The notes beneath the pieces are model-generated. The model had not been told where the DNA came from. It was given only the letters and a program-made list of their open reading frames with translations, and did no database searches. Of a DNA stretch of 45,659 bases, positions 1 through 45,659 are shown piece after piece; the stretch's first letter is position 1, and every line of letters begins with the position of its first letter. This DNA comes from Lysobacterales bacterium. GTDB taxonomy: Bacteria > Pseudomonadota > Gammaproteobacteria > Xanthomonadales > SZUA-36. Position numbers and translations under genes: made by a program. Where the stretch lies: contig JAOUCZ010000004.1 in assembly GCA_029859505.1 (NCBI GenBank), positions 1 to 45,659 on the forward strand. The letters run 5' to 3'.

Positions 1-70
1 CGGCACCAAGATTTGAACTCGGGACCTACTGATTACAAATCAGTTGCTCTACCAGCTGAGCTATACCGGC
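1..70 (-). tRNA. tRNA-Thr (anticodon UGU), 3' end truncated by the window edge
   Basis: Reverse complement GCCGGTATAGCTCAGCTGGTAGAGCAACTGATTTGTAATCAGTAGGTCCCGAGTTCAAATCTTGGTGCCG has D-loop AGCTCAGCTGGTAGAGC, anticodon stem-loop CTGATTTGTAATCAG (anticodon TGT), T-loop TTCAAAT and a pairing acceptor stem. Confidence 0.93.
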
Positions 71-138
71 ACTGGGTATATCAGGGGGGAGGGATTTTAT
101 GCGCTGAAAGCCGTCAGTGCAATGTTTTTGATACAAAT

Positions 139-1308
139 TTATCCTTCGATTGCCTCATCCACGTCAACCGTTTCCGATTCGGCCTCTGCACCTGCTTCCG
201 GTTCAGTCTCAGCACCCTCTTCCGGAATGCCGTCAATATTGTTTTCGGACAGGTCTTCAGTGCTTTCCGCAGCATCAATTCCGGCGTCCTGATCAGATGG
301 TAGATCATCTTCGGTTTCGCTTGTATCAACGGGTTCTGTGTCAGTAACTGTTACTGGCGGATCAACTGCATCCGTATCCAAACCTTCACCCGTTTGTCCG
401 TCATCTTCCACCTGGGCTTCCTCTGCCGCTGTATTGTCATCAGTTACTGACTCTGCATCAGTTCCGGTGCTTTCAGCTGGCAGTTCGTCCTCTTCTTCCT
501 GGACTTCTTGTACCAGCGGAATGTCGACTTCTGCCACTGCAGTTTCCTCAGCACTCTCACTGGCGCTTTCACCCGGCTGCGTAGCTTCTTCCACACCAGT
601 TTCCTCTGCCGGCTCAATGTCAACTTCGGCCACCGCCGACTCCACAGCGACAGGTTCAAACAAATCCTCTTCCGGGCAGGGCAAAGGCCGCTGCATGAAA
701 TCATTCGGCCGGTTCTGCATATCCAACATGACCTTTCCGGAACCGGGAGTCTGTTCATAATCAAGCCAGTAGCGGGACTCCGGTTGACGCTGTACACTAA
801 TCATGGGTTCATAACCCCTCTCTTCCAGCCCCTTTTTGCGTCTTAAGGCATTTTCCTGACGCATGAAATAACCCAGCGAAATGCCATTCCTCATTTCGCC
901 GTCATAAACAATGCCGATATCTTCCAGACCCAGTGCCTGCAACGAAAATAACGCCTGGTTTGCCTCCAGAAGTGATTCATAGGGCGGCATGAACACCCAG
1001 TAACCTTTTTCCACCAGTGCCTGGGTCTGGCGTTCACTGATTCGGTCGGAAACCTCAAGTAATAACAACCGGGTTTCATCTCTATCCTCGATTGTATGGA
1101 ATGGACCCAGGCTGAAGCACTGGCGGTTGCCGGATAACAGATCCTGATCCTCCATCATCTCGCTAAAAAGGTGAATGGTCGGGATATTGTTGCTCTTTAT
1201 CACGGCCCGGTCCGCCTTTGGCTCAGGCTGTACAACGGGCTTGTCATCCCGAAACCCCAGCAAAAGCAGGTTCGCTACAAATAGACTGATAACTAATATT
1301 CTTAACAT
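139..1308 (-). CDS. Membrane-anchored SPOR-like domain protein with long acidic C-terminal tail
   Basis: ORF with N-terminal hydrophobic anchor MLRILVISLFVANLLLLGF, SPOR-like region (CFSLGPFHTIEDRDETRLLLLEV...GIVYDGEMRNGISLGYF) and roughly 180 aa Glu/Asp/Thr/Ser-rich tail. Start placed at MLRI (1308) to avoid overlap with birA. Confidence 0.7.
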   Translation of the reverse strand: MLRILVISLFVANLLLLGFRDDKPVVQPEPKADRAVIKSNNIPTIHLFSEMMEDQDLLSGNRQCFSLGPFHTIEDRDETRLLLLEVSDRISERQTQALVEKGYWVFMPPYESLLEANQALFSLQALGLEDIGIVYDGEMRNGISLGYFMRQENALRRKKGLEERGYEPMISVQRQPESRYWLDYEQTPGSGKVMLDMQNRPNDFMQRPLPCPEEDLFEPVAVESAVAEVDIEPAEETGVEEATQPGESASESAEETAVAEVDIPLVQEVQEEEDELPAESTGTDAESVTDDNTAAEEAQVEDDGQTGEGLDTDAVDPPVTVTDTEPVDTSETEDDLPSDQDAGIDAAESTEDLSENNIDGIPEEGAETEPEAGAEAESETVDVDEAIEG

Positions 1309-1315
1309 CGGATTA

Positions 1316-2299
1316 TTATATCTTTGTTTTATGGAAGCTGACTTCACCGGAATACAAGGTCAGGACTTCTTTGCCGGTATCCAACAACAGTGCACCTGAC
1401 GTATTGATGCCATTTGCCGTTCCCTTCAGCACACTTTGTCCGGCAAAGACCTCAATGGTTTGCCCGTACAATCCATCCATTGTTTCCCAGGCATCTTTGA
1501 ATGGTGCAAAACCCTTTTTAGCAAACAACCCCAGTCCGGTAATCAACTCCTCCAGCAGCAGGGTGGCAAGGATATTACGCGAACCAGCCGGTAATTGGGA
1601 ATGTACATCCGTCCATGGCTGGTCAATCCCGGCCGTTTCCACCGAGTCCGGCATATGGACATTAATACCCACTCCCACAACCGCATGGCATGGCCCCTGG
1701 GAATCACCCTGCACTTCCACCAGGCAACCGCATAGTTTGCGTCCATCCAACAGCAGATCGTTGGGCCATTTGACCGAGTGCCCTTTCAGACCCGCACGAC
1801 TCAGGGCATTGGCGGTTGCAAGCGCAACCACCAGTGACAGACAGCCGAGTTCTGAGAGTGCATTCTCAAACTTCCAGCCCATCGATAAATAGAGGTTTCT
1901 TGCATAGGGAGAGTGCCATTGCCTGCCACGCCGGCCGCGGCCGCTGGTCTGGTGCTCGGCGAGGATGGCTGCAGCGTGCTGGTCTTCGACACTTAAACGA
2001 TGCAATGCTGAATTGGTTGAGTCCAATGATGATTCAACGATCAGATCACCCAGTTGCTCGCGTACCGCCGGTTCCAGTCCGCCAAGAATCAATTGATCGT
2101 CAAGAAGCTCGAGCGGTTCCTGCAGCAGATAGCCCTTGCCGGCCACAGCGTCGATATCGATGCCGAGCGAACGGAGGCTCTCCACATGTTTCCAGACCGC
2201 CGTCCGACTGCAGCCCAGTTCATTGGCGATAGCCTCCCCGGAGCGGGTTTCATGCACTGAAAGATAGCCTGCCAGGCGCTGAATAATTGCATTGCTCAT
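1316..2299 (-). CDS. birA: Bifunctional biotin--[acetyl-CoA-carboxylase] ligase / biotin operon repressor
   Basis: N-terminal HTH (GEAIANELGCSRTAVWKHVESLRSLG) plus ligase motif (EHQTSGRGRRGRQWHSP) and KWPNDLLLDGRKLCGCLVE. Confidence 0.93.
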   Translation of the reverse strand: MSNAIIQRLAGYLSVHETRSGEAIANELGCSRTAVWKHVESLRSLGIDIDAVAGKGYLLQEPLELLDDQLILGGLEPAVREQLGDLIVESSLDSTNSALHRLSVEDQHAAAILAEHQTSGRGRRGRQWHSPYARNLYLSMGWKFENALSELGCLSLVVALATANALSRAGLKGHSVKWPNDLLLDGRKLCGCLVEVQGDSQGPCHAVVGVGINVHMPDSVETAGIDQPWTDVHSQLPAGSRNILATLLLEELITGLGLFAKKGFAPFKDAWETMDGLYGQTIEVFAGQSVLKGTANGINTSGALLLDTGKEVLTLYSGEVSFHKTKI

Positions 2300-2313
2300 G
2301 CGTAAAAACCCTG

Positions 2314-2943
2314 TCAGTGTTTGCGTGTAAAAATGTGGATTCGCTCAAAGCGGAATTCGGTACCCTTGCGCAGTTTACGCATATTCGCCCGATGGGTGAA
2401 TAGAATAAACAGCGCCAGGATGGCTGAAAATATCATCAGGGCATTGTTATTCATCGCCCAGGACGCAGGTACCAGGCTGAAACTCGCAAGCACCGTGGAC
2501 AGACCGACATAACCGGTCATGATCAGCGTGATTACCCAGCAGATAACCAGCGGCAGCAGCAACCAGGGTTCTATAACGATAAGTGCCCCTACGGCAGTCG
2601 CCGCACCCTTGCCGCCGCGAAACCCATGCCAGACAGGGAACACATGCCCAAGCACGGCAGCAAACCCGCATACCATGACAAGCGCGCCTGAATTTAGGAC
2701 ATCCGGTAAACCACCAAAATTAAGTGTTGGTATCCACCAGGCAGCAAGAAAACCTTTACCGATATCGATCAAAACCACACCGATGGCAAATAACAAACCC
2801 TGGGTACGAAACGCGTTGGTACCACCAGCATTGCCACTACCCTGGCTGCGAATATCGACTTTTTTAAGCCTGCCCAGCAACAAGCTCCCGGACACTGAGC
2901 CCAGCAGGTAAGCCATGACAATTTTTAAAACCAGTGCAGCCAT
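2314..2943 (-). CDS. plsY: Glycerol-3-phosphate acyltransferase PlsY
   Basis: Multi-TM protein with GSGNAGGTNAFR and GFRGGKGAATAVG motifs typical of PlsY. Confidence 0.93.
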   Translation of the reverse strand: MAALVLKIVMAYLLGSVSGSLLLGRLKKVDIRSQGSGNAGGTNAFRTQGLLFAIGVVLIDIGKGFLAAWWIPTLNFGGLPDVLNSGALVMVCGFAAVLGHVFPVWHGFRGGKGAATAVGALIVIEPWLLLPLVICWVITLIMTGYVGLSTVLASFSLVPASWAMNNNALMIFSAILALFILFTHRANMRKLRKGTEFRFERIHIFTRKH

Positions 2944-2956
2944 AATTCCCTATGGT

Positions 2957-4822
2957 TCAATTTAAATGAGCGGGTTGCGGCACGAAGCCGACAACCAGGC
3001 CACCAGGACCCAAATGCACACCCAGTGCGGGCCCTGCCTCGGATATATGGCAGGAATGCACGCGTGTATGCCGTCCCAGTATATACCTGCGTAACTCCCG
3101 CGCGCCTTCCGGATTTGCGCCGTGGGCAATAAATACACGATAGCCTGTGTCCTTGACCATTCTCCGGACCGCAGCCTTACCCAATGCAGCGGGGTTGGCA
3201 CCGATTCCGGTGGTGATGCCTGCGAGGCCAAAGCGGCCGTTTTTAGCTGTTATTAACGGGCTGATATGCAGGAAGTCGGTCACTTTCTTGACCCAGGCAG
3301 GCAATCGTCCACCACGTACCAGGTAGGACAGGTCTGCAGCCAGTGCGATCACCCGGCACAGGGGCTGGCTTTCTGTTAGCAGGGATTCAATCTCATCCAT
3401 TGTCATTCCCTGCTGAGCTGCCTGCGCAGCAATCACGGCCAGTAAACCCTCCCCGCAGCTCGCGCTCTTGGTATCGAACACACGTACGCGGCCGTCAAAT
3501 TGCTCCGCCGCCGTTTGCGCAGCCCGGGTTGTACCGCTTAATTCACCCGACAGACCCACGGACAGAACGTCATAACCATGACCTGTGAGAAGATCATACA
3601 TGCGGGTGAAATCCCCCACCGGCGGCTGCGAGGTTTTAGGTGATTCCTCGCTCTCTTCCAGCATGCGGTAAAGATCCGCCGGCATCAGTGAAACATAGTC
3701 GATGTACTCTTTGGCACCAAAATTCGAGCGGGCTGACACCATATGTATGGCCAGCCGTTCCTGCTCCTCAAAAGGGATGTCAGCCCCGGAATCCGTCACG
3801 ATGGCAACCTGGCCAACCTGGTTCATCAGGTTGTGCTGGCGTTTCATATCATCGGCTTTTTGTTGATGGAGTTCGCCGAATTGTTCACATGCCAGGTATG
3901 CCTCTCCCGGGTTATTGACATGAATATGTACCCGAACACGTTTGCGGCCACCGGCCACAACCAGCGAACTGCAGTCCAGTTTTTCCAGCTGTTGCATGAT
4001 CTCGGAGCGGTCGAGGGCATCGCCCTCAATCACACACTCCGTGCAGAACCGGTGCGCGGCCGGATCCATTTCCATGGCACTGCCGCCAAGCGAAAACATG
4101 GCTTCCATATCTACCTTATCGACTTCCGATTCACCGTTCTCGATAAAGCTCCAAACACCTTCCAGCAAATCTACAAAAGCCTGTCCGCCGGCATCGACCA
4201 CACCTGCTTGTTTCAATACTGGCAGCAGATCGGGTGTCCGCGCCAGCGATTCTCTTGCTCGTAACAGGCCGTACTCGATCATCTCGCGGATATCTTCAAC
4301 ACCTTGCCGGGATTTGTCCTCAAGCGCGGATGAAAAATCCTCCAGCACTGTTGGCAGAGTCCCGGCCACCGGCTCTGACATGGCCGTCCAGGCGGCCGTA
4401 GCCCCGGCACTGGATGCCGCTGCCAACCCCGCTGCATTCATGGACTCACAGTCATCAAGTGCCTCACTGAAGCCGTGAAAATACTGCGCCATGATGGCAC
4501 CGGAGTTGCCCCTTGAACCATCGAGGGAAGCACTGGCGACACGTGCCATCAGCTGTTTTATTGAAAGATCATCCGTTTTTTGCACAGCTTCGTGTATGAC
4601 CTTGAAGCTGAAAACCATGTTGGTGCCGGTATCACCATCGGGTACCGGAAAAACATTGATCTTGTCGATATATTCGCGACGCGTAAAAAGACGCGCGATG
4701 GCGGCGGTCAACGCCTTCACCATGCGGCTCGAATCAATATAAGAGATGGTATTGGTCAAAACTTCGTTCCAGCAGGAATTCGCCAGTAAAAAGTGTAGTG
4801 TAGTGCAGAAATTATCAGCCAA
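2957..4822 (-). CDS. DAK2 domain + DegV domain fusion protein (FakA-FakB-like)
   Basis: N-terminal DAK2/FakA kinase motifs (INVFPVPDGDTGTNM, LDGSRGNSGAIMAQYFHGF), FakA-like middle domain (FCTECVIEGD...VRVHIHVNNPGEA), then DegV/FakB region (VAIVTDSGADIPFEE...KTSQPPVGDF...SGELSGTTRAAQ...RGGRLP). Exact start uncertain. Confidence 0.88.
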   Translation of the reverse strand: MADNFCTTLHFLLANSCWNEVLTNTISYIDSSRMVKALTAAIARLFTRREYIDKINVFPVPDGDTGTNMVFSFKVIHEAVQKTDDLSIKQLMARVASASLDGSRGNSGAIMAQYFHGFSEALDDCESMNAAGLAAASSAGATAAWTAMSEPVAGTLPTVLEDFSSALEDKSRQGVEDIREMIEYGLLRARESLARTPDLLPVLKQAGVVDAGGQAFVDLLEGVWSFIENGESEVDKVDMEAMFSLGGSAMEMDPAAHRFCTECVIEGDALDRSEIMQQLEKLDCSSLVVAGGRKRVRVHIHVNNPGEAYLACEQFGELHQQKADDMKRQHNLMNQVGQVAIVTDSGADIPFEEQERLAIHMVSARSNFGAKEYIDYVSLMPADLYRMLEESEESPKTSQPPVGDFTRMYDLLTGHGYDVLSVGLSGELSGTTRAAQTAAEQFDGRVRVFDTKSASCGEGLLAVIAAQAAQQGMTMDEIESLLTESQPLCRVIALAADLSYLVRGGRLPAWVKKVTDFLHISPLITAKNGRFGLAGITTGIGANPAALGKAAVRRMVKDTGYRVFIAHGANPEGARELRRYILGRHTRVHSCHISEAGPALGVHLGPGGLVVGFVPQPAHLN

Positions 4823-4977
4823 GAATATTTATTGGCGAAAAAAACCGGAATTTGGTTGAGTTCGCATTCCTGGCAGGTAATTACCAAGGGTAAAACACGT
4901 GGTCTGCATCATCACAAATCGTACCGAATGCTCCATTATTAACGGCTCAATGCACAATGCTGGGCCTAATGGCACAT

Positions 4978-5004
4978 TTGGCACAAAACCTGCATCGTTA
5001 TAAT
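4978..5004 (+). promoter_or_regulatory. Putative sigma70 promoter upstream of the PspC-domain gene
   Basis: TTGGCA - 15 nt - TATAAT about 25 bp upstream of the ATG; spacing is short. Confidence 0.35.
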
Positions 5005-5024
5005 AGCTATCAGTACAGGAGAAA

Positions 5025-5360
5025 ATGATGCAAGACGAAAACTTTTTTGACAGCATTAAGAGAAATCTGAATGGCGAACCGGGACAACCGATTGTATTGG
5101 GTGTCTGCAGGACTCTGGCCGAACGCCTCAACCAGGAAGTATGGCTGATCAGGCTGGCTGCGATTGTGCTGGGTGTTTTTTACAGCTTTATTACGCTGGT
5201 TGCCTATATTTTGCTGGGACTGTTCATGGACGAGACCTCACACCGTACCAAGAGCCTGTTCGAAGGTCTTGGCATATGGTTCCGGGAGTTAACTGAAAAA
5301 GTGGGAAGAATGTTCAATGACAATGTTGGCAATGGAAACAGTTCGAACAGGGATTACTAA
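5025..5360 (+). CDS. PspC domain-containing small membrane protein
   Basis: GVCRTLAERLNQEVWLIRLAAIVLGVFYSFITLVAYILLGLFM is a PspC-domain signature; preceded by AGGAG. Confidence 0.8.
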   Translation: MMQDENFFDSIKRNLNGEPGQPIVLGVCRTLAERLNQEVWLIRLAAIVLGVFYSFITLVAYILLGLFMDETSHRTKSLFEGLGIWFRELTEKVGRMFNDNVGNGNSSNRDY

Positions 5361-5517
5361 TAAGCGCTGCGTAAGTTTTACGCACCGTACTCAATTTTGA
5401 AGCGGTAATCATCAGCGACTACCACCTATTGGTTCTGCATGACTCCGACAGGGTATGTCGTCGTTGGTCTCTTTCATCCACCCAACCGCACCAGCACCAG
5501 ACCAAAAAACCAACCCT

Positions 5518-5757
5518 TCATTGCTCAGACTGCAGAAAAGCGGCGAGTTTCTGAGCGTCAAACGGCCAGAATAATTCCTGCTCATTGTCAGTCCGCTTCA
5601 GCACCGGGATGTGAATTTCGTAAAGCTGAAGCAAGCCGGGATTATTCTCAATCTCAACTTTGGTATAGCATTCACCATATCCTGCGGAGTGCAGGAGTGC
5701 TTCGGCTTCATCGCACAAATGACAGTGCTCCGTGTAATATAAGATAGTCTGACGCAT
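5518..5757 (-). CDS. Glutaredoxin-like/thioredoxin-fold family protein (CxxC)
   Basis: MRQTILYYTEHCHLCDEAEALL...EIHIPVLKRTDNEQELFWPFDAQKLAAFL; CHLC motif and cis-Pro region. Start placed at MRQT. Confidence 0.78.
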   Translation of the reverse strand: MRQTILYYTEHCHLCDEAEALLHSAGYGECYTKVEIENNPGLLQLYEIHIPVLKRTDNEQELFWPFDAQKLAAFLQSEQ

Positions 5758-5823
5758 GGAGTTGTCCTCGAACTGGCCTTTTGAATGAGTTGGATCATCG
5801 CATAACAAGCAGGGAAGCATGAC

Positions 5824-7203
5824 ATGGCTGTCAGTGTTTTTGAATTATTTAAAATTGGAATCGGGCCCTCGAGCTCACATACCGTCGGCCCGATGCTGGC
5901 AGCTCATACTTTTGTAAAACGGCTGCAAGGTGAGGGACTGTTAGATCATGTTAGCAGCCTGGAAGTTACGCTTTTTGGCTCACTGGCCTACACCGGCCGA
6001 GGCCATGGAACAGACAAAGCTGTATTACTGGGCCTGTCCGGCGAACAGCCTGACCTGGTTGACCCTGACAAAATCGACGCCACAGTGCAGGAAATACAAA
6101 ACAGCGGCTTTATCAAACTGGCGGGTCAATTCCAAATTGCCTTCTCCGGAAAAACCGACCTCGTTTTCAATAAACGTGAAGAACTGCCTCACCATACCAA
6201 CGGAATGCGCTTCAAGGCGTTTGATGAAAATGGCGATATTATCCTCCAACGCGAGTATTACTCTGTGGGTGGGGGCTTTGTAGTCAACCAGGATGAAGCG
6301 GCAGCTGACCGCATCGTCAAGGATGCGACGCCTTTGCCCTATCCATTCAGTAGTGGAAACGAGCTACTTGCACTTTGCGCCAGCCACAACCTGAGCATCG
6401 CCGACATCCAGATGGCCAATGAGAAACAATGGCGTAGTGAGAAAGAGGTTCGAGACGGTCTGCTCAACATCTGGAATGCGATGCATGCCTGCATCAAGCG
6501 CGGATACAAGGCCACCGGGGAGCTACCCGGCGGACTCAAAGTGCATCGGCGCGCACCGTCTCTTCACCATGAGCTGAGTCAGTCGAGTGAATCTGCTGAC
6601 AGGGATCCGCTGAAAATCATCGACTGGGTTAACCTCTATGCACTGGCCGTTAACGAGGAGAATGCCGCAGGCGGACGTGTTGTCACCGCACCAACCAATG
6701 GTGCAGCCGGCATCATTCCAGCCGTTCTCAATTACTACTATAATTTTATTCATCACAGTAACGAGGACGGTATTATTGATTTTCTCCTGACAGCTGGTGC
6801 CATAGGTATCCTGTATGTACTCAATGCTTCAATTTCCGGTGCTGAAGTCGGGTGCCAGGGAGAGGTTGGTGTAGCCTGCTCTATGGCGGCTGGTGGTCTG
6901 ACCGCAGCCATGGGCGGCAGCATGAGCCAGGTCGAAAACGCGGCTGAAATCGGTATGGAACACAACCTGGGCCTGACCTGTGACCCGGTAGGCGGACTGG
7001 TTCAGATACCCTGTATTGAACGAAATGCCATGGGCTCCGTCAAAGCCATCAATGCGCAACGCCTCGCCATGCAGGCGGAAGGTAAACACAAGGTGTCACT
7101 GGACAAAGTCATAAAAACCATGCGGGAAACCGGTGCTGATATGCAAAACCACTACAAAGAAACCTCACGCGGCGGTCTGGCCGTGAATGTCATCGAATGT
7201 TAA
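5824..7203 (+). CDS. sdaA: L-serine ammonia-lyase
   Basis: [51 protein letters not shown] and [20 protein letters not shown] motifs. Confidence 0.95.
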
Positions 7204-8144
7204 ATCCCCGCAACATAAGAACAGCAGTTTTCGCCTTTTGCATGGTGGTCATTTTTGCTGCGTCTGCTGGCGATATGTATAAATGGAAAGACGACAATGG
7301 TGTATGGCATTTCAGTTCAACCCCCCCCGAAACCGATCAGAACTATAAAACCGTTGAGATGCCGGCCGATCCGAAGCCAATGGTGGGTATGCGTAAACTG
7401 GGGCTCGATCGGGAGCCTGAATACTCATTTATCAACAATATTTGGGGGCCGGTAGAACTGGAGCTTGAGTTACATGATGCGGAAAACGTGATATCTGAAC
7501 CACCACTGCCGGCACGCCTCACATTGGCCGGTCAGACCGAGAAGCGCCTGCTGAAAATCCAGGCAGCTGATCCAACCCTGGGTTTCAGTTACCGCCTCTC
7601 CTACAGGCAGATGATCGGCCCGCCGCTTAACCAGCTGCCCCCGGAAGTTAACTACTACCCGCCGTTTCCGCATGGCCTGGAGTTTCCCATCAGCCAGGGC
7701 TTTGACGGTGATGCCACCCACAAGGAACCACCCAATCAGTATGCCGTGGATATTGTCATGCCCATCGGCACACCCATACTCGCCGCACGATCCGGTCGTG
7801 TCATGGATATGGAAGACGATTTTCACGGCGCAGCACAGCAAAAGCGCTACCTGACCCGTTCCAACCAAATTCGCATACTGCACGATGACGGCACCATGGC
7901 CGTCTATGCACATTTGCAGCCCAACAGCCTCAAGGTAAAGCAGGGGGTAATTGTAAAAAGAGGTCAGTGGATAGCGAATTCGGGGAACACCGGTTACAGC
8001 AACGGTCCGCACCTGCATTTTGTGGTTCAACTCAATGCCGGTATGTCGCTGGAATCCATTCCTTTCCGGTTTGTGACGCCAGATCTCGGCACCATGACAC
8101 CCTCCGACCGGATGATGATCAGTGGTGTAATTCCGGTTAAATAG
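7197..8144 (+). CDS. M23 (LytM-like) family peptidase with DUF4124-like N-terminal region
   Basis: N-term [20 protein letters not shown] (DUF4124-like). C-term [23 protein letters not shown]...[44 protein letters not shown] matches the M23 fold. Overlaps sdaA end by 7 nt. Confidence 0.88.
8087..8129 (+). repeat. 43-bp direct repeat, copy 1 (3' end of the M23 peptidase gene)
   Basis: CGGCACCATGACACCCTCCGACCGGATGATGATCAGTGGTGTA identical to 9505-9547. Confidence 0.95.
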
Positions 8145-8240
8145 TGCCGGGTTGTGGTCAGATCGACCTCGTCAATGCCGAAAAGAAAAAGCGCTTAAAA
8201 TTCAGTCTATTAGTAGCAGGGATACTGTAATTTATCTTGG

Positions 8241-8268
8241 TTGTTTTTTCAGGACGCTGTCCTATACT
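8241..8268 (+). promoter_or_regulatory. Putative promoter with dyad AGGACgctGTCCT in the spacer
   Basis: TTGTTT - 16 nt - TATACT; the 5-3-5 palindrome at 8251-8263 runs into the -10. Upstream of the OmpA-family gene. Confidence 0.35.
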
Positions 8269-8349
8269 CAATACAATAAGAATTAGAAACACATTAAAGC
8301 CGAAGAATCAGCTTTTCATACCATCACACACCGGGAATCATAAGCAGCC

Positions 8350-9429
8350 ATGAACAGCACAACTGTACAGTCTCTATTGCTCTTAGCCTTGACCACGTCT
8401 CTTTGTTTTGCAGATGCCACTGTTCCTGTCGCCGATATCAAAAATAGCCGCGACAGCGAATTGGTCGGACGCCTGGACGGTTCATATATCATTTCTTACA
8501 GTCAGAGCGATTTTGATGAAGGCACTTTTCCTCTTTCCGAGCTAAAACCGGTAAAGGGAAAAAAGGACAGTAAAAACAATTACGTGTACGCACCAGATCA
8601 AGCAAAGACTGTAGAAGGAAAACGTACGCGAATTGTTTACCTCACTCGAGAGGGGGCGTCAACGCTGGAGGTGGTCAGGACGTATCAAAAAGAATTGCAG
8701 GATCAAGAAGTTGTCGAACTATACCAGTGTAAAGACGCAGAATGTGGTGGAAATAGCACGCGCAGTAGTGGTGGTGGCGGTGGCAAACAGAGCCTGGGCA
8801 TGTTTTTGTGGCCCTCGAGTAAAATCAAGGACGGGAATTTCTCCAACGGTTCCTGCGCACAGACCATGAGCATATCCGATCAAAGGTATTCATTGCTGTA
8901 TTTACCCGACAGCAGTGCCTATGTTTCTGTTCTGGCTTATCAGTTGACCGGGGGTTCATTTTGTGGCGCCATTCGTGGACGGACGGTTGCCATCTTAGAC
9001 ATCGTACAGGTCGAGGAGATGGAATCCACCATGGTTACCGTCGAATCGAAAGAGATGGCATCAGAGATATCAGGTACCGGTAAAATTGCGCTATACGGTA
9101 TTCATTTCGATTCAGACAAAGCGGACCTGAAATCCTCTTCCAAAGACACGCTTGATCAAATCAATATCCTGCTAACAGATAATCCGGATTTGAAACTACT
9201 AATCGTGGGTCACACGGACGGCATCGGATCCTACGAGTTTAATCTTGACCTCTCCCAGCGCCGGGCCGAGGCGGTCGTAAGAGCACTTAGCAACGATTAT
9301 GGCATCAACGATCAGCGCTTATTTGCGGTTGGGGTGTCATTCGCCAGTCCGGTCGCCTCGAATAAAAGCGAGGAAGGGCGCGCCGAAAACCGCAGGGTTG
9401 AATTGGTCGGACTGGAAACCAGCCAGTAA
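8350..9429 (+). CDS. OmpA family protein with uncharacterised N-terminal region
   Basis: Signal peptide, then C-terminal OmpA/MotB peptidoglycan-binding domain (IHFDSDKADLKSSSKDTLDQI...LLIVGHTDGIGSYEFNLDLSQRRAEAVVRAL...NRRVEL). Confidence 0.88.
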   Translation: MNSTTVQSLLLLALTTSLCFADATVPVADIKNSRDSELVGRLDGSYIISYSQSDFDEGTFPLSELKPVKGKKDSKNNYVYAPDQAKTVEGKRTRIVYLTREGASTLEVVRTYQKELQDQEVVELYQCKDAECGGNSTRSSGGGGGKQSLGMFLWPSSKIKDGNFSNGSCAQTMSISDQRYSLLYLPDSSAYVSVLAYQLTGGSFCGAIRGRTVAILDIVQVEEMESTMVTVESKEMASEISGTGKIALYGIHFDSDKADLKSSSKDTLDQINILLTDNPDLKLLIVGHTDGIGSYEFNLDLSQRRAEAVVRALSNDYGINDQRLFAVGVSFASPVASNKSEEGRAENRRVELVGLETSQ

Positions 9430-9504
9430 ACCGGCAAGCGAAAAACAAGGGTTGCCCTCCTTTGGATGGGATTTTCTGCATCACTACGATGTAACACCCA
9501 CCGC

Positions 9505-9547
9505 CGGCACCATGACACCCTCCGACCGGATGATGATCAGTGGTGTA
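9505..9547 (+). repeat. 43-bp direct repeat, copy 2 (downstream of the OmpA-family gene)
   Basis: Exact copy of 8087-8129. The in-frame peptide [18 protein letters not shown] parallels the M23 C-terminus [18 protein letters not shown]. Confidence 0.95.
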
Positions 9548-9576
9548 CTACCGGTGAGATAGCACCGGTTGAAGAG

Positions 9577-10101
9577 TCATTCGTTACGCTTTTCAGGCAG
9601 CGCTGATTTCAAGTTACTGATTTCGTGATAAGACGCAACCTTTCGATCCAGTTTCTCTGTTTCCAGAAAAAGGGCGAATGACTCACTGTAGACATCCCGT
9701 CGATGCTCCCACCACGTTTTAAACCCCGGGCGCGAATAGTAGGTCAACATAAGACGTTTCCAGCCTGTCCAGACTTCCTCGTCAAGATAACCCTTTTGGT
9801 TTTGATAAAACATATTTTCAAAGTAATGAAAGCATTGGAAAAACAACTGCGAGATACGCGCTCTTTCGTCAGAGCTCAATTGATGGTAATCCTCCATCGC
9901 CTCAACAAACAGGTTGGAAAGCTCCGGGGTGCTGGCCATCGTATTATTTAAAGCACCAAAGTCAGATACGACCGCCTGGTAGGTTGAGGTTCTTTCTGCT
10001 TCGGTGTTTGTACGTATCTGAATGGCTAGATAAATTATCGAAATAATCACGGCAATAGAACCTATGATTTCACCGATATTTGCGACTTGATCCAGTGTCA
10101 T
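9577..10101 (-). CDS. Hypothetical single-TM protein
   Basis: MTLDQVANIGEIIGSIAVIISIIYLAIQIRTNTEAERTSTYQAVVSDF...; one N-terminal TM followed by a soluble helical region. Upstream in-frame start at 10161 also possible. Confidence 0.7.
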   Translation of the reverse strand: MTLDQVANIGEIIGSIAVIISIIYLAIQIRTNTEAERTSTYQAVVSDFGALNNTMASTPELSNLFVEAMEDYHQLSSDERARISQLFFQCFHYFENMFYQNQKGYLDEEVWTGWKRLMLTYYSRPGFKTWWEHRRDVYSESFALFLETEKLDRKVASYHEISNLKSALPEKRNE

Positions 10102-10232
10102 TGGTTTGTCCCTGTTTGATTCGACCCGAGTCACTATAGCCTCATCAGTATCATGTGTCACAATCGGCGGACGGCACGGCAGGTGATCAAATTCTGAACT
10201 ATACTTAAATAGAATCCATACCGATCAAATAA

Positions 10233-10949
10233 TTGGGGGTCAGTACCATGTCAATGAAATGGACTATTTTTGCATTAACCGTTTTGACGGTATTCAGTGT
10301 ATCGTCTTTTGCAGCAAAACCTGTGCGGGAGCCGGCCACAACGGCACCGGAAGTGTTCTCGGTCAAAGTTGATTATGTCAATGGTTTTATCATCGTTGAT
10401 GGTACTAATCTCGACCCTGCCTCCGCTTCCGCGACCATAGCAGGCGTTAACCTGACCGTTGACGGGAGTTCGACAGACACCGCTCTGCTGTTTCCCTTTT
10501 CCGTAGATGTTTCTGCCGTTGTTGATGAACTCGGCACCTATGTATTGATAGTCACTACAGATGGCGGAAGTTTTAGTGTTTCTACATTTATCCCCTTTGC
10601 GCTTGTAACTGCGCCACCCCCACCCCCGCCAGGCCCGGACTGCCCCTGTTCAACAGAATGGGATGAAAAGAGCACGACTGCCTCGCCCAACGGCTTTGCC
10701 GGTTTGACCCCTTATTGCGGCGAAGATTATGGAGATTTCATTACTGTTCAGTTTTACGACATACCCGAATCCAATTACTGGGTATTGTGGACCTCGTGGA
10801 ATGCCGCTGAAAGCACCGGCTTTTGTGAACTGTACATAGACGGGCCTTATCGCCCACTGACTACCCAGGCACAGTTTGATGCCTGCGCGGGCTATTTGAA
10901 TAACATTATCACAGTGTGGGGCAACCAGAATAATACCTGTTTCTACTAG
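10233..10949 (+). CDS. Hypothetical secreted protein, beta-sandwich (IPT/TIG-like) N-term, poly-Pro linker, Cys-rich C-term
   Basis: Signal peptide MKWTIFALTVLTVFSVSSFAA, Ig/TIG-like segment, PPPPPPGP linker, C-terminal domain with six cysteines. Likely start is the internal ATG at MSMKWT. Confidence 0.65.
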   Translation: MGVSTMSMKWTIFALTVLTVFSVSSFAAKPVREPATTAPEVFSVKVDYVNGFIIVDGTNLDPASASATIAGVNLTVDGSSTDTALLFPFSVDVSAVVDELGTYVLIVTTDGGSFSVSTFIPFALVTAPPPPPPGPDCPCSTEWDEKSTTASPNGFAGLTPYCGEDYGDFITVQFYDIPESNYWVLWTSWNAAESTGFCELYIDGPYRPLTTQAQFDACAGYLNNIITVWGNQNNTCFY

Positions 10950-11171
10950 GTCCGGCTCACTCAGCCACCATGCTCCGAATTGGCATAAAGAGCACAAGAG
11001 CAATCAAAACCAGCTAACTTTGGGTAGAGGGGAACCATGCCTTTTCGTTAAGCTTCAGATTAGAAATGTCAGGGTAGTTATTGATTTTAAAGGTAGTAAT
11101 CTTCATGATCATTTAATATACTCTGATTGCAACGTCTAAAACTGTATGGATACATCTGCGGAGACAGGGAA

Positions 11172-11387
11172 ATGTTGGCACTCGTTTTATTGTTTTTGGT
11201 AACGTTAGTAATTTCAATATCTGTTATCTGTTTATGGCGTTTGGTATCTAATAAACATATTTTAACGCATGGCTCGCTGGTTAAACCTGCAGGCAAAACA
11301 CGGATAAGACTCACGGCCCGGCAGGGCTACATATCGGCAACAAACCACAGTTCCAAGGTTAGCACCAAGACTCCCTGGGGTTGGTAG
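11172..11387 (+). CDS. Possible small membrane protein
   Basis: MLALVLLFLVTLVISISVICLWRL...; one predicted TM helix; no recognisable family; may be spurious. Confidence 0.25.
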   Translation: MLALVLLFLVTLVISISVICLWRLVSNKHILTHGSLVKPAGKTRIRLTARQGYISATNHSSKVSTKTPWGW

Positions 11388-11524
11388 GATTCTTTAAAGC
11401 CCCGCTTCCACATTTCAGTTCGCCAACCGGTAGGGCCCGGATATTCGACATCATAATGATGTGTCACACTGGTGGGGCGACTCTGTTAAAATTCGCGTCT
11501 TGAATACCGGCCAGAATTCCACCC

Positions 11525-13123
11525 ATGTCAGAACTTCAACAACAAATCGCCCGTAGACGTACATTTGCGATCATTTCACATCCGGATGCGGGTAAGACCA
11601 CGCTGACCGAAAAACTGTTGTTGTTCGGCGGTGCCATCCAGATGGCCGGTGCGGTCAAGTCCAAGAGAGCGGCCCGCCATGCAACATCCGACTGGATGAA
11701 ACTGGAACAGGAACGTGGCATCTCGGTCACCAGTTCGGTGATGCAGTTCTGTTACAGGGATTACATTGTCAATTTACTGGATACACCGGGTCACGCGGAC
11801 TTTTCCGAAGACACCTATCGCACCCTGACTGCGGTGGATTCTGCCCTGATGGTGATCGATTGCGCCAAGGGCGTTGAGCAACGAACCATCAAGTTGATGG
11901 AAATCTGCCGTCTGCGCCAGACGCCGATATTTACCTTTATCAATAAACTTGACCGTGAGGGCCGCGAGCCAATTGAACTACTGGACGAGGTCGAGTCCGT
12001 TTTAGGTATACAGTGCGCGCCTATCACATGGCCGATCGGTATGGGCAAGCGCCTCAAGGGTGTCTACCACCTGCTCGATGATGCCGTACATCTATATGAG
12101 TCGGGCAAAAACTATGTCACCCAGCAGGCTGAAGTCATCCAGGGCATCGACAACCCCTTACTCGATGAACGCCTGGGTCAATACGACAGCCAGGAGTTAC
12201 GCGACGAAATAGAACTGGTCCAGGGCGCCAGCCATGAGTTTGATCCACAGGCGTACCTCGACGGCCATCAGACACCGGTCTTTTTTGGTTCTGCCATCAA
12301 TAATTTCGGTGTAACTCCGCTGCTCGAATCATTCGTTGAGCACGCACCTCCACCCGAATTCCGGGCAACCACCGGCCGTGACGTGCTAAGCGATGAACCC
12401 ACCCTGACCGGTTTTGTTTTCAAGATACAAGCCAATATGGATCCGGCCCACCGTGACCGCATCGCTTTTATGCGTATCTGTTCAGGCCGTTTCGCGCAGG
12501 GCATGAAAGTAAGGCACGTCCGGCTCAAAAAAGACATCAAGATTCCGAATGCGCTGACGTTCATGGCACAGGACCGGGGTCATGTTGAGGAGGCCTGGCC
12601 GGGTGACATCATTGGCATCCACAATCATGGCACCATCGCCATCGGCGACAGTTTTACCGAAGGTGAAAAGCTTCAGTTTACCGGTATCCCCAACTTTGCT
12701 CCCGAGCTATTCCGGCGCGCACAACTGCGTGACCCGCTCAAGCTCAAGGCCCTGCAGAAAGGCTTGCTGCAGTTATCCGAAGAAGGGGCAACCCAGTTTT
12801 TCAGACCATTGCTGGGCAACGAACTGGTCCTCGGCGCAGTGGGTGTGCTGCAATTTGACGTGGTTGCCTATCGGCTGAAAAGCGAATATAACGTAGACTC
12901 TGTGTTTGAGAACGTTAACGTGCAAACCGCGCGCTGGGTCAGTTGTGATGACGAAAAGATGCTGAAGGAATTTACAGACCAGTTAATGAGTAACCTGGCC
13001 CGTGATGCTGCGGATCAGCTGGTCTACCTGGCACCAACCCGGGTCAATCTGCAATTAACCGAAGAGCGCTGGCCGGATATCAGGTTTTCCGCAACCCGCG
13101 AAACCCTATTGTTCGCAGAATGA
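11525..13123 (+). CDS. prfC: Peptide chain release factor 3
   Basis: [88 protein letters not shown]; full-length RF3. Confidence 0.96.
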
Positions 13124-13127
13124 GCAC

Positions 13128-14486
13128 TTGAGCACCGCTTCAAACCGAATTCGAGACCTGTTCCCCGACAAGGGAAGACGCAGCCTAATTTGGGGCATTG
13201 CCTTGCCGATCATGGGCGGCATGATGTCGCAAAACATTTTAAACCTGGTGGATATTGGCATGGTCGGCCACCTCGGTGATGCAGCACTGGCAGCCACCGG
13301 TATCGGCAGCTTTACCAATTACCTGGCCATTTCCTTCATTATCGGCTTATCAGCAGGTGTCCAGGCCCTGGCGGCACGGCGACTGGGAGAAGACCGGCTT
13401 GACGAAACCGCTGTACCACTGAATGGCGGACTGTTCCTGGCACTGATAATCGGTTTGCCGCTGTGCGCTGTTTTGTACCTGGCCATACCTGCTACCTATT
13501 CTTTCCTGAGTAACGACCCCGAGGTTATTGAGCAGGGCGTCCCCTATTTGCAGGTCAGAATTCTCAGCATGGTCGCGGTGGGTATGAATTTTTCTTTCCG
13601 CGGTTACTGGAGCGCCATCCACATGACCGGCGTGTACCTGCGGACACTGCTGATAATGCACGCCTGTAATATTTTTCTAAACTGGGTACTGATATTCGGT
13701 AACCTCGGTGCACCGGAAATGGGTGTGTTCGGTGCAGGGCTTGCGACCACCATATCGTTGTATATCGGCACTGGCCTGTATTTCTTTTTTGCCTACCGGC
13801 ACGCACGTGACAAGGGTTTCCTGAATCGTGTTCCCACCCGCAGCACCCTGTGGCAACAGCTCAGGCTTTCTCTGCCCGCGAGTCTTCAGCAGGTATTTTT
13901 CTCAGCCGGCCTGGTGACGCTGATGTGGATTGTCAGCCAGATTGGCACAGCTGAAGTCGCCGCGGTGAACGTGCTAATGACTTTTCATATCACGGCCATC
14001 CTGCCTGCCTTCGGACTCGCACTTGCGGCGACCACGCTAGTGGGCAATGCGCTTGGAAGAGGTGACATAGAAGATGCCGTCTTGTGGGGCTGGAATGCGG
14101 CCGCCATCAGCCTGGTTTATGGCATTCTTATCAGTCTGCTGCTGATCCCGTTTGCCGACCCCTTACTCGGTCTGTTTCTCACCAACCCCGAAACCCGTCA
14201 ACTGGCCTATTGGCCGATGATACTCTGGGCCCTGGTGATCGGTTTCGATACCACCGGCATGGTCTTGATGAACGCTTTGATTGGGGCTGGTGACACCCGC
14301 CGCAGCATGTGGATCAGCGTTATTGCCCAGTGGGTATTTTTCCTGCCGTTAGCATTTGTCGCCGGACCGGTACTGGGTTTTGGTCTACTGGGGATATGGC
14401 TCGTGAACAGTGCCTACCGGACCGGTCAGGCGGTGGTATGTATACAAAGCTGGGCCGCAAGACGTTGGGTCGGAATCAAGCTTTAG
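13128..14486 (+). CDS. MATE family efflux transporter (TTG start likely)
   Basis: Twelve-TM-type protein: LIWGIALPIMGGMMSQNILNLVDIGMVGHLGDAALAATGIG...; MATE signature. Begins 4 nt after the prfC stop. Confidence 0.9.
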   Translation: MSTASNRIRDLFPDKGRRSLIWGIALPIMGGMMSQNILNLVDIGMVGHLGDAALAATGIGSFTNYLAISFIIGLSAGVQALAARRLGEDRLDETAVPLNGGLFLALIIGLPLCAVLYLAIPATYSFLSNDPEVIEQGVPYLQVRILSMVAVGMNFSFRGYWSAIHMTGVYLRTLLIMHACNIFLNWVLIFGNLGAPEMGVFGAGLATTISLYIGTGLYFFFAYRHARDKGFLNRVPTRSTLWQQLRLSLPASLQQVFFSAGLVTLMWIVSQIGTAEVAAVNVLMTFHITAILPAFGLALAATTLVGNALGRGDIEDAVLWGWNAAAISLVYGILISLLLIPFADPLLGLFLTNPETRQLAYWPMILWALVIGFDTTGMVLMNALIGAGDTRRSMWISVIAQWVFFLPLAFVAGPVLGFGLLGIWLVNSAYRTGQAVVCIQSWAARRWVGIKL

Positions 14487-14570
14487 TTTGCCAGCCACCA
14501 AGAAAGCCGATACATTGCGCCCTTAAGAAAAAAATAATCAAACCCACCTTAAGATTTATTGGAGCATCGA

Positions 14571-15845
14571 ATGATTAGCAGCATTGCCTTTGGTTTATTC
14601 GGATTGGCTGTATTAATCTCGGTTGCCTTTTCATTTTCCCGGCACAAGAAATCCATTGACTGGAAACAGGTTGCGGCCGGTATTGGTTTGCAAGTCGTTT
14701 TTGCGATCATTGTCATCATGGTACCAGGCGGGCGTGAATTCTTTGATGCCATCAGCCGGGTATTTGTGAAGGTCATCGACTTCGCAATGGTCGGTGGAGA
14801 GTTCATATTCGGCGACATGACCAGCTACGAAAAATTCGGGTTCATTTTTGCCTTCCAGGTGCTACCCACCATTATCTTTTTTGCTTCCCTGATGAGTGTG
14901 CTCTATCACATCGGTTTGATGCAGAAAATTGTGCAGGGCATGGCCTGGGTCATGCAGAAGTTTTTACGTGTCAGCGGTTCTGAGTCACTGTCGGTCGCGG
15001 CCAATGTATTTATCGGTCAAACCGAGGCACCGCTGGTGGTCCGGCCGTATATTGCCAAGATGACCGAGTCAGAGCTATTCACGATGATGGTTGGTGGTAT
15101 GGCCACCATTGCCGGCGCTGTACTGGCTGCCTATATCGCCATGCTCGGTGGCGCGGATGAGGCGCAAAGATTGTTCTACGCCAGGCATTTGCTGGCCGCC
15201 AGCGTAATGGCAGCCCCGGCGACTATCGTGATTGCCAAACTGCTGAGACCGGAAACCGAGGAATCCCTGACCAAGGGTACGGTGCACCTGGAAATTGAGA
15301 AGACCGCAACCAATGTCATCGAGGCAGCGGCAAATGGCGCGGCAGATGGTGTCAGGCTTTCATTGAATGTTGCCGGTATGTTACTGGCGTTTGTTGCCCT
15401 CATCACCATGATCAACTACCCATTGGCATGGATTGGTGAAATTACAGGTATTTCAATCTTGACCGGACAGGAACTGAGCATGTCATTGATCCTGGGTTAT
15501 CTGCTGTCACCACTGGCCTGGATCATCGGCGTTCCATGGAGCGAAGCAACCATCGTTGGTGGCTTGATCGGTGAAAAAATTGTCCTCAATGAGTTTGTTG
15601 CCTACCTGCACCTGGGCCAGATCAAGGATACTCTCTCAGAACATTCCGTATTGATTTCGACCTACGCCCTGTGCGGCTTCGCCAACTTCTCATCCATCGC
15701 CATACAACTCGGTGGTATTGGCGGCCTGGCACCCAACCGCCGTTCGGATATCGCACGCCTGGGTTTACGCGCAGTACTGGGTGGAACACTCGCCACCATG
15801 ATGACAGCCACCATTGCAGGAGTTCTTACCCAACTGGCAGCTTAG
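14571..15845 (+). CDS. NupC/CNT family concentrative nucleoside transporter
   Basis: [43 protein letters not shown] and [33 protein letters not shown] motifs of the CNT family. Confidence 0.93.
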
Positions 15846-15863
15846 GAGCCTGTTGGATTTAAC

Positions 15864-17744
15864 ATGTCGAATCACTCACAATTTGACCTGCTAAAGGAAC
15901 GGCGTTTCATGCCGTTCTTTATTACCGGTGCGCTTGGTGCCTTTAACGACAATGTGTTCAAGAATGGGCTGGCTGCAATGCTGGTTTTCAGCAGCGCCCA
16001 GTTGGCCGGCCTGAATACCAACCAGATCGTCAACCTCAGCGCGATGGTCTTCATACTGCCGTTTTTCCTGTTTTCGGCAGTATTCGGTCAAATCGCGGAC
16101 AAATACGAAAAATCGATACAGATCAGACGTATCAAGCTGTTTGAAGTATTTATCATGCTGGCTGCCACACTCGGTTTCTGGCTCAATAGCTTGCCCCTGT
16201 TACTGATTGTCCTGTTCATGCTGGGCTTTCAGTCCACCATGTTTGGCCCGATCAAGTACGGCATCATTCCCCAGGTTCTGAAAACCCGTGAGCTGATCGG
16301 TGGTAACGCACTGGTCGAGATGGGGACTTTTGTCGCAATTCTCGCTGGCACCATTGCCGGCCCCCTGTTGATGGCAATCGATGCAGAGTGGCCCGTCTGG
16401 GTGAGTGGTACGGGCCTGGTGATCGCTATCGCCGGCTACTGGGTAAGTCGCGGTATTCCCGAGGCGCCACCGGTTGCCCCGGACCTGAAGGTCAACTGGA
16501 ACTTCGTCACCGAAACGATCAGGAATATTGGCTTCATCGGGGAGAATCGTGTTGTTCTCAACAGTGTGCTGGGTATTTCCTGGTTCTGGTTTTTTGGTGC
16601 AACATTCCTCGTCCAGATCCCCAGTTATTCAGAAAATGTTTTGGGTGGCGATGCTGCTCTCATGTCCACTTTGCTGGCCATGTTCATCATCGGTATCAGC
16701 AGCGGTTCGCTGTTGTGTGAACGTCTTTCCGGCGGACAGGTTGAAATAGGACTGGTGCCGCTCGGTGCAATAGGACTGACTGTTTTTGGCATTGATATGT
16801 ACTTTGCCAGTCCCTCCACACTCATGCTTTATGTGGGCCTGGGAGATTTTTTTGCGGTGGCGGCCAATTGGCGAATCGTGTTTGACCTGTTGATGATCGG
16901 TATATTCAGCGGCTTTTACATCGTACCCCTGTACGCTTTGGTTCAAGAGCGCACCACGCCAAGCCATCGTTCCCGGGTAATTGCCGGCAACAACATCCTC
17001 AATTCCCTGTTCATGGTAGTTTCCGCGATTATCGCCATGTTATTGCTAGGTAGCGCCGGTTTTACCATCCCTCAATTATTCTTGTTTACGGCCCTCCTTA
17101 ACATGGTTGTGGCCATCTATATTTTCAGTCTTGTACCCGAATTCCTGATGCGCTTCCTGGTCTGGATACTGATTCACACGATTTACCGTGTAGAGGTCAA
17201 AGGGATGGAAAACATACCGGATAGCGGACCGGTCATCGTTGCAGCCAACCATGTCAGTTTTGTTGACCCCTTAATCGTCGGCGGTGTCATCAGGCGCCCG
17301 GTACGTTTTGTCATGTACCACAAAATCTATAACACGCCGATAATGAAGTACGTTTTCAAAGCCGGTAAAGCCATACCCATTGCATCCCATGCTGAAAGCC
17401 CGGAAATACTCGCAAAGGCCTATGAAAGCATGCATGAAGTGCTGGGTGATGGTGACGTACTCGGCATTTTCCCGGAAGGCGGTATCACCTCGACTGGTGA
17501 CATCATGACCTTCAAAAAAGGGGTTGAGAAAACTGTGGGTGAGCAACCGGTTGACGTAGTGCCAATGGCACTTTGTAATCTGTGGGGTTCCTTGTTCAGT
17601 CGCCGCGACCCTCTACACAAAAGAAGGCCTTATAAATTCCGGGCATTGATTGAATTGCGTATTGGGCCACCCATTCCACCTGAAGAACTGACAGCTGAAC
17701 GCCTGGAAAACGAGGTTCGCGAACTCAGGGGTGAAGATCGTTAG
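15864..17744 (+). CDS. MFS transporter (LplT-like) fused to PlsC-type acyltransferase
   Basis: N-term MFS (FFITGALGAFNDNVFKNGLAAMLVF...). C-term lysophosphatidate acyltransferase motifs NHVSFVD (HX4D) and GIFPEGGI. No AMP-ligase domain. Confidence 0.88.
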   Translation: MSNHSQFDLLKERRFMPFFITGALGAFNDNVFKNGLAAMLVFSSAQLAGLNTNQIVNLSAMVFILPFFLFSAVFGQIADKYEKSIQIRRIKLFEVFIMLAATLGFWLNSLPLLLIVLFMLGFQSTMFGPIKYGIIPQVLKTRELIGGNALVEMGTFVAILAGTIAGPLLMAIDAEWPVWVSGTGLVIAIAGYWVSRGIPEAPPVAPDLKVNWNFVTETIRNIGFIGENRVVLNSVLGISWFWFFGATFLVQIPSYSENVLGGDAALMSTLLAMFIIGISSGSLLCERLSGGQVEIGLVPLGAIGLTVFGIDMYFASPSTLMLYVGLGDFFAVAANWRIVFDLLMIGIFSGFYIVPLYALVQERTTPSHRSRVIAGNNILNSLFMVVSAIIAMLLLGSAGFTIPQLFLFTALLNMVVAIYIFSLVPEFLMRFLVWILIHTIYRVEVKGMENIPDSGPVIVAANHVSFVDPLIVGGVIRRPVRFVMYHKIYNTPIMKYVFKAGKAIPIASHAESPEILAKAYESMHEVLGDGDVLGIFPEGGITSTGDIMTFKKGVEKTVGEQPVDVVPMALCNLWGSLFSRRDPLHKRRPYKFRALIELRIGPPIPPEELTAERLENEVRELRGEDR

Positions 17745-17746
17745 CC

Positions 17747-18067
17747 TTACGGCCTTGGAGATGAACATTTCCAGCAATGGGTAAAGGCCGGTTCCTGTGG
17801 TGTGCCGCACTTCGGACAGTCCCAGGCCTGCATGGGTTCACTGTTTTGCTGATCATGCAATTCCCCGATTAACTCTTTCGCACGAGGGGCATCACTTTCG
17901 TTCAGCACCCATAATTGCGGAACCACTTCTACGAATGGTAATTCACCCGCACCTGACGTACCGAACTGATTTTTCAAAAAGGTGTCGATACCATTGGATT
18001 CAAGCACTGACTGGTAATGACCCACCAGCATAATATCGAAATCTTCAAAAACCTTGATCATATCCAT
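17747..18067 (-). CDS. DUF2007-like protein with C-terminal zinc ribbon
   Basis: [31 protein letters not shown]... DUF2007-like, then [20 protein letters not shown] zinc ribbon. Confidence 0.72.
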
Positions 18068-18102
18068 ACATCCTGAATCTGAATCCCGAAAGATACACTA
18101 CA

Positions 18103-18522
18103 ATGGCAGACACTATGAAAAAAATCACACGAAGCAAACAGGACTGGCAGGCACAACTCGATGCCGAACAGTATCGCGTCACCCGTGAAGCCGGCACCGA
18201 GGCGCCACACAGCGGTAAATATTGTGATCATACCGGGGAAGGCTTCTACCTATGTGTGTGTTGCGAACATCCCCTGTTCGATTCCGGGAGCAAGTACCAC
18301 TCCGGTTGTGGCTGGCCCAGTTTCCATGGCGAGCTTGATACGGCGGAAGTGGTACAGCGTCCGGATACCAGCCATGGAATGCACCGCATCGAACTTTTAT
18401 GTCCCGCCTGTGACGCCCACCTGGGACACATCTTTCCCGATGGGCCGCCACCAACCGGACAACGATATTGCATCAACTCGGCATCACTGAAATTTGTGGA
18501 TGATATAAATCACAAAAAATGA
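18103..18522 (+). CDS. msrB: Peptide-methionine (R)-S-oxide reductase
   Basis: [28 protein letters not shown]...[32 protein letters not shown]. Confidence 0.95.
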
Positions 18523-19577
18523 TTCTCCGCCTTTTATTGGTTTTGTGTCTCACCGCCTGCTCCGGCCCGTCCTATTACCTGCAGGCGATGTCGGGCCAGA
18601 ACAAGCTGATGAAGTCGCGTCAGGATATTCAATCACTCCTGGATGATCCGGCAACCCCGGAAGAGCTTGCCGGTCATCTTAAGACCGCTGAACAGATCAA
18701 GGAATTTGCACAAGACGAACTGGATTTGCCGTTAGACGGTAGTTACTCGAGCTATGTTGAAGTTGAAGGCGAGGCGTTGGTATGGAATGTCGTTGCCACC
18801 GGGGAGTTCTCCCTGCAGCCGAAAAAATGGTGTTTCCTGGTGGCAGGTTGCGTGCCCTACCGGGGATTTTTTGCAAAGCAAAAAGCCCGGAAATCCGCCG
18901 ATCGTTTGTCTCAAAAAGGCATGGATGTCATTGTTTCACCTGCCGCTGCTTATTCCTCACTCGGGTGGTTCAACGACCCCCTGCTCAGCACCATGTTTTC
19001 CGATTCAGATTCCCGCCTCGCCGCCTACCTCTTCCATGAACTGGCCCATCAACGTCTGTATAACAAAAATGACGGCCTCTTCAACGAGGGATACGCCAAT
19101 TTTGTCGAGCAAGCCGGGGTCAGGTCATGGCTGGAATTCAAGCAACGGCCTGATGAGCTAAAAAGGTGGCAGCAACTTCAGGAAGTGAGCAGTGATTTTT
19201 CCAGCCTGGTGGGAAAATCGCGTACTGATCTCTACAAGCTATACCACAGCAACCAGACCGAAACTGCCATGAGGCAGCAAAAAGCGGAGATCTTTGCTTC
19301 TCTTGAGCATGACTATCACAAACTCAGCAACGAAAAATGGCAGGGAAAGCGTTACTACTCATCCTGGTTTAAAGAACCTCTCAATAATGCCAGGCTGGCA
19401 CTGTACAATACCTATGAAGGCAGCCATTGTGCATTCCAGAGATTATGGGATCAAAGCGGGGGTAACTGGCAGAAGTTTCACCAATTGGCTGAACAGAAAT
19501 CCTCACTGCAAAAAGATGAACGGCGGGAATGGTTGAATCAAACATGTCCAGAGATTGCACCGCAAACCGATTTGTGA
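18519..19577 (+). CDS. Predicted aminopeptidase (lipoprotein-like)
   Basis: Lipobox-like [13 protein letters not shown]-type region; metallopeptidase motif [31 protein letters not shown]. Overlaps msrB by 4 nt. Confidence 0.83.
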
Positions 19578-21891
19578 CAACTTGCTCTCTGAATCACACC
19601 GGCGTGTTGTAAAAATTCATGACCCAGAACAACGAATCCCTTGCTACAATGCGCGCGCTGACCCTGTTCAAATACGGCGCCAATTTGTGATTCGAATAAA
19701 CTCCAGAGCATCCATACTGATAACGGCCATAGGCGTCGCCCTTATGGTGTTTTGGGAGCCTGTATTCGCTGACGAAACCGGTGTACCGCAACTGTCCTGC
19801 CCCGGACCAAGCCTTGCGCCGATGGTTGAAAACACGCCGGACCGCTCAGACTCACCCATCTCTGTGAAAACACGGCAATTCGATGCCAGGAAAATGGGAA
19901 TGGCCGTGGCCCGCGAAGAAGTGGAGTTACGCCGTGCAGACCAGGTACTGACTACCGAACTGCTGGAATACGACACACAAACTGAGATCGTTACGATGCC
20001 CGGAAAGGTGTCTTACGAAGATTCGGTTATGTACATCAATGGCACCAGTGCAAAATACAACTTCCTCGAAGAGAGCGGTGAATTTATTGATGTCGATTAC
20101 GGCATTGTAGGCTCCAGTGCAAGAGGTACGGCAACGGAGGTTACACTCGAGGCAGGCGATCATTCCATATTGCATCACTTGCAGTTTACGACCTGTCCGG
20201 GAGAAACACCCGAATGGCTGTTGAGAGCAAAGGAACTCGACCTGGACTTTGAAGAAGGCATGGGCACCGTAAAGGGTGCGCAGCTCAGGTTCTTTGACAT
20301 ACCGTTTCTGTATCTGCCCTATATGACATTTCCCATTGATGACCGCCGCAAAAGCGGTTTTCTTTATCCATATATCAGTACCGCCAATGACAATGGCTTC
20401 GAATTTAGCATTCCCTATTACTGGAACATCGCACCCAACCAGGACGCCACCATTACGCCTCGATACTTCACCGAGAGGGGCTTCATGCTGACAGGCGAGT
20501 ACCGGTTTATGACTCGGCGCACCGTCGGTGAACTGGATTTCGACTACCTGCACGATGACAAGAAGACCGGGGAAAGGCGCTTCCATTACCGTTTTGCCCA
20601 TACGGCCCAATTCAGTCCCCGCTGGTATAGCCAGTTACTGGTTGACCGGGTCAGTGATGATCAGTACTTTCAGGACTTCAGCAACAGTTTGGCCTCGGCT
20701 TCAAGACAGTATCTGCGAAGCAAATACGGCATTTATGGCAGCGGCCGCTTCTGGCAATTGCGGACTTATATCGATGATTTCCAGGTGGTTGACGAGGCTG
20801 TTAACCTGATCAACAAGCCCTACACACGCCTGCCACGTGTTGTCTTCGATCTTGATCAGCCACTGGGCATCAGGGGCCTGGGGTTTCAGCTGGACGCAGA
20901 ACTGGTTTATTTTGACAGGGATATCGGCGTTACCGGTGCCCGCCTGGATATTTACCCGCGTTTTATGTGGAACATCGAAACCAACTGGGGCTACGTAAGG
21001 CCAAGTGCAGGTTACCGCTATACGCTTTATGATCTGAATTGGCACCAAGTACCCGGCGATTTGGACAGAACACCTGACCGGGGCACGGAAATTCTCAGTT
21101 TCGACACCGGCCTGTTCTTTGAACGAGATGGCAAAAATGGAAACCTGCAAACGCTGGAACCCCGTTTGTTTTATCTCTATGTACCGTATGAAGACCAGAA
21201 AGGTATCCCCATATTTGACACGGCACCCTATACCTTCGGTTTCAGCCAGTTGTTTCACTACAACCGCTTTACCGGTGCAGACCGCCAGTCAGATGCCAAC
21301 CAGTTGACGCTGGCCCTGACCACCCGCACCATAGACCAGGTCAATGGGCGTGAACTGTGGAGTTTGAGTTTTGGCCAGATTCTCTACTTTGAAGACCAGA
21401 GAGTGCTATCGATCGACGACATACCCTTGCTAAGTGAAGATTCCTCCCCGTTCATTGCAGAGTTAGTGGTTAACCTGACAAATCGCCTCAACGCCCGCAT
21501 CGGCACGCAATGGAGTTGGCAAGATAATAATTTTGATGTCGCCGTGCTGGGCGCAACTTATACCTCACCCCGCGGTTTGCGTCTGGGTGCAGAATACCGT
21601 TACAGACGCGGCAGCGTTGACCAGTTTGATATCCGCTACTACCAGCCAATCAATGAGAGCTGGCGTGCGTTGGCCCGGGTAAACTATTCATTGCTGGATT
21701 CCGATTTGTTGTCGGCTGAAGCAGGCATTGAATACGATAGTTGCTGTTGGGCAATTCGTATGGTCGCCAAACGTTTCCTCAGAAACCGCGAGGGAGACCA
21801 TCGTGATGCCCTCTATGTCCAGCTGGTACTCAAAGGGCTGGGTGATTTCGGGCGTAAAACCGCACCACTTTTTTACGACCTTGCCTACTGA
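19555..21891 (+). CDS. lptD: LPS-assembly protein LptD
   Basis: Large beta-barrel OM protein: EYDTQTEIVTMPGKVSYEDSVMYINGTSAKYN, LPYMTFPIDDRRKSGFLYPYIS, YDSCCWAIRMVAKRF. The real start is probably internal (e.g. GTG near 19687 before RINSRASILITAIGVALMVF). Confidence 0.93.
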   Translation: MHRKPICDNLLSESHRRVVKIHDPEQRIPCYNARADPVQIRRQFVIRINSRASILITAIGVALMVFWEPVFADETGVPQLSCPGPSLAPMVENTPDRSDSPISVKTRQFDARKMGMAVAREEVELRRADQVLTTELLEYDTQTEIVTMPGKVSYEDSVMYINGTSAKYNFLEESGEFIDVDYGIVGSSARGTATEVTLEAGDHSILHHLQFTTCPGETPEWLLRAKELDLDFEEGMGTVKGAQLRFFDIPFLYLPYMTFPIDDRRKSGFLYPYISTANDNGFEFSIPYYWNIAPNQDATITPRYFTERGFMLTGEYRFMTRRTVGELDFDYLHDDKKTGERRFHYRFAHTAQFSPRWYSQLLVDRVSDDQYFQDFSNSLASASRQYLRSKYGIYGSGRFWQLRTYIDDFQVVDEAVNLINKPYTRLPRVVFDLDQPLGIRGLGFQLDAELVYFDRDIGVTGARLDIYPRFMWNIETNWGYVRPSAGYRYTLYDLNWHQVPGDLDRTPDRGTEILSFDTGLFFERDGKNGNLQTLEPRLFYLYVPYEDQKGIPIFDTAPYTFGFSQLFHYNRFTGADRQSDANQLTLALTTRTIDQVNGRELWSLSFGQILYFEDQRVLSIDDIPLLSEDSSPFIAELVVNLTNRLNARIGTQWSWQDNNFDVAVLGATYTSPRGLRLGAEYRYRRGSVDQFDIRYYQPINESWRALARVNYSLLDSDLLSAEAGIEYDSCCWAIRMVAKRFLRNREGDHRDALYVQLVLKGLGDFGRKTAPLFYDLAY

Positions 21892-21931
21892 TACTCGATA
21901 CCTCCCGGCAAGCGACTGACGAGACAGGAAC

Positions 21932-23155
21932 ATGCTCAAGACACAGATCAAGACAAACGATATCCTCCAGGGTGTACGTTATGAAATCCGCGGCGAACTG
22001 GCCGCACGTGCCGTCGAGCTTGAGCGACAGGGTTACGAGATTATTTCACTGAACATCGGCAACCCCGGTCTGTTCGGTTTCCGCACGCCGGAGACCATGC
22101 GACTGGCGATGATTGAAAACCTGGGCCAGAGTGAGGCCTATTGTCATCAGAAGGGCATTTTTCCAGCCCGTGAAGCAGTCGTGATGCAGCAACAGGGACG
22201 CGGCGTGATGGATGTCACGGCAGACGATGTTTTCATAGGCAATGGTGTCAGCGAGTGTATCGACCTGACCCTGCGTGCGATGCTCAACAGTGGTGACGAG
22301 GTTTTGATTCCCAGCCCGGATTACCCCTTATGGAGCGCTTCGGTTGCCCTCAACCACGGCACGCCGGTCTACTACCGTTGCCAACCGGAGAACGGTTTTC
22401 AGCCCGACCCGGATGAAATACGCAGCCTGTTGACCAAACGCACCCGTGCGATTGTGCTGATCAACCCCAACAACCCTACCGGTGCAGTCTACAGCCGTGA
22501 ACTGCTTGAAGAAATTGCGGCCATTGCCGAACAGAATCAACTGGTGGTGTTCAGCGACGAAATATACGACGAAATGCTTTATGGCAACGCGAAGCACATT
22601 CCAATGGCAACACTGGTGCATGACACCCTGTGTGCGACCTTTAATGGGTTGTCCAAGGTTTACCGGGCCTGCGGTTACCGGGTCGGATGGGTGGCTTTTA
22701 GTGGTGACAGGGAAAATGCCAGGGACTACCTGCACGCAGTCGAACTGGTCGCTTCGTTGAGACTATGCGCCAATGTACCCGGACAATGGGCCGTGCAAAC
22801 CGCATTGGGAGGCTACCAGAGCATACTGGAACTGACCTCCCAGGGTGGTCGCCTGTTCCAGGCGCGGCAGGCCGTCATTGATGGCGTCAATAACAGCAAA
22901 TTTATGTCACTGGTCGAACCCGACGGTGCAATGTATGCGTTTCCTGCCATTGATACCAGCATGTTCAGTTCATTCGATGACCAGGCTTTTGCTATGGAGT
23001 TGCTGGAGAAAAAACACGTGCTGATTGCACCGGGCAGTAGTTTCAATGTGCCCTATCGGAATCATTTCCGGCTGACCACTTTGCCAACCGACCGCAAGAT
23101 GCAAACCGTTTTTGAGCGCATGGAAGACGTCCTTGAAAGCATGCAGACGAGATGA
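21932..23155 (+). CDS. AlaA-like PLP-dependent aminotransferase (class I/II)
   Basis: YEIISLNIGNPGLFGFRTPE, VLINPNNPTGAVYS, VFSDEIYDEMLY, FNGLSKVYRACGYRVGW (PLP Lys region). Confidence 0.88.
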   Translation: MLKTQIKTNDILQGVRYEIRGELAARAVELERQGYEIISLNIGNPGLFGFRTPETMRLAMIENLGQSEAYCHQKGIFPAREAVVMQQQGRGVMDVTADDVFIGNGVSECIDLTLRAMLNSGDEVLIPSPDYPLWSASVALNHGTPVYYRCQPENGFQPDPDEIRSLLTKRTRAIVLINPNNPTGAVYSRELLEEIAAIAEQNQLVVFSDEIYDEMLYGNAKHIPMATLVHDTLCATFNGLSKVYRACGYRVGWVAFSGDRENARDYLHAVELVASLRLCANVPGQWAVQTALGGYQSILELTSQGGRLFQARQAVIDGVNNSKFMSLVEPDGAMYAFPAIDTSMFSSFDDQAFAMELLEKKHVLIAPGSSFNVPYRNHFRLTTLPTDRKMQTVFERMEDVLESMQTR

Positions 23156-23294
23156 AAACAATAGAAATCCTGACGACAGCTGTCTCTGGTATCGGTTAAA
23201 ATAGGCGGTTCGGTATTAAACAGGCAACTTTTTGGTATTGCTACACTCAAATACCGGACAAAGGAATATGGGAAAATCCCGGAGACAAGTCTTT

Positions 23295-24593
23295 ATGAGA
23301 AGTTTTAAGCACCCTGCAGTTTGGGTCATGTGCATCGCCCTGCTGTCACCCGTGGCAAGCAATACGGCGATGGCGCAAAACACTGTCCAGATCGATTCTA
23401 TCGTTGCACTGGTAGATGACGACGTCATTCTTCGCAGTGAACTGGAAATCGCCACCAAGGGTATCGTCGATAGAATACGTCAGCAGGGTGGAGATCTTCC
23501 ACCGAAAAGCCTGCTTGAAAAGCAGGTACTCGATCGGTTGATCATCCGTCGTCTGCAACTGCTCAGGGCATACCAGACGGGCATCAGGATCAGTGATGCC
23601 GATATTGACCAGTCGATGATGATGCTTGCCCAGCAGAACCAGATTTCGCTGATGCAATTGCGCCAGGTGATCGAGGCCGATGGCGAAGATTTCGCTGAGT
23701 TTCGCCAGAATATTGGTGAAGAGATGATGACCGAACGCCTGCGCCAACGGGTTGTCAACAGCATGGACCCCATTACCGAAACCGAAATTGATATCCTGCT
23801 GGCTTCCGAGGGTTACAGCACCGGTGAATATAATATTTCACATATCCTGATCGGTATGAGTGAAGGCGCCACACCACCACAGATTGCCGCCGCGGAAACT
23901 AAAGCAAACAATGTTTACCAGCAACTGGAAGAAGGTCTGGATTTCGCATCGGCCGCCATCAGCTACTCTGATGCACAGGAAGCGCTGGAAGGTGGCCTGG
24001 TCGGTTGGCGGGATCTTAATTCCGTTCCGGTTGTCTTTTCCGAGTCGATCAAAAACCTGAGAGCAGGCCAGATGACGACACCGATCCGCAGCCCTGCCGG
24101 CTTCCATATTATCAAGGTCAATGATTACCGCGAGCGTTCCCAGGTGTTGGCAACCGAATACCATGCCCGCCATATCATGGTCGAAACCAATGACCTGGTC
24201 GGCCCAAGAGAGGCCATGGAGCAGATTCGTGACATTCACCAACAACTCATCGACGGTGCAGATTTTGCCGAGCTTGCGAGGGAATACTCCGATGACGTGT
24301 CGAGCGCCAACCTGGGTGGCGATATGGGCTGGTTTTTGCCAAAGGCATTTGGCGAGCGAATGGAGCAAACTCTCACAGCAATGGATGATGGTGAGATCAG
24401 CGAAGCGTTTCAAACTGAATCGGGCTGGCACATCATCGAGCGCCTTGGTACACGTGAGAAAGATGTCACCGTGGAATCCACCCGTAATGCAGCGCGTGCC
24501 AACCTTCAACAACGAAAAATGGATATCGAGGTTGAGCAGTTCTTGCAGCAGATGCGTGACGAGGCCTTCGTAGAAATCAGGCTGGATAGCTGA
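23295..24593 (+). CDS. surA: Periplasmic peptidyl-prolyl chaperone SurA
   Basis: Signal peptide; IDSIVALVDDDVILRSELE; two parvulin domains (ISHILIGM...GGLVGWRDL..., ARHIMVET...GGDMGWFLP). Start MRSFKHP chosen. Confidence 0.94.
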   Translation: MRSFKHPAVWVMCIALLSPVASNTAMAQNTVQIDSIVALVDDDVILRSELEIATKGIVDRIRQQGGDLPPKSLLEKQVLDRLIIRRLQLLRAYQTGIRISDADIDQSMMMLAQQNQISLMQLRQVIEADGEDFAEFRQNIGEEMMTERLRQRVVNSMDPITETEIDILLASEGYSTGEYNISHILIGMSEGATPPQIAAAETKANNVYQQLEEGLDFASAAISYSDAQEALEGGLVGWRDLNSVPVVFSESIKNLRAGQMTTPIRSPAGFHIIKVNDYRERSQVLATEYHARHIMVETNDLVGPREAMEQIRDIHQQLIDGADFAELAREYSDDVSSANLGGDMGWFLPKAFGERMEQTLTAMDDGEISEAFQTESGWHIIERLGTREKDVTVESTRNAARANLQQRKMDIEVEQFLQQMRDEAFVEIRLDS

Positions 24594-24647
24594 GCACCGT
24601 TTCAGCTTCGGCAACATAACCGCCAGGCAAAACATGCGACAGCGATC

Positions 24648-25622
24648 ATGATTAAGGAAAACCCCGTGCTCGCCCTGACACCCGGCGAGCCTGCCGGTGT
24701 GGGACCCGAATGCACCGTGCGCCTGGCCCATGAACATCCCCAATTACGTCTGCTGACCGTTGCAGACCCCCAATTATTGGCCACTGCTGCCGATGCCCTC
24801 GGGGTCGATATAGCGGTCAAAGCCTGGCAACCCGGTGACAAGATCATGCCGGGTCAAATCAACTGCTATCCCGTGGCAATGGCTCAAGCGGTCAAACCTG
24901 GTCATCCAGATCCTGCCAATGCGGCTTACGTGGTAGAAACGATAAAATCGGCCGTCAGGCTAGTACGGGCCGGCCACGCTTCGGCACTGGTCACCGGACC
25001 GGTACACAAAGGTGTCATTAATGACGGTGGGATCGCGTTTAGCGGCCACACTGAACTGCTTGCTGAGCTTGCCGGCATGAAAAAGGTGGTTATGATGCTG
25101 GCCGCCGGAAGTCTGCGGGTGGCACTGGTGACGACACATCTGCCACTACGCGATGTAGCCGACGCAATCACCATTGAGAATGTCCGCAGCAGTTTACGTA
25201 TTACCGATAAGGAACTGCGTACCCGTTTTGGAATCAGCGATCCGGTGATCCAGGTCCTGGGGTTGAACCCGCATGCAGGGGAAGGCGGTCACCTCGGTCA
25301 TGAAGATGCCCAGGTTATTCAAAAGGTCATCGAGGAATGCAGGGCGGAAGGTATTCAAGCCCTTGGGCCGGTACCCGCTGATACGGCATTCACGCCCACC
25401 CGGCTGGCGGCCTGCGATGCCGTGCTGGCTATGTACCACGACCAGGGACTACCAGTGCTCAAACATGCGGGTTTTGGCAAAGCTGTCAATATCACACTGG
25501 GTTTGCCATTTATCCGGACCTCGGTTGATCATGGTACCGCTCTGGATATCGCCGGAAAAAACCGGGCCGACGCCAGCAGCATGTACACCGCCGCCTGCGC
25601 TGCACAGGACATGTGCCGTTGA
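24648..25622 (+). CDS. pdxA: 4-hydroxythreonine-4-phosphate dehydrogenase
   Basis: LALTPGEPAGVGPE, ALVTGPVHKGVINDGGIAFSGHTE, GLNPHAGEGGHLGHED, MYHDQGLPVLKHAGFGKAVNITLGLPFIRTSVDHGTALD. Confidence 0.96.
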   Translation: MIKENPVLALTPGEPAGVGPECTVRLAHEHPQLRLLTVADPQLLATAADALGVDIAVKAWQPGDKIMPGQINCYPVAMAQAVKPGHPDPANAAYVVETIKSAVRLVRAGHASALVTGPVHKGVINDGGIAFSGHTELLAELAGMKKVVMMLAAGSLRVALVTTHLPLRDVADAITIENVRSSLRITDKELRTRFGISDPVIQVLGLNPHAGEGGHLGHEDAQVIQKVIEECRAEGIQALGPVPADTAFTPTRLAACDAVLAMYHDQGLPVLKHAGFGKAVNITLGLPFIRTSVDHGTALDIAGKNRADASSMYTAACAAQDMCR

Positions 25623-26404
25623 GACACAAAGCACGTAAACGGTTTGGCCAAAACTTTCTGCATGACCATCAGGTCATTGATCGGATCATAGCGAGCATCG
25701 CACCCAGATCATCGGACCTGCTGGTTGAAATCGGTCCGGGCCAGGCAGCACTTACCCGGCCTTTGCTCGACAGCGGAGCTGAACTGCACCTCATCGAGCT
25801 TGACCGCGATCTTGTCGCAAAACTCGAGGAACAGTTTGCCGGCAACTCCAATATCACCATTCATTCCTGCGACGCGTTAAAGGCGAACCTGCCTGAATTG
25901 ACCGGCCATCGGCCGTTCAGGCTGATTGGCAACCTGCCCTATAACATCTCCACACCACTGATATTCCACATACTGCAATGGAGTGACCTGGTGGTTGATA
26001 TGCACTTCATGCTGCAAAAGGAAGTGGTTGATCGTATGGCTGCCGCACCGGGTAGCCGTACCTATGGCCGTCTGTCGGTGATGACCCAGTTCCGTGCCGA
26101 TGTCAGGCCGCTATTTGATGTACTGCCGGAAAGTTTCTCACCGGTGCCAAAGGTTTGCTCGAGCATCGTCCGTTTACAACCCCTTAAAGAGCCGCCTGCG
26201 GATGCGGGCTCGTTTGAACGACTGGCAAAGGTAGTAACCGCCGCATTCTCAATGCGTCGCAAAACACTGCGTAATAGTCTCAGTAGTGTTTTATCCGAGG
26301 AGCAGATCATCGAGGCAGGCATCGACCCGGGACAACGTGCGGAACAACTCGACCTGTCGCAGTTTGCCGCACTTGCCCGATCACTACCGAATGATGCAAA
26401 CTGA
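25613..26404 (+). CDS. rsmA: 16S rRNA dimethyladenosine transferase (GTG start)
   Basis: RKRFGQNFLHDHQVIDRI, VEIGPGQAALTRPLL, LIGNLPYNISTPLIFH; overlaps pdxA end. Confidence 0.96.
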   Translation: MPLRHKARKRFGQNFLHDHQVIDRIIASIAPRSSDLLVEIGPGQAALTRPLLDSGAELHLIELDRDLVAKLEEQFAGNSNITIHSCDALKANLPELTGHRPFRLIGNLPYNISTPLIFHILQWSDLVVDMHFMLQKEVVDRMAAAPGSRTYGRLSVMTQFRADVRPLFDVLPESFSPVPKVCSSIVRLQPLKEPPADAGSFERLAKVVTAAFSMRRKTLRNSLSSVLSEEQIIEAGIDPGQRAEQLDLSQFAALARSLPNDAN

Positions 26405-26441
26405 GCATCAATAACATTCCCATTGGCACAGAGCAGTTGTC

Positions 26442-26810
26442 ATGACAAAAACACTAATCGTTGATGTGATCGCACAACCCGAATTTCTCGGCAAGCACGA
26501 GGATAAGTTTGCCTTCGCCTATACGATTAACATCACCAATCGCTCTGAGCAAAACATCACCCTGCGAAATCGCCACTGGATCATTACGCATGCCGATGGT
26601 GCAACGGAAGAAGTGATTGGCGAGGGCGTTATCGGTAAAACACCGGAACTGGCTCCAGGTAAATCCTACAGCTATACCAGCGGAGCACTGATTCCCACCC
26701 CGATAGGTTCGATGCGGGGTTCTTACGGTTTTGTCACCGACGACGGCGTTTCCTTTCGTACGGAAATTCCCGAGTTCACCCTGCACACACCTGACGCGCC
26801 GCTGCATTAG
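26442..26810 (+). CDS. apaG: ApaG protein
   Basis: FAYTINITNRSEQNITLRNRHWIITHADG...YSYTSGALIPTPIGSMRGSYGF. Confidence 0.95.
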   Translation: MTKTLIVDVIAQPEFLGKHEDKFAFAYTINITNRSEQNITLRNRHWIITHADGATEEVIGEGVIGKTPELAPGKSYSYTSGALIPTPIGSMRGSYGFVTDDGVSFRTEIPEFTLHTPDAPLH

Positions 26811-26828
26811 CCGCTCTGGGTTACCATA

Positions 26829-27644
26829 ATGAGTACCTATCTGATTGGCGATATACAGGGTTGTTATAGCTCGCTTCATCGTTTGCTGGAAGCCATTCAC
26901 TTTGACCCGGAAAATGACCGCTTGTGGTCATGTGGTGACCTCGTCAACCGAGGTGGAAAATCACTGGAAGTATTACGCCTGTTAAAAAGCCTCGGGTCAT
27001 CGGTCAGTGTGACACTCGGCAACCATGATCTACACCTGTTAGCAAATTACCACCGGTATCCACAGGGAAATTCAGGCAATTCTGAATTTGATGCCATATT
27101 CGCTGCTCCGGAATGTGACGAGTTGATTGAATGGCTGATCAAATTTCCACTCGCCAGTTGGTCCGAGGAGTTTCAATTACTGCGTGTTCATGCCGGCGTC
27201 ATACCACAGTGGGACTGGCAGGCTGCGATCAGCGCATCTGATGAAGTATCCACAATTTTACAATCCGACCAGCGTGGTGAATTTTTCAAGCGAATGTACT
27301 CAAACAAGCCCAGGCTCTGGCGTGAAGAGAGAACCGGTTGGAAACGCGTGCGCCTGATTACCAATATTTTGACCCGCCTGCGTTTCTGCGATGAACTGGG
27401 CCGCGGAATCTATAACGTATCCGGCCCACCGGGATCCCAACCGAACCACTACAAACCCTGGTTCAAGCACAAACACCGGCAAACCCGGGATATCACCGTC
27501 GCTTTCGGACATTGGGCAGCGCTGGGCTTGCGTGTGAAAAAACGCTATTTCGCCATGGATTCCGGTTGTGTATGGGGCGGCAGGCTAAGCGCCCTGAAAC
27601 TGGAAGACCACACCATCTACCAGGTCAAGTGCACAGAAAACTAA
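26829..27644 (+). CDS. apaH: Symmetrical bis(5'-nucleosyl)-tetraphosphatase
   Basis: YLIGDIQGCYSSLHRLLE, WSCGDLVNRGGKSLEVLRLL, VTLGNHDLHLLA, VHAGVIPQWD. Confidence 0.96.
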   Translation: MSTYLIGDIQGCYSSLHRLLEAIHFDPENDRLWSCGDLVNRGGKSLEVLRLLKSLGSSVSVTLGNHDLHLLANYHRYPQGNSGNSEFDAIFAAPECDELIEWLIKFPLASWSEEFQLLRVHAGVIPQWDWQAAISASDEVSTILQSDQRGEFFKRMYSNKPRLWREERTGWKRVRLITNILTRLRFCDELGRGIYNVSGPPGSQPNHYKPWFKHKHRQTRDITVAFGHWAALGLRVKKRYFAMDSGCVWGGRLSALKLEDHTIYQVKCTEN

Positions 27645-27741
27645 TGTGGTGCGCAACAAGATATGCGCCACGCCATGACCCAATCTTACCTTTTGCCTTT
27701 GCACTTGATGGTTGAAATTTCATCAGGGCGCCAAGGCTGCA

Positions 27742-28049
27742 CGGTACCTTACTTCCGGACTCGCTCAGGCACATACCCCAGGGCACCCTCTCGACCGTTT
27801 TACAGTCTCACCTTGTCCATGTGTCGCTCATACTCGGCTTCCTGCCTCGTAAGGTCCTGAAGTAAGGTACCGCACACCCTCGGCTTTGTGGGTAACCTAA
27901 AAACGTTGGTTTCAGATAGAAGGACTTAGGAAAGGTTGAAGCTGGGGTGGGGTATTCACTTACCAGGACCTTACGAGGCAGGAAGCCGAGGAAGAGCCTA
28001 CACGGACGTACTTGCGGCGTGTCATGGTAAGTGAATACCCCGCCCCAGC
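27742..28049. repeat. Cluster of three interlocking long inverted repeats in the apaH-folA intergenic region
   Basis: Arms A 27742-27760/A' 27854-27872 (19 nt, 1 mismatch), B 27833-27859/B' 27964-27990 (27 nt perfect), C 27941-27965/C' 28025-28049 (25 nt, 1 mismatch). Confidence 0.93.
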
Positions 28050-28103
28050 GCCCCCACTTTGTGAACAGAAAGAACTTCAAGTAAAACCACCGCGTAATTG
28101 GCG

Positions 28104-28598
28104 TTATCCAAGTGTGCGGTTAAGCTCAATAATCCGGTAAGCAAGTTTGTTCTTGTCATCAACCGGAAAAAGTTCTTCGGAAATCTGTGACCATTGCCCA
28201 TCATCCCATTCGGGAAACCAGGTATCCGCCTCCGGTTCGATATCAATCAAGGTAAGCACCATTCGCCGTGCAAGCGGCAGGGCCAGCGCATATAACTGGC
28301 CTCCCCCGATCACCATGACTTCGTTGGATTCCGAAATATCAACAGCACCTTCAAGCGAGGTGGCAAGATCGACACCTTCAGCATGAAAGTCGGGATTCCT
28401 GCTTACTACGATGTTCTGGCGACCCGGTAATGGCCGGCCAATGGCCTGCCAGGTCTTGCGGCCCATCACGATGGACTTGCCCATGGTGGTCTTTTTAAAA
28501 TGCTGTAATTCTGCGGGCAAATGCCAGGGCATGCGACCTTCCAGGCCAATCGCCCTGTTGTTACCCATTGCTGCTATCAATGTGACCGACTTTTTCAT
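28104..28598 (-). CDS. folA: Dihydrofolate reductase
   Basis: IAAMGNNRAIGLEGRMPWHLPAELQHFKKTTMGKSIVMGRKTWQAIGRPLPGRQNIVVSR. Confidence 0.96.
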   Translation of the reverse strand: MKKSVTLIAAMGNNRAIGLEGRMPWHLPAELQHFKKTTMGKSIVMGRKTWQAIGRPLPGRQNIVVSRNPDFHAEGVDLATSLEGAVDISESNEVMVIGGGQLYALALPLARRMVLTLIDIEPEADTWFPEWDDGQWSQISEELFPVDDKNKLAYRIIELNRTLG

Positions 28599-28599
28599 T

Positions 28600-29433
28600 T
28601 CAGACTGCTATCGGTGCCTTTATACCGGCATGACACTGGTAGTCTTGCAGATCGAAATCTTCAAAATCAAAATCAAAAAGATCCCTTTTCTCAGGATTGA
28701 TCTTCATGACCGGTAACGGAAACGGTTCACGCGCCAGCTGCTTTTCAACCTGCTCCATGTGATTCAGGTAAATATGTGCATCCCCCAGTGAAATGATGAA
28801 ATCTCCAGGTTCAAGATCAAGCACCTGGGCGATCATCATGGTCAGTAATGCGTAGGACGCAATATTGAATGGCACGCCAAGAAATACATCGGCGCTGCGT
28901 TGATACATCTGGCAACTGAGTCTGCCATTGGCCACATGAAACTGAAACAGCATGTGGCAAGGCGGCAAGGCCTGCAGACCGGCGCGGGCATTTGCCTGCG
29001 GGCTCTGTGTCTCGTCCGGCAAGACCGCCGGGTTCCAGGCCGACACTATATGGCGGCGGGAATCCGGTCTGCTGCGCAGGTCTTCCAGCAACTGGCTAAT
29101 CTGGTCGATGTGCCTGCCATCCGGTGAAATCCAGTTACGCCACTGGGCCCCGTAAACCGGGCCGAGATCACCACTCTCATCCGCCCACTCATCCCAGATC
29201 GTGACACCGTTTTCATTCAGGTAAGCCACATTGGTCTCACCTTTTAGAAACCACAGCAGCTCATGAATAATGGAGCGCAGATGCAGCTTTTTGGTGGTCA
29301 CACAGGGAAACCCCTGGGACAGGTCAAAACGCATCTGGTAGCCAAACAGGCTGATGGTGCCGGTACCGGTTCTGTCTTCTTTTCGACTGCCCTTATCGAG
29401 AATATCTTGCAAAAGTTGCAGATAGGTTTTCAT
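28600..29433 (-). CDS. thyA: Thymidylate synthase
   Basis: [59 protein letters not shown]. Confidence 0.96.
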
Positions 29434-29442
29434 GGTTCTGAG

Positions 29443-30312
29443 TTAGCCCTGTTTTGTTGGTGTATTGGCATGCCCTGCATACCACATGATGATAAAACCT
29501 GCGGCTATCATCGGTAAAGATAACAGCATACCCATGGTCAACCAGTCCATGGCAAGAAATCCCAGGTGCTGATCCGGTTCGCGGAAAAATTCCGCGACCA
29601 GCCTGAATGCGCCATAACCGATGAGAAACAGACCGGAAACAGATGCAGCCGCTCTTGGCTTACGTGAATACCACATCAGGATAATGAACAGCGCCAGCCC
29701 TTCAAGGCCGGCCGGGTATCCCTGGCTTGGATGCCGCGCAAGGTGATCCAATGCACCGGAGTTCCATGCCTCGTTGAGCGCGGTCGTCTCGCCCGCACCG
29801 AAACCGGTGGATTTGGCAAAGATCATGGCCCAGGGCACATCGCTCAGACGGCCCCATAACTCACCACCGATAAAGTTACCCAGGCGCCCGAATGCCAACC
29901 CCAGTGGAACCATCGGTGCGACAAAATCTGCAACCTGCCAGAATGACCGGCGAGTACGCCTGGCGAACCAGAGCATGGCAACGATCACACCCAGCAAACC
30001 ACCATGGAAAGACATGCCGCCATCCCAGAGTTTGACTATCGACAAGGGATTTTGCAGCAACAGGTCAGAGGCGTAGAACAACATGTAACCCATGCGGCCG
30101 CCAATGATCACACCAAGCATGCCGTAGAACAGAACATCGCTGACATCCTGTTTGCTCCAGCCCCACCAGCGCTGGCTCATGGCCCGGTGGTTGCCGATCA
30201 TCCAGAATGACAGGAACGCGAGCAGGTACATGACACCATACCAGTGTATGTCCAATGGACCGATGGATACCGCGACGGGATCGATATTGATCAATAGATA
30301 CTTGGATTGCAC
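29443..30312 (-). CDS. lgt: Prolipoprotein diacylglyceryl transferase
   Basis: [80 protein letters not shown]. Confidence 0.95.
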
Positions 30313-30486
30313 CGGGTCATTCCCCTCGGGGACAGAATAAGAATCGCAGGCAGCATATGACAGACTCGAGAGACTGGCAAGCCACGACTTGTATCAATTT
30401 GTAAACGTCGTTAAAGCAACACACCACGATGTTGGGGTACACTGCTACGCGTTTAAAAGCAGTCATACAGACCAGGTCATAAAAAA

Positions 30487-32314
30487 ATGCTTGAACTTGC
30501 TTTACCGAACATGCACGCACTGGCGGTAATGATCATGATCGTGATCGCACTCGCTTTGTTTACGCGTGACAACATACCAATGGAGACCACCAGCCTGGTG
30601 GTACTGGTGGTACTGGCGATCGGTTTCCAGCTTTTTCCCTACGAATCAGATGGCCAGGTTCTCAAGCCCAGTGACTTTTTTGCCGGATTTGGTAACCGTG
30701 CACTGATCGCGGTATCGGCATTAATGGTAGTCGGTCAGGGCCTGATCAGTACCGGTGCACTGGAACCGGTGGGTCGCCTGCTGGCCAGGTTATGGCGACG
30801 CAGCCCGGCTTTATCACTATTAATGACCATAGTCATGACCGCTTTTCTCAGCGCATTTATCAACAACACACCCATCGTGGTACTGATGCTGCCGATACTG
30901 ATCGGGGTTGCAGTCAAGACCGGCGCAGCACCTTCCAGCTCGTTAATGCCTATGGGTTTTGCCAGCATCATCGGCGGTATGGCCACCACCATTGGCTCAT
31001 CGACGAACCTGCTGGTGGTCAATGTTGCCGCTGACATGGGTATGGAACGCTTCAGCATGTTTGATTTCAGCCTGCCGGTTCTGGCCGCAGGCACCGTGGC
31101 TCTCCTGTACCTGTGGTTGATCGCACCGAGAATGCTGCCGAAACGATTGCCGCCCATGAATCGTGGTGTATCGAGGGTATATACAGCACAGATCAGGCTG
31201 AATGAGAACAGCCCGTCTGTCGGTCACACACTGGCTGAGGCCATCGCCCGTACCGGTGAAATCATCAAGGTGGAAACCGTCCAGCGCGGCAAGGGTATTT
31301 ATCAACCCGTTGCCGGATGTAAAGTTACGTGCCGCCGACCGGATCACCACCAGTAGCACCCATCAAAACCTGAGGGAATACGCCCGCCTGCTGGGCGGCA
31401 CGCTTTACACCGAGGATCACGCGGTAGATTCCAGCCACCCCCTGTCAACCGATGGAACGCAGATTGCAGAAGTTGCCATTACACCCGCTTCAAGTTTGAA
31501 TGGTGTACGTATTGGAAGCGCTGGTTTGCTGTCACGCTTCGGGCTCAGGTTGCTGGCCTTCAACCGTTTTGAGGGGATGGAAGAACGCGAGTCACCCGGA
31601 ATCGATGAAACCCGCTTACGGACCGGTGACGTGTTGCTGGTGCAATCGACGCTGGAGAACCTCGGCGAACTCAAACAAAGCCCCGACTTCCTGATTCTCG
31701 ATGGCAGCATCAAGCTGCCAAGAGCACGCAAGGCACCGGTCGCGCTGGCGGTTATCACCGGTGTTGTGGGTCTGGCCGCGGCCAAGGTCATGCCAATCGA
31801 GATCAGCGCATTGCTCGGCTGCCTGGTACTCATACTCACCGGATGCCTGAACTGGAAGGATGCCATCAACGCGCTCAGCACCCAGGTCATTCTGATCATC
31901 GTATCCTCACTGGCCCTGGGGCTGGCACTGCTTAAAACCGGAGGTGCAGACTTCCTGGCCAACATGTTTGTATATATCACATTTGGTGCACCACCGGCGA
32001 TTGTGCTGATGAGCCTGATGATGATGATGGGTGTATTAACGAATGTGGTCTCCAACAATGCCGCTGCCGTCATCGGCACACCGATTGCCATCGGTATTGC
32101 ACAGCGCCTGGGCCTGCCGCTGGAGCCCTTCGTACTGGCGGTGCTGTTTGGCGCCAACCTCAGTTTTGCGACTCCAATGGCCTATCAGACCAATGTACTG
32201 ATCATGAACTCGGGTGGTTATAAATTTGGGGATTTCGTCCGCGTTGGCGTACCCCTGACCATCATTACCTGGTTGGTTTTGAGTGGCGTTTTAATATGGG
32301 CATATAGTCTTTAA
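30487..32314 (+). pseudogene. SLC13/Na+:sulfate-symporter-like permease with TrkA-C (RCK_C)-like region, split by a +1 frameshift
   Basis: Two overlapping ORFs (30487-31356 and 31202-32314) carry contiguous halves of one permease. Reading moves from ...VQRGKGIYQP (frame 1) to LPDVKLRAADRITT... (frame 2) around 31301-31312. Confidence 0.85.
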
Positions 32315-32340
32315 GAATAAAATCCCTAAGGAATAAATAT

Positions 32341-34077
32341 ATGAGTGAATCTGGCAAAGCTGCGGGCGTAGTTCGCACCGGTCCCTATCCTGAGCTAACA
32401 ATTACAGCAGTCTTTGTCGGTTATTTTCTCGGCGCGGTCATTGCGGTCAGTATCGGTTACGCGGCACTGATACTGGGTTTCTCTATAGAAGGCTCCGAAC
32501 TTGCTGCCATATTGGGTTTTGCGATTTTGCGTGGGATGTTGCGACGCAACTCCATCATTGAGAACAATATCGTGCAAACCATTGCCAGCGGCGTCAACGG
32601 TGCCTCCAGTGGTTTGATGTTTTCGGTTCCCGCCATTTTTATTCTCGGCTACGGTATGGACTTCAACCCGATACTGATGACATTCGGGGCCATTGCCGGC
32701 GCCTTTATGGGTATTGGTTTCATTATTCCCTTGCGTAAGCAAATGATTGACTATGAGCGGCTGACCTATCCCGGTGGTGTGGCCGTGGCAACCATTCTCA
32801 AGTCCCCCGGTGCGGGCATAGAAAAAGCCATATTCCTGCTCATTGCGGCAGCCACCAGTGGTCTTCTGCATTTCCTGAGCCAGTCAACGGGTGTCGAATA
32901 CTGGGACCTGGGTGGGCTGCTCAACTGGCCTGAATACATGAACGGAATCTGGTACCTGTCACTTCTGTCGGTGGGTGTTGGTTACATTGCCGGCAAAGGC
33001 GGTGTCGCTTTTATCATCGGCGGTTATGTCTGCTACTGGGTGCTGGCACCGTTACTGAGTCATTTTGGCCTGTTCCCGGTAGACCCGGAAACCAGTGCGG
33101 TGATCAGTGAGCCTGACAGTCTGCGCCTACTACTGTACCGGCCAGTCGGCATTGGCATGCTGATCGGAGGCGCCGTGGCGGGTGTGATCGTGGCATTTCC
33201 AATGATCCTCAGTGCCGTGCGCAGCATGCAGAGTGCAGCGAAATCCAACTCGGCCATGTCGAAAGATGAGATGCCGATCAAACTACTTTATGTCGGCATT
33301 GGCGGTGCCGCTATCCTGCTGACTGTTATTGCTGTTTTGTCCACGGAGAAAATGGGCCTCGGCCGTGGGATACTCATGGCAGTCGTGGGCACACTGTGGA
33401 TCTGGATTGCCGGTGTCATATTGTCCGAAGCCATTGGACGGACCAACTGGTCACCACTTTCCGGCATGACACTGATAGCAGTTACGCTTCTGATCATCAT
33501 ATCCAGCGGTCTTGATGACAATCGTGCAGCCATAGTTTCCGCCATCATGGTGGGCGCGGCAGCCTGTGTTGCCATGTCACAGGCCACCGACCTGATGCTG
33601 GATCTTAAAACCGGTTACCTGGTGGGCGCCACCCCGCGTCAACAACAATACGGACAATTTCTCGGCGCGTGGCTGGGCCCTATCCTGATTATGGGTCTGA
33701 TCTTTGTTCTGCATGAGGCCTATGGTCTTGGCGGGGACAAATTGCCCGCACCGCAGGGCCAGGCACTGGCCAGCATGGTCAACGGAATCATCGGCGGGGA
33801 TGTTCCCAGCCAGAAATATCTCGCAGGTGCGGGACTCGGTGCTCTATTGAGCCTGGCGTCCCCCGGTCTGGGCATTACGGTCGGGCTTGGATTCTACCTG
33901 CCGTTCAGTATTGTGCTGACCTACAGCATCGGTACGCTGCTGCGGGTCATCTCCGACTGGAAACTGGGTGATGAATTTGCCGAAAGCACGGGTATCCCGA
34001 TCGCAGCCGGCGTCATTGTTGGCGAAGCACTGGTTGGCGTAGGTTTCGCCGTATTCATGATTTTGGGGGCCGTATGA
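32341..34077 (+). CDS. OPT family oligopeptide transporter
   Basis: Multi-TM protein: FEG/ SEL region SIEGSELAAILGFAILRGMLRRNSIIENNIVQTIASGVNGASSGLMFSVPAIFILG...LTYPGGVAVATILKSPGAG; OPT-type. Confidence 0.87.
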   Translation: MSESGKAAGVVRTGPYPELTITAVFVGYFLGAVIAVSIGYAALILGFSIEGSELAAILGFAILRGMLRRNSIIENNIVQTIASGVNGASSGLMFSVPAIFILGYGMDFNPILMTFGAIAGAFMGIGFIIPLRKQMIDYERLTYPGGVAVATILKSPGAGIEKAIFLLIAAATSGLLHFLSQSTGVEYWDLGGLLNWPEYMNGIWYLSLLSVGVGYIAGKGGVAFIIGGYVCYWVLAPLLSHFGLFPVDPETSAVISEPDSLRLLLYRPVGIGMLIGGAVAGVIVAFPMILSAVRSMQSAAKSNSAMSKDEMPIKLLYVGIGGAAILLTVIAVLSTEKMGLGRGILMAVVGTLWIWIAGVILSEAIGRTNWSPLSGMTLIAVTLLIIISSGLDDNRAAIVSAIMVGAAACVAMSQATDLMLDLKTGYLVGATPRQQQYGQFLGAWLGPILIMGLIFVLHEAYGLGGDKLPAPQGQALASMVNGIIGGDVPSQKYLAGAGLGALLSLASPGLGITVGLGFYLPFSIVLTYSIGTLLRVISDWKLGDEFAESTGIPIAAGVIVGEALVGVGFAVFMILGAV

Positions 34078-34637
34078 ACACCAAAACAATTGCATTGATA
34101 GTTATTATGGCCACTTTTTTGGCCGGCGCATTCATCAGCGTGCTGCACCCCACCCAAATTAACTGGACCTGGTTTGTACCGGTACTCGTTGTAGGTCTGA
34201 TCGCGCTTTACATTTACAGAAAAGCGCATCATGTCGAGGCCAAGGCAAGTCACCGCCTGAGCGGAAACCTGCAGATACTCGAAACCAGTCTTGCCAACAT
34301 CCTGGGCAACCTGGAAAACCTCAATTCCGACTCGGATAATCTACCGGTTTATGAAGCACGCTTCGAGATTGACCGGCTGCTTCGTGAAGACCTGAACCAC
34401 TTCGCCAACGCTCGCGAAAGTATGAAACACGTTTTCGGTTTGCAAAATTATGCCGACGTGATGAGTGCATTTGCTGCTGGAGAGCGTTATATTAACAGGG
34501 TGTGGTCCGCATCAACGGATGGATACGTGGAAGAGGTACGAAGCTACCTTGAACGCGCAACCCAACAGTTTAGAGAAGCCAGATCATTATTTGCTGAATT
34601 TCAACAGCAATACCAGTCGACCCTCTCTTCCGTCTGA
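34074..34637 (+). CDS. Hypothetical protein, two N-terminal TM helices plus helical cytoplasmic domain
   Basis: Starts with a 4-nt ATGA overlap with the OPT gene; IALIVIMATFLAGAFISVL and WFVPVLVVGLIALYIY TM helices, then a helical region. Confidence 0.78.
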   Translation: MNTKTIALIVIMATFLAGAFISVLHPTQINWTWFVPVLVVGLIALYIYRKAHHVEAKASHRLSGNLQILETSLANILGNLENLNSDSDNLPVYEARFEIDRLLREDLNHFANARESMKHVFGLQNYADVMSAFAAGERYINRVWSASTDGYVEEVRSYLERATQQFREARSLFAEFQQQYQSTLSSV

Positions 34638-34730
34638 AACCATACCGGATATCAAAGTAGTTAATACGAGTGGATTTTGAGATATACTGAAGGTTCAATT
34701 GATTAAATATCATGTTTAATGCCATAGCGA

Positions 34731-34759
34731 TTGACGGAAAGCACCGTACTAGATAGAGT
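34731..34759 (+). promoter_or_regulatory. Putative sigma70 promoter of the DUF3450-TonB operon
   Basis: TTGACG - 17 nt - TAGAGT, about 50 bp upstream of the DUF3450 ATG at 34812. Confidence 0.45.
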
Positions 34760-34811
34760 GTTCTGTCTGATCATTTCATCAACAAATTTTTTAAAGCCAT
34801 TGAGACGAAGC

Positions 34812-35600
34812 ATGCTAAACAATAGAAAGATTACCTGTTTAATGTCCTCAGCCTTCATTTTTGCAGTTACCGGTTTGTCTACCCAGGCATTCGCGGCAAG
34901 CATTAATGAAGTCATGCAGGAAGGAGAAAACCGCGCGGATGCCGGTGCAACTGCACAAACTCAGATTGATTCGGTCGCCGATCAAACTGAAAAAATCGTA
35001 AACGACTACCGGACTGTTACCAAGGTTGTTGATGGACTTAGAGTCTACAACGCATTGCTGCAGACCCAGTTGGATAACCAGCAGGCTGAAATGCAGGCAC
35101 TGACCGATTCGATCGCCAACGTCGCTTTGATCGAACGTCAGATTATCCCCCTGATGACACGCATGGTTGATGCACTGGACGAATTTGTTCAGCTGGACAC
35201 GCCTTTCCTTTTGAAAGAGCGTACCGGCCGCGTCGAACGTTTACGCGAAGTGATGGAACGTTCAGATGTATCTGCAGCTGAAAAATTCCGTATCGTTATT
35301 GAGGGTTACCAGATTGAAAACGACTACGGTCGTACGATTGAGGCCTATAAAGGCTCAACCGAAATCAACGGTAACCAGCTGGAAGTTGACTTCCTGCGCA
35401 TCGGACGGGTTTCCTTGTTATACCAGACAGTCGGTGGCGAACACACCGGTGCCTGGGATAAAACAGCAAACGCATTTGTCGAACTGCCACCTGCAACCTA
35501 TCAGAAGCAGGTTTTAGACGGACTTAAGATTGCACGTAAACAGGTTGCGCCGGATCTACTTGTCGTACCGGTTGGCGCACCAACGAGGGCAATGCAATGA
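34812..35600 (+). CDS. DUF3450 family periplasmic protein
   Basis: Signal peptide then coiled-coil; KTEKIVNDYRTVTKVVDGLRVYNALLQTQLDNQQAEMQAL-type sequence, FLLKERTGRVERLREVMERSDVSAAEKFRIVIEGYQIENDYGRTIEAYKG. Confidence 0.9.
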   Translation: MLNNRKITCLMSSAFIFAVTGLSTQAFAASINEVMQEGENRADAGATAQTQIDSVADQTEKIVNDYRTVTKVVDGLRVYNALLQTQLDNQQAEMQALTDSIANVALIERQIIPLMTRMVDALDEFVQLDTPFLLKERTGRVERLREVMERSDVSAAEKFRIVIEGYQIENDYGRTIEAYKGSTEINGNQLEVDFLRIGRVSLLYQTVGGEHTGAWDKTANAFVELPPATYQKQVLDGLKIARKQVAPDLLVVPVGAPTRAMQ

Positions 35601-36970
35601 ACAGCATAATTAAAAAAATCGGCCTTGCCACCGGCCTCATGTTGGCATTCACCCTGTCTGCCCAGGCTGCAACAGCGATTTCTCTGGATGAGCTACTGGA
35701 ACAGGTTAAAACAGGTCGCGTTACCGATGCGGCTTCAAACAAGGCAAGGCTCGACGAGTTCCGTGCCAACCGTTCAACTCAAAGCAAGTTGTTGAATGAT
35801 GAAAAAGCCGAACAGAGACGCCAGGAGCAGGCTTCTGCGCGTATGGAAGCAGAGTTTGAAAGAAACGATCAACAGATCCTGGTTCTTGAACAGGCTTTCC
35901 AGGAACGCCTCGGTGGCCTTAAAGAACTATTTGGTGTTCTGCAGCAGGCATCCGGTGATGCACGCGGTCAGTTTGAAACATCAGTAACCCAGATTCAGTT
36001 TCCAGATCGTACCGACTTCCTGCTTCAATTTGCCAAGAAGATGGGTCAGTCCAACCGCCTGGCGTCACTGGAAGAAATTGAACGTCTGTGGTTTGAATTA
36101 CAACGTGAAATGACCCAGACGGGTAAGGTTTCGACCTTCACAACCACTGTTGTTAACAACGTTGGTGAAGAGAACGAGCAGGAAGTCACCCGTATCGGTG
36201 CCTTCAATGTTGTGTCAAATGGCAAGTACCTTGAATACATTCCAGAGACCCAACGCCTGGTTGAACTTCAGCGCCAGCCACCCGCCCGTTATACGGGTCG
36301 TATTGCTGACCTGATGTCTGCTGATTCCGGAATGTTCCCGATTGGTATCGATCCGACACGTGGTCAGTTGCTTGGCCTGTTGGTACAGTCACCCAGCCTG
36401 ATGGAACGTATCGACCAGGGTAAAACAGTTGGTTACGTAATTATCGTTCTTGGTATTTTTGGTGTACTTATCGCTATCTGGCGTCTACTTGTTCTGTCAC
36501 TGGTTGGTGCGAAAGTTAACAGCCAGGTCAAGAAGATCAACGAGCCAAACACCAACAACCCGCTTGGTAGAGTTCTTAAAGTATCCCAGGATGCTGCCGA
36601 TGCTAATATTGAAACCCTTGAGCTGAAACTTGGTGAGGCCATTCTCAGGGAAACACCGAAGTTCAACTCCATGCTGCCGTTGCTGAAGATCATCTCAGTA
36701 GTTGCACCGTTGCTCGGTCTGTTGGGTACGGTAACCGGTATGATCGTGACCTTCCAGGCGATTACATTGTATGGTGCTGGTGATCCGAAACTGATGGCCG
36801 GTGGTATTTCAACCGCCCTGGTTACAACGGTTCTCGGTCTGGTTGTGGCTATTCCGACAGTATTCCTGCATACGCTGGTTTCCAGCCGGGCCAGAAGACT
36901 GACCCAGATTCTGCAGGAAGAGTCCGCTGGCATGCTCGCCGAGCTTGCCGAAGGTAAATCAGCTGCATAA
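35597..36970 (+). CDS. MotA/TolQ/ExbB proton channel family protein with periplasmic N-terminal extension (TtpC-like)
   Basis: Signal peptide, coiled-coil extension, C-terminal ExbB domain (LLKIISVVAPLLGLLGTVTGMIVTFQAITLYGAGDPKLMAGGISTALVTTVLGLVVAIP). Confidence 0.9.
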   Translation: MNSIIKKIGLATGLMLAFTLSAQAATAISLDELLEQVKTGRVTDAASNKARLDEFRANRSTQSKLLNDEKAEQRRQEQASARMEAEFERNDQQILVLEQAFQERLGGLKELFGVLQQASGDARGQFETSVTQIQFPDRTDFLLQFAKKMGQSNRLASLEEIERLWFELQREMTQTGKVSTFTTTVVNNVGEENEQEVTRIGAFNVVSNGKYLEYIPETQRLVELQRQPPARYTGRIADLMSADSGMFPIGIDPTRGQLLGLLVQSPSLMERIDQGKTVGYVIIVLGIFGVLIAIWRLLVLSLVGAKVNSQVKKINEPNTNNPLGRVLKVSQDAADANIETLELKLGEAILRETPKFNSMLPLLKIISVVAPLLGLLGTVTGMIVTFQAITLYGAGDPKLMAGGISTALVTTVLGLVVAIPTVFLHTLVSSRARRLTQILQEESAGMLAELAEGKSAA

Positions 36971-36982
36971 GGTAGTCATCTC

Positions 36983-37516
36983 ATGGATTTGATTTATTAC
37001 TATCTACCCGCACTGGAAACAGTCCGTGACTTCATGGAACTCGGTGGGAATGTGCTGTTTGTTATCGGCTTTCTCACCCTGTTCATGTGGATGTTGGTTA
37101 TCGAGAGGCTGATTTATCTCCGTTCAGGACATAAACGTCTGGCTGCGAAGGCCCTGTTTATCTGGGAGTCTCGTAATGATCATAAGTCATGGAACGCTCA
37201 CCAGATCAGGATCCGTTTAATCTCGCAGGTTTCTGCCAAGGCCGAGCGCAACATACCGTTGATTCAGACGTGTGTTGCGTTATGTCCGTTGCTCGGTTTG
37301 CTGGGAACAGTAACCGGGATGGTCGAAGTGTTCGAGGTTATGGCCATATCAGGTTCGGGTAGCCCCCGTTCTATGGCATCCGGTGTATCTAAAGCCACCA
37401 TTCCGACAATGGCCGGAATGGTGGCGGCTTTGTCCGGTGTGGCAATGGCAACCTACTTACAACGTAAATCCTCACGGGAACGCGAGTTACTTGCTGATAA
37501 CCTGTACATAGGGTAA
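36983..37516 (+). CDS. MotA/TolQ/ExbB proton channel family protein (ExbB2-like)
   Basis: TCVALCPLLGLLGTVTGMVEVFEVMAISGSGSPRSMASGVSKATIPTMAGMVAALSGV. Confidence 0.92.
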   Translation: MDLIYYYLPALETVRDFMELGGNVLFVIGFLTLFMWMLVIERLIYLRSGHKRLAAKALFIWESRNDHKSWNAHQIRIRLISQVSAKAERNIPLIQTCVALCPLLGLLGTVTGMVEVFEVMAISGSGSPRSMASGVSKATIPTMAGMVAALSGVAMATYLQRKSSRERELLADNLYIG

Positions 37517-37547
37517 TGAGTGACCTGAAGGTCGCTGGAGAATTTGA

Positions 37548-37955
37548 ATGAAGCAATTTTTTAACCAAAACCAGGCCGAAGAAGAGTCTGAAATCAATAT
37601 CACTCCCATGTTGGACGTGGTATTCATCATGTTGATCTTCTTCATCGTTACGGCGACCTTTGTGAAGGAAGCCGGTATTGACGTCAACCGGCCTGACGCA
37701 GCTACCGCGGTCAAGAAGGAAAATGCAAATATCCTGATTGCCATCGGTGCAAATAACGACATCTGGATCGACCGTCGTATGGTTGATGTTCGGTCCGTAC
37801 GTCCTAACATCGAGCGTCTTCATGCTGAGAACCCGCAGGGTTCAGTGGTGATTCAGGCCGACAAGGAATCCAAGACGGATACTTTGATCCAGGTTATGGA
37901 TGCATCACGTCAGGCTGGCGTGTTCAACGTTTCAATCGCCGCTCAAGAGCAGTAA
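37548..37955 (+). CDS. ExbD/TolR family biopolymer transport protein
   Basis: EINITPMLDVVFIMLIFFIVTATFVKEAGIDVNRPDA. Confidence 0.93.
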   Translation: MKQFFNQNQAEEESEINITPMLDVVFIMLIFFIVTATFVKEAGIDVNRPDAATAVKKENANILIAIGANNDIWIDRRMVDVRSVRPNIERLHAENPQGSVVIQADKESKTDTLIQVMDASRQAGVFNVSIAAQEQ

Positions 37956-37962
37956 AGCAGTC

Positions 37963-38619
37963 ATGGCAGCTTCAATTAATCAAACACTAAATCAAAGTCA
38001 GGCCGCGAGCGTGACCCGCTTGGTTACGGGGCTGATTCTTGGTCTGGCTATTACATTGTGCCTGTTCTGGATGATGCAGTACCTGATTGCAACAGCCGAT
38101 CGTACGCTCAATGATGATGGCGCTGGCAGCCTGGTAGATTTCGTCAGGGTTAAACGTGACGAATCCGTCAAGCAAAGGCAATTGAAGCCTAAAAAGCCAC
38201 CACCACCCGATGCACCGCCTCCTCAGCCGCCAACACCACAGTTGGATAACCTGAACCCCAACGCTGAAAAAATAGCCATCTCAGCGGTACCGGTAGAAAC
38301 CGATATCGAAATGACCGGCGGATTCAGCCTGGGTGTAGGTGAAGGTGATTACCTGCCTATCGTTAAGGTTGCACCTATTTATCCCAACAGGGCGTTGACC
38401 CGTGGCATTGAAGGCCACTGCGTAGTTCAATACACAGTGACCCGCCAGGGCACGACAAAGGATCCGGTTGTTATTGAAGATAATTGCACATCGAGTCTTT
38501 TCCACAGTGCATCGATCAACGCGGCCCTGAAATTTAAATACAAGCCAAGGATTATGGACGGTGAAGCCGTTGAAGTTCCTGGTGTGCAGAACAAGTTTAC
38601 TTATGAAATTACTGAATAG
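37963..38619 (+). CDS. TonB family energy transducer
   Basis: N-terminal TM, KPKKPPPPDAPPPQPPTP Pro-rich linker, TonB C-term (VKVAPIYPNRALTRGIEGHCVVQYTVTRQGTTKDPVVIEDNC...INAALKFKYKPRI). Confidence 0.93.
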   Translation: MAASINQTLNQSQAASVTRLVTGLILGLAITLCLFWMMQYLIATADRTLNDDGAGSLVDFVRVKRDESVKQRQLKPKKPPPPDAPPPQPPTPQLDNLNPNAEKIAISAVPVETDIEMTGGFSLGVGEGDYLPIVKVAPIYPNRALTRGIEGHCVVQYTVTRQGTTKDPVVIEDNCTSSLFHSASINAALKFKYKPRIMDGEAVEVPGVQNKFTYEITE

Positions 38620-40009
38620 AGATCACATTGTGCGTACAGCTTCAGCCAATTCCACTCGTAAAAACTGGTTGCTTCCCGCTTTAACTGTGTTTTTGTCGGT
38701 AGTTTTGGTATCGACAGCATCTGCGCAGGTAAAAAGGAAGGAAGACAAGGAATCAGGACGTAAGACCAAAGAAACGGTGGCGATGAGTCAACCGGTTTAT
38801 GAGGCCTTAACAGAGATTCAGGCATTGGTTGAAGCCGAGCAGTACTCAGAAGCACTGGCAGAGATAAAGAAGGTGCAGCAGAAAAAGAAGCTTTCTCCAT
38901 ATGAGTCTGCCCAGATCTGGAATCTTACCGCCTACACGTATTATCTGATGGAAAATTACAAGGGCGCCATTGGTGCCTACGAACAGGTATTGTCTCAGCC
39001 TGACTTACCTGAAGCATTGCAGCAAAGTACACTCAAGACACTTGCACAGCTTCAGTTCACGATTGAGGAATTCCAAAAGGCACTGGAGATCATCAACCGA
39101 TTGATAGCCATGCTTGACGAGCCTGCAGCCGATGTATATATGCTCAAGGGGCAGGCTTATTTCCAGATGGGTAAGTTCTCAGACGCTCTGGACCCTATCA
39201 AGATTGCCGTACAGATGTATCGCGATCAGGGCAAGGTACCCAACGAAAACTGGTTATTGTTATTGCGTGTGATTTACTGGGAGATGAAGGATTTCCCCAA
39301 CATGTTGATCGTTCTCGAAGAACTGGTCGAGGAATATCCAAAAGACTCCTATGTATTGACACTCGCTGGCGTGTATAGCGAACTGGGAGATACCAAGAAA
39401 CAATTGGCATTGACCGAAGCATTATACGATGCAGGTTATATCGATGGAAAAACTCACGCTGTCAACCTTGCAAACCTGTACCTCTTACATGGTATTCCTT
39501 ACAAGGCAGCAGCAATTTTGCAAAAGGAAATCGATGCCGGCAATGTTGAACCTGATGTACGGAACCTGCGCTTACTGTCACAGGCTTGGTACCAGGCAAG
39601 GAATGACAGGAAGTCCATTCCCCCGCTGGTTCAAGCTGCCGCCATGAGTGAAGATGGTGAACTTTATATGCGCTTGGCCCAGTCTTACCTGAACCTTGAG
39701 ATGTGGGGTGAAGCCGCAGAAGCCGCTAAGAAAGGTTTGGCTGTTGGTAAACTGAAGCGTAAGGATACCGCCAACATCATGTATGGCATGGCCTTATTCA
39801 ATCAAAGGAAACTGGAACAGGCACGGAGAATTTTCCAGGAAGCCGGCAAAGATAATCGCAGTAAACGCGCCGCAGGCCAATGGATAAAGTATGTTGACAG
39901 CGAGATCGTTCGCCGCGATACACTGGAACAAAAACTTCCTGATGTGAAGCCTCGCGATGTAGATGAAATTCTGAGAGCTAATGCGGATGCCGTTGACGAT
40001 GCAGGTTAA
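38603..40009 (+). CDS. TPR-repeat protein of the TonB operon
   Basis: Signal peptide (WLLPALTVFLSVVLVSTASAQ) and tandem TPR helices; overlaps the tonB 3' end. Start may be ATG 38603 or GTG 38630. Confidence 0.83.
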   Translation: MKLLNRDHIVRTASANSTRKNWLLPALTVFLSVVLVSTASAQVKRKEDKESGRKTKETVAMSQPVYEALTEIQALVEAEQYSEALAEIKKVQQKKKLSPYESAQIWNLTAYTYYLMENYKGAIGAYEQVLSQPDLPEALQQSTLKTLAQLQFTIEEFQKALEIINRLIAMLDEPAADVYMLKGQAYFQMGKFSDALDPIKIAVQMYRDQGKVPNENWLLLLRVIYWEMKDFPNMLIVLEELVEEYPKDSYVLTLAGVYSELGDTKKQLALTEALYDAGYIDGKTHAVNLANLYLLHGIPYKAAAILQKEIDAGNVEPDVRNLRLLSQAWYQARNDRKSIPPLVQAAAMSEDGELYMRLAQSYLNLEMWGEAAEAAKKGLAVGKLKRKDTANIMYGMALFNQRKLEQARRIFQEAGKDNRSKRAAGQWIKYVDSEIVRRDTLEQKLPDVKPRDVDEILRANADAVDDAG

Positions 40010-40037
40010 ACTCTGCCTTTAGCGAGTCAATCGATTG

Positions 40038-40068
40038 AAAAAAACCGCGCTCTTGGCGCGGTTTTTTT
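40038..40068. terminator. Bidirectional Rho-independent terminator
   Basis: AAAAAAACCGCGC-TCTTG-GCGCGGTTTTTTT, 13-bp perfect stem including A/T tracts, between convergent genes. Confidence 0.93.
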
Positions 40069-40090
40069 ATACGTGGTGTTTTTTATTCAG

Positions 40091-40444
40091 TCAGGTGTTC
40101 TTACCCGGTAAATAGTGGACGATGCGAATATTTTCTATCGTTACCAGACCACCCTTCCCTGCCTTTTCAAACAACTCCGACAGGGAGGTTTGAAAAGCAG
40201 TAATTTTGTCGGCCTCATCAACAATCTCAATGACCATGGGAAGATCCGAGGAAAGGTCCAGTATCTTCTGTGTACGGATCCGGGCACTCGCTCCGAAACC
40301 CAGAACGCCTTTGAGCACCGTCGCCCCGGCCAGGTCGGCATCACGCGCCTTTCTAACGATCACCTCATACAATGGTAAATGTCCTAATTTGTCGCTTTCA
40401 CCAACAAAGACTCTCAACAAAACTGCTTGCCCGGAAATATTCAT
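40091..40444 (-). CDS. DUF190 domain-containing protein
   Basis: GQAVLLRVFVGESDKLGHLPLYEVIVRKARDADLAGATVLKGVLGFGASARI; pairs with crcB. Confidence 0.92.
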   Translation of the reverse strand: MNISGQAVLLRVFVGESDKLGHLPLYEVIVRKARDADLAGATVLKGVLGFGASARIRTQKILDLSSDLPMVIEIVDEADKITAFQTSLSELFEKAGKGGLVTIENIRIVHYLPGKNT

Positions 40445-40446
40445 AT

Positions 40447-40836
40447 TTACCTCAACACCAACGCACTCAGATACAAGCCCAGTACAAACGCCAGGCCTGC
40501 ACCAGCCATGGTGGCTACAAAATAGAACGAGGCGTAAAAATACTCCTTGTCCTGTACAAACTGCCCCAACTCATACACAAATGATGACATGGTCGTGAAG
40601 CCGCCACAAAAACCCGTAGCCAGCAATAGCCGCATCTCCGTGGAAAGCAGTGTGGATGTCGCACCTATACCTGCGATCAGCCCGATCAGCAGGCAGCCTG
40701 CCACATTCGATATCAATGTACCGAGCGGCATACTCAAAGCGGCAATGTTTTGCGTGACCAGGCTCATACCATAACGGCTGACACCGCCCAGCATACTACC
40801 CAATCCAACATAGACAAATGGTAATATGGCAGCCAC
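40447..40836 (-). CDS. crcB: Fluoride efflux channel CrcB/Fluc
   Basis: GLGSMLGGVSRYGMSL, PLGTLISNVAGCLLIGLI, LLLATGFCGGFTTMSSFVYE. Confidence 0.94.
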   Translation of the reverse strand: MAAILPFVYVGLGSMLGGVSRYGMSLVTQNIAALSMPLGTLISNVAGCLLIGLIAGIGATSTLLSTEMRLLLATGFCGGFTTMSSFVYELGQFVQDKEYFYASFYFVATMAGAGLAFVLGLYLSALVLR

Positions 40837-40919
40837 CTTTTAATCCTTGCTGATTTCAATGGGTACATGATGCGATGCCCGCAGGCATGACGCAAGCGAT
40901 GAGACAGGAGAACACCCGG

Positions 40920-41552
40920 ATGAATAAGGACTCAAGCCTGAAAACTTATCTAAGCAGGCTACTGCACATAAAGCCCTCACCCTTGCGGCAGGGTCAGAAT
41001 GGGCCATATGTGTTTATTCACATCAACAAGACGGCCGGAACCAGTATAGGGAATGCCATAGGGCTACCGGTAAAGCATCATCAGACCGCGCGGGAGATCA
41101 TTGACAAGATAGGCAGGGATAAGTGGGATACGGCCTATAAATTCACCCTGGTGAGGAATCCATGGGACAAGGTGGTATCACACTACGAATACCGTCGAAA
41201 AAGGAATAAGACAGAAGTTGCCACACGCAATGTTTCGTTCTCCGAATGGGTCAAAAAGACCTACGGAACGGACAAGGATCCATTCTTTTACAATAACCCA
41301 AAGGCCTTTCAGCCACAGGTCGAGTGGCTCAAGGATGATCAGGGTAAGATTGCAATAGACTTCATTGGCAAGTTTGAATCTATCAATGACGACTTTAATC
41401 AGATAAAAGCCATCATCGGTATAGATGCTGAGCTACCCCATCTGAACGCCAGCAAGCGGGCAGGCTATCAATCCTATTACGACGATGAAACCCGGCAGAT
41501 AGTAGCCGAGTGGTTTCATGAAGACATCGAACTGTTCGGCTATAGCTTCTAA
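40920..41552 (+). CDS. Sulfotransferase family 2-type protein
   Basis: VFIHINKTAGTSIGNAI (5'-PSB loop-like), FTLVRNPWDKVVSHYEYRR (3'-PB-like), IDFIGKFESINDDF. Start MNKDSS chosen; 40875 also possible. Confidence 0.82.
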   Translation: MNKDSSLKTYLSRLLHIKPSPLRQGQNGPYVFIHINKTAGTSIGNAIGLPVKHHQTAREIIDKIGRDKWDTAYKFTLVRNPWDKVVSHYEYRRKRNKTEVATRNVSFSEWVKKTYGTDKDPFFYNNPKAFQPQVEWLKDDQGKIAIDFIGKFESINDDFNQIKAIIGIDAELPHLNASKRAGYQSYYDDETRQIVAEWFHEDIELFGYSF

Positions 41553-41575
41553 GCCAAATCCTTAGGTCAGCTGAA

Positions 41576-41608
41576 TGCCAGGCAACCGATTGTTACCGGT
41601 TGCTGGCA
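41576..41608. terminator. Hairpin between convergent genes, terminator-like but without a clear U tract
   Basis: TGCCAGGCAACCG-ATTGTTAC-CGGTTGCTGGCA, 12 bp with one bulged G. Confidence 0.45.
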
Positions 41609-41654
41609 CCATTTGCAAAGTTCAGTGAGGTTTATTCAAACCCCTCTATTTAAA

Positions 41655-43577
41655 TCAGGGCGTATACCAAATCGGTGCGGTATAAGCTCGCTCCTGGTGT
41701 ACAGTTTCTGCGCCATCTGGTATTTCAATACCAAAACGGAAGGCATCGTAGACGATCCAGCGCGGTGTTGGTATTTCGAGTACACGGGCGTAGTAAAAAG
41801 CACTTTGTTTGGCATCGAAATCAGGATCCGTCCAGACCGCACCAAGTTCGGAAGCGCCGATGGTGTTGGTCCAGTTGGCCGCAGCGATGTCTACCGTGTT
41901 GCCAACCGGGGGCAAAACGCCATTGGCATCTGGTTTACGACCATCCGACCATGCAACGTCATAGACTTTCTCGTGCTTGTTGCCTTTAGCATCCAGCCAG
42001 CCTTTGACAATCTGGATACGGTCGAGGTTGGCACCAATGGAGTCACGTAAGGCGTATACCATGAAGGTAGGCGCTCCACCCTTGCCGTTGGCTTGCAGGT
42101 CACCACCCATTGGCACGCCCTTCTCGTAACCACGGAAAGCGGGTGCGCGGCTATTGAGGTCTTCATCTACATAGTCCCAACCACCGAAGAAACGTACTGA
42201 GATACGCGGGCCAGTGGTGCCATAGACTTCCTTGCGTTTCATGGCATCCCAGATCGCGGTGCGGGTATTCTCTTTGGCCCATACACCGGTGTAACCTGAG
42301 GCGACCAGTTCATAACCTTCGAAAGCACCGTTTTCAGTTTTGGTGAAAGGGTGTCCCATACGTGCGGGTGAAGGCTCAGCATTGGTGGCCTTACCAAAGA
42401 AGTTGTCTTCCTCGGCGGTGGCTAGTGCAGTATGACTGTCGGTAGAGCCTACCAAACCGAATTTGTACGGATTGGTGCCGAATTTCTTCTCAAGCAACAG
42501 ACCGTTCTTCAGCGCTTCGCGGGCATACTCATATTGCAGCATGCTGTCTGTTTTAGACGCACTTAAATCCAGGTTGCCGGCATCCCAGGTCTCGTAGTCC
42601 GCAAATGCGTCATCCGGTGACAATAACGGATGCGTCTCACCATCACCCTTGATCTGGGTGACCTCGTACATCGGCTCCCAGCGGGCTCGTTTTTCTACGT
42701 AATTCCGGTCGACTTTCTTACCGGTGAACTGCTTGTCAACCGGGAACATGATGCCGTTTGACAGGTTGCCGTTATGTGCCAGGGCCAGAACCGAGCCCCC
42801 GGTCTTGGCCTCGTAAGCCTCAAGATAAGCATAAAAATCAAGTGGATCGGTTGAACCGACCGGAGCCTGGGTCGTGTAGGGCACAACCTGGCCGGCCTTG
42901 TCACCATTGTCACGGAAGATCGCATTGCGGTGCAGGTTATTACCCTTATCAAGCGAGGTCCATTCAAAACCAATAAACGTCGTGAATGAGCCGGGATCGT
43001 TGAAGCGCTCTGCAGCGTCGACAACATCCTCCCAGATCGACTTATAAATCTTTCCGCCCGGTGAGTATTCAGCCATCATCTGCAGATTGATATCGCCCTG
43101 TGAAAAGGTCGTAATCAGATCCAGAGCAGCCGCAACCGAGGCATCACCACCCTTCTGCAGACCGGCGTACCAACGCTTACCCTGCTCGTACTTGATAATA
43201 TCCGGCGCACCAGCCGCCATATCGCTAAAGAACCCCATACCATCGGAGTGGTCAGCAATTACCAGCCAGTCAAGCGGACGGCCAAGCTTTGCCGGCTGAC
43301 CACTGGAAGCCATTACCTGCTCGCCACGGGCGAACCGGTAGGCATCATCCAGGCCGAGCCGGGCGCCAAACAGGCCTGCATCCATCGATAACCCGGTATG
43401 CAGGTGGGTATCACCCCAGTACACCTGGTCAGGAAAACTGCGATCGGCATAAGGCGAGTAAGCCTTGCCGGGATACAGGTCATTTAATGAGTCTTTTGCG
43501 GGTGTGAATTGAGCGGTGGCCGTAGTGGCTGCGCCGAGTAATAAAATTGTAAAGATAAAGCGACGGGATCTAATCAT
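41655..43577 (-). CDS. DUF3604 domain-containing protein
   Basis: Signal peptide then [49 protein letters not shown]...[20 protein letters not shown]3604 features. Confidence 0.92.
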
Positions 43578-43657
43578 TTCTTAGCCTCCTCCAAGAACCA
43601 CTAGAACCAATTATTAAACCACAATTTCTTCGCTCGCGCCTTGATAAATGGAGTCCG

Positions 43658-44881
43658 TTACAACGGTACTTCAATCGCCTTTTCGGTTTTTAAAAATTTC
43701 ACCCTGCTGAAATACGTTCCGCAACGCCATAACCATTCCAGTGGACCAAAGTGATAGCGCGACAACCACCACTTACTCATACGAACCTGCAGAAAAATAA
43801 GCAAAAAACTGAGCAGGAACATTTGCCAGTCATGCAAATGACCCAGGTAACCCAGACCCCAGCCATACAGGATAAATGTCCCAATAAGGGTCTGTACTAA
43901 ATAGTTGGTGAGCGCCATACGGCCATAGGGCGCCAGGGACCCCAACCACCCCGTTGGGCGGCGTAAGAAGAGCAGCAGAAAGCCGCTCATCAAGAACGCT
44001 GTCAGCGCGGTATTAAACAGGTCGTAAGTTGTAACTGCGACTACCGAGGTCCAGTTCTTAAATTCCATCACATCAGGTATGGAAGAGAAAGTCACTGCCA
44101 TCAAAACAAAGAATCCCAGTGACAGACCAAGCGACCACCACATCACCTTCTTAATAAACGGTTTATTGGCCTCAAGGTTTCTCATAATGCCGGAGCGCAC
44201 CAGCCACATACCCACGAGAAAATAAGCGAGAGTAAGATACCCGCGCCCGAAGATAGCTACCATGAAATCCAATTTAGTGGCAAAGCCGTTATAGAAATTT
44301 TCTCTTGCGACTTCAATAAAAGAACCGTTCTGCAGTAATTCAACATAGGCCGCAACGACAGGAGATTCCGGAATGTAGTCATAGCTCAATATTGTCGACG
44401 TACCCGTTAGGAGATAGAAGAGATAACGACCTGTCCCCAGGCACAGCAAAACTACAATAAACCACAGCATTTTGCTCGACACGCGATAAAAAAGCGGCAG
44501 GCAAAAACCAATGGCAACATAAACAGTGAGAATATCACCGCGATAGAACAACGAATGTACAAAACCAATCGCCCCAAGTATCGCCAGACGCCAGATAAAG
44601 CGACCGGAAAAACTGCGTCCCTTGGCGGCAGCATTACCCATCATGATGGCAAAGCTCATTCCAAACAGCACCGCGAAGATGGAAAAGAACTTACCCATCA
44701 CGAATATAAAGTGAAAGCCCATCACAATTTGATCAACAATATTCGACCCCACCGCCCAGACCTCGGGCCTTGGTGCGGCAATAAACTGTTCGATCATATG
44801 TGCGAAAACAATGCCGGCCAACGCAAATCCGCGCAGCGCATCTACAGCCTCAATCCTGTTGTTTGGAGAAGCAATCTGCAT
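43658..44881 (-). CDS. DUF418 domain-containing membrane protein
   Basis: RIEAVDALRGFALAGIVFAHMIEQF...; C-terminal PYGRMALTNYLVQTLIGTFILYGWGLGYLG typical of DUF418. Confidence 0.9.
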   Translation of the reverse strand: MQIASPNNRIEAVDALRGFALAGIVFAHMIEQFIAAPRPEVWAVGSNIVDQIVMGFHFIFVMGKFFSIFAVLFGMSFAIMMGNAAAKGRSFSGRFIWRLAILGAIGFVHSLFYRGDILTVYVAIGFCLPLFYRVSSKMLWFIVVLLCLGTGRYLFYLLTGTSTILSYDYIPESPVVAAYVELLQNGSFIEVARENFYNGFATKLDFMVAIFGRGYLTLAYFLVGMWLVRSGIMRNLEANKPFIKKVMWWSLGLSLGFFVLMAVTFSSIPDVMEFKNWTSVVAVTTYDLFNTALTAFLMSGFLLLFLRRPTGWLGSLAPYGRMALTNYLVQTLIGTFILYGWGLGYLGHLHDWQMFLLSFLLIFLQVRMSKWWLSRYHFGPLEWLWRCGTYFSRVKFLKTEKAIEVPL

Positions 44882-45058
44882 AAATTGAACCCTTATTCTT
44901 ATTCTTATAAGCGTAGTCGACTTTTGGGGCCACTGCTAGCTGGATTATTGTACGGTGTTTCAGTGTGCGAGTTTTGCTAGTGTGACAATGGATAGCCGGA
45001 ATATTAATTTGTAGGTAACTTCAGTCACCTTAAGCACAACTGGAAGTGATGATAAGGT

Positions 45059-45565
45059 CTACCCCGCCAAAACCTTCTTCAAAAACTGCTCAAACAACAC
45101 TTCAACCGTTTCAATTGAGCTATGCAACACGTGATCACCACTGATCAGGTGCAGGGTGCAATCTGCTTCCTTTGCAAAGCGAATTGAGTTCTCCGGCGGA
45201 ATGATATCGTCAGACCAGCCATGCACAATTTCGATGTGCCGGGATTTGTGAGGGTAATTTTTACTTTGATAATCGTCGCCCATATACAACGCTGGCGCCA
45301 ACAGGAACACGGCCTGTGCTTCGACCTGCCCGGAAGCCACCAGCGACACGTAACCACCCATGCTTGAGCCCACCAGGATAAAGGGTCCCGCCTCATTGTT
45401 TAAAACATTCACCAGTCGCTCGACACGCAGATCAGCAGAATCACGCAAATCTGTGTAATCAATACTCTCAGCCATACAGCCGAGGCTTTCGGCAATGCCA
45501 GCGAGCCGCTTGATCTTGCTGCCCCAGGGGCCTCTTTCTTTGCCGTGAGCGAAGTATATTTTCAT
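45059..45565 (-). CDS. Alpha/beta hydrolase (YqiA/UPF0227-like esterase)
   Basis: MKIYFAHGKERGPWGSK...FILVGSSMGGYVSL (GxSxGG nucleophile elbow)...VHGWSDDIIPPENS...SGDHVLH (Asp, His). Confidence 0.83.
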   Translation of the reverse strand: MKIYFAHGKERGPWGSKIKRLAGIAESLGCMAESIDYTDLRDSADLRVERLVNVLNNEAGPFILVGSSMGGYVSLVASGQVEAQAVFLLAPALYMGDDYQSKNYPHKSRHIEIVHGWSDDIIPPENSIRFAKEADCTLHLISGDHVLHSSIETVEVLFEQFLKKVLAG

Positions 45566-45659
45566 TTACTGAGTTCCTTATAGGAACCGCATCGTAACAT
45601 GTAGAAAGAGGACAACAAGCTCATCCGATTCACCCGCCACGGGGTCCGTCAGCCCTTTC

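Follow-up and report, generated by a model that had tools for sequence, protein, structure and literature searches.

Introduction

Dispersed palindromes of bacterial genomes were recognised decades ago, and most of them still lack a clear function. Insertions are taken by ERIC elements at fixed sites, and the attC sites of integrons are single-strand hairpins with free stem sequence. REPINs consist of REP sequences in pairs and are moved by RAYT Y1 transposases (PMC3116915), the single REP being 20–40 bp long (PMC3733652). ERIC and the other enterobacterial repeat units, the MITE-like RU-1 to RU-3, are palindromic intergenic elements of 100–170 bp (PMC2759123). At the RNA level, CsrA/RsmA sites follow defined rules (ANGGAN hexaloop; SELEX consensus RUACARGGAUGU; AC/GU closing), and one CsrA dimer bridges sites 10–63 nt apart, best above 18 (PMC7652899, PMC3791407). 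The decoy RNAs CsrB/CsrC and RsmX/Y/Z, sponges for CsrA/RsmA, come from dedicated sRNA genes, one to a few in number, and every such RNA has many GGA hairpins.

The three-way repeat in the apaH–folA gap of a Lysobacterales bacterium is one copy of a widely scattered, apparently uncatalogued DNA repeat of Gammaproteobacteria. It resembles REPINs in being an inverted palindromic pair around a spacer, located between genes, occurring also as singlets, and devoid of an internal gene and of a visible target-site duplication; it differs in its unit of ~120 nt with a three-way junction and ANGGAN tips, compared with the short REP. Size, intergenic position and palindromic nature are shared with ERIC and RU-1 to RU-3, from which the repeat differs in its unrelated sequence and in its taxonomic range. 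With CsrB/CsrC and RsmX/Y/Z it has in common GGA-loop hairpins of the ANGGAN type and two sites at bridgeable distance (PMC7652899, PMC3791407), whereas it occurs as tens of dispersed copies, each unit having two tips, and lacks a recognisable promoter. The single-strand hairpin with free stem sequence recalls attC; this assignment was rejected, as the aligned units have no GTTRRRY/RYYYAAC boxes at the base and the conserved part is the apex.

Results and Discussion

Architecture of the element in the apaH–folA gap

The window, i.e., the whole stretch of DNA that was analysed, comprises 45,659 nt. Within it apaH (26829–27644, plus strand) and folA (28104–28598, minus strand) are convergent and separated by 459 bp, in agreement with the ca. 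460 bp of the initial annotation, and the three inverted repeats described there were all located: A, 27730–27760/27854–27884 (31 nt, 84%); B, 27826–27859/27964–27997 (34 nt, 94%); C, 27941–27969/28021–28049 (29 nt, 93%). Repeat B ranks top among the inverted repeats of the entire window. The RNA fold of the gap was far below shuffled sequences on both strands (z −5.5 and −5.6; 0/100 shuffles). In the minimum-energy fold of the plus strand A/A' and C/C' are formed; in that of the minus strand the long pairing of B with B' prevails, and B/B' is therefore a possible alternative fold of a joint transcript.

The element (27721–28058, ~335 bp, outer ends GGGCGC...GCGCCC) was delimited by covariance-model matches and alignment of copies; in it a single type of hairpin unit, ~120 nt long, occurs twice in inverted orientation (−/+) on either side of a 48-nt linker (27889–27936) that is partly conserved among the copies of the same genome (CATTGGTTTCAGATA). 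Unit 1 (27721–27888, minus strand; R1 covariance-model match 86.4 bits) is built on the inverted repeat A/A' (stem 27730–27760 with 27854–27884), unit 2 (27937–28058, plus strand; R1 match 117.6 bits, E 1.3e-25) on C/C' (stem 27941–27969 with 28021–28049); their apical parts are homologous. According to the two model matches the element is wider than the extent first given, 27742–28049. A/A' and C/C' are the two stems, and B/B' is the apical sequence common to both units, not a third stem. Because B and B' are the same apex in two inverted units, the order A-B-A'-C-B'-C' arises without pseudoknots; the three mutually exclusive or pseudoknotted hairpins proposed initially are not supported, the stems A/A' and C/C' being those that covary. 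The echoing peptides noted on both strands are mere translations of the repeats.

In unit 2 both tips, P2 and P3, are intact: the GGA of P2 (27981–27983, plus strand; GGC-AGGAA-GCC) lies within arm B', and the P3 hairpin (27999–28010, plus strand; UAC-ACGGAC-GUA) has a hexaloop of the ANGGAN type with C-G closure; the GGA of P3 (28004–28006) is 23 nt from that of P2. In unit 1 the GGA of P2 (27840–27842, minus strand; loop C-AGGAA-G) lies within arm B, and the P3 loop with its GGA (27816–27818, minus strand) is split by module b, a 42-nt hairpin (27774–27815, minus strand) recognised in the copy alignment directly after CATGGA; its removal restored the family consensus. Other copies carry module b in unit 2 at the identical loop position after CANGGA, and one copy in the P2 loop; the insertion is precise, following CANGGA in CsrA-type loops. 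Module b is itself a second small dispersed hairpin that is also found alone at the tips of other palindromes, at least three unrelated ones being recorded (window 27774–27815; L026, L029, L030, L034, L039, L041, L032). Elsewhere in the window a 64-nt direct repeat (8087–8150 and 9505–9568; 91% identity) is present, its copies 1.4 kb apart.

Copy number and distribution

The copy search with 27650–28100 suggested in the initial annotation gave 94 BLAST matches at more than 30 places of the same genome, which bears out the idea of a composite of dispersed intergenic repeats; at least 39 units of 60 bits or more were found there with the covariance model. Neighbouring pairs were in the outward −/+ arrangement without exception (10/10 in the same genome; 23/23 in the aligned set, linkers 30–442 nt). 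Of 61 relatives, 35 carry units, and most genomes of the same family are among these carriers. Across the class, units turned up in 73 of 370 sampled well-assembled genomes (63 genera); this figure is a minimum, since the number of candidates scored in each genome was small. Carriers include Marinobacter adhaerens plasmid pHP-187, Halomonas sp. PA16-9 and Ancylobacter plasmid pDCA; the consensus core had no match in 5,426 E. coli genomes. In one genome (G057) many unit matches are no more than a few hundred bases away from a contig end; assemblies thus probably break at the repeat, and the copy numbers are too low.

The apaH–folA gap of 12 family relatives measures 20–101 bp; the copy in the window is therefore an insertion, and it is lineage-specific. 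A congener (G005, locus L062) has a different palindrome (GAGCCTGTCGGATTTAAC...) in the same gap, and this convergent gap thus seems prone to insertions.

The initial annotation had allowed for a local rearrangement product, should the repeat prove single-copy and unconserved in relatives. Such a product, or chance palindromes, can be dismissed almost with certainty: after the copy search nothing spoke in its favour, and the 39 or more units of the genome, the class-wide spread and the covariation described below rule it out.

Nothing above the gathering threshold of Rfam was detected in the element or in 20 related loci, and relaxed thresholds returned chance-level hits only (e.g., mir-4667, RAGATH-5). 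The repeat was absent from the papers searched, and a search of the open full-text literature for the core sequences gave no bacterial paper.

Fold, covariation and strand selection

Each unit folds into a near-perfect P1 stem of 22–30 bp that ends in a three-way junction, from which the short hairpins P2 and P3 emerge; P1 runs for over 20 bp without a gap, and its sequence is nearly unconstrained. When 23 units were aligned by sequence only, compensatory changes were found in 23 of the 33 pairs predicted. In a larger alignment, of 104 distinct units taken from many genomes, each of the 33 pairs showed changes on both sides, 97.4% of cells were paired, and the covariation score was 0.837 (0.199 for shuffles; at most 0.122 for slid partners), although these counts lean towards structure because the alignment was fitted to the model. 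The structured molecule suggested in the initial annotation is thus supported by strong covariation across the aligned units.

Over 22 ungapped stem pairs in 136 units, 2840 Watson–Crick, 90 G-U, 7 A-C and 55 other cells were counted. The excess of G-U over A-C (~13:1) holds on one strand only. Under neutral decay or arm-to-arm correction of the palindrome, G-U and A-C are expected to be equal; quasi-palindrome correction was consequently rejected as the sole source of covariation, since it would not favour G-U over A-C on one strand. The one-strand excess indicates that the GGA-carrying strand is selected in single-stranded form, for which RNA is the more natural candidate, and we infer that the functional form would be the RNA of this strand.

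Tips of the units and the CsrA/RsmA match

Among 122 eight-nucleotide P3 tips the loop reads A-N-G-G-A-N: the A and the GGA are invariant (122/122), N is free and the C-G closure is kept in 121. The P2 tips obey the same ANGGAN rule in most relatives, and many of those in the genome studied are AGGAA pentaloops. The motif CANGGANG occurs on the GGA strand of 121/136 units vs. 2 on the other strand, and at 0.27/kb in the flanks. The 12-nt SELEX consensus RUACARGGAUGU was found exactly in 14 of 136 units and within one mismatch in 36; it never occurred on the opposite strand of the 136 units, nor in 587 kb of flank strands. The conservation of the tips is partly favoured by the way of collecting units, which relied on their similarity to a model. 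Two features of a CsrA/RsmA-binding RNA were observed in the units: the ANGGAN hexaloop on a short stem with C-G closing, and two sites 10–63 nt apart on one RNA, the usual GGA-to-GGA spacing being 23 nt.

Two csrA genes are present in the same genome. One is typical, its 65-aa product (MLILTRRVGE...VHREEI) being closely related to solved CsrA proteins; the second, shorter CsrA-like gene (L236, 177–368; 63 aa) departs from the usual sequence in its C-terminal part. A csrA gene was found in 35 of 36 unit-rich genomes, a co-occurrence that says little because csrA is common in the class anyway. One unit-bearing genome of 98% completeness (G233) gave no csrA hit, and its tips are nonetheless kept. 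An unusual number of CsrA-family matches, nine, was recorded in a unit-bearing genome of 2.1 Mb (G319).

A structural RNA or DNA element in which CsrA has no part might stabilise mRNA at the 3' end, be processed by RNase III, or serve gyrase or a nucleoid protein as a site in the manner of E. coli BIMEs. Such an element would account for the location at gene 3' ends and for the near-perfect 22–30 bp stem; it does not predict the invariant A.GGA tips or the spacing of the two tips, no terminator pattern was seen, and we regard it as improbable.

Genomic context and search for a mobiliser

The units sit at gene 3' ends; 25 convergent, 27 tandem and 3 divergent placements, taken from crude ORF calls with many loci left unclassified, indicate that divergent promoter regions are avoided. 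Single units between co-directional genes were oriented like these genes in 11 cases and opposite to them in 10, and this lack of strand preference speaks against a fixed function in cis within mRNAs. The element contains no promoter or terminator pattern. Target-site duplications were not found (shared flank words 3.0 vs. 3.2 in mismatched flanks), unlike in a classical DDE MITE. The 111 flanking proteins include no recurrent neighbour; they are products of diverse housekeeping genes, without a recurrent transposase.

Y1 transposase genes were found in 38 of 45 unit-bearing genomes; none was found in the genome studied (88.7% complete) or in several near-complete unit-bearing genomes (G269, G359, G380). 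Near 30 Y1 loci there was one strong unit and one weak partial match. REPs flank their own RAYT; here the Y1 genes are not flanked by units, and the genome studied has no Y1. A RAYT/Y1 transposase as cis-linked mobiliser was rejected on these grounds, the units being rarely near Y1 loci and Y1 missing from several carriers. Consequently the repeat cannot be filed as a REPIN: the inverted palindromic pair around a spacer is there, but units do not stand beside a RAYT gene of the same genome, and the alignments show no GTAG/GGAG-type tetranucleotide at the stem foot of a 20–40 nt palindrome.

A purely DNA-level element, REPIN- or MITE-like, is quite possible all the same, though somewhat doubtful. 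A transposase would act in trans on the folded single strand as its substrate, the tips would be recognition points of a protein on ssDNA, and CsrA would play no role. Dispersed inverted pairs lacking target-site duplications, as in REPINs (PMC3116915), the absence of strand bias relative to genes together with the strong avoidance of divergent promoter regions (25/27/3), and the wide occurrence of Y1 genes in carriers agree with it; the carriers without Y1, the single strong unit near 30 Y1 loci and the diverse housekeeping neighbours do not. The surplus of G-U over A-C is more in keeping with RNA than with ssDNA, and the exact match to the CsrA loop is left unexplained.

On pDCA of Ancylobacter novellus (L140, 1555–3064) two −/+ units enclose an ISAs1-family transposase; this pair adjoins a haloalkane dehalogenase gene, and pDCA is a conjugative catabolic plasmid. 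It is nevertheless very improbable that the unit pair represents the termini of an ISAs1-family insertion sequence, of which the copy in the window would be a transposase-less derivative: the case is single, and ISAs1 (PF13808) was detected in no more than 2 of the 61 relatives and was missing from the genome studied. An autonomous version with a gene between distant units was likewise rejected, as the candidate (L185) merely flanks an aroA-like gene.

Proposed role

Tentatively preferred, and considered close to an even call, is a non-autonomous mobile dispersed repeat whose RNA presents a two-site CsrA-binding module. In this proposal the functional molecule would be the RNA of the GGA strand, each unit would bind one CsrA/RsmA dimer across its two tips, and read-through transcripts from neighbouring genes would carry the units as CsrA-binding decoys. 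As the two units face away from the linker, one GGA-presenting unit would be made whichever side transcription comes from. A decoy function for CsrA may be inferred from these sequence features; its chief counterpoint is that single units have no strand bias. The lack of a promoter or terminator pattern, the carrier genome G233 with no csrA hit, the many AGGAA pentaloops among the P2 tips of the genome studied and the interruption of some tips by module b also speak against it. That class-wide mobile repeats spread a two-site CsrA/RsmA decoy RNA, tens of copies jointly tuning this global post-transcriptional regulator, appears rather unlikely at present, and a genome-dispersed CsrA sponge, selfish or domesticated, which belongs to the same decoy reading, would be just as conjectural. 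Judged by sequence, the units would not yet be filed as CsrA-binding RNA; they form a new family within a known kind, the dispersed intergenic palindromes, with an unexpected putative link to CsrA.

Conclusion

The repeat family occurs in about a fifth of the sampled gammaproteobacterial genomes, is strongly structured and bears a signature pointing to one named protein. This CsrA-type signature makes the old question of whether such repeats act as RNA directly testable. If CsrA binds, the dosage of the regulator would depend on the load of mobile repeats.
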